Positions 1-52,207 of a DNA stretch of 52,207 bases are shown here, piece by piece. The position numbers were made by a program, and so were the translations under genes. The first letter of the stretch is position 1. Every line of letters starts with the position of its first letter. The notes under the pieces are model-generated. The model made no database searches and had not been told where the DNA came from. It saw nothing but the letters and a program-made list of their open reading frames with translations. Source of the DNA: Polyangiaceae bacterium. GTDB taxonomy: Bacteria > Myxococcota_A > Polyangia > Polyangiales > Polyangiaceae. The stretch spans positions 1-52,207 of the forward strand of contig JAJDAH010000423.1 of the NCBI GenBank assembly GCA_029261965.1, in the 5' to 3' direction.

Positions 1-604
1 ACGGCGGTGCCGCGCTCGACGGCGGTGCCGCGTCCGGCGCTGCCGGCTTCGCGGCATCCTCGGTCGCACGCTCGTCTCCGGCGTCCGGTTCTGCCTGACT
101 CTTCTTCAGCAATCCATCGGTGACGATGTAGTACTGGAGCAGCGTCCCCATGATCCGTTGCGAGTAGGTCTTCGCGTCGTACTCGACAATGGCGTTGTGA
201 AAATCTGGCCACGACGCGTTCATTGCCACGAGCGTCGTTGGCGCGTTTTTCTTGCACGCCTTGTACTTTTTTTCACCAATCAGAGGGCAGTACGCGTCGC
301 GGCAAGCTTCGAAGACGATTTTCAGCTGATCGTCGGGGTCGGCCTTGGACGCGTCGGTCCAAGCGTCGCGGCATTTGGCCTGGGCATGGATGTCAGCGCA
401 CTCTCGATAGTAAATCGCCGTCGCTTCGGCATAGGTTTTGGATTTTTTGGTCTCGAGCAATCCTTTTTCGCATCGCAGTACCGATTTGCCCTCAATCTTC
501 TTCGACTTCTTGGTGCAACTCCCCGCGGCGAGCGCAGCGAGGGAGAGGCCGAGGACGGCGCTGATGCGCCCGACGGTCAGGACGGTACGGCTCATGGGCG
601 CCAT
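1..604 (-). CDS. Partial lipoprotein of unknown function
   Basis: The frame is open from an ATG at 604 (an in-frame ATG at 595 is an alternative start) to the window edge, so the C-terminus is missing. The first 30 residues form a signal peptide ending in the lipobox LAAGSC, so the mature protein should be lipid-anchored at a membrane facing the periplasm. The next 120 residues hold about six cysteines in a charged region (for example RCEKG, YYRECADIHAQAKC, EACRDAYC), suggesting a small disulphide-stabilised fold. The visible end is an Ala/Pro/Asp-rich tail typical of disordered linkers in these lipoproteins. It is divergent from the glycosyltransferase gene starting at 682. I do not recognise the family. 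Confidence 0.72.
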   Translation of the reverse strand, partial: MAPMSRTVLTVGRISAVLGLSLAALAAGSCTKKSKKIEGKSVLRCEKGLLETKKSKTYAEATAIYYRECADIHAQAKCRDAWTDASKADPDDQLKIVFEACRDAYCPLIGEKKYKACKKNAPTTLVAMNASWPDFHNAIVEYDAKTYSQRIMGTLLQYYIVTDGLLKKSQAEPDAGDERATEDAAKPAAPDAAPPSSAAPP

Positions 605-681
605 GTAGCACAAGGAGCGGCGGTCCGGCACGCTGCAATCTGTCGCGGAGCCGGGGGCATGTTGTATGGTCGCCCGCGTTC

Positions 682-1965
682 GTGAACGCTTCGTCTTCTC
701 GAGAAACTTCACCGAGATGGCTTCGGATTGCTGCGACGGTCGTCGGCCTCGGCCTGCTCGGCGTTTGGCTCTTGTGGTGGGGCGTCAGTCTGAAGCGCTT
801 CGACCTCGTCGGCGCCGAAAACACGTGGATCGGCGTGCCCGCCTTTGGCGTCGACTTCTGGACGCAGAGCGAATGGGCCGCGCGCATGTGGGGGATGGGT
901 AAGGACCCCTACGTCAACGATCACCTCTTTCACTATCCGCCCCTCGTCATTTTCCTGTTTGCTTGGGTCATCCCGCTGCAAGATCGGACGGCGCTGATGG
1001 TCTGGATCATCGCGCTGATGGTAATTATCGCCCTCGGGACGTTCCTCGCGTGGCGATGGCGAAAACTGCTGGGACTCGACAGGGCCCCGTTCGTGCTCGT
1101 GCTCGGGGCAGTCATGTTTTCCTTCCCCGTGCTGTTCGCCCTCGAACGATCCAACTTCGATCTGATTACGCTGGTTGCGATCATGTTGGCTCTCGGGGTC
1201 AAGGATCGAAAACCGCCTTGGACGGCCTTTCTGGCGGGGTGCATCCTCGCGGTCGGGCCCTGGGTCAAGCTCTACCCAGGACTCATTGGGGTGGCGATCG
1301 TGTCGCTTCGATGGTGGAGAGTGCTCGGTGGATTCGCGTTCGGCGGGGTCACCATTGGGTTGATCACGCCGACGGAAACTCTCAAGTCCTTCGAGAACAT
1401 CCGGGTGTTGATTGCGCAGACGCAATGGGGAACCGTCGTCGATCTGCAGACGTACTTCCCGTGGTCGCACTCGCTATCCTCGGCGCTCACCAAGTTGTTC
1501 TTCCTCGCGTCGCAGAAGTACGGCTATTCGGCTCTCGAGCACATCCCCGGATCCGTGGCTTCGCTCGCTGTGCTCTCACCCCTACTCGGGTGGGTCTGCT
1601 GGCGGGTCTACAAGTGCCCCCGGCGGTCCGATTTTGCTTACCCGCTCATGCTCTGGGTCGTGGCGCTCGCGTCGTTCGTGCCTCAGATGGCCAACGACTA
1701 CAGTCTGGTGTTCCTCCCGCTGGCCGCGGTCGCCGTCTGGAGCTTGAGGGACCCTTGGTACGTGCAGCTGATGATTGGCTTGATGCTCGTTTTCCTGCAG
1801 CCGTGGGCGCTACCGGTGCCGAATGCGCTGTTCTTCGTTTTCAAGCTCATCGGCCTGGTTGGTGTCGGCGTGTGCCTTGCCCTGCGTACCCGTGATTCGC
1901 CGCTAAGCGACCTCGCACACGGCGAGAGTCCGCAAAGGAGCCAACCGGCGACCGTCCCGGCGTGA
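682..1965 (+). CDS. GT87-like (DUF2029) polytopic membrane glycosyltransferase
   Basis: A 427-residue integral membrane protein with about nine or ten hydrophobic segments. The pattern fits polyprenyl-phosphate-mannose-dependent GT-C enzymes of the GT87/DUF2029 group: a first transmembrane helix, an extracytoplasmic acidic loop (FGVDFWTQSEWAARM), HYPPLVIFLFAWVIPL, then ERSNFDLITL in the place of the family's GRNGQ-like loop, and a KLYPGL motif. It would transfer a sugar from a lipid-linked donor to an envelope acceptor, which cannot be named. The start is GTG at 682. It converges on the glycerophosphodiesterase gene with a 19-base gap, and its start lies 77 bases from the divergent lipoprotein. 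Family call good, specificity unknown. Confidence 0.78.
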   Translation: MNASSSRETSPRWLRIAATVVGLGLLGVWLLWWGVSLKRFDLVGAENTWIGVPAFGVDFWTQSEWAARMWGMGKDPYVNDHLFHYPPLVIFLFAWVIPLQDRTALMVWIIALMVIIALGTFLAWRWRKLLGLDRAPFVLVLGAVMFSFPVLFALERSNFDLITLVAIMLALGVKDRKPPWTAFLAGCILAVGPWVKLYPGLIGVAIVSLRWWRVLGGFAFGGVTIGLITPTETLKSFENIRVLIAQTQWGTVVDLQTYFPWSHSLSSALTKLFFLASQKYGYSALEHIPGSVASLAVLSPLLGWVCWRVYKCPRRSDFAYPLMLWVVALASFVPQMANDYSLVFLPLAAVAVWSLRDPWYVQLMIGLMLVFLQPWALPVPNALFFVFKLIGLVGVGVCLALRTRDSPLSDLAHGESPQRSQPATVPA

Positions 1966-1984
1966 GCGGGACGTCGCTCCTCTC

Positions 1985-2908
1985 CTACTCGCAGGTGCCC
2001 GCGCAGAGCTCGTCCTGGATGGCTCGAAGCTCGTCAGGCTCGTCGGTGATGATCATTTCCACACCGTCGGCGATGAGTCGCCGCATGTCGGCGGGGTCGT
2101 TCACCGTCCACACGTTCACGTCGAGGCCGGCGTCGTGAATCTGGTTGATGCTCGCGCTCGTCAGCTCCGGTGAGTTCAGCACATTGAGAGCTTCGAACCC
2201 TCTCGCGGCGGCGTCGTCGCGTGAGCTGGGATTGAAGGCTAGGAGCCCAACCACGACGCTCGGGGCGACCAGCTTGAGCTCGCTCAGCACTTCGGCGTCG
2301 AACGAGCTGACGACGATTCGCCGCGGCCCCGAGTCGGCCGCGATGGCGGCGGCAACGTCGGCCGCCATACGCGGTTTGTCCGAGTCTGGGCACTGGTCTT
2401 CGAGCTTGAGCTTGATCTCGATGTTGATGTCTCCATCCACGGCATCGAGCACTTCCAGCAGCGTCGGGATCCGTACCCCTGTGCCTTCGAGGCTCGTGCC
2501 TACCGCGGCGTCGAGCGCTTGCAGCTCGGCAACGGTCATGTCCCCGGCGCAGCCGGTTCCGCTGGTCGTGGCGTCGACCGTGTCGTCGTGCAGCGAGATC
2601 AGCGTGCCGTCTGCCGAATGAATCACGTCGAGCTCGATCATGTCGGCACCCTCCGCGAACGCTTGCTGCATCGATTCGATGGTGTTCTCCGGGAAGGGGT
2701 TGCCCGGGTCGTTGGATCCGGTCCCGCGGTGTCCGGTGTTCGTCACCAGTCGAGCGTCGCAGACGCAGCCGGGAGCCCCGGCCGCCCCAGCGGCGCCGCC
2801 CGCGGCGTTCGAGCCAGCGGCGCCGCCGGCGCCCGAGCCACCCGAGCCACCCGAGCCGCATCCACCCGCGAGCAGTAACGCTGTCAGCCCAAGTACGACC
2901 CGAGTCAT
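1985..2908 (-). CDS. Glycerophosphodiester phosphodiesterase lipoprotein
   Basis: 307 residues. A signal peptide ends in LAGGC (Cys17) and is followed by a 30-residue Gly/Ala/Ser linker. The GDPD TIM-barrel domain then starts at NTGHRG (His60, Arg61). Visible catalytic and metal residues are PENT (74-76), IELDV (Glu92, Asp94), LHDDTVD (His107) and INIEIK. The family hydrolyses glycerophosphodiesters to glycerol-3-phosphate plus an alcohol; here it would act outside the cytoplasmic membrane on lipid headgroup debris. The length fits a single GDPD domain plus linker. It is the last gene of a leftward run, 40 bases after the glutamyl-Q tRNA(Asp) synthetase gene. Substrate unknown. Confidence 0.9.
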   Translation of the reverse strand: MTRVVLGLTALLLAGGCGSGGSGGSGAGGAAGSNAAGGAAGAAGAPGCVCDARLVTNTGHRGTGSNDPGNPFPENTIESMQQAFAEGADMIELDVIHSADGTLISLHDDTVDATTSGTGCAGDMTVAELQALDAAVGTSLEGTGVRIPTLLEVLDAVDGDINIEIKLKLEDQCPDSDKPRMAADVAAAIAADSGPRRIVVSSFDAEVLSELKLVAPSVVVGLLAFNPSSRDDAAARGFEALNVLNSPELTSASINQIHDAGLDVNVWTVNDPADMRRLIADGVEMIITDEPDELRAIQDELCAGTCE

Positions 2909-2948
2909 GTGCCGAACAGTCTATCGCCGTTGGGCGGCCTCGGCACGG

Positions 2949-3914
2949 TCAAAGTCGTGCTTCGCGAAGGGCGTCGAGGCTCGCTTCGTCCAACGTCACC
3001 GGATCTCTCGGGAGCCGCGCCAGGTCGAGCTCCCCCACGAGTTGAGCGGCGGACGCGCGTTCGCCGGTCGGCATGCCCGCACCCCGCGCTGTCCAGGCGA
3101 CGATTGCTCTCGGGTCCGTTCCGCCGGCCCGCAGCTCAGCGAGACTCAGGTCGTCGGCGCGCTTTGCGAGTCGCCGCCCGGTCCGATCAGTCACGAGCGG
3201 TACGTGCACCCACTCGGGGTGGGCGTAGCCGAGCGCCTCTTGCAGGACCTTCTGCGCGGGGGTGCTCGCCAGCAGATCGTCGCCTCGCAACACCTCCGTG
3301 ATGCCCTGCCTGGCGTCGTCGACCACCACCGCGATTTGATACGCAGGTAGGCCGTTGCGGCGCGCCACCAGAAAGTCCCCGACCTCACTCTGGAGATCGA
3401 CTTCGAGCCTCGGGGCGAGTCGATCGACGACTTCGACGCTGCCGGATGGCACGCGGAACCGAAGGCCCGCGTCGCGCCCGGTCTTGCGCTCGGCTTCTTC
3501 CACGGACGTGAACTTGTCGCGACACGTGCCAGGATAGGGTGACGTGACTCGACCTTGGGGCGCGCTCTGGGCGGCTCGAATGTCAGCGCGTGAGCACACG
3601 CAAGGGTACACCAGACCTCGCCGCAGCAAGTCGTCGACGCGCGCGTTGATTTCCTCGAGACCCTTCGATTGAACGATGACCTCGCCGTCCCAGTCCAGCC
3701 CCAACCATTCGAGATCCCGTCGACAGCCGTCGATATGCTCGGCCTGGGCGCGCTCCGCGTCGAGATCCTCGATGCGAAGCCGCATTCGGCCGCCACGCTG
3801 TCGCACACTCCACCACGCTAGTAGGAACGAGCGCGCGTGCCCGAGGTGCAACCGCCCGGTCGGGCTGGGGGCGATTCTTCCGACCGGGCTGCGTTCTCGG
3901 TCGTCGGTGTTCAT
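2949..3914 (-). CDS. gluQ: Glutamyl-Q tRNA(Asp) synthetase
   Basis: 321 residues, the size of the truncated GluRS paralogue that attaches glutamate to queuosine in the tRNA(Asp) anticodon, and too short for a full GluRS because it lacks the anticodon-binding domain. The Rossmann catalytic core begins with IAPSPTGRLHLGH (HIGH motif as HLGH, residues 23-26) and has RIEDLD at 47-52. The family's zinc site is visible as Cys105, Cys107, Tyr127 and Cys131. The KMSKS-like loop is the degenerate RRLAKRADDLS. It lies 63 bases downstream of the small secreted-protein gene and 40 upstream of the GDPD gene. Strong call. Confidence 0.93.
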   Translation of the reverse strand: MNTDDRERSPVGRIAPSPTGRLHLGHARSFLLAWWSVRQRGGRMRLRIEDLDAERAQAEHIDGCRRDLEWLGLDWDGEVIVQSKGLEEINARVDDLLRRGLVYPCVCSRADIRAAQSAPQGRVTSPYPGTCRDKFTSVEEAERKTGRDAGLRFRVPSGSVEVVDRLAPRLEVDLQSEVGDFLVARRNGLPAYQIAVVVDDARQGITEVLRGDDLLASTPAQKVLQEALGYAHPEWVHVPLVTDRTGRRLAKRADDLSLAELRAGGTDPRAIVAWTARGAGMPTGERASAAQLVGELDLARLPRDPVTLDEASLDALREARL

Positions 3915-3977
3915 CGCCCCAGTCGAGTAGATCGGCCGCCTTCGTGCCGCAAACGCCCCGCGGGGAGTCCGCCTTGG

Positions 3978-4232
3978 CTAGATCGCTTCGATCGACTTGA
4001 ACATTTCGTAGACGAACGACGTCCGCGGTCGGATGAGCGTCGTCCGCGCGGCAATCGGACGAACGTTGATCTGCCAATCGAGCACCGACATCACGTCCGA
4101 GTCGAGCAACTCGTCCTTGAACTCGTAGATGTACCCCGGCTCCGACTCGTCCGCGGGCTGGGCCACGGCGACCCCGGTCGTCCCCAGGATTACTGCTGCA
4201 ACTGCCACCCCGACTCCTCGAAAACGTGCCAT
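3978..4232 (-). CDS. Small secreted protein of unknown function
   Basis: 84 residues. The frame stays open upstream to 4343, but the ATG at 4232 is preferred because a perfect AGGAGG (plus-strand 4237-4242) lies 4 bases upstream and because this start gives a signal peptide (MARFRGVGVAVAAVI...AVA, predicted cleavage before QPADE). The mature part is only about 60 residues, starts acidic (ESEPGYIYEFKDELLDSD) and ends basic and hydrophobic (RTTLIRPRTSFVYEMFKSIEAI). It has no cysteine and no recognised domain. It may be a small periplasmic partner. It sits between a lipoprotein gene and gluQ on the same strand. Confidence 0.7.
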   Translation of the reverse strand: MARFRGVGVAVAAVILGTTGVAVAQPADESEPGYIYEFKDELLDSDVMSVLDWQINVRPIAARTTLIRPRTSFVYEMFKSIEAI

Positions 4233-4236
4233 GCGG

Positions 4237-4242
4237 CCTCCT
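4237..4242 (-). promoter_or_regulatory. Strong ribosome binding site for the small secreted protein
   Basis: The minus strand reads AAAAAAGGAGGCCGCATG. AGGAGG ends four bases before the ATG at 4232, and the A-run before it is unusual in this GC-rich DNA. It decides the start of the 84-residue protein in favour of 4232 over the open-frame start at 4343. Confidence 0.8.
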
Positions 4243-4305
4243 TTTTTCTGAGACGCGCGGCGACCGTCGATCCTTGGGATCGCGAGAGGGCAAAATTGCG
4301 GCAGC

Positions 4306-4827
4306 TCAATCGCCGCAGGCGCAGGCGGCGACCCGTTTTTCACTGTCGGTCAGCGTCTCCTTCGCTTTCGTGCAGCGGTCGCTGTCGTCTCCGGCCAATC
4401 GACAGACCGCGGCGCCCGCGCGGCGCATCGACGCGATGGCGCGGCACGCCGAGGCGCAGCGCCCCCGGGCATCGCCTTTCTTGAGCTCGGAGGCTCCCGC
4501 TCCCCCACCAGCGCGCGGCGGTGTCGAGGCGCTGGCCAGCAGTGCGTCGATTTCCGCCCGCGCCGTCTCGAGCGCGGTCTCTGCGCTTTTCACGTCGCTG
4601 AAGCTGTCGATGCTGTCCTCGCCGGCCTCTTCCTCCGCCTCGCCGTCGCCGATGCTCGACGGCGGTTGGCCGTAGCCGGGCTGGCTGTAGCCTCCTGGCT
4701 GCGGAGCGGGCGCCTCGGCGGGTGGCGCGGCGGCGGGTGCTTCGGAATCCGCTTTCTTGCAGCCGCCGGCCAAGGTCACGGTTGCTGTGACGAAGACCAG
4801 AGCGGCGAGGGGAGTGCGCAGGTTCAT
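4306..4827 (-). CDS. Cys-rich lipoprotein of unknown function
   Basis: 173 residues. The signal peptide ends in LAGGC (Cys23). Next comes an Ala/Pro-rich, Gly-Tyr-Gln linker (GGYSQPGYGQP), an acidic patch (GEAEEEAGEDS) and a helical region with ETALETARAEIDALLAS. The C-terminal third carries the pattern C-x3-C (GRCASACRAIASM), VCRLAGDDSDRC and the terminal CACGD. The Cys-x3-Cys-helix arrangement recurs in myxobacterial lipoproteins that cap with disulphides, but I cannot name a function. It is on the same strand as, and 62 bases downstream of, the lipoprotein methyltransferase gene. Confidence 0.8.
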   Translation of the reverse strand: MNLRTPLAALVFVTATVTLAGGCKKADSEAPAAAPPAEAPAPQPGGYSQPGYGQPPSSIGDGEAEEEAGEDSIDSFSDVKSAETALETARAEIDALLASASTPPRAGGGAGASELKKGDARGRCASACRAIASMRRAGAAVCRLAGDDSDRCTKAKETLTDSEKRVAACACGD

Positions 4828-4889
4828 GCTGGTTGGTTATACGTCTGCGGCGTCCGAAGTATTTGCTGTCTCGCGCCCCCCGCGAGAAA

Positions 4890-5726
4890 TCACTTGGGCT
4901 TCGCGAACTTCAACAAGTACCGGTCAGTTTCGAATCCGAGGCGAAAACTCGGCTTGCCGAGCAAGTCCTCGGGATCGCGGAGAAACTGCGCCTCGCCGAC
5001 GAGCTCGAAACCTGCGGCTTGGACCTGCTCCTTCACGATGGCCTCTTCCAGCCGGTGGACCCCGCCGGCCGCCGCGATCCCCGAGCCGGGGCTGGCCGAG
5101 TGGTCCGCGATGACAAAGAGCCCGCCGGGTTTTAGCGCGGCGAACACCTTGGCATTCATCTTCGCGACGTCGAGCTCCTGGGCGACGACGTCGTGATACG
5201 AGAACAGGACGGTCACGAGGTCGAGCTCGACCGCCTCTTCTGGGAATGGATCGTCGTACTGGCGGTCGACCCGCACGACGTTTTTGTTGATCTCGCGCTC
5301 GAGGCGTTCCGGCCAGGCCTCCTTGACGAAGTTTTCGAGCGTGTGGGCGTTGTTCTGGGCGAAAACGCGGCCTTCACGTCCAACGGCGCGGGCGAGTAGC
5401 TCGGTGGTGTATCCGTCGCCGGCGCCGAGATCGGCCACATGCCAGCCCAGGCGGACGCCGATGAACGTGAGCAGCTCGCCGGGATGGCGCCGGGCGTCAC
5501 GGTCGCGATCTTTTTTCGTTCGGTCAGCGGCGTCGACGATGGCTCTCGCTTCCGGAGAGACGGGTCCGGGCACCGGCTCGATGGCGTCCGCCCGTCGGCG
5601 CGGGGTTTCGGGATCGTCGGTCGGCGCGGTCGAGGTGGGATTGCCTGCCGGCATTGGCGCCGGTTGGGCGGCGCCGCAGCCCGCGAGGGTCAGTCCGAGC
5701 GCGAGGTGAGCGAGAAAGAGCTTCAT
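4890..5726 (-). CDS. Class I methyltransferase-fold lipoprotein (COG4798-like)
   Basis: 278 residues. A lipoprotein signal peptide (LTLAGC, Cys17) and a Pro/Thr/Arg-rich linker of about 60 residues precede a Rossmann methyltransferase domain. Motif I is VADLGAGDGYTTELLA; the post-core holds LDLVTVLFSYHDVV and LKPGGLFVIADHSA, then FELVGEAQFLRDPEDLLG, a common end for SAM-dependent enzymes. This resembles the 'predicted methyltransferase' group that, oddly, often carries Sec signals. Since SAM is cytoplasmic, the protein may be a non-catalytic descendant, may bind another ligand, or may use an unknown supply. Its start lies only 33 bases from the divergent maleylacetate reductase gene. Confidence 0.83.
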   Translation of the reverse strand: MKLFLAHLALGLTLAGCGAAQPAPMPAGNPTSTAPTDDPETPRRRADAIEPVPGPVSPEARAIVDAADRTKKDRDRDARRHPGELLTFIGVRLGWHVADLGAGDGYTTELLARAVGREGRVFAQNNAHTLENFVKEAWPERLEREINKNVVRVDRQYDDPFPEEAVELDLVTVLFSYHDVVAQELDVAKMNAKVFAALKPGGLFVIADHSASPGSGIAAAGGVHRLEEAIVKEQVQAAGFELVGEAQFLRDPEDLLGKPSFRLGFETDRYLLKFAKPK

Positions 5727-5759
5727 GGCAGCACGCGGCTACCACAAGATTGACCCAGG

Positions 5760-6863
5760 TTGAACTCGACGACAGCAGCCCCGCGCGAGCTCGTTCGCGA
5801 GGATGGTCCGACCCGTGTGGTGTTCGGTGAGGGTTCGGCTCGCAGGCTCTCGTCCGAGCTCGACCGAATCGGCGCGCGTCGAGCACTGGTCCTAGCTACG
5901 CCGGGTCGGAGGTGCGATGCCGAAGAGTTGGCGTCGACGCTCGGCGAGCGAAGTGCCGGTGTCTTCGCCGAGGCGAAACAGCACGTGCCGGTCGAAACGG
6001 CGCGCGCTGGGCGGGACCGGGCTCGCGCGGTGCGCGCCGACTGGGTCGTTGCGTACGGTGGCGGGTCGACCGTCGGTCTCGCCAAGGCCATCGCTCTCGA
6101 GAACGACGTCGGCATCGCGTCAGTTCCAACCACCTATTCCGGGTCGGAAATGACGCCGATCTGGGGACTCACCGAAGCGGGTCGAAAACGGACCGGGAAA
6201 GACGAGCGCGTGCGCTCGCGCCTCGTGATCTACGATCCTCGACTGACCATCTCACTTCCGTTGGCGACCACCGTGACGAGCCTGTTCAACGCCATGGCCC
6301 ACGCTGTCGAAGCGCTCTATGCCGAATCTCCTTCGCCAGAAATTCTCGATTCCGCTGAGCGATCGATTCGATCCATCGCCGTCAGCTTGAGGGCGCTTCC
6401 GCGGGATCCCGAAGATGTCACGGCTCGGTCTGAGGCGTTGTACGGCGCCTATCTCGCTGGCGTTTGCCTGTCTGCGGGCGTCGCACTCCACCACAAGCTT
6501 TGCCACGTGCTTGGCGGGACGTTCGGGTTGCCGCATGCCGAAACGCACACGGTCGTGTTGCCGCACGCGGCGCGGTTCAACGCCGACGTTGCCGAACACG
6601 CCATGCGCCGACTGGCCGACTCGTTGGGGGTCACGGACGGGCCTCGGGGCCTCTTTGATCTGGCGCGGGAAACCGGAGCCCCAGCTTCACTCGAAGAGCT
6701 CGGTCTCGCCCGCGAGTCGCTCGAGCTCGCTGCCGATCTCGCCGTCGAGCAACCGTACTACAATCCCAAACCCGTCGACCGTGCCGGAGCGCTCTCGGTG
6801 CTGTCCGACGCTTTTTCCGGCCGCCCGCCCACGGAGTTCGTGTCGGGAAGTGTGAGGATATGA
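5760..6863 (+). CDS. Maleylacetate reductase (iron-containing alcohol dehydrogenase family)
   Basis: 367 residues. The fold is the group III alcohol dehydrogenase type. NAD(P)-binding GGGSTVGLAKAIALE lies at about 100-114, and PTTYSGSEMTPIWGLTE at about 123-139, which is the signature run separating maleylacetate reductases from general alcohol dehydrogenases. The metal-region histidines appear as NAMAHAVEALY, HHKLCHVLGG and LPHAETH. It reduces maleylacetate to 3-oxoadipate, the exit step of hydroxyquinol, chlorocatechol and hydroquinone degradation. The start is TTG at 5760, which keeps the conserved N-terminal TRVVFGEGS. The 3' end overlaps the dioxygenase start by ATGA. Confidence 0.9.
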   Translation: MNSTTAAPRELVREDGPTRVVFGEGSARRLSSELDRIGARRALVLATPGRRCDAEELASTLGERSAGVFAEAKQHVPVETARAGRDRARAVRADWVVAYGGGSTVGLAKAIALENDVGIASVPTTYSGSEMTPIWGLTEAGRKRTGKDERVRSRLVIYDPRLTISLPLATTVTSLFNAMAHAVEALYAESPSPEILDSAERSIRSIAVSLRALPRDPEDVTARSEALYGAYLAGVCLSAGVALHHKLCHVLGGTFGLPHAETHTVVLPHAARFNADVAEHAMRRLADSLGVTDGPRGLFDLARETGAPASLEELGLARESLELAADLAVEQPYYNPKPVDRAGALSVLSDAFSGRPPTEFVSGSVRI

Positions 6864-8167
6864 CCGAGCAAGCAACAGATAGGCGCTACTCCCGCGGCTT
6901 CGGTAACCAGCACTCGAGCGAGGCGGTCGATGGCGCGGTGCCTCGGTCGCAGAACAGTCCGCTCGAAACTCCGCTCGGCCTCTATGCGGAACAGGTGAGT
7001 GGCTCGGTTTTCGTCACGTCGCGCCAGGACGGTCTCCGCTCGTGGCTGTATCGGATTCGGCCGTCGGTGGGCCACGGTGACTTTGCTCCGCTGCCGCACG
7101 TTGGTCTCGTCGGCGACTTTCGCCCGATGGAGGTTTCCCCGAACCTTCACCGATGGAAACCGAGGATCTGGCCGGGGGATCGAGTGGATTTTCTCGATAG
7201 CCTCACGACTCTCGGGGGCTCCGGAGATGCGACGGGTGGGGCGGGTTTCGCCTTGCACCTGTACGCGGCGACCGCGGACATGCAGGATCGTTGTTTCTAC
7301 GACGTAGATGGCGATCTCTTGCTGATCGCCGAGCTCGGCCGCCTCGACATCCAGACCGAGCTCGGATGGTTGCTGCTCGGGCCGGGCGAGATCGCGATCT
7401 TGCCCCGCGGCCTGAAGTACCGGGTGACGCTGCCGGACGGCAGAGCGCGCGGCTACCTGCTCGAAGTGTTCGACGGCCCGTATCGGTTGCCCGATCGCGG
7501 CCTCATCGGTGCCAACGGCCTCGCCGACGAACGACACTTTCTGGCTCCGGTCGCGACCTACGAGGATCGCGACGTGAGCTATCGAGTCGCGGTCAAGAGT
7601 GGGGGCAAGCTCTACGAAACCACGCAAGCGCACTCTCCCTTCGATGTGGTCGGGTGGCACGGGAGCTACGCGCCGTTCAAATACGACTTGGCGATGTTCA
7701 ACGCGATGGGGACCGTCACCTTCGATCACCCCGATCCGTCGATCTTCACCGTCATCGGCTGCCCTCGGAGCGCCGGCGACGGCTCGGCGGCCGATCTGAT
7801 CGTTTTTCCGCCCCGCTGGGAAGTCGCTGAGCACACGTTTCGGCCGCCCTACTTCCATCGCAATCGAGCCACGGAAATCAACGGCGTCATTCATGGGGGT
7901 GACCCCACGAACGGCTTCGAGTCGGGGTGCACGTTTCTCACGCCTCAGTTCGCGGCGCACGGCATCGGGCCCGAGTCCGTGGAAAAGAGCATCGGCCGGA
8001 TGCAGAGGTCCCCCGAGCCGCGCCGCATTTCGGATGAGCAGCTGTGGTTTCAGTTCGAGTCCGTGTACCCCATGCAACTGACCGATTGGGCCCGTGGAGC
8101 GGTGGAGTTAGACCCCAAATTCGCCGAGATGTTTCGTGGGCACGCCAGACGCTTCGAGGCGCGCTAG
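6860..8167 (+). CDS. hmgA: Homogentisate 1,2-dioxygenase family protein
   Basis: 435 residues, the normal size. Family hallmarks are GFGNQHSSEAVDGAVP, NSPLETPLGLYAEQVSG, RSWLYRIRPS, DVVGWHGSYAPFKYD (catalytic His region) and FDHPDPSIFTV. The iron ligands are intact: the His of YFHRN, the Glu six residues on (ATEI), and the His of AAHGIGPE. The usual MSEFMGLI segment is RATEINGVIHGG and the C-terminus is divergent, so this may be a subfamily with another substrate. It opens the ring of a 1,4-dihydroxybenzene. The ATG overlaps the maleylacetate reductase stop by four bases, so the two are co-translated. The gene symbol is by family only. Confidence 0.87.
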   Translation: MTEQATDRRYSRGFGNQHSSEAVDGAVPRSQNSPLETPLGLYAEQVSGSVFVTSRQDGLRSWLYRIRPSVGHGDFAPLPHVGLVGDFRPMEVSPNLHRWKPRIWPGDRVDFLDSLTTLGGSGDATGGAGFALHLYAATADMQDRCFYDVDGDLLLIAELGRLDIQTELGWLLLGPGEIAILPRGLKYRVTLPDGRARGYLLEVFDGPYRLPDRGLIGANGLADERHFLAPVATYEDRDVSYRVAVKSGGKLYETTQAHSPFDVVGWHGSYAPFKYDLAMFNAMGTVTFDHPDPSIFTVIGCPRSAGDGSAADLIVFPPRWEVAEHTFRPPYFHRNRATEINGVIHGGDPTNGFESGCTFLTPQFAAHGIGPESVEKSIGRMQRSPEPRRISDEQLWFQFESVYPMQLTDWARGAVELDPKFAEMFRGHARRFEAR

Positions 8168-8168
8168 A

Positions 8169-8205
8169 ATGAGCCGAGGATGAGCCGAGGATGAGCCGAG
8201 GATGA
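8169..8205 (+). repeat. Tandem 11-bp repeats forming three ATGA-chained mini-ORFs
   Basis: Three exact copies of ATGAGCCGAGG (8169-8179, 8180-8190, 8191-8201) are followed by ATGAGTATCGA, the start of the next gene. Each copy encodes Met-Ser-Arg-Gly and stops at TGA, and each TGA overlaps the next ATG as ATGA (8180-8183, 8191-8194, 8202-8205). The first ATG is one base after the dioxygenase TAG (8165-8167). Each unit also carries GAGG. Ribosomes leaving the dioxygenase could therefore hop through three minimal ORFs before reaching the 135-residue protein. Confidence 0.85.
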
Positions 8206-8609
8206 GTATCGAGCGATTCGAACGGCCTGGCTTCGTGCTCGAGCCAATTCCCAGCACTCGCGTGCTGCGGCTCACTCGCAACGAAGAGCCCTTCAAGAAG
8301 GTGCAAGAGTTGGTGGGAGTGCTCGACGAGGTGGAGACGCAGCTGCGGCTCGTCGACCGCGCGCAATACGGCCTCCTCATCGACACCCGGCGTGTCATCG
8401 GGAGAACCGACCCGGGCTTCGAGCGGGCGTTTCGGCATTGGCGTGAGCGCATAGTCGGTGGATTCGCGCGCGTCGCCGTCCTCGTGCAGACTCCCGAGGG
8501 GCGAGAGCAGGCGGCCCGCCACGCCGAGGAGCTTGGCGGTCACGTTTTTGCATTCGACGACGAGGCAGCGGCCGTGGCCTGGTTGTCCGAAGTCCGAAGC
8601 TCCGCCTGA
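8202..8609 (+). CDS. Small STAS/SpoIIAA-like alpha/beta protein, function unknown
   Basis: 135 residues, cytoplasmic, without signal peptide or membrane segment. Alternating strands and helices (VLRLTRNEEPF, LVDRAQYGLLIDTRRVIG, GFARVAVLVQTPEGREQAARHAEELGGHVFAFDDEAAAVAWL) resemble the SpoIIAA/STAS-like fold seen in small myxobacterial proteins; this is a fold impression, not a firm family call. The ATG at 8202 follows the repeat chain described separately, which may couple its translation to the dioxygenase gene. It probably belongs to the maleylacetate reductase/dioxygenase transcript. Its role there is unknown. Confidence 0.75.
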   Translation: MSIERFERPGFVLEPIPSTRVLRLTRNEEPFKKVQELVGVLDEVETQLRLVDRAQYGLLIDTRRVIGRTDPGFERAFRHWRERIVGGFARVAVLVQTPEGREQAARHAEELGGHVFAFDDEAAAVAWLSEVRSSA

Positions 8610-8667
8610 CCGGGCGCTGGTCGTCAGGATTTCGCCCTAATCGCACCGCGCGATCTATCGTTTCACG

Positions 8668-9255
8668 GTGGAAATCGCCGAGCGGGATGCGGCCAACGCG
8701 GTGATTCACCTCTACCGAGGCGAGCTCGGCCGGATGACGCTCTACCGGGTGAGGCTGGACACGACCACGAACTGGGCGGTCGGAACCAGTGCAGCAATCG
8801 TGTCGTTCGGTTTAGGAAGCCAGCAGGCACCACACGTCGTGTTCGGGCTCGCGGCTTTACTGAACTTCGTATTTCTCACGATGGAGATCCGAAGATTTCG
8901 GTATTACGAAATGATTCGGCAGCGCGTTCGCATTCTCGAGAACGGCTTCTATGGGGATGTGCTCGGCGGCGCCGGCGAGGCGTGGGAGGCGCGCATGTTG
9001 GCGACGCTCAAGAACCCCGAGACGCCGATAAGCTTCCTCCAAGCCGCCAGCGTTAGGCTGCGCAGGAACTACATCTGGCTGATGCTGGCGATCTACCTGG
9101 GGTGGATCGTCAAGTTGAGCCTGGTCGGCGAGGGCCTGGTGGAAGCCGCCCGCATGGGCGGCCTCTCCGGATCCTTGGTGCTCGGCCTTTCGGCGGCGTT
9201 GTTCGTTCCGCTCGCGGCCGTCGCGTTGATGTACCGCCCCCGCGAAGAAGGCTAA
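8668..9255 (+). CDS. DUF2270 integral membrane protein
   Basis: 195 residues, starting at GTG 8668. The family run is [36 protein letters not shown], matching the DUF2270 predicted membrane proteins. It has about four hydrophobic segments in two pairs: [15 protein letters not shown] and [16 protein letters not shown], then [18 protein letters not shown] and [21 protein letters not shown]. Between them is a cytoplasmic loop with [25 protein letters not shown]. The biochemical role is unknown. Its stop codon overlaps the stop of the convergent thiolase gene (9252-9255). Confidence 0.85.
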
Positions 9256-10448
9256 GCGAGCTCGGCTCGGCGGTACATCGTGACGACGGCGGCGCCGCCC
9301 AGCCCCAGGTTGTGCTGGAGGCAAACTTTGGCCCCCTCGACCTGGCGCTTCTCCGACAAGCCGCGGATTTGCCAGTTGAGCTCGGCGCACTGAGCCAGGC
9401 CCGTCGCTCCGAGCGGGTGCCCCTTGCTGATGAGCCCACCGGACGGGTTCACAACCCACTTGCCTCCATAGGTGACCGCTCCCGAGTCGATGAGCTCGCC
9501 GCCCTTTCCGGGCTCCGCCAATCCGAGCGCCTCGTAGGTGAGTAGCTCGTTGCAGCTGAAGCAGTCGTGCAATTCGACGACATCGACATTCTCCGGACCG
9601 AGTCCTGATTGCTCGTAAGTGTCCTCGGCTGCGGCTTTTGTCATGTCGGAGCCGATGAGCTTGATGCAGCTCTTCTCTTCGAATGTGCTCTTGAAATCGG
9701 TTTTCATGCTCATCCCGGCGATCTCGACGGCCGTCTTCTCGAGCCCGTGTTTCTTCACGAACTCCTCGCTCGCGAGGATCGCCGCGCCGGCCCCGTCTGA
9801 CGTCGGGCAACACTGCAGCTTGGTCAACGGCTCGTAGACCGGCTTGCTGTTGAGCACGTCTTCGAGGGAGTACTCGTCCTGGAACTGCGAGTAGGGGTTG
9901 TTCACCGAATGTTTGTGGTTCTTGTGGCCCACCTTGGCGAATTGTTCTTTGGTCGTGCCATATTTTTCCATGTGCTCTCGGCCGGCGTTGCCGAACAACT
10001 GCGGTGCCGGTGGCGCCGGAGCGAATTCACGTAGCTCCATCATCAACAGCATGTGTTTGTCCATGGGGTTGGTCCGATCCATGAACTTGGCGCCGAGGGA
10101 CCCCTTCTCCATCTTTTCGAATCCGACGGCCATCGTGCAGTCAGCGAGGCCGCCCTCGACGAGCTGCTTGGCGAGAAACAACGCGGTCGACCCCGTCGAG
10201 CAGTTGTTGTTGACGTTGTAGATGGGCACGCCGGTGAGTCCGAGCTCGTACACCGCTCGTTCCCCGGCGGTCGAGTCTCCGTAGCAGTAGCCGACGGCGA
10301 CCTGTTGGATTTGGTCGTAGCCCACGCCAGCGTCCTCGAGCGCTTTTGTGCCCGCTTCCTTGACCATGCCCGGGTAGTCCCAGTCCTTTGAACCAGGCTT
10401 CTCGAACTTCGTCATGCCAACACCGACGACGTAGACTTTCTTACCCAT
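9252..10448 (-). CDS. Thiolase / SCP-x-type acetyl-CoA acyltransferase
   Basis: 398 residues. The ATG at 10448 has AAGGAGA just upstream, whereas the open frame continues far 5' without thiolase features. The thiolase fold shows the acyl-accepting Cys83 in [12 protein letters not shown], then VELHDCFS, the active-site loop [17 protein letters not shown], and [14 protein letters not shown] near the C-terminus. The HDCF and QHNLG runs place it with sterol-carrier-protein-x thiolases, which cleave 3-ketoacyl-CoA of branched or sterol-like substrates, rather than with FadA/PhaA. No SCP2 domain is fused. It is 167 bases downstream of the TPR gene; a palindrome in that gap may regulate it. Confidence 0.9.
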
Positions 10449-10510
10449 CAGATTCTCCTTGGTAGCGCCCGCACTCGGGTGCACTCCGAACGAGCCGGAC
10501 GGCGGTTTTT

Positions 10511-10530
10511 CGCCGATTGGCCAATCAGCG
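10511..10530. promoter_or_regulatory. GATTGGCCAATC palindrome upstream of the thiolase gene
   Basis: A perfect 12-bp palindrome GATTGGCCAATC (10515-10526) is flanked by CGC and GCG arms, giving 20 bp with a single mismatched pair (10514/10527). It lies about 65-80 bases upstream of the thiolase ATG in the 167-base gap after the TPR gene. This geometry suits a TetR- or MarR-type dimer site. No regulator gene adjoins it, so the binding protein is unknown. Confidence 0.5.
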
Positions 10531-10615
10531 ATTCGATAGAGCAATCCCGGCGGATCGGCAAGCTGCGATCTCGCATGGCGGCTTATCAGGAGGATTGCCG
10601 GCGGATGGGCGGTCG

Positions 10616-13210
10616 CTACGGTCCGAGGTAGTGAAGCCGGCGCTTGGGGATGGCGTTTGCCGGGGCGAGTCGGGCGGCTTCCTTGTAGGCTGCCCGGGCC
10701 GCGTCTTTTTCGTCGGCCTTGATGAGCATGTCGCCGAGTGTGATCTGATGATCCGCACTCTCGGGGTCGAGTGTCACGGCACGGCGCGCCCACTCGATCG
10801 CCGGGGCGAGATCCCCGAGGCCCACGAGTGCCCGCGCCACGCCCGACGATGCGATAGCGCTCTTTGGGTCTAGGTAGGCGGTGCGCCGGTAGAAGCGCTC
10901 CCCGCGTTCGTGCTCGCTCCGCTTCATCGCGCCAACGGCGACCATCATGAAGCGTGTCGCGAGACGTCGGACCGCCTGGAGGTCGTCGGCTGACACACCC
11001 GCCGATTCGGTCCAAGCGGTCTTGGCGCCCTCGATGTCGCCCGTCCTGGCGAGCGCATCTCCCAAGAGAGCTTGAGCGTGCTCGCTCTGGGGAGACTGAG
11101 TCACGGCTCGCCGAGCCCAGTCGAGCGCGCGGGCCCCGTCTCGTCGAATCAACAGCAATCGCACGAGTCCCAGGGTGGCGGCCGTCCGAGACGGATCGAG
11201 AATGGCGGCTCGGCAATAGGAGCTCTGCGCTCCTTTGACGTTTCCTTTGACGAGGTGCCGTCGCGCGGTGAGCACCGCGAAGTCGGCCGCGCCGTTGGCG
11301 CGCAGCGGGTCCACGCTTTCGAGCTTGCCGGCGAGCTCTTCGCAAGAAGGCGTGGTGATGCTCGTTTCCTTGATGAAGGGCACAACTCCGGTCGTTGTCA
11401 CCGGAGGCGCTGCTTCGCCGGCGTCGTCGGGTGCACCGGCGTCGGCGGACGCTGCGGGAGCGGTGGCCGTCGTGGCGACCGCGCTGGCACTTGATGGCGG
11501 AGGCGACGCCGAGGCAACTGGCGCGGTCGAAGGGGTCGGCTCCGCCGAGGTCGCCACCGTTCTCCCGTCGTCGGTGGACCAAATGAAAACCGCGGCGATG
11601 ACAGCGCCGACGAAACCGACCGCACCAACCGTCAACGTCACCCATGGGAGCGCCGAGCGTTTTTTGGGGCTGGCGGCGGGTGCCGGGGCGCTCGGGGGGC
11701 CCGATGGCGCCGGTACGGAGGCCGCGATCGGTGCCGGCTCCTGGTCGGCGACATTGAGCGCCACGTCGACGGTCTGCATGACGTTCGGATTGCCGACCAG
11801 CGTGGTGTGCTCGACGCGCACTCGACCGGAGCTGACGACCATCAGGGCGCTGATCGCGGTCGATCCCGCGAACGGTGCATCGGGGTTGGCGTGCGAATAG
11901 CCCGATGCGCTGGCGATCACGCCGTCGGACACGTCGAGCTGGATGAAAACCCGAGGGTGGTAGACCGTGGCGCGAAGAGTCTGTTGGCAGCTGGCCAACG
12001 CGCGGGCTAGCCGCGCTGGCCCGGTCGCTTCGAGTCGGACGTCGAATGATTCTTCGCCCTTTGCGCGCTCTCGAATCATCGCTTCCGGCGCGTCGAGCTC
12101 CGCGAGCGTGCGCAGCATGCGCTCCATTTCCGGTGGCTTGGATTCGGACCAGATGTCGTCCCAGCGGACCAGCAAGAGCGACGCCCATCGCAGCCGGGTG
12201 TCGTGACGCATTCGCCGGAGTAGGGCGTATCCCGGTCCGTGCAGGTCCTGTTCCGAGACGAGAATGATTGCGGGGTCCAGTTGGCGCAGTCGGGCAAACT
12301 GGAGCTCCGTGGCGTCGAAGTTCGTGACGACAGCGCTGGCTCCGTGGGAACGGACTTCTTGCGCCACCGCATCAGCCCGAGCGGCGTTTTCGTCGACGAT
12401 GACGATGCGCAAGGTCTCGAGGTGGGCCGGAGGCTCGGCGTCCTCTCCGAGAACGTCCGCACCCAACAGCTGTAGGGTCCCGCCGGCGTGCTCGTCGAAC
12501 TCGTAGTGCAGCGGCTCGGCGTGCACGACGTGTCCCCTGAGCCGGGCGACGAAGTCGTCGATGGCTTCAGCGAGAGGTTTTCCACCGCCAAGAACCAAGC
12601 GGACGGCGTCATCGTCGCTACCCGACTCGCTGCGAACCGTCAGGATCCCGGTGCGCAGCTCGTGCGAAAGAGTGTCGACCAGATCCCGCAGAGTCGCTTC
12701 GCCGATGTTGCCGAGGTGCGAGCCCTCGCGCTCGGGGATCTCTCGCACCAGCTGCTCGACCTGCTCGGCGATCGCATCGACGCTCGCGCTCTTCGGGATG
12801 ACGGCGGTGGCCCCATGGCGGAACGCCTGCAGACGTTCGTCGAGGGCCGCCTGGTCCGTGAGGATCGCGACCGGTACGACGCTCGTGATCGGTGAATGGC
12901 CGAGCGCGGCCAGCACCGTTGCTCCTCCGTCGTGGGAAGCGTCTCCCAGAAGCAGGACGAGGTCGGGCGCCGCGGCGGCGACACATTCGACCGCCGCTTC
13001 AGCCGACACCGCGTGGGTGAAGACGTGCCGCGTTTGCAACGCTGCCTGAATGGCGTCGAGCATCGATTGGCCGGTTCCGACCAAGAGCACCGAGGGATCG
13101 GTGGCGCCGGGGCGCCTGGTGGGTGGGCGTCGCGCTGAAGCTGGGGCCGGGTCACCATCCAAGGACGGCTCTTGCCAGGGAGGTGGCGGAAGCCCCATGG
13201 CTGCCATCAT
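10616..13210 (-). CDS. Membrane protein with two pseudoreceiver domains and a TPR C-terminus
   Basis: 864 residues. Residues ~40-155 form a receiver-like domain ([15 protein letters not shown] ... AVIPKSAS) without the usual acidic pair. Residues ~160-245 ([29 protein letters not shown]) resemble a DUF4388-type module. A second receiver-like domain ([16 protein letters not shown] ... [15 protein letters not shown]) has Ser where the phospho-Asp is expected. One transmembrane helix lies near 520-545 ([22 protein letters not shown]), preceded by PKKRS. After an Ala/Pro-rich linker come TPR-like repeats ([47 protein letters not shown]). The likely topology is sensor-like domains inside and TPRs outside. 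It is 57 bases downstream of the pseudokinase gene. Function unknown. Confidence 0.82.
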
Positions 13211-13243
13211 CGCGCAGCTCGCCGGCGACGGCCACTAAGGGAT

Positions 13244-13268
13244 AAGCGCTCGACTTAGTGAAGCGCTT
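13244..13268. other. Inverted repeat between pseudokinase and TPR genes
   Basis: AAGCGCT (13244-13250) and AGCGCTT (13262-13268) form a 7-bp stem with an 11-base loop in the 57-base gap, overlapping the last codon of the pseudokinase gene. There is no T-tract, so it is a weak candidate for attenuation or mRNA processing within the operon. Confidence 0.3.
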
Positions 13269-15778
13269 CAGAGCTCGTCGGGCGTGAAGCCGCCGGGTTG
13301 TCCGGCTTTGCCCCGTTCCTTCTCCCGCTTCTCTTCGAGCTGTTTTTCTTTTTTGCGCTTCGCACGCCGCCGTCGCTCGCGGCGCTCCCGCTCTTGCTCG
13401 AGCAGCCGCTTCGCGCGGTCATCGTCGTCGGGTTCGGCACTCTCGACCGGCGCCGCGGTCGCCGCTGGCGGGGTGGCCGACTCTGCCGGCACCGGCTCTT
13501 TCGCGGTGGCAGCGATGCTTGGTGTCGGGCTCGCGGGCGGCTCGGCCTTTTTTGCTACTGCGGATTCCGGAGTGGGCAGGGAGCGGTTGGACCGCAGCAC
13601 GAACACCGTGCCGAGGACGGCAACGGCCCCGAAGAGTAGGAGCACGCCGGCGATGGTCGCGGCAGTCGCGGATGAGCTCGTCGTCGATTCAGGAGCGACA
13701 CTGTGCCGGGGCAGCTTCATCGCGATGAGCGGACGAATGGAAACGACGCCGGGAGGGAGCTCGGTGTCGTTCTCGCGCGGCAGGGCCGGTTCTGGCGCGT
13801 AGCTCGGGGCCGGCGGTGGTCGGGTCGACATCATCGGTGGCCGCGCGGTCGGTGGCCGGTCATAGGCGGCCATGTCCGTGCCCACGGACTCGAAGGTTGG
13901 TGGAGCGCCGTGCGACGGCACCATGGGTGGCGCGGCGGCGATGGCTGATTCGAGCGAAGCTGAGAGGTCGGGATCCGAGGGTGGCGGGAGCATCGGCTGC
14001 AGGCCCGTCGTGGTCGTACGGTCCGCGAGCGGCGGGGCGGAGAGCGATTCGGGATCGGGATCCGTCGTCGCCCGACCGAGCGCGGCGGTGGCACCAAGTG
14101 CCGGCAATGGAGCGCCGATGTCGATCGGCTTCGGGAGCCGTTTGACGCTGTCCGGTTCCTGACTGGACTCCGCCATGGTTTTGCTCGGGGCCACTTTTTG
14201 GCTGGTCTTCTTGGGGGCCGGCGCCGGGACCGGGAGCGTCTTGTCGAGAGGGGCCGGCCCGTCCGTGGACTCCTTCTCTCTGGGTGGCGGCGGCGCGACC
14301 GCTGTCGTGTCCTCGGTCGCGTCGTTCTCCGCGTTCAAAAAATCCGCGGGTGGCATTGCGGGCGGAGGCACACCCATCAACGTCGGTTGACGCGGCCGGA
14401 ACGCGTCGGGTTTCGGCCGAGCCTTGGGTTCTTCGGCCGGAGGCGCGGAGGTCGGAAGCTTTTGAGTGAGCTTCACTCTGGCCACCGGTTTCGCGGGCAG
14501 GAGCTTGGAGGCTTCTTTCGCCCCCATGGACTTCTTGGGCGGTACGGCGGCGTTCATCAAGCCGGAGAGCGGCCGAGCTTTCGGTATTGGCGCGGCTCCC
14601 GGTTTTGGCGCTACTCCCGGCTTCGGCGCGGCTCCCGGCTTCGGCGCCGCGGGCACTTTCACGGTCGTCGCTCTCCGGTTGACTGCCCTCGTTTCGGTCG
14701 ACGGCTTTCTGGTGAGCTTCGCTACTGCCGGCTTCAGTTCGGGTGTTTTCTTTCCGATCTCCGGCTCGGTTCCGGGCTCCGAGACTCTCTTGGTGGAGAC
14801 TGCGCTTTCGCCGAGCGACGCACGCCGTTTCGCGAGTGGATCCGCGGCGACGTGCTCGACGAAATCCGCGACCTCGCCTCGTTTTGAGGCGTCGATTCCA
14901 TCGATGTCGAGCAGCATCGCGTTCAGCTCTTCGACATCGGGCCGCATCTCGAAGTTTCGCTCGAGCGTCTGGGAAACCACCTCGACGAGGGCCTCGTTGA
15001 TCGGTTCACTCAAGCGGAGTCGCGGAGAGTCGAGCCGGAGGATCGCACGTTGCAGCACGGCGTTTTTCACCGTGTCCGGGTTTGCTCCCGGAAACAGTCG
15101 ACGACCGGCGAGCAGCTCCCACAAACAGACGCCGATGGAGAAGACGTCGGTTCTGGCTTCGCGGTTTCCGTTCTTGAGCAACTCGGGCGGCAGGTAGCCC
15201 AGAACTGCTGCGCGGTCCTTCCACGGATCCTTGGCATGGAGCGCTGCGGCCACACCGACGTCCGTCAGCCAGATGCGGCCATCGGTGCCGACCAAGATCG
15301 TCTCCGGGCTGACTCCGCCGAACGCGTACTCGGGAGTGTCGGTCGCGCTCGCATGGGCATGAACGACGGCGAGTGCTTCGAGCACGTCGAGGCAGATGCG
15401 AACCGCAACGTCCGGCGGAACGCGGTGGCCGTGCTTGCGCGAAAGCGTCATCAAGCCGCTCAGAAACTCGCCCTCGTGGTACTTGCCGATGACACCGAGC
15501 TCGTCGCCGGTGACGACGACGTCTGCGGTCGGCGCGAGGCACGAATGGTTCAGATCCATGGCCCAGAACGCTGCGTCGGAGATTGCGTCTCGAGCGTCTT
15601 CGGCAGCTTGGCTCAGGTCCATTCGCCTGACGCCGACGATTCCGCCTTCGTGCTTGCCGGAGGTCGTCAGCGCCGCCCAGAACTCCCCGAACTCACTCGT
15701 GCCTTGCCGGCAGATCGGTGCGAAACGGCCGAGCGCCAGCTCGGCGTGGTTCTTGGATCTCGGTGCGTCGGGCGGCAT
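13268..15778 (-). CDS. Membrane-anchored Ser/Thr pseudokinase
   Basis: 836 residues from the ATG at 15778; the frame is open farther upstream, but that part is antisense to the Nudix gene. The kinase fold begins at LGRFAPICRQGTSEFGEFWAA. The key residues are lost: the VAIK lysine position reads VGVRR, HRDLKPEN is replaced by FGGVSPETIL, and DFG by TDVGVA. The structural tail (GYLPPELL ... RTDVFSIGVCLWELLAGRRLFPG) is normal. A 400-residue Pro/Ala/Lys-rich linker follows, with APKPGA repeats, then one transmembrane helix near 706-730 (TIAGVLLLFGAVAVLGTVFVL) and a highly basic coiled-coil end (EQERERRERRRRAKRKKEK). A scaffold or ligand-sensing role is likely. It leads the TPR gene. Confidence 0.85.
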   Translation of the reverse strand: MPPDAPRSKNHAELALGRFAPICRQGTSEFGEFWAALTTSGKHEGGIVGVRRMDLSQAAEDARDAISDAAFWAMDLNHSCLAPTADVVVTGDELGVIGKYHEGEFLSGLMTLSRKHGHRVPPDVAVRICLDVLEALAVVHAHASATDTPEYAFGGVSPETILVGTDGRIWLTDVGVAAALHAKDPWKDRAAVLGYLPPELLKNGNREARTDVFSIGVCLWELLAGRRLFPGANPDTVKNAVLQRAILRLDSPRLRLSEPINEALVEVVSQTLERNFEMRPDVEELNAMLLDIDGIDASKRGEVADFVEHVAADPLAKRRASLGESAVSTKRVSEPGTEPEIGKKTPELKPAVAKLTRKPSTETRAVNRRATTVKVPAAPKPGAAPKPGVAPKPGAAPIPKARPLSGLMNAAVPPKKSMGAKEASKLLPAKPVARVKLTQKLPTSAPPAEEPKARPKPDAFRPRQPTLMGVPPPAMPPADFLNAENDATEDTTAVAPPPPREKESTDGPAPLDKTLPVPAPAPKKTSQKVAPSKTMAESSQEPDSVKRLPKPIDIGAPLPALGATAALGRATTDPDPESLSAPPLADRTTTTGLQPMLPPPSDPDLSASLESAIAAAPPMVPSHGAPPTFESVGTDMAAYDRPPTARPPMMSTRPPPAPSYAPEPALPRENDTELPPGVVSIRPLIAMKLPRHSVAPESTTSSSATAATIAGVLLLFGAVAVLGTVFVLRSNRSLPTPESAVAKKAEPPASPTPSIAATAKEPVPAESATPPAATAAPVESAEPDDDDRAKRLLEQERERRERRRRAKRKKEKQLEEKREKERGKAGQPGGFTPDEL
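14589..14645 (-). repeat. 18-bp tandem repeat coding for APKPGA/V in the pseudokinase linker
   Basis: Three near-identical 18-bp units (14589-14606, 14607-14624, 14625-14642) plus a partial copy encode the Pro-Lys-rich hexapeptide APKPGA, once APKPGV. Unit length is a multiple of three, so copy changes would lengthen the linker without a frameshift. Confidence 0.7.
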
Positions 15779-15853
15779 TTGACCGAGTGAGCCAGGGTAC
15801 TCTGCTCGCGCTGAGCCGTCGATACACCCTCGGGGCTGATATAGAAGACGTTG

Positions 15854-16495
15854 ATGGAGCCAGTGCTCGAGCCTCCTGGTCGCATCGATGCCGCGTTGAA
15901 AAAACGCGTGGCGAGGCACCTCGACGATTTCGCCCGGCGGGAGGTGCGCGACGAGTGCCTGCGATCCGCGGCGGTGGCGCTGGTCCTCGTTTCCGACGAC
16001 GACGCGCGAGCCGCGTTCCTGCTGACCCGGCGCGCCGATTCGCTGAGGAATCACGGAGGGCAATGGGCGCTTCCGGGCGGGCGCGTCGACCCCGGAGAGA
16101 GCGCGACGGCCGCGGCTCTGCGTGAGCTTCAAGAGGAGCTCGGAGTCGAGTTGGGCGAAGCGTCCGTGCTCGGCCTGCTCGACGACTATCCGACCCGTTC
16201 GGGCTTCTGCATCACTCCGGTCGTCGTCTGGGCGGGCGGCGCGGTGGCACTGACGCCGAATCCCGCCGAGGTCGCCGAGGTCCACTGTGTCGCCCTCACG
16301 GAACTCGACAAGCCCGACGTGCCCCGATTGCGTTCGATTCCAGAAAGCGATCGACCGGTCATATCGATTCCGATCCTCGAAACCCTCGTCCATGCACCAA
16401 CCGCCGCGATTCTGTATCAGCTCAACGAGGTGGCGGTCTGGGGGCGCGACACGCGCGTCGATCACTTCGAGCAGCCGGTGTTCGCCTGGCGGTAG
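15854..16495 (+). CDS. Nudix hydrolase, CoA-pyrophosphatase type
   Basis: 213 residues from ATG 15854 (a TTG at 15851 is in frame directly before it). The Nudix box is complete: GGRVDPGESATAAALRELQEELGV fits GX5EX7REUXEEXGU. Just upstream, FLLTRRADSLRNHGGQWALPGG matches the LLTxRxxxLRxHxGQ motif that marks the NudL/NUDT7-like coenzyme-A pyrophosphatases, which cut CoA or acyl-CoA to phosphopantetheine and 3',5'-ADP. It is divergent from the pseudokinase gene and convergent with the fatty-acid hydroxylase gene (20-base gap). Acyl-CoA enzymes lie on both sides, in keeping with CoA turnover. Substrate not proven. Confidence 0.87.
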   Translation: MEPVLEPPGRIDAALKKRVARHLDDFARREVRDECLRSAAVALVLVSDDDARAAFLLTRRADSLRNHGGQWALPGGRVDPGESATAAALRELQEELGVELGEASVLGLLDDYPTRSGFCITPVVVWAGGAVALTPNPAEVAEVHCVALTELDKPDVPRLRSIPESDRPVISIPILETLVHAPTAAILYQLNEVAVWGRDTRVDHFEQPVFAWR

Positions 16496-16515
16496 CCTCC
16501 CGCGGCCGACCTACC

Positions 16516-17277
16516 TTATCTCGATGCGGCCCGAGCTCTGGCACGAGCCCGCTCGACCTGTTCGCCAGGGGCAATCGTGCCGAAAATCCAATCGCCCAAT
16601 GGAAAGGTGACGTTGAAGTTCCAGCGTTGCATCAGGCGCGGATCGTGGTGAAGCGCGTGGTGCTCGCGTAGGCGTCGGATGACCCGCCACTTCCCGATCG
16701 GGTGATCTTCCGGCAAGTGGTAGGCGAGATGCAGCAGCTCGTAACTCGTCGTTGCCATGCCTTGAGTCACCCAGGTCAACCACCCGGCGTTTTCGGACCA
16801 CAACAGGCCGACAGCCAGGGCCACGGGGGTCGAGATCAAGAGAATCGCGCCGACCCCGTAGGCCGGGATCAATACGAGTTTGAACTCCCGTCGGTCCCTG
16901 ATCGCCATCTGCCCGTACCGGTAAATGCGGTGGTGCTGCGGCGTGTGTCGGTCGTAGAGCACGGCGGCCGGCTTGAAGCGGCGATGAAGCAAGTTGGTGT
17001 GGGCGAACCACTCGGCGAGGTTGGCGACCACGAAGAACGTCGGTACGAGCAGCCACTCGAGCGGCTTCACGTCGTCGAGGCGCCAAATCGCGAGCCCCAG
17101 CAAAACGAGGCCCGGAGCCGTCGTTGCCAGCAAGTGGAGCCAGGGACGGTAAGAGCTCGAGATCTCTCCTATCATCCGGTCCCGGAACCGCTCGCGCCCT
17201 TGCTCGCGGTCGTCCCAGCCGATGTCGTCCTGGTCGGGCAGCTGGTGTGGCTCCAATACGGCGGCGCTCTCGGTCAT
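16516..17277 (-). CDS. Fatty-acid hydroxylase / sterol-desaturase superfamily membrane enzyme
   Basis: 253 residues from the ATG at 17277. About four hydrophobic helices carry the eight-histidine di-iron signature: HTNLLHRR, HTPQHHR, HLAYHL and HHALHHD. Family members hydroxylate or desaturate acyl chains, sterols or carotenoids with O2. The N-terminal 40 residues are acidic and cytoplasmic. No ribosome binding site is visible; instead a good promoter ends six bases before the ATG, implying a leaderless transcript. It follows the acyl-CoA synthetase gene by 65 bases on the same strand, so both internal regulated expression and read-through are possible. Substrate unknown. Confidence 0.85.
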   Translation of the reverse strand: MTESAAVLEPHQLPDQDDIGWDDREQGRERFRDRMIGEISSSYRPWLHLLATTAPGLVLLGLAIWRLDDVKPLEWLLVPTFFVVANLAEWFAHTNLLHRRFKPAAVLYDRHTPQHHRIYRYGQMAIRDRREFKLVLIPAYGVGAILLISTPVALAVGLLWSENAGWLTWVTQGMATTSYELLHLAYHLPEDHPIGKWRVIRRLREHHALHHDPRLMQRWNFNVTFPLGDWIFGTIAPGEQVERARARARAASR

Positions 17278-17283
17278 GAATAT

Positions 17284-17312
17284 TCTATAGATTCTGCAAT
17301 TACAGAATGCAA
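17284..17312 (-). promoter_or_regulatory. Promoter with palindromic operator in the spacer, leaderless
   Basis: On the minus strand TTGCAT (plus 17307-17312) and TATAGA (plus 17284-17289) are separated by exactly 17 bases, close to sigma-70 consensus. The spacer holds ATTCTGTAATTGCAGAAT (17291-17308), one base pair short of a perfect 18-bp palindrome, as for a TetR-type operator. Only six bases lie between the -10 box and the ATG of the fatty-acid hydroxylase, so transcription should begin at or next to the A of the ATG. The stretch is strikingly AT-rich for this genome. Confidence 0.78.
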
Positions 17313-17342
17313 GAGAATCTTCCCAAAATCTGCCGTTCTCCG

Positions 17343-18917
17343 TCAGTTCACTCGCCGCCCTTTGTCCTTCCAATACCCTTCGCGGAGCTCGCGCTTGAGC
17401 ACTTTGCCCGAGGGATTGCGGGGCAGGGTGTCGACCAGATCGACGCTCTTGGGCGCCTTGTAGTGGGCGAGCTGTGAGCGGCAGTGCTCGATGAGCTCCT
17501 GACCGCTGGCGTTTTTGCCGTCTCGCAGCGCCACGACGGCTTTGACCTCTTCGCCCCATTTTTCGCTCGGGACGCCGATGACCGCCGCGTCGAGAACCGC
17601 GGGATGTTTGAACAACACTTCCTCGACCTCGCGCGGATAGATATTTTCGCCGCCAGACACGATCATGTCCTTCTTGCGATCGACGATGTAGATGTATCCG
17701 TCGGCGTCGCGAAACGCCATGTCCCCCGTGTGAAACCAACCACCGCGCATCGCTTCTTCGGTCGCGTCCGGTCGGTTGTAGTAACCCTTCATGATGTTGT
17801 CGCCCCGAGCCACGATTTCGCCGACGACTTCGTCTTCGCACTCGACGTCGTTTTCGTCGAAGACCTTCACCTCGACGCCCCACGCGGGTCTTCCGCAGCT
17901 CTGGATCCTCCGGATACGTTCCGGCGCGTCGCTCCGCTGGAGCACGTGGTCGTCGGTGGGTAGCACGCACAGGATGGGACTCGTTTCGGTGAGTCCGTAT
18001 CCTTGGCTTAGCTGACACGGGAGGCGCGACAGCGCGGCACGGAGTCGATCTTCGGGGATCGCCGAGCCGCCGTAGACGATCAGTCTCAAGCTCGACAAGT
18101 CGTAGCTTTCGAGGCCCGGGTGCTCGAGGAGCGCGTTGATCATCGCGGGAACGAGGAACGCCACGCTGACCCGTTCTTCGGCGATGGCACGAAGCACCGC
18201 TTCGGGCCGAAACTCGCGCAGTACGACGTTTCCTCCCATCGCGTAGCTCATCCCGTAGAACAGCTCGCAATCCGCGATGTGGTAGAGCGGCGCGACGTGC
18301 AAGTAGATGTCCTTCGCCGTGTAGTCACGCTCGTGCATGGCAGTGAGCGTGTTGCTCACCAAATTCTTGTGAGTGAGCATGGCGCCCTTGGGTCTGCCGG
18401 TCGTGCCGCTCGTGTACATCTGAAGCAAAATCCGTTCGGGATCGGCGTCGAGCGGCGACGGAGAGCCATGAGCGTCACCGACGACGTCGTCGAGTGATCG
18501 TGCCCAAGAGACGGGCTCTTCCAGGCAGATCAGGTGCTCGGTTTTGGTGAGCGCGCCGCGGATCTGGTCGACGGCGGCCTCGTACTCCTTGCTGAACAAC
18601 AGCACCAACGCGCTGGCGTCGTCGACGATGAACTCGAGCTCCGGCGGCGCCAAACGATAGTTGAGCGGGACCGCGATGGCGCCGATCTTGGGTAGCGCGA
18701 AATAGAGCGCGAGATAGTGCTCGCTGTTCTTGTCCAAGATGGCGACGCGGTCGCCGACTCGTACGCCGATCCCCCGAAGTGCCGCTCCGATGCGGGCGAC
18801 CCGATCGCCGAGTTGACGATACGTCCAGCGGACGCGATCGCTCACGACAGCGACGTCCTCGGGGCGCTCGCGGACTGCGCGATCGAGCAACTCGTCGATG
18901 ACGGTCGGTTCGTACAC
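17343..18917 (-). CDS. Acyl-CoA synthetase (AMP-forming)
   Basis: 524 residues from the GTG at 18917, four bases after the methyltransferase stop; an upstream in-frame ATG at 19007 would overlap that gene by 86 bases and add a non-conserved tail. The adenylate-forming motifs are all present: P-loop YTSGTTGRPKGA, SQGYGLTETSP, WFHTGDMA, YIVDRKKDMIVSGGENIYPREVEE and the catalytic lysine in NPSGKVLKREL. It activates a carboxylic acid, probably a medium or long fatty acid, to acyl-CoA via acyl-AMP. The tight spacing to the methyltransferase and the following di-iron hydroxylase suggest a lipid-tailoring operon. Chain length cannot be read from sequence. Confidence 0.92.
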   Translation of the reverse strand: MYEPTVIDELLDRAVRERPEDVAVVSDRVRWTYRQLGDRVARIGAALRGIGVRVGDRVAILDKNSEHYLALYFALPKIGAIAVPLNYRLAPPELEFIVDDASALVLLFSKEYEAAVDQIRGALTKTEHLICLEEPVSWARSLDDVVGDAHGSPSPLDADPERILLQMYTSGTTGRPKGAMLTHKNLVSNTLTAMHERDYTAKDIYLHVAPLYHIADCELFYGMSYAMGGNVVLREFRPEAVLRAIAEERVSVAFLVPAMINALLEHPGLESYDLSSLRLIVYGGSAIPEDRLRAALSRLPCQLSQGYGLTETSPILCVLPTDDHVLQRSDAPERIRRIQSCGRPAWGVEVKVFDENDVECEDEVVGEIVARGDNIMKGYYNRPDATEEAMRGGWFHTGDMAFRDADGYIYIVDRKKDMIVSGGENIYPREVEEVLFKHPAVLDAAVIGVPSEKWGEEVKAVVALRDGKNASGQELIEHCRSQLAHYKAPKSVDLVDTLPRNPSGKVLKRELREGYWKDKGRRVN

Positions 18918-18921
18918 GAAG

Positions 18922-19731
18922 CTAGGGTAGAGCCACCACGTAGGCGAGCCAACCGGCGTAGTTCGAGGCGCGGGTGCGCCGTCGGAAGACGTCGTCTTCC
19001 TCCTCATTCTCCCAGTAGACGAACGACTCGCTGAAACCGGCTTCGGCCAGTAGCTCGCGAAGCTCGATGATGGTCCACAACCGCCAATCGTATTTGAATG
19101 CGCGCTTCAAGGACGTGCCGTCCGGAAAGTCGAAGTGGATGTAGTTGACGATGTTGCTGTTGATCGGGTCGACGACGTTCTGGTCCCAGATGTAGGTGAA
19201 ACCCTTGACCTTTCGCTTCTCTTCCATGGGCTCTTGGGCTTCCCATCCGCCGTAGGCGTCGATGATGAACATCCCGTCCTTGTTGAGCCCCCGATGAGCC
19301 GAGCGAAAGTAGCGCTGGATTTCCTCTCGCGTCTTGAAGATCCAGTAGCTGAAGTTGAGCGCACAGGCGATGTCGAAGCGTTCCTTTGTCCCGTCGAGCA
19401 CGTTGCGTTCGAGAAGCGTCACGCGCTTGCCGACCTCCCCCGCCGGCTCGATGTTGTGCTTCTTGCCCCACGCCAACACGCCGCGGTCTAGGTCGAGGCC
19501 GGTCGACTTGCGTTTGGGGTTGCGCCGCGCGAACTCGGTGCTCAGGAGCGCTGTACCGCAAAAGTCTTCGCGGAAGGTGAGCGCGGGTCGTTTCCTCAGC
19601 CGCTTGAAGGCGTTGTCGATGAAGTCGATCTCGAATGACGGATCTTGAACGCTCATCTGATAGAGCAAATGCTTGTCCGCCGTTTTCGCGGTGAGCTTGC
19701 TCTTTCGCCTCTGCTTGCTGTTCTTCGCCAC
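18922..19731 (-). CDS. SAM-dependent methyltransferase
   Basis: 269 residues from the GTG at 19731, which has GAGGAG seven bases upstream; the frame is open to 19812 but would then overlap the preceding lipoprotein gene. A basic N-terminus (VAKNSKQRRKSKLTAKTADKH) precedes a class I Rossmann domain: motif I is FREDFCGTALLSTEFAR, motif II region GLDLDRGVLAWGKKHN, then FDIACALNFSYWIF and GMFIIDAYGG. The C-terminal half has an extra beta-rich insertion (GFTYIWDQNVVDPINSNIVNYIHF) typical of small-molecule or lipid methyltransferases. It is tightly linked to the acyl-CoA synthetase gene. Acceptor unknown. Confidence 0.88.
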   Translation of the reverse strand: MAKNSKQRRKSKLTAKTADKHLLYQMSVQDPSFEIDFIDNAFKRLRKRPALTFREDFCGTALLSTEFARRNPKRKSTGLDLDRGVLAWGKKHNIEPAGEVGKRVTLLERNVLDGTKERFDIACALNFSYWIFKTREEIQRYFRSAHRGLNKDGMFIIDAYGGWEAQEPMEEKRKVKGFTYIWDQNVVDPINSNIVNYIHFDFPDGTSLKRAFKYDWRLWTIIELRELLAEAGFSESFVYWENEEEDDVFRRRTRASNYAGWLAYVVALP

Positions 19732-19772
19732 GGGAGCTCCTCGAAGGTGGGGTGATAGGGGGGGCCCTTGTA

Positions 19773-21131
19773 TCACTTCTTCGAGGCTCGGCAGCGCACC
19801 GTTCTCGCCCACGTTCGTCGATCGGCGACGTAGGCTATGAGGGCGGCGTTCGGGAGCTCCGCCATCGAGATCGTCGAAAATGCGCGGCTTCGGGCCAGCA
19901 CGACCGCCGGCCCGAGACCTGTCTCGAGCACCGGAGCCAGTCGCAGCTCCTGAGGGGAATTCGGCTTGGCCTCAGCGGGTCGAGCGTAGAGAGCTGCAGG
20001 CGTGCCGCAGAGTTTTCCGGTGGCGACTGGCGCTGGATCGAGGCCGTTGGGGTAGGCACGCCAAGCTACCGGCGCGTTCATTTGAGGCTCGGCTCCGATG
20101 CGGATCCCCGCGAGGCCGAAAGTGGAGATATTGCGTTCGAGCGGCAGTAGCCCGAACACGTCGCCGGACTTCGAGGCGACAGCGGTGATCTGAGTCATGG
20201 GTTGGGAGGGTCCGCCAACCCACGTGACGACGTCTTCGCCGAGCTCAGGTTTGCCGCCGGCGTCGAACGTGATCTCCCGCGCGTGTACCGGGCTCATGCC
20301 GCTCCGACCTTCGAGAGACAGGGCCATCAGTCCGCGGCTCGTCCGGACGAGGGCGACGCTGCTGCCCGCCGCGCCCTCGACCGTCAGTGGGACGACCCCC
20401 GCTCCCTCGACCCAGAGCTTGGCGACAAGCGGGCCCTCGGGGTCCTTCGAGCGCGCGACGTAGGCGACCGCGCCGGGGGTCTTGGCGCCGCGACCGTTGT
20501 CGATGGGAGCTGCGACCGTGGTGTCGTCTCGAGCCCGCTTGGCGAGGACCTCGACCTTCGGCGCGTCGATACTGCTTCGGAGCAGGCGCCCCCGGCTTAC
20601 CCAGTAGGCGTGGTCTCCGAGCATTGCAGGAGCTCGGCTGAGCTTGATGAAACGCGCGGCACGAGCGGTGACGGGCTCGACGGCGCAGGCGGCGGGCCGA
20701 GGGATCTTCGGGATCGGGCCCAAGCGAGCGAGGATCAGCTCGTCGGATCTCGTGACGAGCACCACGCCCTTCGAACTCGCGGTGGCCGGGCCGGCGGGTC
20801 CGACGTCGCCCAGCTCGTCGACGATCCACGGTGAGTCGATCCCCGCGGCGGCGTCGCTCTCGGGATTGTCCGTCGGCTTCGTCGGCGGTTTCGACGCGGT
20901 GGTCGCCGAGGACGCTACCGAAGCCGATGGCGCTGCGGTTTCGGGCGGTGCTGCGGTCGGCGGCGCCGCGGCCTCCGGGGCTGCGCTCCTCGCCGAAGCG
21001 TCCCGCTCGGCGTTGGGTCTCGGTGCGCGACGACAAGCGCCGAGCTGGACGACGCCTGCCACCGCGACGACGATCGCCACCGCCTTGTGGATTCGACGCA
21101 CGTATTGCGGCACCCACTGGGTGTGCCACAC
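19773..21131 (-). CDS. Lipoprotein of unknown function, beta-rich
   Basis: 452 residues. The signal peptide ends in VQLGAC (about Cys33) and an Ala/Pro/Thr/Ser linker runs to about residue 95. The rest has short repeated beta-strand pairs (VVLVTRSDELILARLGPIP, AMLGDHAYWVSRGRLLRSSI, GAVAYVARSKDPEGPLVAKLW, GDVFGLLPLERN) resembling a beta-propeller. Only a few cysteines are seen (AACAVEP, KLCGTPA, VRCRASKK). It may be a surface or periplasmic binding protein. It is 41 bases upstream of the methyltransferase gene and 24 bases downstream of the FGGY kinase stop, all on the minus strand. Family not recognised. Confidence 0.75.
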   Translation of the reverse strand: MWHTQWVPQYVRRIHKAVAIVVAVAGVVQLGACRRAPRPNAERDASARSAAPEAAAPPTAAPPETAAPSASVASSATTASKPPTKPTDNPESDAAAGIDSPWIVDELGDVGPAGPATASSKGVVLVTRSDELILARLGPIPKIPRPAACAVEPVTARAARFIKLSRAPAMLGDHAYWVSRGRLLRSSIDAPKVEVLAKRARDDTTVAAPIDNGRGAKTPGAVAYVARSKDPEGPLVAKLWVEGAGVVPLTVEGAAGSSVALVRTSRGLMALSLEGRSGMSPVHAREITFDAGGKPELGEDVVTWVGGPSQPMTQITAVASKSGDVFGLLPLERNISTFGLAGIRIGAEPQMNAPVAWRAYPNGLDPAPVATGKLCGTPAALYARPAEAKPNSPQELRLAPVLETGLGPAVVLARSRAFSTISMAELPNAALIAYVADRRTWARTVRCRASKK

Positions 21132-21155
21132 CGCGGCGGGTGGGGGAATCGTCAG

Positions 21156-22673
21156 TTAGCGGCTGAGCTCCGAGAGCCGCTGCATGCTGCCTCGCACACT
21201 CTCGTACAGTCCGCGATACACCTCTCGATAAAGCCGGTCGTATGCCGGCGCTCCGTCACCGGGCTCGAAGGATGTTCCCAAGCGACTCATCGATTTGGCG
21301 GCTTCGCCGAAATTCTCGAAGACACCGGCGCCGACGGCTGCCAGCATCGCTGCGCCGAGGGCCGTTGCTTCTCGACTGCCCGCGCGTGTCACGCGCTTTT
21401 GCATCACGTCGGCGATGATTCCGCACCAGAGCGAACTCGACGAACCGCCGCCCATGACCACGAGCTCCTGGACGGGCTCTTTCGTGGCGCTTTCGACGCC
21501 CTCGGTGTGTCGACGTTGCTCGAACGCGACGCCCTCGAGGATCGCGCGGTAGAGGTGTTCCGGGCCATGCTCGCCGCGCCAGCCCATGACCAGGCCCGTT
21601 GCGACGTCGTCCCAGTACGGATTCATCACGCCATTCCAGTAGGGAACGAGCATGAGCCCGGCGGAACCGGGCCGAAGTGTCTCAGCTTTGGTGCCGAGCT
21701 GTTCGAGCGTTTCGCTGGTCTCAGACGGAGCTACCCCGAGGAGCTTTTCGATCAGCCAGGTCAGCGTGAACGTTCCTCCTTGCAGATCGGTTTCGAGAAA
21801 GTATGCACCGGCAGAGGGCGCCATCATCGTGCGAAACGCGCGATCGGTGACGTAGTCGTCCGAGAGCACTCCGGACACGATCGCCGTGCCGAGGTTGAGG
21901 TACGCGCGGCCCGGCCGGTCGATGCCCGCGCCGAGACCGGCGGCCTGCCCATCGCCAGCCCCCGCGTAGATCGGCAACCCTTGGCGCAAGCCCGTGGCCC
22001 GGGCGGCATTCGCCTGAACGTGGCCGACGGGAGCACCGGGTTCTGCCAAGTCGGGCACCTGATGACGGTCGAGCCCCGCGAGTCCAAGCAGCTCCGGCGA
22101 CCAATCGCGTTCGGCCATGTCGACCAGCCCGGTGGGGTCCGCGGACGCGAGCGACGTCACGCGCGCGCCAGTCAGCCGCCACACGATGAACGCGTGCACG
22201 TCGAGAAAGAGGGGACGCTGGGCCGCGATCTCGGGCGCCTTGTCCAACAGAAACATGAGCTTGTAGAGGGACGGGGTCGTGCAGGCGGGCTTGCCGCTGA
22301 TTTCGTGCAGCGCGTCAGCGCCGACAGCTTCGACGGCGCTCGAAACTTGTCGCCGACACCTCGTGTCCATCCATACGAGCGCGGGATGGAGCGGGGCACC
22401 CCGGTCGTCGGTCACGACGAAGGTCTCGCGTTGGTGCGTCACTGAAAGTCCGACGATGTCCCTGGTGTCGTCGCCGAGCGTGTCGGTCATCTGCTTCAGG
22501 GCGCCGGTCGTCGCCGCCCACCACGTCTCCGCGTCCTGCTCCCAAGCGTCGGGTTCTGGGTTGTCGAGCGCGATCGGGCATCGACCCTCCGCTTGCGCGA
22601 CGCCCCGGTAGTCCCAGGCGATGGCTTTGCATGCGCTGGTGCTGCAGTCGACGCCAACAAGAAGCGCGCTCAC
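21156..22673 (-). CDS. FGGY-family carbohydrate kinase, xylulokinase-like
   Basis: 505 residues, start GTG at 22673, which overlaps the stop of the dehydrogenase gene as GTGA. The two actin-like lobes show the phosphate-1 loop VGVDCSTSACKAIAWD, THQRETFVV, the sugar-side WMDTRC, GAGDGQAAGLGAG, LNLGTAIVSG and the adenosine loop VMGGGSSSSLWCGIIADV, followed by EATALGAAMLA. These are xylulokinase-like features. Being coupled to a glycerol-3-phosphate-dehydrogenase-like gene, it may phosphorylate a polyol or ketose whose phosphate that enzyme oxidises, rather than xylulose itself. Confidence 0.88.
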   Translation of the reverse strand: MSALLVGVDCSTSACKAIAWDYRGVAQAEGRCPIALDNPEPDAWEQDAETWWAATTGALKQMTDTLGDDTRDIVGLSVTHQRETFVVTDDRGAPLHPALVWMDTRCRRQVSSAVEAVGADALHEISGKPACTTPSLYKLMFLLDKAPEIAAQRPLFLDVHAFIVWRLTGARVTSLASADPTGLVDMAERDWSPELLGLAGLDRHQVPDLAEPGAPVGHVQANAARATGLRQGLPIYAGAGDGQAAGLGAGIDRPGRAYLNLGTAIVSGVLSDDYVTDRAFRTMMAPSAGAYFLETDLQGGTFTLTWLIEKLLGVAPSETSETLEQLGTKAETLRPGSAGLMLVPYWNGVMNPYWDDVATGLVMGWRGEHGPEHLYRAILEGVAFEQRRHTEGVESATKEPVQELVVMGGGSSSSLWCGIIADVMQKRVTRAGSREATALGAAMLAAVGAGVFENFGEAAKSMSRLGTSFEPGDGAPAYDRLYREVYRGLYESVRGSMQRLSELSR

Positions 22674-23725
22674 GTGTTACCGCCAAAAAAGCGATCGAAG
22701 GGCATGTTCACCGGTTGGCCGTCGAGTGCGACCTCGAACAGATGGCGGAGCAGCGGGAGCTCCGCTGGCTCGACCGTGCCTGAGGCTTCGAGCGCGGGGA
22801 GTGCGCTTCTGACGACTTCGAGCACGTCCAGACACTCGAGCGTGGCTCCTTCCATCTTTTCGATGGCTTGTTCGACCGTGAGCCCCGTGCCGAGCCACCG
22901 CCCGAAGCGGCCGGTGCGGCCCCCGTTGGTCGTCACGTCGAGGTCGCCGACCCCCGAAAGCCCGATGACGACATTCGGATCGCCGCCCATGATCCGAAGC
23001 AACGTTGCCGTTTCGCGCGCGGCTTCGGCGAAAACGGCGGACTCGAAGTTGTGTAGAGCAATACTGCCGGGCTGCCCGCCGCGGGCTTCGTGGATGCCGG
23101 CCGGGAAAGCGATGCCCATGGCGAAGGCGTTCTTGAGCGCTGCACAGGCTTCGTGGGCCACGACGTCCGGGGACGTCCACACGTGGTAGTAGTCGGTCCG
23201 CATCGATGCCGCGAGTGAGGCGCAAACCTTCGTGTCCCGGCCGGCGAAAACCACGCATGTTTCTGAGCGGCGAACCAGCTCACCCGCAATGCAAGGCCCG
23301 GTGATCCCCACCGGGTGCACCTTTTCACGCACGGCTCTGGGTAGCGCGTCTCGAAACGTGTCGGGAAACACCTGAAGCTCGGTGCCCGTCCACTCGAGAC
23401 CCTTGGTGATCATCGCGATCGGAATGTCGGACTCGACGAACGGTGCGATCGCTTCTGCGGCCCAGTGAATGCCTTTGGAGTTGACGCCCAGAATGATGGT
23501 CTGTGCGCCGTGCATCGCCCGTTCAATCTCGTCGAGGAAGAACGGTTTCACTCCGGCGTCGAGCGCGTAGCGGAGCTTCGGGTGCGTGCCGTTGCTCTTC
23601 AGGCTTTCGATGATTTCGCCATCGAGGTGCGTGCCGACGAGTCGAACCTCGTGGCCGCGGTCGACGAGCGGAGGGGAGAGCGCGCTCCCCATCATGCCGG
23701 CGCCGACGATCGTGAACACGCTCAC
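22670..23725 (-). CDS. NAD(P)-dependent glycerol-3-phosphate dehydrogenase-like protein
   Basis: 351 residues from the GTG at 23725; the frame is open upstream to 23974 but without conserved sequence. The N-terminal Rossmann fold has GAGMMGSA (residues 8-15). GpsA features follow: ILGVNSKGIHW, MITKGLEW, GPCIAGELVRRSETCVVFAG, the catalytic lysine run ALKNAFAMGIAFPAGI, and SGVGDLDVTTNGGRTGRFG in place of the usual GLGDLVLTC. These departures suggest a GpsA paralogue with altered substrate preference. It would interconvert glycerol-3-phosphate (or an analogue) and dihydroxyacetone phosphate. The GTGA overlap with the FGGY kinase indicates co-translation. Confidence 0.85.
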   Translation of the reverse strand: MSVFTIVGAGMMGSALSPPLVDRGHEVRLVGTHLDGEIIESLKSNGTHPKLRYALDAGVKPFFLDEIERAMHGAQTIILGVNSKGIHWAAEAIAPFVESDIPIAMITKGLEWTGTELQVFPDTFRDALPRAVREKVHPVGITGPCIAGELVRRSETCVVFAGRDTKVCASLAASMRTDYYHVWTSPDVVAHEACAALKNAFAMGIAFPAGIHEARGGQPGSIALHNFESAVFAEAARETATLLRIMGGDPNVVIGLSGVGDLDVTTNGGRTGRFGRWLGTGLTVEQAIEKMEGATLECLDVLEVVRSALPALEASGTVEPAELPLLRHLFEVALDGQPVNMPFDRFFGGNT

Positions 23726-23805
23726 GGCTCGGGTGCCTTCAGGTTGCTTCTGGTTGAGGGGTCGATGCCATGCTCGCAAGGATAGCTCAAGCCGAACCGA
23801 GGCTC

Positions 23806-24270
23806 TCAGAAGTCGAAGGGGCCTTTTTTCATGACTTCTTCCGGCAGCCAGGTCTCGTGCACGTGCACCCAGATCAAACGGCTCGGAGAAGAAATGTCGC
23901 CGTCCGCTCGGAAAAGCACCGTCGCGCGTCGCCCGTTGTCCGGAGGTGACGAGGCTTTGGCGTTTCGCTGCCATTCCTCGTAGGTGGCGAGCACGTCGTT
24001 GCCCGTCACCCGGTGAACCTGAACGTTGCGGATCGCGATGCGGAAGTCGGCGTTGGAGCCGTGCGCATTTTTTATCCCACTCGAAAGGTCGGGTAGCCGG
24101 AGGAAATTGCCTCCGGGTGGGATCAAGACGAGCGCCGCGTCGAACCTCGCGGTGAAGCGGTCCGGGAAGGTGTCCACGGACGCATGCCCCGAGAACCAGT
24201 CGACAAAGAACTGGTGGAGGTCTTCGATTTCTTCTCGAACCTGTGCGCGGAGAGCATCGGAGCCAGTCAC
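23806..24270 (-). CDS. NTF2-like/DUF4440-type protein
   Basis: 154 residues, start GTG at 24270. Secondary-structure rhythm is that of a cone-shaped NTF2-like domain: an N-terminal helix (LRAQVREEIEDLHQFFVDWFSG), a helix-loop (VDTFPDRFTARFDAALVLIPPGG), then long antiparallel strands (DFRIAIRNVQVHRVTGNDVLATYEEWQR, RRATVLFRADG, RLIWVHVHETWLP). Such domains are often small-molecule binders or orphan enzymes. No signal peptide. It lies 80 bases upstream of the GpsA-like gene on the same strand and is divergent from the membrane-anchored protein at 24370. Specific role unknown. Confidence 0.75.
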   Translation of the reverse strand: MTGSDALRAQVREEIEDLHQFFVDWFSGHASVDTFPDRFTARFDAALVLIPPGGNFLRLPDLSSGIKNAHGSNADFRIAIRNVQVHRVTGNDVLATYEEWQRNAKASSPPDNGRRATVLFRADGDISSPSRLIWVHVHETWLPEEVMKKGPFDF

Positions 24271-24369
24271 GGGTTCAGGGTGTCACAGATCCCCAGCCTC
24301 AGGGTGGGCACACCGAGGGGGAAACGGCCCCACCGGCGTAGCGGAGTGCGGTAGAAGAGTGCCTGCGCC

Positions 24370-25008
24370 GTGGCCGAACCGAAAACCGAGAAGCTGACCA
24401 TCGCCGTTTTGGTGTTGTTCACCGTGATTTGCGCGTTGGTGGCGTATGTCATGATTCTTCGGCGCGAGGTTGCGACTCTTCGCGAGGGGGGTGCGGACAT
24501 CGCGGCTGAAGCGGGGAACGCCGTCGAGCCGCCCGGCCCGCCCAACGAGCCGTCAGAGCCCGCGGCGGCCGCAGCGCCGACACCGGCGCCGACGGCGGGC
24601 GCGGCGCGCGTGATCTCGGAGAGTCAGAGAACCTCGCTCGTGTCGGGGCTCGAGGCGGCTGCGCCGAAGGGCGCCAAGGTGTGGTTTGCGACCATGCGGA
24701 ACGCAGAAGCCAACAACTACCGCTTGCTGCTCGAGAAAGTGTTCACCGACGCCGGCTGGTCGATCGAACGCCGCCAAGCTCTGTCGTTTCCCGTCAAGCC
24801 TGGGATTTTCGCTTTTGTGGCCGACGAGGTCGCTCCCGACTACGTGCAACAGATGCTGCAAGCGTTCGAATCTGCCGGCATCGAGGTCAACGTCGGAACG
24901 GGTTACCGAGACTTCTACGCCGAGAAGAAGAAAGAGAGCGCCGACTATCGGGGCTTCGACCTGAAGGCCGATCAGGACTACGTGCTGGTCATCGGTCGCG
25001 CGCCCTGA
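24370..25008 (+). CDS. Single-pass membrane protein with a periplasmic alpha/beta domain
   Basis: 212 residues, start GTG at 24370. One transmembrane helix (LTIAVLVLFTVICALVAYVMIL, about residues 9-30) is followed by a helical stretch and an Ala/Pro-rich linker (about 55-77). The C-terminal 130 residues form a mixed alpha/beta domain (VWFATMRNAEANNYRLLLEKVFTDAGWSI, IFAFVADEVAPDYVQQMLQAFESAGIEVNVG, YVLVIGRAP). Comparable Rossmann-like tails follow an N-terminal anchor in many bacterial proteins of unknown role. Its stop is one base from the stop of the convergent ABC-F gene. Confidence 0.75.
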   Translation: MAEPKTEKLTIAVLVLFTVICALVAYVMILRREVATLREGGADIAAEAGNAVEPPGPPNEPSEPAAAAAPTPAPTAGAARVISESQRTSLVSGLEAAAPKGAKVWFATMRNAEANNYRLLLEKVFTDAGWSIERRQALSFPVKPGIFAFVADEVAPDYVQQMLQAFESAGIEVNVGTGYRDFYAEKKKESADYRGFDLKADQDYVLVIGRAP

Positions 25009-25009
25009 A

Positions 25010-26917
25010 TCAGTCGGCGCGCGATTCTTCGAGCTCGGCTTCGATCTCTTCCCATTCGCGCATCAGCGCCCGGTGCTCGTCACCGAGCTTCGCTTCTTCC
25101 TCCCGGAGCGCCCCGAGCTTTTTGGGGTGCTCGTACACTTCGGGTTTGCAGTAGTCGGCTTCGATCGCGGTCTTTCGCGCCTCGATGCTCTCGATGCGAG
25201 CAACGACTTCGTCTCGACGTTTCGATCGAGCTTTGGGCGATTTTTTTCGCCCCTCGCTGGCGGAGCCATTCTTTTTCTTCTTCGCGGATTTGCGATCCTT
25301 CTTCGCGCGGAGCTCGACTTGCGCCGCGTCGAGGTGGTCATCGCCCTGTCGCTCGAGATACTCGTCGTAGGTCCCTGCGAAGTCTTCGAGGCCGTCGCGC
25401 TGAATTTCGATGATGCGGGTGGCCAGTCGCGAAACGAACCACCGGTCGTGAGAGACGAAGATGAGCGTGCCTTGGTAATTTGCGAGCGCGTCGACGAGGG
25501 CCTCGATGGCTTCCAGATCCAAATGGTTCGTCGGCTCGTCCAGAATGAGCACGTTCGGCTTTTGGACCATCAGCCGGCTGAACACCAACCTCGTCGCTTC
25601 ACCGCCGCTCAGGGACTCGACTTTCTTTTCGACTTCGTCGCGAGAGAAGAGCAGCCTGCCAAGCACGCCTCGAACGAACCCCGTGCCTTCCTGCGGGCAG
25701 ATGTCCCAGAGGAAATCGAGGGCGCTCTTGTCGGGATCCGTCAGCTGGTCCTTGTGGTCCTGCGCGAAGTAGCCGAGTCGCGTTTCGTGACCCCATTCGA
25801 CGTCGCCGGCGTCGTGACCGAGGTTATCCGTGATGATTTTCAGCAGCGTGGACTTGCCGAGACCGTTCGCACCGATGACCGCCACTCGCTCCCCACGGCG
25901 TATGCCCAACGAAACGCCGTCGAGGACCTGGTTGTCTCCGTAGCTCTTCGAAATTTCGTCGAGTGAGAGCACGTCTTTTCCACTCGGTCGTGTGATGTCG
26001 AAACGAAATTTCGGGTAGCGCCGCGAGGAGGGCGCCAGGGTCTCGACCTCGATTTTTTCGATCTGCTTGACGCGGCTCTGGGCTTGCCTGGCTTTCGATG
26101 CCTTGGCTTTGAACCGCTCCACAAAGGCTTTCTTCTCGGCGATCGTCTTTTCGACGCGGGCGATCTCGGTCTCTTTACGGTCGCGAGTGGCGAGCTTCTG
26201 CTGGTGGAATGCCGTGTAGTTGCCGGTGTATGGGATGACCGTCGCGTAGTCCACGTCGAGAATGTGGGTCGCGACGTTGTCGAGGAAGCGTTGGTCGTGA
26301 CTGATGACGACCGCGCAGCCCTTGAACCCGATGAGGAATCGTTCGAGCCAGCGGATGCTGAGGATGTCGAGGTGGTTAGTCGGCTCGTCGAGCAGAATGG
26401 CGTCCGGTCTTCCAACCAGCACCTGGGCGAGAAGGACACGAAGCTTGTAGCCGCCGCTCAGCGTGCGGAGCGGCATCTTCAACGACTCTTCTGGGATCCC
26501 GAGTCCCACGAGAACCTGGCTCGCCCGTGATTCGAGGCTGTATCCGTCGTGGGCGTTGATGAGCTCGTCGACTTCGCCGATCCGCTCGATGTTCGGGTCC
26601 TCCTGCTCGCCGAGGCTCTCTTGCTCGCGCAGGGCTTCCCACACCACCTCGTCGCCCATCATGGCGACGTCGATGATGATCTGATCGTCGTTGAGGAAGC
26701 GGTCCTGGCGGAGGACGCCGATGCGCGCGTGTTTGGGGAACGTAATTTCCCCGTCGGTGGCGCCCTCGTCCCCACTGAGGATCTTCAAGAGGGTCGTCTT
26801 GCCCGACCCGTTGGCACCGACGAGCCCGTAGCGACTGCCCGCGTTGAGCTGGAGCGTGACGGCTTCGAAGAGCGTTTGGGGGCCGAACCCCTTGCTGAGA
26901 TTGGTTATCCCGATCAC
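25010..26917 (-). CDS. ABC-F family ATPase (ribosome-associated type)
   Basis: 635 residues, start GTG at 26917. There are two ABC ATPase domains and no membrane segments, as in EttA/Uup/YbiT translation factors. Domain 1 has Walker A GANGSGKTT (34-42), signature LSGGYKLRVLLAQ and Walker B ILLDEPTNHLD; domain 2 has GANGLGKST, LSGGEATRLVFSR and LILDEPTNHLD. The linker between them (RKETEIARVEKTIAEKKAFVERFKAKASKARQAQSR) is the P-site tRNA interaction motif region. A Lys-rich stretch and a C-terminal coiled coil (ALREEEAKLGDEHRALMREWEEIEAELEE) resemble Uup-type tails. Likely a translation or ribosome-stalling factor; a resistance role cannot be excluded. Confidence 0.93.
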   Translation of the reverse strand: MIGITNLSKGFGPQTLFEAVTLQLNAGSRYGLVGANGSGKTTLLKILSGDEGATDGEITFPKHARIGVLRQDRFLNDDQIIIDVAMMGDEVVWEALREQESLGEQEDPNIERIGEVDELINAHDGYSLESRASQVLVGLGIPEESLKMPLRTLSGGYKLRVLLAQVLVGRPDAILLDEPTNHLDILSIRWLERFLIGFKGCAVVISHDQRFLDNVATHILDVDYATVIPYTGNYTAFHQQKLATRDRKETEIARVEKTIAEKKAFVERFKAKASKARQAQSRVKQIEKIEVETLAPSSRRYPKFRFDITRPSGKDVLSLDEISKSYGDNQVLDGVSLGIRRGERVAVIGANGLGKSTLLKIITDNLGHDAGDVEWGHETRLGYFAQDHKDQLTDPDKSALDFLWDICPQEGTGFVRGVLGRLLFSRDEVEKKVESLSGGEATRLVFSRLMVQKPNVLILDEPTNHLDLEAIEALVDALANYQGTLIFVSHDRWFVSRLATRIIEIQRDGLEDFAGTYDEYLERQGDDHLDAAQVELRAKKDRKSAKKKKNGSASEGRKKSPKARSKRRDEVVARIESIEARKTAIEADYCKPEVYEHPKKLGALREEEAKLGDEHRALMREWEEIEAELEESRAD

Positions 26918-26960
26918 GGCGACCGGGGACTAGCACATCGGCGAAGCGAATCAGTAAATT

Positions 26961-26975
26961 GGCCTGGAAAAGGCC
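26961..26975 (-). terminator. Weak hairpin after the DUF2378-like gene
   Basis: GGCCT and AGGCC (26961-26965, 26971-26975) form a 5-bp stem with a 5-base loop, three bases after the stop of the DUF2378-like gene; the minus strand continues AATTTA. It could attenuate read-through into the ABC-F gene but is short. Confidence 0.3.
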
Positions 26976-26978
26976 CCG

Positions 26979-27551
26979 CTAGCGCGCCTCGAAACCATCC
27001 CAGCGGGCATCCCAGAGGCACCGGGCGTCTCCCCGGGCCCGGCACTCCACGTGCTCCACCACCGGATGGTGGGCTCGGAACCTGGTCGCGAACTCGCGGC
27101 ACCAACCGGTGATCGTGGCGCAAAACAGGACGTGAGGATCTGGCACGCCCTTCACCTCCATCTGCAGATGGCCGTCGTTGTCGAACAGCGGGACTTCCAT
27201 CGTGCCCTCGTCGTTGAACCGGCTCCACAGGCCGGCTACACGACGCATCAGGAACTGGGGGCGCGCGACGTAGAACAGCGCCCGGGCGACCGAGCCGCTG
27301 AGATTCTTGCGCGCCCCGGCAGCGCCGATCTCCGCGGCCACTTTTCCGTCTCCGGTGCCGAGTCGGCGCTCCGCCTGGTCCAAGAGCTCCACGAATTCGC
27401 TTTTTGGGTGCCAGTTGATGGCGATCCGTTCCCGGTAGCGCTCGGCCACGGTCGGACTGCAGGCGTCCAGAATCGACTCGAGCTCCTCGGTGCCGTAGGT
27501 CGCCTCGATCCAGTCGGCGGCGTTGAGCAGGCCCTGGAGCTTCACGTTCAT
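26979..27551 (-). CDS. DUF2378/V4R-like myxobacterial protein
   Basis: 190 residues, soluble, no signal peptide. The layout is that of the Myxococcales-restricted DUF2378/TIGR02265 group: an N-terminal helical half (LESILDACSPTVAERYRERIAINWHPKSEFVELLDQAERRLGTGDGKVAAEIG), an internal FYVARPQFLMRRVAGLWSRFNDEGTMEV, and a C-terminal V4R-type end with VVEHVECRARGDARCLWDARW (Cys spacing plus terminal aromatic). V4R and heme-NO-like domains bind small ligands, so a cytoplasmic sensor role is plausible, but none is shown. It sits between the saccharopine-dehydrogenase-like gene and the ABC-F gene on the same strand. Its presence supports a Myxococcota origin. Confidence 0.75.
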   Translation of the reverse strand: MNVKLQGLLNAADWIEATYGTEELESILDACSPTVAERYRERIAINWHPKSEFVELLDQAERRLGTGDGKVAAEIGAAGARKNLSGSVARALFYVARPQFLMRRVAGLWSRFNDEGTMEVPLFDNDGHLQMEVKGVPDPHVLFCATITGWCREFATRFRAHHPVVEHVECRARGDARCLWDARWDGFEAR

Positions 27552-27614
27552 CGTCGCCGAAAAAGTACACCGATCCGACGCCGAGGTCTTCCCCTTGGCC
27601 GGAATCCGAGAAAT

Positions 27615-28841
27615 TCACTGCACGCTGAACGTCACGCCAACGCCGTTCAACCTCTCGACGAGGCGACTGCCCATCGCGGACGCCGGGGTCCAGCTTCCTC
27701 CGCCGACGTGCAGATCGTCTTCGGCGAGACAGAGCGCGGCCTGGGCGATCATTTTCGCCGTGGCGCCGTAGCCAGGGTCCCGATCGCCGGTGACGAGGAC
27801 CTTGGCCGAGCCAGAGCTTCCGGATTCGTTTCGCGTGCCGAGCAGCTCTATGCTGAAGTGTCCGCGCTCTCTCTCCTCTTTGCTCGGCCCTTCTCCGGGT
27901 TTCGGGCGCAGTCGAGCGGTGAGCGCTTTCAAGGGGCCGATCGCCATCGAGGCGGCGAGGCCGCCCATGGCGGCGGTGATTGCAATGGCCCCGAGCCTGC
28001 CCTTCAGCCCGCGGCCCGTGGCGATGGCTTCCGAGTAGCGAAAGTCCGCGCCATAGGGATAGTCGAGCACCGCGTTGGTACGCCGCACGATCCGAGTGTT
28101 GATGGCTCCCATGATGAACGGCGCCGTCCATCCGAAGTTGTCGTCTCGCGCTGGTTTCATGACGTCGGGGCCGTCTAGTCCACGCCGCCGGTCTTTCGGG
28201 TTGAGGCCGTAGGGGTCCATTACCGTTTTGCGAATCGTCGGGTCGCGCTTCGCCTCTTCGATGAGGTTCTGCATGCTCGCGAAGGTGCCTCCACTGAAGC
28301 TGCCTTTCATCTTCATGACGCGGAACCGGACCTCGTCACACGGTCCGCCGAGCTTCTCGATCGCGTGCTCTTGCAGTACCCAGGTCCCGAGATCCGAAGG
28401 AATCGAGTCGAACCCGCAGCAGTGCACGATGCGGGCACCAGAGTCTCGCGCGGTTTCCTCGTGCGCATCGATCATCTTACGGATCCAATGAGCCTCGCCA
28501 GTCAGGTCGCAATAGGAGGTGCCGGCGCGGGCGCACGCGCCAACGAGAGACGAGCCGTAGCGTGCGTAGGGGCCGACGGTGGTGCAGACGACTCGCGCTC
28601 GTTTTGCCAGCCGGTCGAGCGATTCGACGTCGTTGCTGTCCCCGAGGAGGATGGGCACGGACTTCGCGCCGATCTCCGAGCGGATGGATTCGAGCTTCTT
28701 CTCGTTCCGGCCGGCGAGCGCCCAACGAATGCCGGGTGGGGATTGCTGGGTCAGACACTCGGCTACGAGACGCCCGGTGTAGCCGGTGGCGCCCCAAAGG
28801 ACGATGTCGAAGTCACGGTTCGAGTTCGAGGACGAGCTCAT
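27615..28841 (-). CDS. Saccharopine-dehydrogenase-like oxidoreductase (trans-acting enoyl reductase type)
   Basis: 408 residues. The N-terminal Rossmann motif is FDIVLWGATGYTGRLVAE (GxxGxxG, residues 17-23), followed by ALAGRNEKKLESI. Next come CTTVGPYARYGSSLVGACARAGTSYCDLTGE and VHCCGFDSIPSDLG, hallmarks of saccharopine-dehydrogenase-like NAD(P) enzymes such as mycobacterial trans-acting enoyl reductases and SCCPDH-like proteins, rather than true lysine-biosynthesis enzymes. A hydrophobic patch (AIAITAAMGGLAASMAIGPL) suggests membrane association. The family acts in lipid or polyketide reduction. It is divergent from the amidohydrolase gene (44-base gap). Confidence 0.87.
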   Translation of the reverse strand: MSSSSNSNRDFDIVLWGATGYTGRLVAECLTQQSPPGIRWALAGRNEKKLESIRSEIGAKSVPILLGDSNDVESLDRLAKRARVVCTTVGPYARYGSSLVGACARAGTSYCDLTGEAHWIRKMIDAHEETARDSGARIVHCCGFDSIPSDLGTWVLQEHAIEKLGGPCDEVRFRVMKMKGSFSGGTFASMQNLIEEAKRDPTIRKTVMDPYGLNPKDRRRGLDGPDVMKPARDDNFGWTAPFIMGAINTRIVRRTNAVLDYPYGADFRYSEAIATGRGLKGRLGAIAITAAMGGLAASMAIGPLKALTARLRPKPGEGPSKEERERGHFSIELLGTRNESGSSGSAKVLVTGDRDPGYGATAKMIAQAALCLAEDDLHVGGGSWTPASAMGSRLVERLNGVGVTFSVQ

Positions 28842-28885
28842 GTTCGGCGCGCCGAGCCTACTCGCTCCTCCACCGGCGTGCTGAT

Positions 28886-30073
28886 ATGATTCGAGGCATG
28901 CCGTACGCCGAAGGCCGCGTCATTCACGACGCGGACGCCCACATCATGGAGACCGCGGAGCTCTTGGCGGAAAGCGCCGACGCCAAAGTGCGTCGATACC
29001 TGCTGGAGGGAGAGGAATGCTTTGCGCCGAGGCAACAAGAGGTCGAGCGGGAGCTGGCGCGGCACGCCGACCCCGACTACCGCGCGAAGGATGCGGCGGA
29101 GATCATGCTTAGAAAGAATTTCGAAGCGACCGGTTCCCTGTTCCAAGAAGACCGTCCGGCGGCGCTCGACCACCTCGGGTTCTCGAGTCAGCTGGTGTTC
29201 AACACGTACCTCAACAAACACATCTCGTATCTCGAAGCGGATTCGGACGATCTCGACCTCATCTACGGTCTCGCGGCGGCGCACAATCGCGCGATGTGGG
29301 GGTTCTGCGAAGGCGATCGACGGTTGCTTCCGACCGCCTATGTGCCCCTAGCTGATTTCGGGCGCACGTTGGCCATGGCCAAAGAATGCCTCGAAACGGG
29401 GTTTTCGGCGCTACTCGTCCCGTCGGCGTGCCCGCGGACTCATTCGCCGAGCCATGTCGAGCTTTTCGGTCTCTGGTCGATGGCCCAAGACGCGGGCATC
29501 CCGATCGTGCTGCACGTCGGCGGCGGGGCGCGCCTGCTCGACCCGAACTACTTCCAGAATGGGCTTCCCATCCCGCCGGACTTTCACGGTGGGGCGGAGA
29601 ACTTTCGCTCGGTCGACTACATGGCGATCCCCGTTCCACCCATGCAAACACTGGCAACGCTCATTCTCGACGGGATTCTGGACCAGCATCCTCGGATGAT
29701 GATTGGGGTGATCGAGCAGGGGGCCGGATGGATCCCGAGCTGGATGAGGTATCTGGATTCGGCGTATGACGCGTTTCTGCGCCACGAGGACCGACTGAAA
29801 AAGCTGTCGATGAAGCCGAGCGAGTTCGTGAAGCGGCAGATCCGGGCGACGCCGTATCCTACCGAAGACGTCGGTTGGATCATCCGCGAGTCGGCACCGG
29901 AAATCGCCCTGTTCTCGTCCGACTACCCGCACGTCGAAGGGGGCCGAAATCCCATCAAGCGGTTCGAAACGACTCTCGGCGATGCCAGCGAGACCATTCG
30001 CTCGAAGTTCTACCGGGAAAACTTCGTGGGGCTCATGGGTCGCGCGCTCTCCGCTCGCGGTATCGAAGCGTAG
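28886..30073 (+). CDS. Amidohydrolase-2 family metal-dependent hydrolase
   Basis: 395 residues from ATG 28886 (ATG 28898 also possible). Motifs of the ACMSD-like amidohydrolase 2 TIM barrel: N-terminal metal pair in IHDADAHIMET, GFSSQLVFNTYLN, the substrate-side GIPIVLHVGGG, LDQHPRMMIGVIEQGAGWIPSWMRYLDSAYD, and the metal Asp with SSDYPHVEGGRNPIKRFE. Members perform decarboxylation or hydrolysis of small aromatic or CoA-derived acids. The actual reaction cannot be read from sequence; a proteobacterial homologue class is annotated simply as amidohydrolase. It starts the rightward group that includes the pectinacetylesterase-like and GFA genes. Confidence 0.87.
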   Translation: MIRGMPYAEGRVIHDADAHIMETAELLAESADAKVRRYLLEGEECFAPRQQEVERELARHADPDYRAKDAAEIMLRKNFEATGSLFQEDRPAALDHLGFSSQLVFNTYLNKHISYLEADSDDLDLIYGLAAAHNRAMWGFCEGDRRLLPTAYVPLADFGRTLAMAKECLETGFSALLVPSACPRTHSPSHVELFGLWSMAQDAGIPIVLHVGGGARLLDPNYFQNGLPIPPDFHGGAENFRSVDYMAIPVPPMQTLATLILDGILDQHPRMMIGVIEQGAGWIPSWMRYLDSAYDAFLRHEDRLKKLSMKPSEFVKRQIRATPYPTEDVGWIIRESAPEIALFSSDYPHVEGGRNPIKRFETTLGDASETIRSKFYRENFVGLMGRALSARGIEA

Positions 30074-30185
30074 GTCTCGGGGCGAGCCGAGCTCCCGGCG
30101 ACCAGTGGCGCGTTTGACGACCGCGCATCCGTCGGTCACTGTCTTCGGCGCAATGCGATGCATGATCTCGCCAAAAGGAAAGCTC

Positions 30186-32063
30186 GTGAATGAAGGACTG
30201 ACTCGGTCGCCGGCGCGTGGCTTCTCGCTGGCGGCAGCTTTTGCCAGCTGCATGTTTTTCGGGTCGATCGGATGCTCGGAGAGCTCGAGCTCGGACGATG
30301 GGTCAGGTGGGGCCGGTGGCGGCGCAGCAGGGGCCGGGGGAGGTGCGAGCGCCGGGGAGTGCACGACGGTGACCGCTGAGGTCTTGCGAATCTGCGTGGA
30401 GGAGTATGGCGCCGCGGTGGCGAGTTGTTACGACACGACCGACGCTCCTTGCGCGGCAAGCGACGCCGGCAAGAGCGGAGCGCTCGGCAAGATGACCGAG
30501 GCCGTGGCATCGGCCTGCACCGACGGTGCCTTCGCCGGCCTCTCGACGAACGCGCTCGTCGGCAGGCTCGAGAACGCCTGCGCTTCCGAGGCATCTTCCC
30601 TCGCGTGGCGCACCTACGGTGGACCGCAAGGCGCGGTGTGGCCTTCGGCCGATGCTAGCGGCCAGAGCTGTCTCGCCGAGGCCCATCGAGCCGCGATGGA
30701 CCTCGTGGATTCGTCGCTCTCGGCCATCAATGCGTGCTTGGCCGAAACCGACTGCGACTCGACCACGCTCGCGGCTGAGCGAACCGCGTTGGCCGCGGCG
30801 GCAGTGTCTTCGATCGACAGTGCGTGCGGCGACCTATCGACTCTGGTCTCGCTCGACCCGCAGACCTACGTCGATCGCGCTGCGGGGCAAGTCGATTGCC
30901 TCACTGCGACGGGGCATGCCGACACCGGCCCCGTCGAGCTCGACTGCGGCCCTTCGAACGCCCAATTCGAAGCTCCGCGTGGAGAGTGGAAGCAAGTGGT
31001 CGTCGATGGCGCCAAGTGGGGGACCATGTGCGGTGACGGGTCGGACTACGCGTTTCAGATCCGCTTGGCGCCCGAGGGCGAGCGATTGGATCGGGTGGTC
31101 ATCGGGCTTCAGGGCGGCGGTGTGTGCCTGTTCGAGTCGGATTGCACCGCCCGCTTGGCCAGTAGCCCCGGTCTGTTCACTGCGATGGACGACGAAGCGC
31201 TCGGATTCGGGATCGCTTCGGACGATCCCGCTGAAAGCCCGTTTGCCAACTGGACCAAGGTTTACCTCCCGTACTGCAACCAGGACGTCTTCGCGGGAGG
31301 TGGAGTCACAGAGAGCCTCGGCGCCATCGATGTGCCTCGGTACGGATCGGTGAACCTCCGCGCCGCCGTGCGAATGGTGCGTGACGTGCTCTGGAAGATG
31401 ATGGACGAGGAAGGCGGCGCTGGCTTCCGACCCGACGAAATCGTCTCCTTGTTCGGCGGATGGTCCGCCGGCGGCTACGGGACCATCTACAACTACCACT
31501 GGATGCTCGACGATCTGCAGTGGCCGCGTACTGCGGCGTTCCCCGACGCAGGAATGGCGCTCGACAACGGATCCACGTTGGGCGTCGCCGGGCTCGGTGT
31601 CGTGAAGATCCCCGCATGGGGCACGATGCCCAACCTCCCTCCGTACTGCTTCGACGGCGGGTGCGCGGTCGGCCCCGTGCTGTACGAGGCGATATCTCCG
31701 AGACTCTTGCAGGTGCCCGAGCAGCAGATTCTCGTTCTGAGCAACCCCAAGGACGATACCCAGCGAGGTGACGCGTTTTTCGACGACGAAGCGGTGTGGA
31801 TCAACACGCTCCGGCAGGCGTATTGCAACACCAAGGATCTCGCGGGGCTCCACTACTACTTCACTAGCGTTTCAGATCAGAGCATCCACGTCGTGTCCGT
31901 CCGTCCGGAGTTGTGGGCGGGTGAGGTCGATGGTGAGGTGATGCGCGATTGGTTCGTGCGAGCCGTGACGGAGCCCGACACGCTGGTCAATCGCGTGGAA
32001 GAAGGCGACTTCGTGCAGGCCATCTCCGGCGTTCAACCTTTCCCGTGCCAAGTGGCACCGTAG
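30186..32063 (+). CDS. Pectinacetylesterase/Notum-like esterase lipoprotein
   Basis: 625 residues from the GTG at 30186, chosen because AAAAGGAAAG lies six bases upstream and it yields a lipoprotein signal peptide (ASCMFFGSIGC). A Gly/Ala/Ser linker and a Cys-containing helical region (about 35-260) precede the hydrolase domain. The alpha/beta-hydrolase-like part has the oxyanion run IGLQGGGVCLFESDC and nucleophile GGWSAGGYGTIYNY, then LVLSNPKDDTQ and VSDQSIHVVSV for the Asp and His, as in CE13/Notum-type enzymes. It would deacylate a surface or environmental glycan or protein. The duplicated Cys/helix N-terminus is not part of the usual family. Confidence 0.83.
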   Translation: MNEGLTRSPARGFSLAAAFASCMFFGSIGCSESSSSDDGSGGAGGGAAGAGGGASAGECTTVTAEVLRICVEEYGAAVASCYDTTDAPCAASDAGKSGALGKMTEAVASACTDGAFAGLSTNALVGRLENACASEASSLAWRTYGGPQGAVWPSADASGQSCLAEAHRAAMDLVDSSLSAINACLAETDCDSTTLAAERTALAAAAVSSIDSACGDLSTLVSLDPQTYVDRAAGQVDCLTATGHADTGPVELDCGPSNAQFEAPRGEWKQVVVDGAKWGTMCGDGSDYAFQIRLAPEGERLDRVVIGLQGGGVCLFESDCTARLASSPGLFTAMDDEALGFGIASDDPAESPFANWTKVYLPYCNQDVFAGGGVTESLGAIDVPRYGSVNLRAAVRMVRDVLWKMMDEEGGAGFRPDEIVSLFGGWSAGGYGTIYNYHWMLDDLQWPRTAAFPDAGMALDNGSTLGVAGLGVVKIPAWGTMPNLPPYCFDGGCAVGPVLYEAISPRLLQVPEQQILVLSNPKDDTQRGDAFFDDEAVWINTLRQAYCNTKDLAGLHYYFTSVSDQSIHVVSVRPELWAGEVDGEVMRDWFVRAVTEPDTLVNRVEEGDFVQAISGVQPFPCQVAP

Positions 32064-32067
32064 ACGC

Positions 32068-32916
32068 ATGACCGTCGGTCGTTGTCTCTGCGGCGCGGTC
32101 GAGTGGAAGCTGGACGGGGATCTTCAGTTCATCACACACTGCCATTGCTCGCGGTGCCGGAAGACCCACGGGTCGGCGTTTGCTACCTACGGCATGATTG
32201 CGGAGTCGAGCATCGGGTGCGTTCGTGGTGCGGATCGAATCGAGTGGTTTCAGTCCTCGAAGCAGTTTCGGCGTCCGTTTTGTCGGGACTGCGGCTCGTC
32301 GACAATGGCGGATCCGTGGAACGGCCTGGTCGGCGTACCGCTCGGGCTGCTCGAAGGTGATCCCGGCGCACGGCCCATCGGGCACATCTTCGCCGGGTCG
32401 AAGGCTTCGTGGCTCGAGATTGGCGACGACCTTCCTGCGAGCGAGGGATGGCCGCCGGGTTTCGACGGTCCCGAGCTCGACGACTACCCCGACCGGGGAA
32501 CCTCAAACGGATGCGGAGGAAGTTGCGCTTGCGGAGCTGTCGCCTACGAGCTCGGCGGTGTCGTGACGGCTTGCAAGAATTGCCATTGCCAACGGTGCCG
32601 GAAGGCTCGAGCGGCAGCCCACGCGTCGAACCTGTTCACTACGACCGAAGCGTTTCGCTTTAAGAGCGGTGAGGAGCTCCTCAGCAGGTTCGCCCTGCCC
32701 GAGGCGAGAAGATTCAGTCAGGTGTTCTGTCGCGACTGTGGCTCGCCGATGCCAAGCGTTTCGGCCGAGGGCGGTCGGGTCTGCGTGCCGATGGGCAGCC
32801 TCGACGCCGATCCGGGAGCTCGACCGACCGAGCACATCTTCGTCGGCTCGATGGCACCGTGGTACTCGATCTCGGACGAGCTGCCGCGCCACGACGGGTA
32901 TCCCCCGGCCCGCTAG
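32068..32916 (+). CDS. Tandem GFA (glutathione-dependent formaldehyde-activating-like) zinc protein
   Basis: 282 residues made of two consecutive GFA/CENP-V zinc folds. Domain 1 (about 1-125) has RCLCGAVEW (Cys6, Cys8), HCHCSRCRK (Cys25, 27, 30) and FCRDCGS; domain 2 (about 148-280) repeats SCACGAVAY, NCHCQRCRK and FCRDCGSPMP. Each domain ends with a matching xGARPxxHIFxGSxxxW run, showing an internal duplication. Single-domain members bind two zinc ions; few have a demonstrated reaction. It starts five bases after the esterase stop and is convergent with the SNF2 helicase gene (2-base gap). Activity not assigned. Confidence 0.88.
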   Translation: MTVGRCLCGAVEWKLDGDLQFITHCHCSRCRKTHGSAFATYGMIAESSIGCVRGADRIEWFQSSKQFRRPFCRDCGSSTMADPWNGLVGVPLGLLEGDPGARPIGHIFAGSKASWLEIGDDLPASEGWPPGFDGPELDDYPDRGTSNGCGGSCACGAVAYELGGVVTACKNCHCQRCRKARAAAHASNLFTTTEAFRFKSGEELLSRFALPEARRFSQVFCRDCGSPMPSVSAEGGRVCVPMGSLDADPGARPTEHIFVGSMAPWYSISDELPRHDGYPPAR

Positions 32917-32918
32917 TC

Positions 32919-35855
32919 TCATTCGAGCAGCGCCAAGAGCTCGTCGCGGGTGATTTGCGTTGCGCCGGCGGCGCCTCCGAGAGCCGCGTCGGCGAGGTGA
33001 CGTTTGCGTTCCTGAAGGGCGAGGATGCCTTCCTCCACCGTGTCCTTGGCCACCAATCGATAGACCATCACCGGCCGCTCCTGGCCGATGCGGTGAGCGC
33101 GATCCGCCGCTTGTTCTTCGACCGCTGGGTTCCACCACGGATCGAGCAAGAAGACGTGGTCCGCGGCCGTGAGGTTGAGGCCGGTGCCGCCGGCCTTGAG
33201 CGAGACGAGCAGGACGGGGGGACCCGCAGAGTCTTGAAAACCTTCGACGACAGTCTGCCGATCACGAGTCGAGCCGTCGAGGCGCAGAAACGGGATCTCG
33301 GCCCGTTCGAGATGAGGCTCGACGAGGTCCAGAAGCGAAGTCCATTGCGAGAATACGAGCGCTTTGTGGCCGTCGGCGGCGGCGCTCTCGAGCCCGAGCA
33401 ACAAGCGGGACACCTTCGACGAGGTGGTCGCTTGTTGACCAGGCACGAGGGCAGGGTGACAGGCAGCTTGGCGGAGTCGGAGCAAGGCTTCGAGCGCGGC
33501 GAGCATGTTTCCGCCGGACTTGAGCTTCGCGACGACCTCTTTGCGGGTCGCGGCGCGAATCGAATCGTAGATGTTGCGCTCGGTCTCGTCGAGTTCGACG
33601 GTCAAGGTGACGTCGGTCCGGGGCGGAAGCTCCGGAACGACGTCGCGCTTCAGGCGACGGAGCACGAAGGGCTTGATGCGTGCGCGCAGCCGCTCTGCCG
33701 CTTCTTCCGACCCATGAAGAATGGGTTCCGAGTAGCGATTGACGAAGTCCTTGCGCCCCCCGAGCAAACCCGGGTTGGTGAAGTGCAATTGGCTCCAAAG
33801 CTCGTCGAGCCGATTCTCGACCGGCGTACCGCTCAGGCTCGCGCGAAAGTTGCCGTTGAGCCGATACGCCGCCCTGGCGACCTGGCTGTCGGGGTTCTTG
33901 ATCGCTTGGGCTTCGTCCACGACGATCGAATCCCACTTCTTTGCGGCGAGTTCAGCGACGTCGAGTCGCAGCAGGGCATAGGTCGTGAGCGTCACTTCGG
34001 CGTCGTTCAGCGTTCGGCCGGTGCCGTGGTAGATGTTGACGCTCAGCCCGGGGCGGAACTTCTGGATTTCGGATGCCCAGTTGTGGATGACGCTGCGCGG
34101 GCAAATGACGAGCGACCTTTCGCCGAGCACGCAAAGCGTTTGTATGGTCTTTCCGAGACCCATGTCGTCGGCGAGCACGGCACCGAGGCCGGCGCTCTTG
34201 AGAAAGCTGAGCCAGCTCACGCCCTCGACTTGGTACGGCCGCAATGTCGCGTCGAGGTCGTCCGGGAGCGCCGCGTCGGGAATGCCCTCGAAATCGTTGA
34301 GTAGCGGCTCGAGCCGCGCCAAGCTCGGCGGCGGAGGCTGGTCGAGCTCGGCGCACAGCTCGGCGAGCGCGAGCACACCGACGGTCGACACTTCGCCGTC
34401 GTCGCTGCGCGCCGTGAGCAAGTCGGCGACGTGGTGCCCGAAACGCGAAAGCCAGTCGCGCGGCAGCGGTGCCCAACCTCCACCGTCGAGCGGCACGAGG
34501 TCGAGACCCTCTCTCCAGGCGCCTAGCACCGCTTCGGCATTCACGCTTCGAGTCGTCGTGACTCCTTCATCGTCGTCCACGCCGAGATCGAAGCTGATGT
34601 CGAAGCGGTCCCCATCGATGACGAGGCGCGGCACGAGGGGTGTTTCTCCGAAGAATTGCCGGCTCGGCGCGTCCCCCCGGCCCGCCGCCCATGTCTTGAT
34701 CTTGCTCGCAAAGCGCGTCGCCTCGCTGCCGTTCAGCTCGACGCGGCGGCCCGGAACCAAGTTCAACTCGTCTCGCAGCGCCCTCAAGAGCTCCCGTTCT
34801 CGGGCCTCGTCGCGGCGTGGCACGTCGCCGCCGAGCAGGACGAGGTTTCCGTTGTCGATGCGTGCGCGAGCGGGGTCGCCGTAAACGAGGGTCGGAAGCA
34901 CGGTCAGCTGGCGCGCGCCCTGCTTGAGGTCGAACGCGATCCTGGGAGGCTCCCCCTGGCTCTGCTTGGGAAGCCTCGTGCTTTCTATCTCGACGTCGAA
35001 GCGCGCTTCGAACTCCGGGAGCGCTTCGGCCACGAGCTCGCCGAGCTCGGGAGCAGTGAACGCACGACGTAGCGGAAGTCGCTCGAGCTTGCCTCCCGTG
35101 AGCTCGACTTCGCCGAACGCGCAGAGCTTGCCTCCGGCGATCGCTAGCCCCCGGCACACGATCCTCTCGAGATTTGGTGGAGGCTCGATCGAGAGCACGA
35201 CCGCGTCTTCGAAGTCGAATACCCGCACCCGCGGCAGCAGCGGATCTCCGTTCACGCGGAGCTTCAGACCGTCGATGCTCACGGTTTCGCCCGAGATCGC
35301 GGCTAGAATCTTCCCCATTCGATCTTCCAGCACGTCGCCGCGAAGCATGGCCGTCAGTATGCGATCGACGGTGAGGTCGTCGTGACTGGGAGTGAAACCC
35401 TCGACGGCGCCGCCGCGACCTATCTGCCCGGCCATGGACTCCGTCAGCGGTTTCTCGGTGCCGTCGGCGTACACGAGCACGCGGTCGAGCCGAAGCACCC
35501 CGCGATCCAGACGAAACCGATAGTTGAGCTTCGCTTCGACCAGCTCGAGAGACGCGAGATCCCTCCCTTCGAGCTCGGCCTGGTGTAGCGCGATCACCGC
35601 CGCGGTGACGTGCTGGCACGGGTCTTGGCTCGAGTCGCAATCGCACGTCCATTCCTCGTCCTCGGGGTAAACCCCGACAGACGCGGCGATCGCTCGTGCG
35701 GGCTCGCTCACTCGAAGCCAGATTTCGTCGGCGCTCGACGACTCGACGAGCGCTCGACCATCTCTGGCCAGACGCACACCCTTCGACCAGAGCCCCGGGC
35801 GCGCCGCTTCGCGCACGGTGCTGAAGAGCTCATGGGTTCGGCCTCCGGGGGGCAT
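32919..35855 (-). CDS. SWIM zinc-finger SNF2-family helicase
   Basis: 978 residues from the ATG at 35855 (the frame is open to 35906). The N-terminus (about 1-110) carries a SWIM finger, [22 protein letters not shown] (CxC...CxH). A region of some 450 residues of the kind often found in bacterial SNF2 proteins follows. The ATPase engine has motif [11 protein letters not shown], Ia [41 protein letters not shown], then the helicase-C lobe with [42 protein letters not shown] and HRIGQERPV. It translocates on DNA using ATP; a role in repair or transcription is common. Divergent from the secreted protein at 36046. Confidence 0.93.
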
Positions 35856-36045
35856 GGAGCCCCGATAGGTAGCACGACCTCGGGATCGGCATGACAGCGC
35901 TGCCATGGATCCGCCGAGTCCGTCGCCCGGGCGGGGCGCGTCCCCCGGGAAAAACTCGCCTCCGGCGCCCGGTACGAAACGTGCTCTCGGGCGCGTCGGA
36001 AGGGGCGTTTGGGCGCGCCAACGCCGGCGGTGGGAAAGGGGAGCG

Positions 36046-37542
36046 ATGCGCGGACGGATCCTTTTTTTGAGTGCGGGGATCGGTCTCTTGCACTCGTGCG
36101 CGGGTTGCGGCGGATGCTGCGACGACGAAGACGATCGCGGTTCGAGTGGCTCCGAAGGATGCTCTTCGGGCTCCGGCTGCTCTCTCGAGTACGAGCCCGG
36201 CGACGGCCTAGCGGGCTTCGGCGGTTTTGGTGGTGCGGCTTTCGGGGGTACGGGCGGAGGGGGCGGCGGCTTGGGTGGTGGGTCTGGTGCTTGCCCCGCG
36301 GCGTTTCACGCCACGAGCGCACCGGTAGACGGGGGGTGTTCGCCGCTGGAGTGCGAGCCGGGATTTGGTGACTGCAACGAAAACGTCGTTCGTGACGGGT
36401 GCGAGACGGATCTGCGTGCCTCGACGTCGCACTGCGGGGCGTGTGGACACGCCTGCTCGGCTCCGACGTGCTTTCTCGGCGCGTGTGGCTTCCCCGAACG
36501 ACTCACGGATTTTCCCACCGCCGAAACCGCCATCGCCGTGGACGGAGATGCGCTCTATTTCGCCGTCGATACGGTGCCCGCAGTGATTGGTGCCGTCGGG
36601 ATCGCAGGCGGCCAAACGTTCATGCTCGCTAGTGGCACGTTTCGGCCGCGCCGGATCGTCGTCGGACCTTCGCGCCTGTTCGTGCACGACGTGGCACGAC
36701 CCGCGATCGTGTCGACGCGTCGGATCGGCGGACCCATCGAGGTGCGCTACCAGTTCGGCTCCACTCTCGAGGCTATCGCCGGTGATGAAACCCATTTGTA
36801 CTGGGCCCGCGGCGAGCTTGGATCGACGATGGCCGACGCCGGTCTGGACGCGGCGCCGTCGGTGGACGCGGCGCCGTCACCGGACGCGTCGTTGTCACCG
36901 GACGCGTCGTTGTCACTGGACGCGGCCACGATGGATGCGGCGCCGCCGACGGATGCGATGTCGATGGACGCACCGTCGACGGATGCGGCCATTTCCGACG
37001 CGAGCCTCGATGCCGCGGACTCCGAAGCGAGCCGACCACCGCCGGTCATCGTCGAGGTTGGCTTGCTCGAGCGAGCGCGCTTCGACGACGCCGAGATCGA
37101 AACGTTGCTCGTCACGCGAGGGCGCCCCCGCGCGTTGAGGGTCGACGGTGACCGACTTTTCTTCGCCACCAGCTCTCCTGGCACGGTCGTGTCGATGCCG
37201 AGTGCCGGTGGCCAAGCGATGGTGCTTTACGAGGGTGACTTCACGCCGACCGCGCTCACCGTCGATTCGAGCTTCGTTTACTGGTCGGCCGGAAACGATG
37301 TGTGGCGCACCCCACGCTCGGGAGGATCCTCCGAGCTTTTGGTGTCGGTCTCCGGACCCATCTTCGACCTCGTCGGTGATTCGAGCGGCCTGTTCTTGTC
37401 GCTCGCGGACCGCGGCGAGGTTTTCGGGGCCGCGGGCCCAGAGCTAGTGCTCGGATCTTATGCGCCGCCAGTCCACGTCGCTGTCGACGCCACGCATCTC
37501 TACTTCGGAACCACCGAATCGATCCTGCGTTCGAGGCGTTGA
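36046..37542 (+). CDS. Secreted Cys-rich, Asp-repeat, beta-propeller-like protein
   Basis: 498 residues from ATG 36046, which has GGGGAG just upstream. The N-terminus ([20 protein letters not shown]) looks like a lipoprotein signal. It is followed by an acidic Ser/Gly/Cys stretch, a Gly-rich linker and a Cys module ([34 protein letters not shown]) typical of myxobacterial surface proteins. The rest shows repeated strands with [48 protein letters not shown] and [15 protein letters not shown], as in a beta-propeller. An Asp/Ala/Ser-rich insert of about 58 residues interrupts it. Ligand unknown. Confidence 0.8.
36847..37020 (+). repeat. 18/15-bp tandem repeat encoding an Asp-Ala repeat
   Basis: Four 18-bp units from 36847 to 36918 (two GACGCGGCGCCGTC-type, two GACGCGTCGTTGTC-type) pass into 15- and 18-bp degenerate units up to about 37020. 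They encode Asp-Ala every five or six residues ([29 protein letters not shown] ...). Lengths are multiples of three, so copy number may vary without a frameshift. Confidence 0.75.
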
Positions 37543-37547
37543 TGGGC

Positions 37548-38903
37548 TCAGCGCAAGCCGTGGCGTCGCATCAGTTTGTAGAAATAGACCCGCCCTATTC
37601 CGGCGGCTCTCGCGGCTCGGGATACGTTGTCGTCGTGCGCGCGAAGCTGGGCTTCGATGTATCGGCGCTCGAACTCGGCGACGGTTTTGCGACGGGCTTC
37701 GTCGTAGGGCCCCGCGACGTCGAGCTCGAAAGCGCCGGGGCGTGCTCGGGCGCCTTCGGCCAGCGGCAGCTGCTGGTCGAACACCAAACATCGCTCCACG
37801 TAGTTTCGGAGCTCACGAACGTTCCCAGGCCACGCTGATCCCCTGAGGCTCGCAACGAACTCGGGGCTGGTGAGCCTGCGCTTCGCTTCGTCGTCGGCGC
37901 CGAGATTCTGGAGCAAGCGGTCGAGCAACATCGGCAGATCCTCGAGGTGCTCCCGAAGCGGCGGCATGCGGACTTTGACGACGGCCAGGCGGTAGTAGAG
38001 GTCTTCGCGCCACTTGGCTTCGTTGACCTCCGCGCGCAAGTCACGGTTCGTCGCGGCGACGATGCGCACGTCGACGGGGGTCAGCGTATTCGAGCCGACA
38101 CGTTGGATTTTGCGCTGCTCGAGCACGCGCAGCAGCTTGGGCTGTAGCTCGAGCGGGAGCTCGCCGATTTCGTCGAGGAACAGGGTTCCTCCCGACGCAT
38201 CCTCGAACGCGCCGACTCGGCGATCATCGGCGCCGGTGAACGCGCCTCGTTCGTGGCCGAATAATTGGCTCTCGAGCAAGTTCGCCGGGACCGCGCCGCA
38301 ATCGACGACCCCGAGCGCCTTGTCGCGGCGCGGGCTCGCCTGGTGAATGGCCTCGGCAGCGACGTCCTTGCCGGTGCCGGTTTCACCTTCGAGCAGCACT
38401 GTCGAGTCGGTGGCGGACACCCGTTCGAGCAGCGCAAACACCGTCCGCATGGCTTCGGACTCGCCGACGAGGCCGCCGATTTCGCTCTGGTCGCTCATCG
38501 GTAGCGGTCTCGTATCCGCGACGAGCTCGAACCGCAGCGTGACTCGACCGATGCGAATCAAGCTGCCGTTTCGGAGCCAGGCCTCGACGATCGGTGTCCC
38601 GTCGAGCTCCGTGCCGTTTCGGCTTCCGAGATCTCGCAGCCGAATGCCGTCGGAGCCAGCACGGACTTCGCAGTGGAACCTCGAGACCGTGGACTCAGCT
38701 ATGACGACGTCGTTGGACGGCGCCGCACCAATCGACAGGTGGGCTCCGACGGCCTCCCAGGAGGCCGACTCGCGAGCGGCAGAAACGAGGCAGACCCGGA
38801 AGCCTCGAGCTCTCGCTCCGGGATGTTTCACCGAGTCGAGCTCGACCGTGAGCGAGCTTTCGTCGAGATCCGGCGGACCAGGGCGACCGCTCCGGGACGT
38901 CAC
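37548..38903 (-). CDS. FHA-domain sigma-54-dependent transcriptional activator
   Basis: 451 residues, start GTG at 38903. An N-terminal FHA domain (about 45-130: [39 protein letters not shown]) binds phosphothreonine. The AAA+ core has Walker A GETGTGKD, the sigma-54 contact loop GAFTGA, Walker [13 protein letters not shown], sensor region [11 protein letters not shown] and [17 protein letters not shown]. The C-terminal Fis-type helix-turn-helix is [25 protein letters not shown]. It uses ATP to remodel RNA polymerase-sigma-54. No receiver domain is present, so phosphoprotein recognition by FHA is the expected input. It follows the Ser/Thr kinase gene by 39 bases. Confidence 0.94.
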
Positions 38904-38942
38904 GCCGACGAAGTTACCACGTCCGGGCGCGGTGGCGTCGGC

Positions 38943-40658
38943 TCAGGTCCGCCGCGGCACGTTTCTGTCGGTACCCCACGGATGCTCTTCGAGGATTTGG
39001 CGACCGGCATCTCGGAACGGACCGTCGAGCTCGCCGCGAGCGGCGTCGTGAAACGCCGACGCAAACGTCGTGGCCGAACGAAACCGGTGCTCTCGGTCCT
39101 TCGCGAGGGCGATCGCGAGCACCAGATCGACGTCCTCGTCGACTTTCGCGAGCTCGGTCGGGCGCGCCGGTTGCACGTACATGACGTTGTAAATCGAGAG
39201 TGTCGCGTCCGAAGCCGTGAACGCGGGTTGACCTGTGAGCGCGCGGTAGGCGATGACACCGAGCGCAAAAATGTCCGAACGGTGGTCGACGGCTTCGCCG
39301 CCGGCTTGCTCTGGGGACATGTAGCTCGGCGTTCCGACCACGGCCCCGCGCTGGGTCATCGTCACCGTTTGCTCGATTTTCGACACGCCGAAATCGAGAA
39401 TCTTCCAGGTCGCGGCCGATTCCTCGCCGGCAAAGAACAGGTTTTGCGGCTTGAGATCACGATGGACAATTTCGGCGCCTTTGGCGACGACGAGGCCGCG
39501 GGCAACTTGCTCGACCAACGTCACGGTTTCGGCCGGGTCTAGCCGGGTCCGGGCGCGCAGTATTTCAGCGAGGTCCTCGCCCTCGAGGAGCTCCATGGCG
39601 AGGTAGGGAGATCCGTCGGGCATCGTGCCGCTGCCGTGCACGCGCACGATGTGCGGCGAGTCGAGCGAGCCGGACACCTCGGACTCTCGCAGGAAGCGCT
39701 GTACCTGGCGCGGCTCCTGCTGCAAGTGCGCGTGCAGGATTTTGAGGGCCACGGGTGGGGAGGACTCGTTCTCCCGCGCGCGATAGACCTCTCCCATTCC
39801 GCCGCGGCCGATGACCTCGCCGGCGACGTATGGGCCGACGTTCGTGCCGGTGAATCGGCCGACTTTGCCGGCGTCGACGACGCGCCCGAAGTCCGCCTGG
39901 GCCTCGACCAAGAGAGCATCGCGCTGGCGGATCTGACGATTCGCCTGTTCGAGACGTTCCATCGCTCGCACGGTGGCGCGCCTGCTCGATCTCGAAACCC
40001 AAAAAGTCACGGCGAGCAACGCCTCGTACACGATGGGAAACGCCAGCAGGGCCCTTGTCGGATCTTTGCCGTAGGGCATCACGGATTCGGTGACCGAGAG
40101 CACGCCGGAGAGCGAGAGCGCTGCCAGCACGACGTAGCCGACCGCGCAGATCGAATAAACGAGCCAGGCCTCCGCACGAGAGCCACCGAGCCCGGCGGAA
40201 AATACGAGCGCAAAAGGTACGGCGACGACCGGCGACAAGGTGCCCACGTGCGCGATCGCCGTCATGCAGAGCGCCGCCATCATGAGGCCCAAAGGAAGCA
40301 TCGTGCGGCGGTCGACTTCCGAGGCGCCGGGGGAAATCGCCGCCAGAACGCCCGCGTAGGCCCCGGTCAGCAGGAGGGCAGAGGTCAGCACCCAGTGCAT
40401 CGTGGACTGGTTGGTACTGGCTTGCAGGGCCGCGGCGACGACTAGCAACAGAAGCGCCACCGGCAGCAATCCCGCGCGGGCGCGGGCGGCCTCCTGCGAC
40501 TGCATGGCGATCGCCGCCATGCTGGGCTCGGTGGCGCCTGTTTGCTTTTGGACGTCGTCGACCGTGGAGTCCGCGCCGCGTTTCCGGGCCAAAGCTCCGT
40601 CGGGGACGGTGAGATCGTCGGCAGCCACCGGGCCCAGCAAGAGTAGCGCCATCGCCAT
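38943..40658 (-). CDS. Polytopic membrane Ser/Thr protein kinase
   Basis: About 571 residues if started at ATG 40658; the frame is open to a GTG at 40796, but the codon use there is unlike the gene, and a TTG at 40592 is another choice. About six transmembrane helices (LLPVALLLLVVAAALQAS through ALLAFPIVYEALLAVTFWV) are followed by a coiled linker (RAMERLEQANRQIRQRDALLVEAQ) and a complete kinase domain: GRGGMGEVYRA, VALKILHAH, HRDLKPQNLF, LDFGVSK, GTPSYMSPEQ and SDIFALGVIAYRALTG. It is the probable upstream partner of the FHA activator. The membrane part, and so the signal it senses, is not of a known type. Confidence 0.9.
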   Translation of the reverse strand: MAMALLLLGPVAADDLTVPDGALARKRGADSTVDDVQKQTGATEPSMAAIAMQSQEAARARAGLLPVALLLLVVAAALQASTNQSTMHWVLTSALLLTGAYAGVLAAISPGASEVDRRTMLPLGLMMAALCMTAIAHVGTLSPVVAVPFALVFSAGLGGSRAEAWLVYSICAVGYVVLAALSLSGVLSVTESVMPYGKDPTRALLAFPIVYEALLAVTFWVSRSSRRATVRAMERLEQANRQIRQRDALLVEAQADFGRVVDAGKVGRFTGTNVGPYVAGEVIGRGGMGEVYRARENESSPPVALKILHAHLQQEPRQVQRFLRESEVSGSLDSPHIVRVHGSGTMPDGSPYLAMELLEGEDLAEILRARTRLDPAETVTLVEQVARGLVVAKGAEIVHRDLKPQNLFFAGEESAATWKILDFGVSKIEQTVTMTQRGAVVGTPSYMSPEQAGGEAVDHRSDIFALGVIAYRALTGQPAFTASDATLSIYNVMYVQPARPTELAKVDEDVDLVLAIALAKDREHRFRSATTFASAFHDAARGELDGPFRDAGRQILEEHPWGTDRNVPRRT

Positions 40659-40796
40659 GCGAGAGGCACAGATTGCGAGTGGCCTGACAGTGAACAGTCC
40701 GGGGGAGAGCTGTAGCCCTGGAGGATACAAGGGGCGCACGAGCGGGCTTTTTTTCCGCGGATCGCGGTCGGCACGCGTGTTGCTCGTGCCGCGCAC
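40659..40796. promoter_or_regulatory. Divergent intergenic region, kinase / SGNH lipoprotein
   Basis: 138 bases between the preferred kinase start (40658) and the SGNH ATG (40797). It must hold both promoters. Its base use is less GC-rich at synonymous positions than neighbouring genes, and an upstream GTG for the kinase abuts the divergent ATG exactly (40796/40797). I see no clear -35/-10 pair. Confidence 0.4.
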
Positions 40797-41924
40797 ATGA
40801 GCCAGTTCTCCCGTTCAGTTTTCCATCGAATGTCGGCCCTGCTTTGCGCGTTGGCGCTCGGCCTCGCGGGGTGTAGCTCGGCCGCGGGGGATCCCGAGCG
40901 ACGCCTCGGGCCGATGCCGGCTGCCGGCAGTGAGGACCCGTGCGCCGCCGTGGCCGACTGCTTCACCCGGTGCGTCTGCAGCGACATCGAGGCGAGCCTG
41001 TGCCAAGACGTTTGCGACGAGTCGCCCGAACCGAACGGTGTGGGTGGCGCGCCGGCCGGGGGAACCGGCGGCGCGGCGGCCAGCGGTGGCGCCGCTAGCG
41101 GGACCGGCGGGGACCCGAGCACCGGCGGCGATGCCGGTACTGGAGGCGCGCCTGGCGCCGGCGGTGACCCTGGGACCGGTGGAGATGTCGGCATGGGCGG
41201 CACCGGTGGTGGTGTCGGGACCGGCGGCGGGGGAACCGTCCCCATGAACCTGCCGAACCTCGGCACCCTCGTCGTGCTCGGCGACTCGATTGGAGACGGC
41301 GGCGGCGTCGGTCCCTACTACTACGACCGGCTCCGCGACTCGCTGTCGGCGCGATACGGGGCGATCCAGTACGTGCACCGCGCCGAGAGCGGGAGCGAAA
41401 CACGCGCTCTACCCGGACAGGTGCAGAGCCTGCCGGCGGCGCTTCCCGGACCGGTCGCCGTCGCGATCACGAGCGGCGGCAACGACATCAAGGAAGACGT
41501 CGTCGAGGTGGCCCTCGGGCAGGACGCGCTGCGCATCGCAGGCATGCGAGGCAATATCGCTCGAGCTCTCGACACGCTTCAGGCCCCCGGGCGTTTCGGT
41601 CCTGGGGTCGAAGTGTTCGTTTTTCAAGCCAACATCTACGACCCGACGGATGGGCAGGGAAATTTCAACAGTTTCAACTGCAACGTTTCGACCCCCGTCG
41701 TCCTACCCACCGACGACATTTTCTTGCGTTGGAACGGCGCCATCGAAGAGGAGATTTCGAATCACGGGGCGACGCTGATCGACCTGCACGGGGTCTTCCG
41801 GCTGCACGGGATGAACTACCCTCCGACTTGGTTTCACTCTGACTGCACCCATCCGAACCCGGTCGGTCACGACCAGCTGCACCGCAACGTGTACTGGCTG
41901 ATCACCGGCGAACAGCTGCCCTGA
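40797..41924 (+). CDS. SGNH/GDSL hydrolase lipoprotein
   Basis: 375 residues. The signal peptide ends in LALGLAGC. A Cys-containing segment (DPCAAVADCFTRCVCSDIEASLCQDVCDE) and a Gly-rich repeat linker (GTGGDPSTGGDAGTGGAPG...) reach to about 150. The hydrolase domain has block I VVLGDSIGDG, the block III Asn in SGGNDI, and the catalytic Asp/His in SDCTHPNPVGHDQL. Such enzymes remove acyl or acetyl groups from glycans or lipids. The ATG at 40797 has no clear ribosome binding site; an ATG at 40830 is in frame. Cell-surface location is expected. Substrate unknown. Confidence 0.88.
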   Translation: MSQFSRSVFHRMSALLCALALGLAGCSSAAGDPERRLGPMPAAGSEDPCAAVADCFTRCVCSDIEASLCQDVCDESPEPNGVGGAPAGGTGGAAASGGAASGTGGDPSTGGDAGTGGAPGAGGDPGTGGDVGMGGTGGGVGTGGGGTVPMNLPNLGTLVVLGDSIGDGGGVGPYYYDRLRDSLSARYGAIQYVHRAESGSETRALPGQVQSLPAALPGPVAVAITSGGNDIKEDVVEVALGQDALRIAGMRGNIARALDTLQAPGRFGPGVEVFVFQANIYDPTDGQGNFNSFNCNVSTPVVLPTDDIFLRWNGAIEEEISNHGATLIDLHGVFRLHGMNYPPTWFHSDCTHPNPVGHDQLHRNVYWLITGEQLP

Positions 41925-41982
41925 CGCGCTCGTTGGCGGTCGGTGTGTCTCGGCCGCGACAGCGAGCGCGGTCTCGCGCATA

Positions 41983-42531
41983 ATGCCCGCCATGAAAATC
42001 CGGGACAGCCTGAGGTTTCTGACGGTTACGTTTTTTGCGGTGTCTCTCGTCTCGCTGGGGTGCGAGGAGAAAAAAGCGCCGGCGAAGACCGAGCCAAGTG
42101 CCGCACCGCAAAAGCCCAAGGTCGAAAAAGGGGGCACGTGCGAGAAAAACGAAGAGTGCGCCGACGGCCTCGGCTGCGCCAAAGACAAGACGTGTGCGAC
42201 CTACAAGACCATCGAGTGTCGTGGGCGCGACCGGTGCAAGTCCGAAGGTAGATGTTCCGGATCGGACAAGGGGTGCGTCGCCGAGACCGACGACGACTGC
42301 AAACGAGCCGAAGTCTGCGAGCTGAAGGGGCGCTGCAGCGCGAAGAAGGGCGCCTGCGTGGCGGCGTCCGAGGAGGATTGTCTGAAGGTCTGCAAGAAGG
42401 ACGGGCGATGCACCTTGAAGGATGACGCCTGCGTCGCCGACAGCGACGACGACTGCAAGAAGTCCGAAGCCTGCACGAGGTTCAAGAAGTGCGTCGCTCG
42501 GCAGGATCAGTGCTTCAAGAAAGACAAGTAG
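41983..42531 (+). CDS. Cys-rich lipoprotein with internal repeats
   Basis: 182 residues (ATG 41983; ATG 41992 equally possible). The signal peptide ends in VSLGC. A Lys/Pro-rich linker leads to a Cys-rich region with about 23 cysteines. From about residue 75, three related units of ~23-27 residues appear (CKSEGRCSGSDKGCVAETDDDC, CELKGRCSAKKGACVAASEEDC, CKKDGRCTLKDDACVADSDDDC), followed by a last Cys-rich end. The repeated Cys spacing and acidic DDDC/EEDC ends suggest a disulphide-rich, possibly metal-binding repeat. Family not recognised. Confidence 0.83.
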   Translation: MPAMKIRDSLRFLTVTFFAVSLVSLGCEEKKAPAKTEPSAAPQKPKVEKGGTCEKNEECADGLGCAKDKTCATYKTIECRGRDRCKSEGRCSGSDKGCVAETDDDCKRAEVCELKGRCSAKKGACVAASEEDCLKVCKKDGRCTLKDDACVADSDDDCKKSEACTRFKKCVARQDQCFKKDK

Positions 42532-42802
42532 GCCGCTCAGCCGGCATCGTGTTGCCGCGGCTCGAGCTCACGGGCAGAACCCGACGAACGGCAAACCGAT
42601 ACGTGACCCCGTTCACCTGACGGCACCGACCGATACGGGATTTTGAAGCCGCTTGATAAGGCCCGAGATATCCAGCGCTTAGCCGAACGGGGCTCGCGAC
42701 TCCGATGACAGGGCGGTTGTGCCACCTGGCACACCTTCACTCGGCGACGTGCAGGAACACGTGCTCTTTGTGGTGGTACGGCAGTTGCGTACGATCAGCC
42801 TC
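42532..42802. other. 271-base intergenic region
   Basis: No gene or RNA structure was found. It contains the inverted repeat at 42718-42733 and several short palindromes, with no T-tract terminator or good promoter hexamers. A TGGCAC at 42727-42732 looks like half of a sigma-54 promoter but lacks the TTGC element at the required spacing. Confidence 0.5.
42718..42733. promoter_or_regulatory. Inverted repeat TGTGCCA-CC-TGGCACA
   Basis: Perfect 7-bp arms around a two-base centre, 70 bases before the ATG of the Gly-rich lipoprotein gene. This is the size and spacing of a dimeric regulator site. No regulator is adjacent, so the protein is unknown. Confidence 0.45.
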
Positions 42803-43771
42803 ATGCTCCACCCCGTACGCGCGGCGATTGTTGGTTTTGGCTTCACCATCGTGGCTGCTTGCGGTGGGTCGGCGTTCACCGGGGACGATGACTCCGGCGG
42901 TGCAGGTTCCTCGGGCTCGGGGGGACGCGCCGGAAGTGGTGGCGGTTCCACCGGTGGGAGCTCGGGCACGGGCGGTGGGTCGACGGGCGGCGCCTCGGGC
43001 AGTGGAGGCGCCTCGGGTAGCGGTGGCGCGCCGACCGGAGGAGCGTCTGGCACCGGAGGTGCGTCGACTGGCGGCATGCCAGGCACCGGAGGTGCGTCGA
43101 CCGGCGGCATGCCGGGCACCGGCGGAGCCGCAACGGGCGGGATGCCAGGTACGGGTGGAGCCTCGACTGGCGGCACGGGTGGCAGCTCGACGGGTGGCAT
43201 GACCGGCAGCGGCGGTAGCGGCGGGGGCATGGCTCAGTGTGGCGTTGGTTCTTGTTCCGACGGTGCCACGTGCACGGACAACAATTGCTGCCCATGTTTT
43301 TTTCGATGTGTTGGAAACCAGTGGCAGAACGAAGGATGCGCGCCATGCGTGCCGCCCATCTGCCCATTCGAGGTTCCTCCGGCCGGGGCCTTCTGTGATC
43401 CGTGTAGCGCTCCATCCGAGGCTTGCGTGTATGCCAAGTGTCAAGACGACGGGCTCGTGACCGCGACGTGCCGCCCGGATCCCAGTGGCACTACGACTTG
43501 GCAGCTTCAGCAAGCGCCTTGCCCGAGCCCGCCCCCATGCGGTGAGGGGCCCGACGCCTTCCCGTGTGGGCCCACGCAGATCTGCACAGCGGTCCAGACT
43601 CCGGGCTCGACCGAGTATCAGTATCACTGTTCGAACAATCCGTGTCCCGAGCTCACACCGACCGACTGCTCGTGCGCCGAGTCCGTATGTACTGGGCAGC
43701 CCGGCAGCCCCGTCTGCATCTCCGCCGACGACGACTTCGTCGTGTGCGTTCCGGCGATGCCCATGCCTTGA
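42803..43771 (+). CDS. Lipoprotein with Gly/Ser/Thr repeats and a Cys-rich domain
   Basis: 322 residues from ATG 42803 (the frame is open from 42719, but only this start places the signal peptide at the N-terminus). The lipobox is IVAAC. After the acidic FTGDDDSGG comes a ~110-residue Gly/Ser/Thr repeat (SGTGGASTGGMPGTGG...). The C-terminal 180 residues have about 25 cysteines in short motifs (CGVGSCSDGATCTDNNCCPC, CDPCSAPSEACVYAKC, DCSCAESVCTGQPGSPVC), a knot-like fold. It is probably a surface-exposed lipoprotein. The repeats could vary in length. Function unknown. Confidence 0.82.
   Translation: MLHPVRAAIVGFGFTIVAACGGSAFTGDDDSGGAGSSGSGGRAGSGGGSTGGSSGTGGGSTGGASGSGGASGSGGAPTGGASGTGGASTGGMPGTGGASTGGMPGTGGAATGGMPGTGGASTGGTGGSSTGGMTGSGGSGGGMAQCGVGSCSDGATCTDNNCCPCFFRCVGNQWQNEGCAPCVPPICPFEVPPAGAFCDPCSAPSEACVYAKCQDDGLVTATCRPDPSGTTTWQLQQAPCPSPPPCGEGPDAFPCGPTQICTAVQTPGSTEYQYHCSNNPCPELTPTDCSCAESVCTGQPGSPVCISADDDFVVCVPAMPMP
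43049..43180 (+). repeat. 33-bp tandem repeat in the Gly-rich lipoprotein
   Basis: Units at 43049-43081, 43082-43114, 43115-43147 and 43148-43180 encode the 11-residue GTGGASTGGMP, the fourth ending in Thr. The first two differ by only two bases. In-frame unit length suggests variable repeat number. Confidence 0.75.
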
Positions 43772-43784
43772 TCGGTCGACCGAA

Positions 43785-44384
43785 ATGCAGCTGACTGAGC
43801 ACTTCTGCCCACGATGTCGGGTCCAGCTCTACCTCGGGGATGTGCAGCATGCCGGCGCGCTCGCGTGCGGGGCTTGCGGCGGCGTGTGGCTCGATACGGC
43901 CTCCGCGACTCGCGTTGCCGATGGTTTGGACGAGCGATTGAGCGCCGTGGCCCACCGGGCCGCCGAAGGGGTGGTCGTCGCGTCCCCAGTCAACGGCGGA
44001 CTGCTCGCTTGTCCCATCTGCTCGAAGGGGCTCGCCGTCACGCACGTCGCACACGTCGAGCTCGATGTCTGCGCGGAGCACGGGACGTGGTTCGATCGGC
44101 TCGAGCTTCAGCACGTCGCGCGCGCCTTCGCGATCCGCAGGGCCTATGGTGCGGCGGCGGTGGCCGCGCCGACCGCAGCGTCACACGTCGCCACGACGCC
44201 GGATGCGCAGCAGCGCACCGACGAGGTGCTCGAGACCGCCTCCGAGCTGGGAGTCGACGTTGCGCTCGAGGCGGTGGATGTCGGTGTCGCCGCGGAGGGC
44301 GCGGTAGTCGTCATCGAGGTGGCAGGTTCCGTGCTCGAAGGCGCGTTTGCGATCGTCGGAGGAGTATTCGAGGGGCTCGGCTGA
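43785..44384 (+). CDS. Double zf-TFIIB zinc-ribbon protein
   Basis: 199 residues from ATG 43785; the open frame upstream is antisense or out of phase with the lipoprotein gene. The N-terminus has HFCPRCRVQLYLGDVQHAGALACGACGGVWLD (CxxC...CxxC) and a second copy LACPICSKGLAVTHVAHVELDVCAEHGTWFDRLEL. Both match the TFIIB-type ribbon of small bacterial zinc proteins. The tail (about 115-199) is Ala/Val-rich with hydrophobic heptads (VDVALEAVDVGVAAEGAVVVIEVAGSVLEGAFAIVGGVFEGL) that may embed in membrane. Its stop is one base from that of the convergent DUF4349 gene. Role unknown. Confidence 0.83.
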   Translation: MQLTEHFCPRCRVQLYLGDVQHAGALACGACGGVWLDTASATRVADGLDERLSAVAHRAAEGVVVASPVNGGLLACPICSKGLAVTHVAHVELDVCAEHGTWFDRLELQHVARAFAIRRAYGAAAVAAPTAASHVATTPDAQQRTDEVLETASELGVDVALEAVDVGVAAEGAVVVIEVAGSVLEGAFAIVGGVFEGLG

Positions 44385-44385
44385 G

Positions 44386-45636
44386 CTAGCGCTGCAGTCC
44401 CCAGCCGACGCCGAGGGTGAACAAGAACACCTCGGTTCTGACCTGCTCGCGGTAGGTGAAACCGAACCGCAGGCCGCCGTCGTCGAGCTCGTCTTCGTCG
44501 ATGAGCCATGGGACCAGGATAGCGCCGCCCCAAACGGCTTCGTCGCCGAGCAGGGCGTGCTCCGAGCCGTTCTGACGGCGATTTGTCGTGGGAGTCCACC
44601 GGGGTCGAGCAAACGCGAAGAGCCTAAACTCTTCTCCGACGTCGAGCATGACGAAGAGCTCGGCCGCGAGCTCGAACGCCACGGGGATCCGTCGGCTTCC
44701 GGTCCAGCCACTCGTGCCGAGACCACCGACCAGGCCGATCGACGCCACGCGGCCAATCGCCGTGCCGATGCCGCCCATCATGCCGACCTCGTAGACGAAG
44801 CCTTCGCCGCCACCGAGCGACAGATCGAACCCCGCGGCCGCGCCAACGGGATCGGTGTCGCCGCCACGCACATGCATGCCGAAGGCGCCCGCGACGCTGG
44901 CATCGCTCGGATCGGGTCTATCGGCCAGCCAGAGTCCCTCGAGCTGCACCGAGATGTCGCCGTTGGATTCGAAGCTGTCTCGTCCGCCGTGCCGGCGAGG
45001 TTTGACGCTCGGTCGGAGCAGATTCTCGAGGGAGATCTTGCCGAGCCAGTCGAAAGGCAACTCTACTTTGGGTAGTTTTCTTACTTCGTGTCGCCTCACG
45101 AGTCGGATCTTCAGCACGATGAAGGTCGTCGATCGCTCGAGGTCGGCGACCACGGCCCGCATTCGAGCGATCTGCTCGTCGACGTCTCGGAGACGACGCT
45201 CGATGAGCAAAGCGTCCTTGACGGAGGCGTCGCTTCGCAGCGCGGCGAGTCGTTGGTGCGTCCTTCGGGCGGCTTCGATTCGAGCGCCGATGTCCGCGGC
45301 TTTCATCGTGACGTCGACAGTCTTCGCGTTCCCCTTATCGAGCTCGCCCAGCTCCTCGAGCTTCTTGAAGGCCTGGTCCAATCGTGTCGGGGGGATCCGG
45401 ATCTTGACGACCCCACCGGACTCTTGCCCGGGCTGCCCGCCGAGCGCACCGGCCAGCTTTCTCAGGGCTTCGGCCGCAACCACGGGATCGTCGACGGTGA
45501 GCACCATTCGGCGTTCCTGGATCAGCAAGCCTTGAGGAGCGACGGACGGCGTGTCCGGTCGCGCCTCCTGGGCGGCGGCGAGGTGCGGCCAACACAGCAG
45601 GCCCATCAGTGTGAGCCAACGGGAAGCACGTACCAC
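44386..45636 (-). CDS. DUF4349 protein with a C-terminal outer-membrane-barrel-like domain
   Basis: 416 residues from the GTG at 45636 (ATG 45714 possible; the frame is open farther). The signal peptide ends in PHLAAAQEA. The DUF4349 core (about 35-190) shows LTVDDPVVAAEALRKLAGALGGQ, VKIRIPPTRLDQAFKKLEELGELDKGNAKTVDVT, long coiled helices (ARIEAARRTHQRLAALRSDASVKDALLIERRLRDVDEQIARMRAVV) and TTFIVLKIRLVR. In known members a membrane helix follows. Here about 200 residues of alternating strands (GDISVQLEGLWLADRP, FVYEVGMMGGIGTAIG, ELAAELFVMLDVGEEFRLFAFARPRW, EVFLFTLGVGWGLQR) follow and end in an aromatic-rich strand, as in porins. Confidence 0.82.
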   Translation of the reverse strand: MVRASRWLTLMGLLCWPHLAAAQEARPDTPSVAPQGLLIQERRMVLTVDDPVVAAEALRKLAGALGGQPGQESGGVVKIRIPPTRLDQAFKKLEELGELDKGNAKTVDVTMKAADIGARIEAARRTHQRLAALRSDASVKDALLIERRLRDVDEQIARMRAVVADLERSTTFIVLKIRLVRRHEVRKLPKVELPFDWLGKISLENLLRPSVKPRRHGGRDSFESNGDISVQLEGLWLADRPDPSDASVAGAFGMHVRGGDTDPVGAAAGFDLSLGGGEGFVYEVGMMGGIGTAIGRVASIGLVGGLGTSGWTGSRRIPVAFELAAELFVMLDVGEEFRLFAFARPRWTPTTNRRQNGSEHALLGDEAVWGGAILVPWLIDEDELDDGGLRFGFTYREQVRTEVFLFTLGVGWGLQR

Positions 45637-45787
45637 TCGGGTGCGGAGGATAGCAGGGCGGTGGGCCACGGCGGTCTGGCCGACATTGACAGCGCCCACG
45701 CTGAGCGCAAGCATCCGCCGAAATGCCGCCGTGCCGAGCCTGGACAACGCCGCGCGCGCGTGAGGGAAGCAAGGACCGCCGATTCGC

Positions 45788-48088
45788 GTGAGCACGCTGG
45801 CAACGCTCATTTCCACGGGTCGGCCCCTGCTGTTCGAGCTCGTCGACAGGTACGAGCTCGCTTTGGCTGAGCGCGCGATACCGGCGCTCTCGCTAGTCTT
45901 GTCCTTCGCGGTCGCCGCCATTCTTTTCGTCCGATGGAGACAGACTCGACAGAGGCCGTGGCTCTTGGGTGTAGCGACCCTCGCCGCGGTCGTGGGAGGG
46001 CTCGTTTGGGCCTGGCAGCTTCGGTGGGTGTGCGACGACGCATTCATCTCGTTCCGCTACGCGCACCACCTCGTCGAGGGCAACGGGCTCGTCTTCAACC
46101 CCGGTGAACGGGTCGAGGGGTACACCAACTTTCTGTGGACGATCCTCATCGCTGGTGGCCTGTTTCTCGGCATCGACGCCTCGTTGATGAGCGTCGTTCT
46201 GTCGATGGCGAGCCTCGCGGGACTGCTGTCGCTGAGCGCATGGCTCGCCCATCGTCTGTCGGGTGGTCGGCCCGCGGTCTTTCTCCCGTTCGCCGCCATT
46301 GCCCTCGCGGGCAACTACGTCATCTCTTCCTATGGGACGTCGGGCCTCGAGACCATGTTCGCGGCCCTCTTGGTGTTGGTCGCGGTCGAACGCGCCGAGG
46401 CTCGATCACCGTTGCTGTCGGGGCTCGCCGGGATCCTCGCCACGATGTCGCACCCCGATCATGCCGTATTTTATGCCGCCATGGCTGGAGCGATGCTCAT
46501 GCGGCGAGAGCTCCGGCCGAGCATCGTGCGGTACGCCCTGCCGTTCGTCTTCCTCTATGTGCCGTACTTCCTTTGGCGATACTCGTACTACGGCGACGTT
46601 TTTCCGAACACGTATTACGCCAAGAGCGGCGGGCTCGCTTACTTTCATCAAGGCGGCCGCTATCTGCTCATCAACTTCCTGAGTGCTGGCCTTTTCGCTG
46701 TCGTGCCGTTGATGTTGTACGGGCTGTTTCGGTATCGCTCGACGCTGCTCGCGCGGTTCGTTTTCATCGCGTTGCCGCTCTATCTAGTCTATGTCGCGAA
46801 GATCGGCGGCGACTTCATGCTCGGACGGTTGATGTGTCCGATTCTCGCTCCAGTGTTCATCCTCGCCGAGCTCGGAGCGAGAGAGGCCGCGGTGCGCGGG
46901 CGTTTGGTTGGGACTTCTCTGGGGCTGGCCGTTTTCGGGCTCGCCGCGGTCCCGACCACCGTCATCCGGGAATACGAGAAATACGCCCACGTCGCGGACG
47001 AGCGCACGTTCTACAGGGTGGCGAGCCTCTGGCCGACCAAGGTGCAGTCGATGTATGCCAACTGGGCCGACGAGCTGAACCGGCATTTCGTCGACGCAGG
47101 AGTGACGCCCCGAGTCGGCATCGGGTGTTGTGGCATCGTCGGCTACGAGACGAAGCTTCCGATCGTCGACACGTGGGCGCTCAACCACTACGAAATCGCG
47201 CATCGCGAGATCACCCGTCGCGGTCGGCCTGGCCACGAAAAGCGGGGCACCCCGGCGGATCTGCTCGAGGGCGACGTGCACTTCGCCGACTCACGAGCTT
47301 TTCCCAAGTTTTACGACTCTTGGATCCGCATGAAGGTTGGGCGGACCACGTACTACTTGGCAAAGTACGATCGGGAGATCATGAAAACGGTCGCGAAGGA
47401 CCCGAAGGTTCGATTTCGCGACTTCGAGGCGCACATGGACCGCTTCAACTTTGCCCGGCGGCGCCCGGAGGCGCGCCGTTGGTGCGACGCATGGTTGATG
47501 GAGCAATTCTACTTCAAGCACAACAACGACCCGGCGCGTTTGAGGAGTCTCCGTGCCAAGCTGGTCATGGCATTGCCGAAGCTCGCCGGTGCCGAAGATT
47601 TTCTTCTCTTGGCGCCATCGCGCGACTCGGACTGGGAACCGGTATCCCGACTGGGTTTCGGAGACGAGCAAGCGGCGACCTGGACGACATCCGGTGAGGC
47701 GTTCGCCGGGCATCCGGTGTCGTCGAACCAGACGGGGCAGTCGGTGGTCCACGGAGCGTCCGGCGTATTCGCCAACTCTTTCCACCCGAAGATCGGCGAC
47801 CACGCGAAAGGCGTGCTTCAATCAGAGCCGTTCGAGATTGTCGGGGACGTCATGACGCTGAGGGTGGGCGGGGGTATGGAACCGAAGGGAGCCTACGTCC
47901 AACTCCGGATCGGAGACGACGTGCTGTACTCCGCCACAGGATGCGAGACCGAGTTGATGGGGCGACGCGTGTGGAACACGGCGTCGGTGCGCGGCCAGAC
48001 CGCGGTGATCGAAGTCCAGGATGCCTCGGAGAAGCCTTGGGGTCACATCACGGTCGACGACATCGTGCAGTGGCGCCGCGGCGGCTGA
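45788..48088 (+). CDS. AftB-like GT-C membrane glycosyltransferase
   Basis: 766 residues, start GTG 45788. About 10-12 membrane helices lie in the first ~420 residues. The first outer loop holds the catalytic Asp pair in RWVCDDAFISFRYAHHLVEGNGLVFNPGERVEGYTNFLW, the signature of AftB-type terminal arabinofuranosyltransferases and related decaprenyl-phosphate-sugar enzymes; YGDVFPNTYYAKSG and IGGDFMLGRLMCP also fit. The C-terminal ~330 residues are soluble and periplasmic, ending in a beta-sandwich-like region (LRVGGGMEPKGAYVQLRIGDDVLYSATG). The donor is probably a polyprenyl-phosphate pentose or hexose. Convergent with the AsmA-like gene. Confidence 0.85.
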   Translation: MSTLATLISTGRPLLFELVDRYELALAERAIPALSLVLSFAVAAILFVRWRQTRQRPWLLGVATLAAVVGGLVWAWQLRWVCDDAFISFRYAHHLVEGNGLVFNPGERVEGYTNFLWTILIAGGLFLGIDASLMSVVLSMASLAGLLSLSAWLAHRLSGGRPAVFLPFAAIALAGNYVISSYGTSGLETMFAALLVLVAVERAEARSPLLSGLAGILATMSHPDHAVFYAAMAGAMLMRRELRPSIVRYALPFVFLYVPYFLWRYSYYGDVFPNTYYAKSGGLAYFHQGGRYLLINFLSAGLFAVVPLMLYGLFRYRSTLLARFVFIALPLYLVYVAKIGGDFMLGRLMCPILAPVFILAELGAREAAVRGRLVGTSLGLAVFGLAAVPTTVIREYEKYAHVADERTFYRVASLWPTKVQSMYANWADELNRHFVDAGVTPRVGIGCCGIVGYETKLPIVDTWALNHYEIAHREITRRGRPGHEKRGTPADLLEGDVHFADSRAFPKFYDSWIRMKVGRTTYYLAKYDREIMKTVAKDPKVRFRDFEAHMDRFNFARRRPEARRWCDAWLMEQFYFKHNNDPARLRSLRAKLVMALPKLAGAEDFLLLAPSRDSDWEPVSRLGFGDEQAATWTTSGEAFAGHPVSSNQTGQSVVHGASGVFANSFHPKIGDHAKGVLQSEPFEIVGDVMTLRVGGGMEPKGAYVQLRIGDDVLYSATGCETELMGRRVWNTASVRGQTAVIEVQDASEKPWGHITVDDIVQWRRGG

Positions 48089-48098
48089 CAGATCACCC

Positions 48099-48122
48099 GC
48101 AGGGTGTTGAAAAACACCCTGC
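48099..48122. terminator. GAAA-loop hairpin between convergent genes
   Basis: GCAGGGTGTT (48099-48108), GAAA (48109-48112) and AACACCCTGC (48113-48122) form a perfect 10-bp stem with a stable tetraloop. It lies 10 bases after the AftB-like stop and 11 before the AsmA-like stop on the other strand, so it probably stops both transcripts, although no T-tract is present. Confidence 0.7.
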
Positions 48123-48133
48123 TCCAGAAGAAA

Positions 48134-49591
48134 CTACGGGTCGGTGTCGTTTGCCTTTTTCTTTTCGGGCGGCTTGCCGAACCCGGGCAGCACCGGAAGG
48201 TCGAACTTCGGGAGCTTCGGGAACGCCGAGGGTGCCGGTGGAAACCTTGGAACGGTGGGCAGCGTCGACGGAATCGGGGGGATGCCCGACGGGACCGGCG
48301 GAAAACCGGAAGGCAGTGGCGGCAGGTTCGTCGGAAACGGAGGAAGCTCGATGTTGATCCCCTTGAAGCCGCACCCGATTCCGATGTTCGGTTCGAGCTT
48401 TGCAGCGGCCAGGTCGCTCGTGTCGGCCTTGATCTGAACCCGAACCGCGACGTGGCCCTTGAGGAACGGTTTCGCGAGCCGACCCGCGATCCCGCCGAGC
48501 CCTCGGCCGAGATGTGCGTTCGCCGCGGATTGGGCTACGGCGGTGCAAGCGATTGCGCCCCGGAAATCCAGGTCGATGACCGAGCTGTCTTCTTTTCTGG
48601 CGATGGTCCCGCCCCCGGCGAGTCGAAACGCACCAGCGGTGACGACGCCTTTTTTCAATGTGACGAGCGTGCGTTCCGGATTGATCTCGAGCTCGGTTTG
48701 GTAGGTCGTGCGGTCCCCGAAGACGATGCCATCGAGCTCCCGAGGATGTGGCGGCACGTAGTTGAGCAGGGCCCCGTCGATGCGGCCGACGACCTTTCCG
48801 GTACCCTGAGGTCCCTGGAAGCTCAGGTCGGCTTTGCCCGCCACCGTGACGTCGTCGATCGGCAGCGCGACACCGAGCGGAAGCGCCAGCTGGCTCATTC
48901 TGGTTGGGCGAAGGGTGATCTTCGCCGTCGGGTCTCCACTTCCGTAGGTGACGTCGACCCGAACGGGCGCCTTTTCGAGGTCTCGCTGGCCGAGTCCCAG
49001 CACGACACCGCCGCTAGTGGTCGTGCCCGCCTTGGTCCAGACTGCGCCCACGCGTCCGATGCCCACGCCGGCGACGGTCGTTTTTTCCGACGTGAACACG
49101 CCACCGTCGCTGATTGGGCTGATCGTCCCGTCGTCGACTCGCAGCCAGCCTTTGCCGCCGACGGCGCTCGCCCAGTCGACGTGTATTCCCGAAGCGTTGA
49201 CTGGGATCGAGAACGCGTCGGGGTGGTCCGCCGTCCATAGGCCGAACTCGAGGGCGAGTTGGGTCGCCGAGGCACGGATTCGGACCTGGACGCGCTCGGC
49301 GTCGACGGACACCGGCTCGAAGTCGACCAGCTTAACTTTGGCCCGGCCGATGTCGCCCTCGAGGCCGTTCACGCCGATGAGGGCGAAACGAACGTTTCTG
49401 AGCTCCGCCTCGTCCCAATCGAAGTCGACGTTGCCCACGACGACGGCCACGCCTCGCTCTTTCGCCTTCTTGACGATCATGTACCGGACGATCGGCTCGT
49501 AGAGCAGCAGACCCCCGATCACCGCGACAGCCACGAACAGTGGAACCGCGAAGATGGCAATCTTCAGGACGAGCTTCGAACGGGACGCCAC
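48134..49591 (-). CDS. AsmA/GspN-like membrane-anchored protein
   Basis: 485 residues from the GTG at 49591 (a GTG at 49633 is in frame; GGTAGGG lies upstream of the former). One transmembrane helix (KIAIFAVPLFVAVAVIGGLLLYEPIV) is followed by a long beta-repeat region with the recurring layout 'AELRNVRFAL.GVNGLEGDIGRAKVKLVDFEPVS' and 'LVTLKKGVVTAGAFRLAGGGTIARKED', as in AsmA/DUF748 or myxobacterial GspN-annotated proteins. The C-terminus is Pro-rich (PPFPTNLPPLPSGFPPVPSGIPPIPS...). AsmA-type proteins aid lipid transport to, or assembly of, the outer membrane. Family call by pattern only. Confidence 0.72.
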   Translation of the reverse strand: MASRSKLVLKIAIFAVPLFVAVAVIGGLLLYEPIVRYMIVKKAKERGVAVVVGNVDFDWDEAELRNVRFALIGVNGLEGDIGRAKVKLVDFEPVSVDAERVQVRIRASATQLALEFGLWTADHPDAFSIPVNASGIHVDWASAVGGKGWLRVDDGTISPISDGGVFTSEKTTVAGVGIGRVGAVWTKAGTTTSGGVVLGLGQRDLEKAPVRVDVTYGSGDPTAKITLRPTRMSQLALPLGVALPIDDVTVAGKADLSFQGPQGTGKVVGRIDGALLNYVPPHPRELDGIVFGDRTTYQTELEINPERTLVTLKKGVVTAGAFRLAGGGTIARKEDSSVIDLDFRGAIACTAVAQSAANAHLGRGLGGIAGRLAKPFLKGHVAVRVQIKADTSDLAAAKLEPNIGIGCGFKGINIELPPFPTNLPPLPSGFPPVPSGIPPIPSTLPTVPRFPPAPSAFPKLPKFDLPVLPGFGKPPEKKKANDTDP

Positions 49592-49671
49592 GCGATCGGA
49601 CCCTACCCCAACGACGCTGACGTCGCTCGCCACGCCGAGATGGTGACGCGATTTTCGAGGATTTCGACGCG

Positions 49672-50910
49672 CTAATCGTCGTCGGATTGCTGGGCGATTT
49701 CCCAAGCGAGCTTGCGCCACTGCGGGAGTCGGTCGCTCAGCCCGAGCGCCTCCGCACATTCGTTCAAGCCAGCGGATTCGATCGGGTTCTTTTCGATGTC
49801 GTGAATCAGTCGGCTGGCAACCTGCACGGCCCCGAGCGGCCCGAAAGATTCCTCGGGCACGCGCCCGACCCGATGGTGACCCGCCACCGCCTCGACGACC
49901 GCCTGCGGCAGACCCCAGAGCCCGAGAAGGTACGCCCCGAGGTCCGCATGGCTCATTCCAAGAACGCCGCGCTCGGCGTCATGAACGCTCACTTCATCGC
50001 GATCCATCACCTCGCGGATCATCGTGTAGGTGTCCGGTATGCGCGCCGCGATGATCAGCTGACCGACGTCGTGGAGCATCCCGGCGAGGAAAGCGTGGTC
50101 GGCACTCTCGTGACCCTCGAGCATCCGGTACGCCAGTTGCCCCGTCATGAGCGAGTGGTGGTTAAACTCGTCCATCGACAACGACTTTCGCCGCGTCTTG
50201 AACATCTGGAAGATCTCCACCGAAAGTACGAGCGCCTTGATCGTGTCGATGCCGACGTAGGCGCAGGCCCCCCCGACGGTCGATACGCGCTGGGGTAGCC
50301 CGAAGAACGCCGAGCTCACGAGCTGGATCAGCCGGCTCGACATCGCTACGTCGCGTTCGATGATCTCTCCGACGGCGCGCACGGAGACTTCCGGGTTACT
50401 GAGGGCCTGAACGAGCTCGGTGTAGACCTTGGGCGCGGAGGGGAGCTCGTTTTTGGCCCCGACCACTCGTCGCATGGCCTCGCTTTCGAGCAGGGTTCTC
50501 AACCGACAGGCACGTCGGATGGTGCTGCGAAGCATCACTGGGTCGAACGGTTTACTGAGGAACTGGTGGGCGACCGGGACCGCGCGATAAACGAGCTTGG
50601 GATCCGTATGTCCGCTCAGGACGATTCGGACCACGCCGGGGTGCCGATGTTGGACGCGGGTGAGCAGTACGGCCCCGTTCATCCGATCCATGTGCATGTC
50701 GGACACGATCACGTCGATCTCGTGCTCGGCCATGATCTCGAGCGCTTCCGCGCCGCTCGGTGCAAAAAGCAGCTCCCAGTCGTCCCCGAGCTGCTCGAGC
50801 AGCCGCCGAATGCTCCGTAAAATCATCGGTTCGTCGTCGACGAACAGGATCTTCGGCCGCGGCCCTGGCGGGGCCTCGGAATACGGATCCAGATTGCGGG
50901 CGGCGGACAT
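49672..50910 (-). CDS. Receiver-HDOD response regulator
   Basis: 412 residues from ATG 50910 (GTG 50916 also possible; the frame is open to 51057). The receiver (about 20-140) is canonical: KILFVDDEPMIL, phospho-acceptor Asp in DVIVSDMHMD, SGHTD and FLSKPFD. The HDOD domain follows (about 155-400): NELPSAPKVYTELVQAL, MSSRLIQLVSSAFFGLPQRVSTVGGACAYVGIDTIKALVLSVE, then the HD-like MLHDVGQLIIAA. Such proteins regulate cyclic-nucleotide-independent outputs, often with kinases nearby. No kinase or output partner is adjacent except the half-HDOD gene on the other strand, 134 bases away. Confidence 0.92.
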   Translation of the reverse strand: MSAARNLDPYSEAPPGPRPKILFVDDEPMILRSIRRLLEQLGDDWELLFAPSGAEALEIMAEHEIDVIVSDMHMDRMNGAVLLTRVQHRHPGVVRIVLSGHTDPKLVYRAVPVAHQFLSKPFDPVMLRSTIRRACRLRTLLESEAMRRVVGAKNELPSAPKVYTELVQALSNPEVSVRAVGEIIERDVAMSSRLIQLVSSAFFGLPQRVSTVGGACAYVGIDTIKALVLSVEIFQMFKTRRKSLSMDEFNHHSLMTGQLAYRMLEGHESADHAFLAGMLHDVGQLIIAARIPDTYTMIREVMDRDEVSVHDAERGVLGMSHADLGAYLLGLWGLPQAVVEAVAGHHRVGRVPEESFGPLGAVQVASRLIHDIEKNPIESAGLNECAEALGLSDRLPQWRKLAWEIAQQSDDD

Positions 50911-51044
50911 GTTCACGAGCGCTGGTTCGGGTGTTGCAACCGCCAGTCCATGAAGGCCCGGACGGGCTCCAAAGACGGCGGACGTTTTGAAAGGTCTTCG
51001 AACGGTGAACGGCCCCTCGAGCGAAACATTGAGAAAAAACGGCG

Positions 51045-51461
51045 ATGCAAAACACACGAGTCAAGCCCAGGCCCCGTTCTCGTCTTGACGCTGCCGAGTC
51101 AGCGGACTGGCGGCCAGCTGGTCGGGCCCGGACGTCGAAGCGTGCGGCTGCCCCACCGGACCCTTGCCGATTGGTCGCGGCCGACCTCGCGCGGCTCGAG
51201 CCGATTCATCAGCTCTTGAGCGAGCTCAACGACGCCTACGCCGGCAGTCGCCGCGTGACCGAGCTGGTGGCGGCCATGCCGGTGCTGTCGGCACGCTGCC
51301 TGCGTGCTGCAGCGGGTCGTGTCGGCGCCGACGTCGAAGTGCCATCGATAGAACGAGCGCTCAACCTCATCGGCAATCGCGGGCTCGAAACAGTCCTGCT
51401 CGGCCTGCTCGAGGACCTGACGATCCTCAAAGCCGACCTCGAAGCCGGCGAGGCGCCCTGA
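51045..51461 (+). CDS. Half-HDOD-like protein
   Basis: 138 residues. After a basic Arg/Ala/Pro-rich N-terminus (about 1-45) comes a helical domain resembling only the N-terminal half of HDOD: LSELNDAYAGSRRVTELVAAMPVLSARCLRAAAGRVGADVEVPSIERALNLIGNRGLETVLLGLLEDL. The conserved GNRGLE-type turn matches the VGIDTIKAL position of the neighbouring full HDOD protein. The metal-site half is absent, so it could be an interaction fragment. Divergent from the receiver-HDOD gene; 32 bases before the glucosaminidase gene on the same strand. Confidence 0.7.
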   Translation: MQNTRVKPRPRSRLDAAESADWRPAGRARTSKRAAAPPDPCRLVAADLARLEPIHQLLSELNDAYAGSRRVTELVAAMPVLSARCLRAAAGRVGADVEVPSIERALNLIGNRGLETVLLGLLEDLTILKADLEAGEAP

Positions 51462-51493
51462 CTTCGGCCTGTCTTTTGCTCTCCAGCTAAACA

Positions 51494-52207
51494 ATGCCTG
51501 CGCCCATTGCAGCCGCTTCCCCTCTGCTCGAGGTCGAACGCGCGGAAAAACCGCAGCCGAGCCCGGAGTTTGCGGCTGAGCTGGGCAAGAAGATTGGAGC
51601 TGGGCCGACGGTGGTTCGCGCAGAACGAACCAGCTTGTCCGAGCGTCAAGCGGCTGACGCTTTGTCGAACGCATGGACACAGGTGACTGGCCAGCCGCCG
51701 AGTCAAAAGACCGTGGCGATTCTCACCGCTCAATGGTCCCACGAGACCGGCGGAGGACGTTCGATGCTCAACTTCAACTTCGGTGGCATCAAAGGCACCG
51801 GGCCCAGCGGGCTGACCGCGGCGTATCGGACCCGCGAGGGGTCTGGGGCCACCGAGCGTCGCATCGTGGACCGATTCCGCGCCTACCAGACCGCGGAAGA
51901 AGGCGCGGTGGACTACGTTAGGCTTCTCACCGGGCGATACACGCAAGCCGTCGAGGCGATGCGTGAAGGAGATCCCGCGGGTTTCGTGCGCGGTCTCAAG
52001 GCTCGAGGTTACTTCACCGGTAGCGAGGTCGCCTACACGCGATCGGTCGTGTCGAAGGTGAACGGTATGCTCGGCACCGGCTTCGACGAGACCGGTGCAG
52101 GCGTCGTTTCATCGACGCCGAGGCCGGCGGAATCGTCGCAAGGGTTCGCGTTGTCGGGCCTGGGTTGGAGCGGCGCGCCGATGGGGGCCGAGATTGCGGT
52201 GGGCGGC
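51494..52207 (+). CDS. FlgJ-like glucosaminidase, partial at window edge
   Basis: 238 residues are visible from ATG 51494; the frame is open at the edge. It has no signal peptide. The catalytic domain (about 55-180) shows QTVAIL-type entry as VAILTAQWSHETGGGRSMLNFNFGGIKG, with the family Glu in HETG, then TREGSGATERRIVDRFRAYQTAEEGAVDYVRLLTGRY and VRGLKARGYFTGSEVAYTRSVVSKVNGM. This is the N-acetylglucosaminidase module of FlgJ and muramidases that locally open peptidoglycan. Absence of a Sec signal suggests export with a flagellar, type III or injection apparatus, or a cytoplasmic holding state. The remainder lies outside the window. Confidence 0.87.
   Translation, partial: MPAPIAAASPLLEVERAEKPQPSPEFAAELGKKIGAGPTVVRAERTSLSERQAADALSNAWTQVTGQPPSQKTVAILTAQWSHETGGGRSMLNFNFGGIKGTGPSGLTAAYRTREGSGATERRIVDRFRAYQTAEEGAVDYVRLLTGRYTQAVEAMREGDPAGFVRGLKARGYFTGSEVAYTRSVVSKVNGMLGTGFDETGAGVVSSTPRPAESSQGFALSGLGWSGAPMGAEIAVGG

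Follow-up and report, generated by a model that had tools for sequence, protein, structure and literature searches.

An 11-bp tandem repeat forms a chain of ATGA stop-start overlaps between hmgA and the gene downstream of it in a Polyangiaceae genome

The homogentisate 1,2-dioxygenase gene (hmgA) of a Polyangiaceae bacterium is followed by a short tandem array in which each 11-bp unit opens a four-codon reading frame, and the stop codon of each frame overlaps the start codon of the next. The window analyzed here (52,207 nucleotides) is the entire contig C361 of the source genome (G000). Three exact copies of ATGAGCCGAGG are followed by ATGAGTATC from position 8202 (Table 1). Every unit reads ATG AGC CGA GGA TGA (M-S-R-G-stop), with the TGA overlapping the next ATG as ATGA. 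The array was reported by TRF at 8169-8206 (38 bp; period 11, 3.5 copies, 100% identity, score 76). Three ATGA at period 11 were found in the window as two overlapping occurrences, compared with none in 100 dinucleotide shuffles; the array is not due to chance. A sequence-only reading of this DNA had described three exact M-S-R-G-stop units chained by ATGA, the first ATG lying one base 3' of the dioxygenase stop. Both points were confirmed: the 3' end of hmgA is GCGCGC TAG (8165-8167), followed by A (8168) and the first ATG at 8169. On balance, we think it probable that slippage duplicated DNA at a tight operon junction and that the resulting array is tolerated and passively keeps the two genes coupled. 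No selected rheostat is implied by this reading.

Table 1. Features around the hmgA junction and arrays of similar type at other gene junctions (positions refer to the window unless another genome, contig or locus is given).
Feature	Position	Strand	Evidence or remarks
Iron-containing alcohol dehydrogenase family gene, 367 aa	5760..6863	+	Pfam PF00465/PF25137; ORF list
hmgA, homogentisate 1,2-dioxygenase, 435 aa	6860..8167	+	Pfam HgmA_N E 3.6e-101, HgmA_C E 5.1e-36
GAGG, Shine-Dalgarno-like	8156..8159	+	inside hmgA, 9 nt 5' of first ATG
Repeat unit 1, ATGAGCCGAGG	8169..8179	+	mini-ORF 8169-8183
Repeat unit 2, identical to unit 1	8180..8190	+	mini-ORF 8180-8194; ATG without GAGG at usable distance
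Repeat unit 3, identical to unit 1	8191..8201	+	mini-ORF 8191-8205; GAGG 11 nt 5' of ATG
Partial fourth copy ATGAG, start of the 135-aa gene	8202..8206	+	TRF array; GAGG 11 nt 5' of ATG
135-aa gene, probably SpoIIAA/STAS-like	8202..8609	+	starts at fourth ATGA; PF11964, Foldseek
DUF2270 membrane protein gene, next on the same strand	8668..9255	+	Pfam PF10028 E 5.4e-57
hisB - ATGAGCGTGAA x2 (11 bp) - hisH	G050:C68 around 8144-8169 (L051/L361)		both genes Pfam-supported
methylmalonyl-CoA mutase - 17 bp x2 - MeaB	G054		both genes Pfam-supported
MoxR - 14 bp x2 - vWA (ivWA)	G050		both genes Pfam-supported
DUF1588/1592 - 14 bp x2 - DUF1501	G071		both genes Pfam-supported
11-bp array after RNase HII	G136
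Array after tubulin-like gene	L148		chain begins at GTGA, 11-base spacing
Second relay in source genome: ORF - ATGACTACTGCCACGCC x2 (17 bp) - cytidylyltransferase	L350, G000:C421:8305-8342	-

Both Pfam domains of homogentisate dioxygenase were detected in HmgA; against NCBIfam TIGR01015 the protein scored 467 bits, under the 511-bit cut-off. The alcohol dehydrogenase gene upstream ends in a TGA (6861-6863) that overlaps the hmgA ATG as ATGA (-4, at 6860-6863). The operon holds both junction types, a plain ATGA between these two genes and a repeat-expanded one between hmgA and the 135-aa gene. It had been proposed that the array lies between two enzymes; the downstream product, however, is probably a SpoIIAA/STAS-like protein and not an enzyme. 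Its score against PF11964 is 22.3 bits, which fails the gathering cut-off of 25, while a paralog in the same genome (G000:C265) passes with 26.3 bits. The best Foldseek match, obtained with a low-confidence model (mean pLDDT 59.8), is 2q3l (SpoIIAA-like fold), and STAS domains are also matched. The 135-aa ORF is closed on its 5' side by a TGA at 8181-8183 and there is no start codon between that stop and 8202; translation therefore begins at the fourth ATG or later. Since the alignment with the paralog (57% identical) begins at residue 2, the fourth ATG is favored as the start. The assignment of this ATG to the 135-residue protein in the sequence-only reading thus stands, as it is the sole possible start at that end. 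A defence-system search on the genes downstream gave no match.

The anatomy of the array follows from its frame. For units that begin with ATGA and have a period p of 2 mod 3, every TGA is in frame with the ATG of the preceding copy, so that a stop-start chain arises automatically from tandem duplication. At p = 1 mod 3 every ORF overruns the next copy, and at p = 0 mod 3 the copies merge in frame. Eleven is 2 mod 3 and yields a relay, whereas units of 10 or 13 bp would give none. The relay had been attributed to the fact that 11 is not a multiple of three; that property is necessary, but it is insufficient, and the period must be 2 mod 3. The accompanying proposal, that gain or loss of a unit would leave both proteins unchanged, is supported, and so is the self-closing stop-start anatomy itself.

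The exact units and the partial fourth copy support an origin by duplication. The most likely event is replication slippage between two ATGAG words, which would have produced a tandem duplication at the tight junction of hmgA and the SpoIIAA-like gene. With zero units, only 1 nt would separate the hmgA stop from the downstream start, which would have the GAGG 9 nt upstream of it and be an ordinary coupled start. The duplication would spare both proteins and convert this junction of a few bases into a gap of 34 nt between the hmgA stop and the fourth ATG, spanned by mini-ORFs. Ribosomes that end hmgA would restart at the first ATG (1 nt past the stop, with the GAGG 9 nt upstream) and would then pass from unit to unit by termination-reinitiation. 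Overlaps of -4 provide a known and efficient spacing for this process (PMC6728339, PMC10666635, PMC12548453), which makes the earlier suggestion of ribosome transfer by a stop-start relay plausible. The chain leading from mini-ORF 1 to the 135-aa gene consists of three such overlaps (ATGA); the hmgA stop itself lies at +1 nt from the first ATG. Translational coupling has been found to peak at -4 to +3 nt (PMC12548453), and in E. coli and Haloferax reporters hardly any coupling was left at a gap of ~20 nt (PMC10666635), so that the mini-ORFs could restore it; coupling across longer gaps has been reported by other studies (PMC12548453). Successive -4 restarts could span the 34-nt gap, and the relay would passively preserve coupling of hmgA to the downstream gene over a distance that otherwise weakens it. 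Tolerance of the array may stem from its self-closing units, each able to pass a ribosome to the next start. For the hmgA junction, we infer slippage, ribosome hand-over, and near-neutrality.

Fresh 30S subunits may also initiate at the fourth ATG, with weak Shine-Dalgarno (SD) contacts helping such direct starts. An alternative explanation takes this route as the principal one: the downstream gene would be initiated directly via the GAGG of the previous unit, the mini-ORFs would be incidental, and the upstream ATGs would act at most as weak decoys. The GAGG lies 11 nt from the fourth ATG with a predicted anti-SD duplex of -5.9 kcal/mol, the same as for the first ATG. However, 11 nt exceeds the usual optimum, the nearest GAGG abuts the ATG, and ribosomes exiting hmgA reach the first ATG only 1 nt past the stop. 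We regard purely direct initiation as unlikely, if the most plausible of the alternatives.

The SD geometry also bears on the possibility of a translational rheostat or contingency locus maintained by selection, in which gain or loss of units shifts the ratio of HmgA to the downstream product with the proteins unaltered. Instability is to be expected of perfect 11-bp repeats, a GAGG is present in each unit, and the predicted SD contact of the downstream ATG varies with unit number (at 9 nt with zero units, none with one, and at 11 nt with at least two). The predicted dependence is not stepwise, however. Unit number would act non-monotonically, being good at zero, poor at one, and moderate at two or more units, which speaks against the stepwise ratio suggested before. 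Furthermore, the junction is known from one genome only, with no unit-number variation in it, and the pair of hmgA and a SpoIIAA-like gene represents no known functional unit.

The distribution of the array within the source genome was assessed by pattern searches and in a 348-kb sample. The 16-mer ATGAGCCGAGGATGAG, which spans a unit junction, was found at a single locus in the whole 9.6-Mb genome. Within the 348-kb sample, a GCTG microsatellite excepted, the hmgA array is the sole perfect array with at least three copies whose period exceeds 8 and is not divisible by three. In the same 348 kb, the period was ~11 in 4 of 8 good tandem arrays with a period not a multiple of three, a hint of frequent 11-bp duplication in this genome. 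An artefact of the draft assembly could be suspected from the number of contigs (480) and from a genus without a second genome for comparison, but the 38-bp array is shorter than any common read and is located 8 kb inside a 52-kb contig; an artefact is extremely improbable.

Mycobacterial interspersed repetitive units (MIRUs) are dispersed, apparently mobile elements of 40-100 bp; their tandem copies vary in number between strains, with the flanking proteins unchanged. A review (PMC12548453, citing Supply et al., 1997) describes MIRUs, for example at senX3-regX3, as repeats with an ORF inside them that is coupled to the next gene through a -4 overlap, an arrangement proposed to keep the impact of an insertion on expression small. 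The sequence-only reading had considered the arrangement at hmgA as one not met described; MIRUs, however, constitute the closest precedent. As in MIRUs, the repeats are located at an operon junction and each short ORF is coupled onward by a -4 overlap (ATGA at three junctions here). In contrast to MIRUs, the hmgA unit is 11 bp long, codes for four residues, occurs at a single place in the genome, and gives no indication of being mobile. In how it works the array resembles a MIRU, yet it does not belong to that class. The functional likeness (PMC12548453) could speak for a mobile or dispersed MIRU-like repeat family that inserted at the start codon; however, the unit occurs nowhere else in the genome, and the arrays found elsewhere are made of unrelated units with differing periods, so such an insertion seems very improbable.

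A literature search on tandem repeats and translational coupling yielded nothing beyond MIRUs. Three further systems share some features with the array. ATGA-coupled (-4) gene pairs (PMC6728339, PMC10666635) have the same stop/start overlap and proposed ribosome hand-over, but normally with one junction between two genes, whereas the hmgA array has four starts in series with four-codon ORFs between them. In ribosome-delivering short upstream ORFs, both natural and engineered (PMC12548453), the stop of the short ORF likewise overlaps the start of the main gene; such ORFs are normally single, in contrast to the tandem series behind another gene seen here. In Beggiatoaceae, 169 sets of TAACTGA heptamer repeats have been found 5' of start codons and a translational role has been proposed for them (PMC4679880). 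Like the hmgA array, they are short direct repeats placed just 5' of start codons, but they consist of one heptamer that provides stops but no ATG, and they form no stop-start chain.

The hmgA/SpoIIAA-like gene pair was absent from the 59 genomes searched, and scanning GTDB contigs for HmgA turned up a single relative (52%); these searches found the pair in no other genome. No ATGA chain followed the hmgA stop at the four relative loci with a readable stop. There was no second genome of the source genus among those compared.

Arrays of the same type recur at other operon junctions. A sample of 184 genomes of the order was searched for three equally spaced ATGA. The pattern was present in 38 genomes at period 8, 30 at period 10, 44 at period 11, 24 at period 13, 62 at period 14 (heptamer microsatellites included), 35 at period 16, and 40 at period 17. 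Many of these arrays sit away from gene starts. Several, however, are located exactly between Pfam-supported genes: the upstream gene stops within the first ATGA, and the last ATGA serves as the downstream start (Table 1). The source genome itself contains a second relay. There the first ATGA holds the stop of a 260-codon ORF, and two 17-bp units (M-T-T-A-T-P-stop) precede the cytidylyltransferase gene. These related arrays are most likely tolerated DNA duplications that let the ribosome step across the gap. An identical relay in two genomes (G038 and G181) was considered as evidence of conservation, but it is uninformative, as the region is ~99% identical between them.

The origin of an array can be traced at hisB-hisH. 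Among 24 hisB-hisH loci with a recognizable hisH (G050 itself included), a plain -4 NTGA overlap was found in 20, a TGATG overlap in 2, a longer gap in 1, and an array only in G050. In G050 neither the C-terminus of hisB (TKGTLTE) nor the start of hisH is disrupted, and both extra units copy the ATGAGCG start found in its family. Given the plain overlap at 20 of 24 loci, the G050 array is a recent 11-base tandem duplication at an ATGA junction that left both proteins intact. Similarly, genus mates of G136 lack its 11-bp array after RNase HII. The absence of these two arrays from relatives argues against a selected rheostat. The G050 junction and its plain-overlap relatives represent a natural experiment on reinitiation: if hisH expression is still normal, either reinitiation survives several steps or direct initiation replaces it. 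More generally, natural chains of -4-linked four-codon ORFs offer ready-made tests of how many successive termination-reinitiations ribosomes manage, and slippage where genes overlap can widen the space between them with the operon unbroken.

Selection for the relay phase was not demonstrable under fair controls. Arrays of p = 2 mod 3 were compared with those of p = 1 mod 3. An apparent excess of relay-phase arrays at coding starts (37/117 vs. 9/85, P = 0.0004) was lost once the other permitted start of the p = 1 mod 3 arrays was counted; with fair counting, 37/117 and 20/85 arrays ended at a coding start (P = 0.27). For repeat-type arrays the counts were 19/68 and 7/48 (P = 0.11). An excess of upstream ATGA before coding starts at p = 2 mod 3 (28 vs. 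8) proved to be mostly internal in-frame Met, and 5 vs. 8 were left after filtering. Junction arrays with genes on both sides appeared biased under GC3 criteria (6/68 at p = 2 mod 3 vs. 0/48 at p = 1 mod 3, P = 0.04), but this bias fails as a sign of relay selection under a plain ORF-length criterion (6/68 vs. 4/48), and Pfam-supported phase-1 examples exist. One such non-relay array, 13 bp x2, occupies a real junction between extensin-like and OmpH genes (L274), which indicates that relay phase is not required at junctions. Period-11 repeat-type arrays do end at a coding start unusually often (9 of 19), a post hoc observation that would favor a rheostat; however, neither comparison gives a significant phase bias at gene starts, and we consider a selected rheostat at hmgA distinctly unlikely. 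The broader idea, that in these bacteria tandem duplication at ATGA junctions recurrently makes relays in which unit number tunes downstream output with the proteins intact (a frame-neutral, repeat-based tuning through mini-ORFs), is hardly likely either.

Some ATGA arrays were observed outside gene junctions. In the source genome, a 14-bp array of the ATGATCGATTTTCG type (L264, G000:C234:17814-17859) has three relay-forming units in noncoding DNA; it was ruled out as a gene-start relay, as there is no gene start at that position. At another locus (L136, G173:C624:9039-9119), eight ATGA follow a strict 11-base spacing in diverged units, the last one without a clear long gene after it. In one genome (G076), the ATGA pattern of period 13 was matched 148 times over both strands. 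The matches include long ATGACCGAGTCCG and ATGAGCGGGTCCG arrays and look like a lineage-specific burst of 13-bp repeats.
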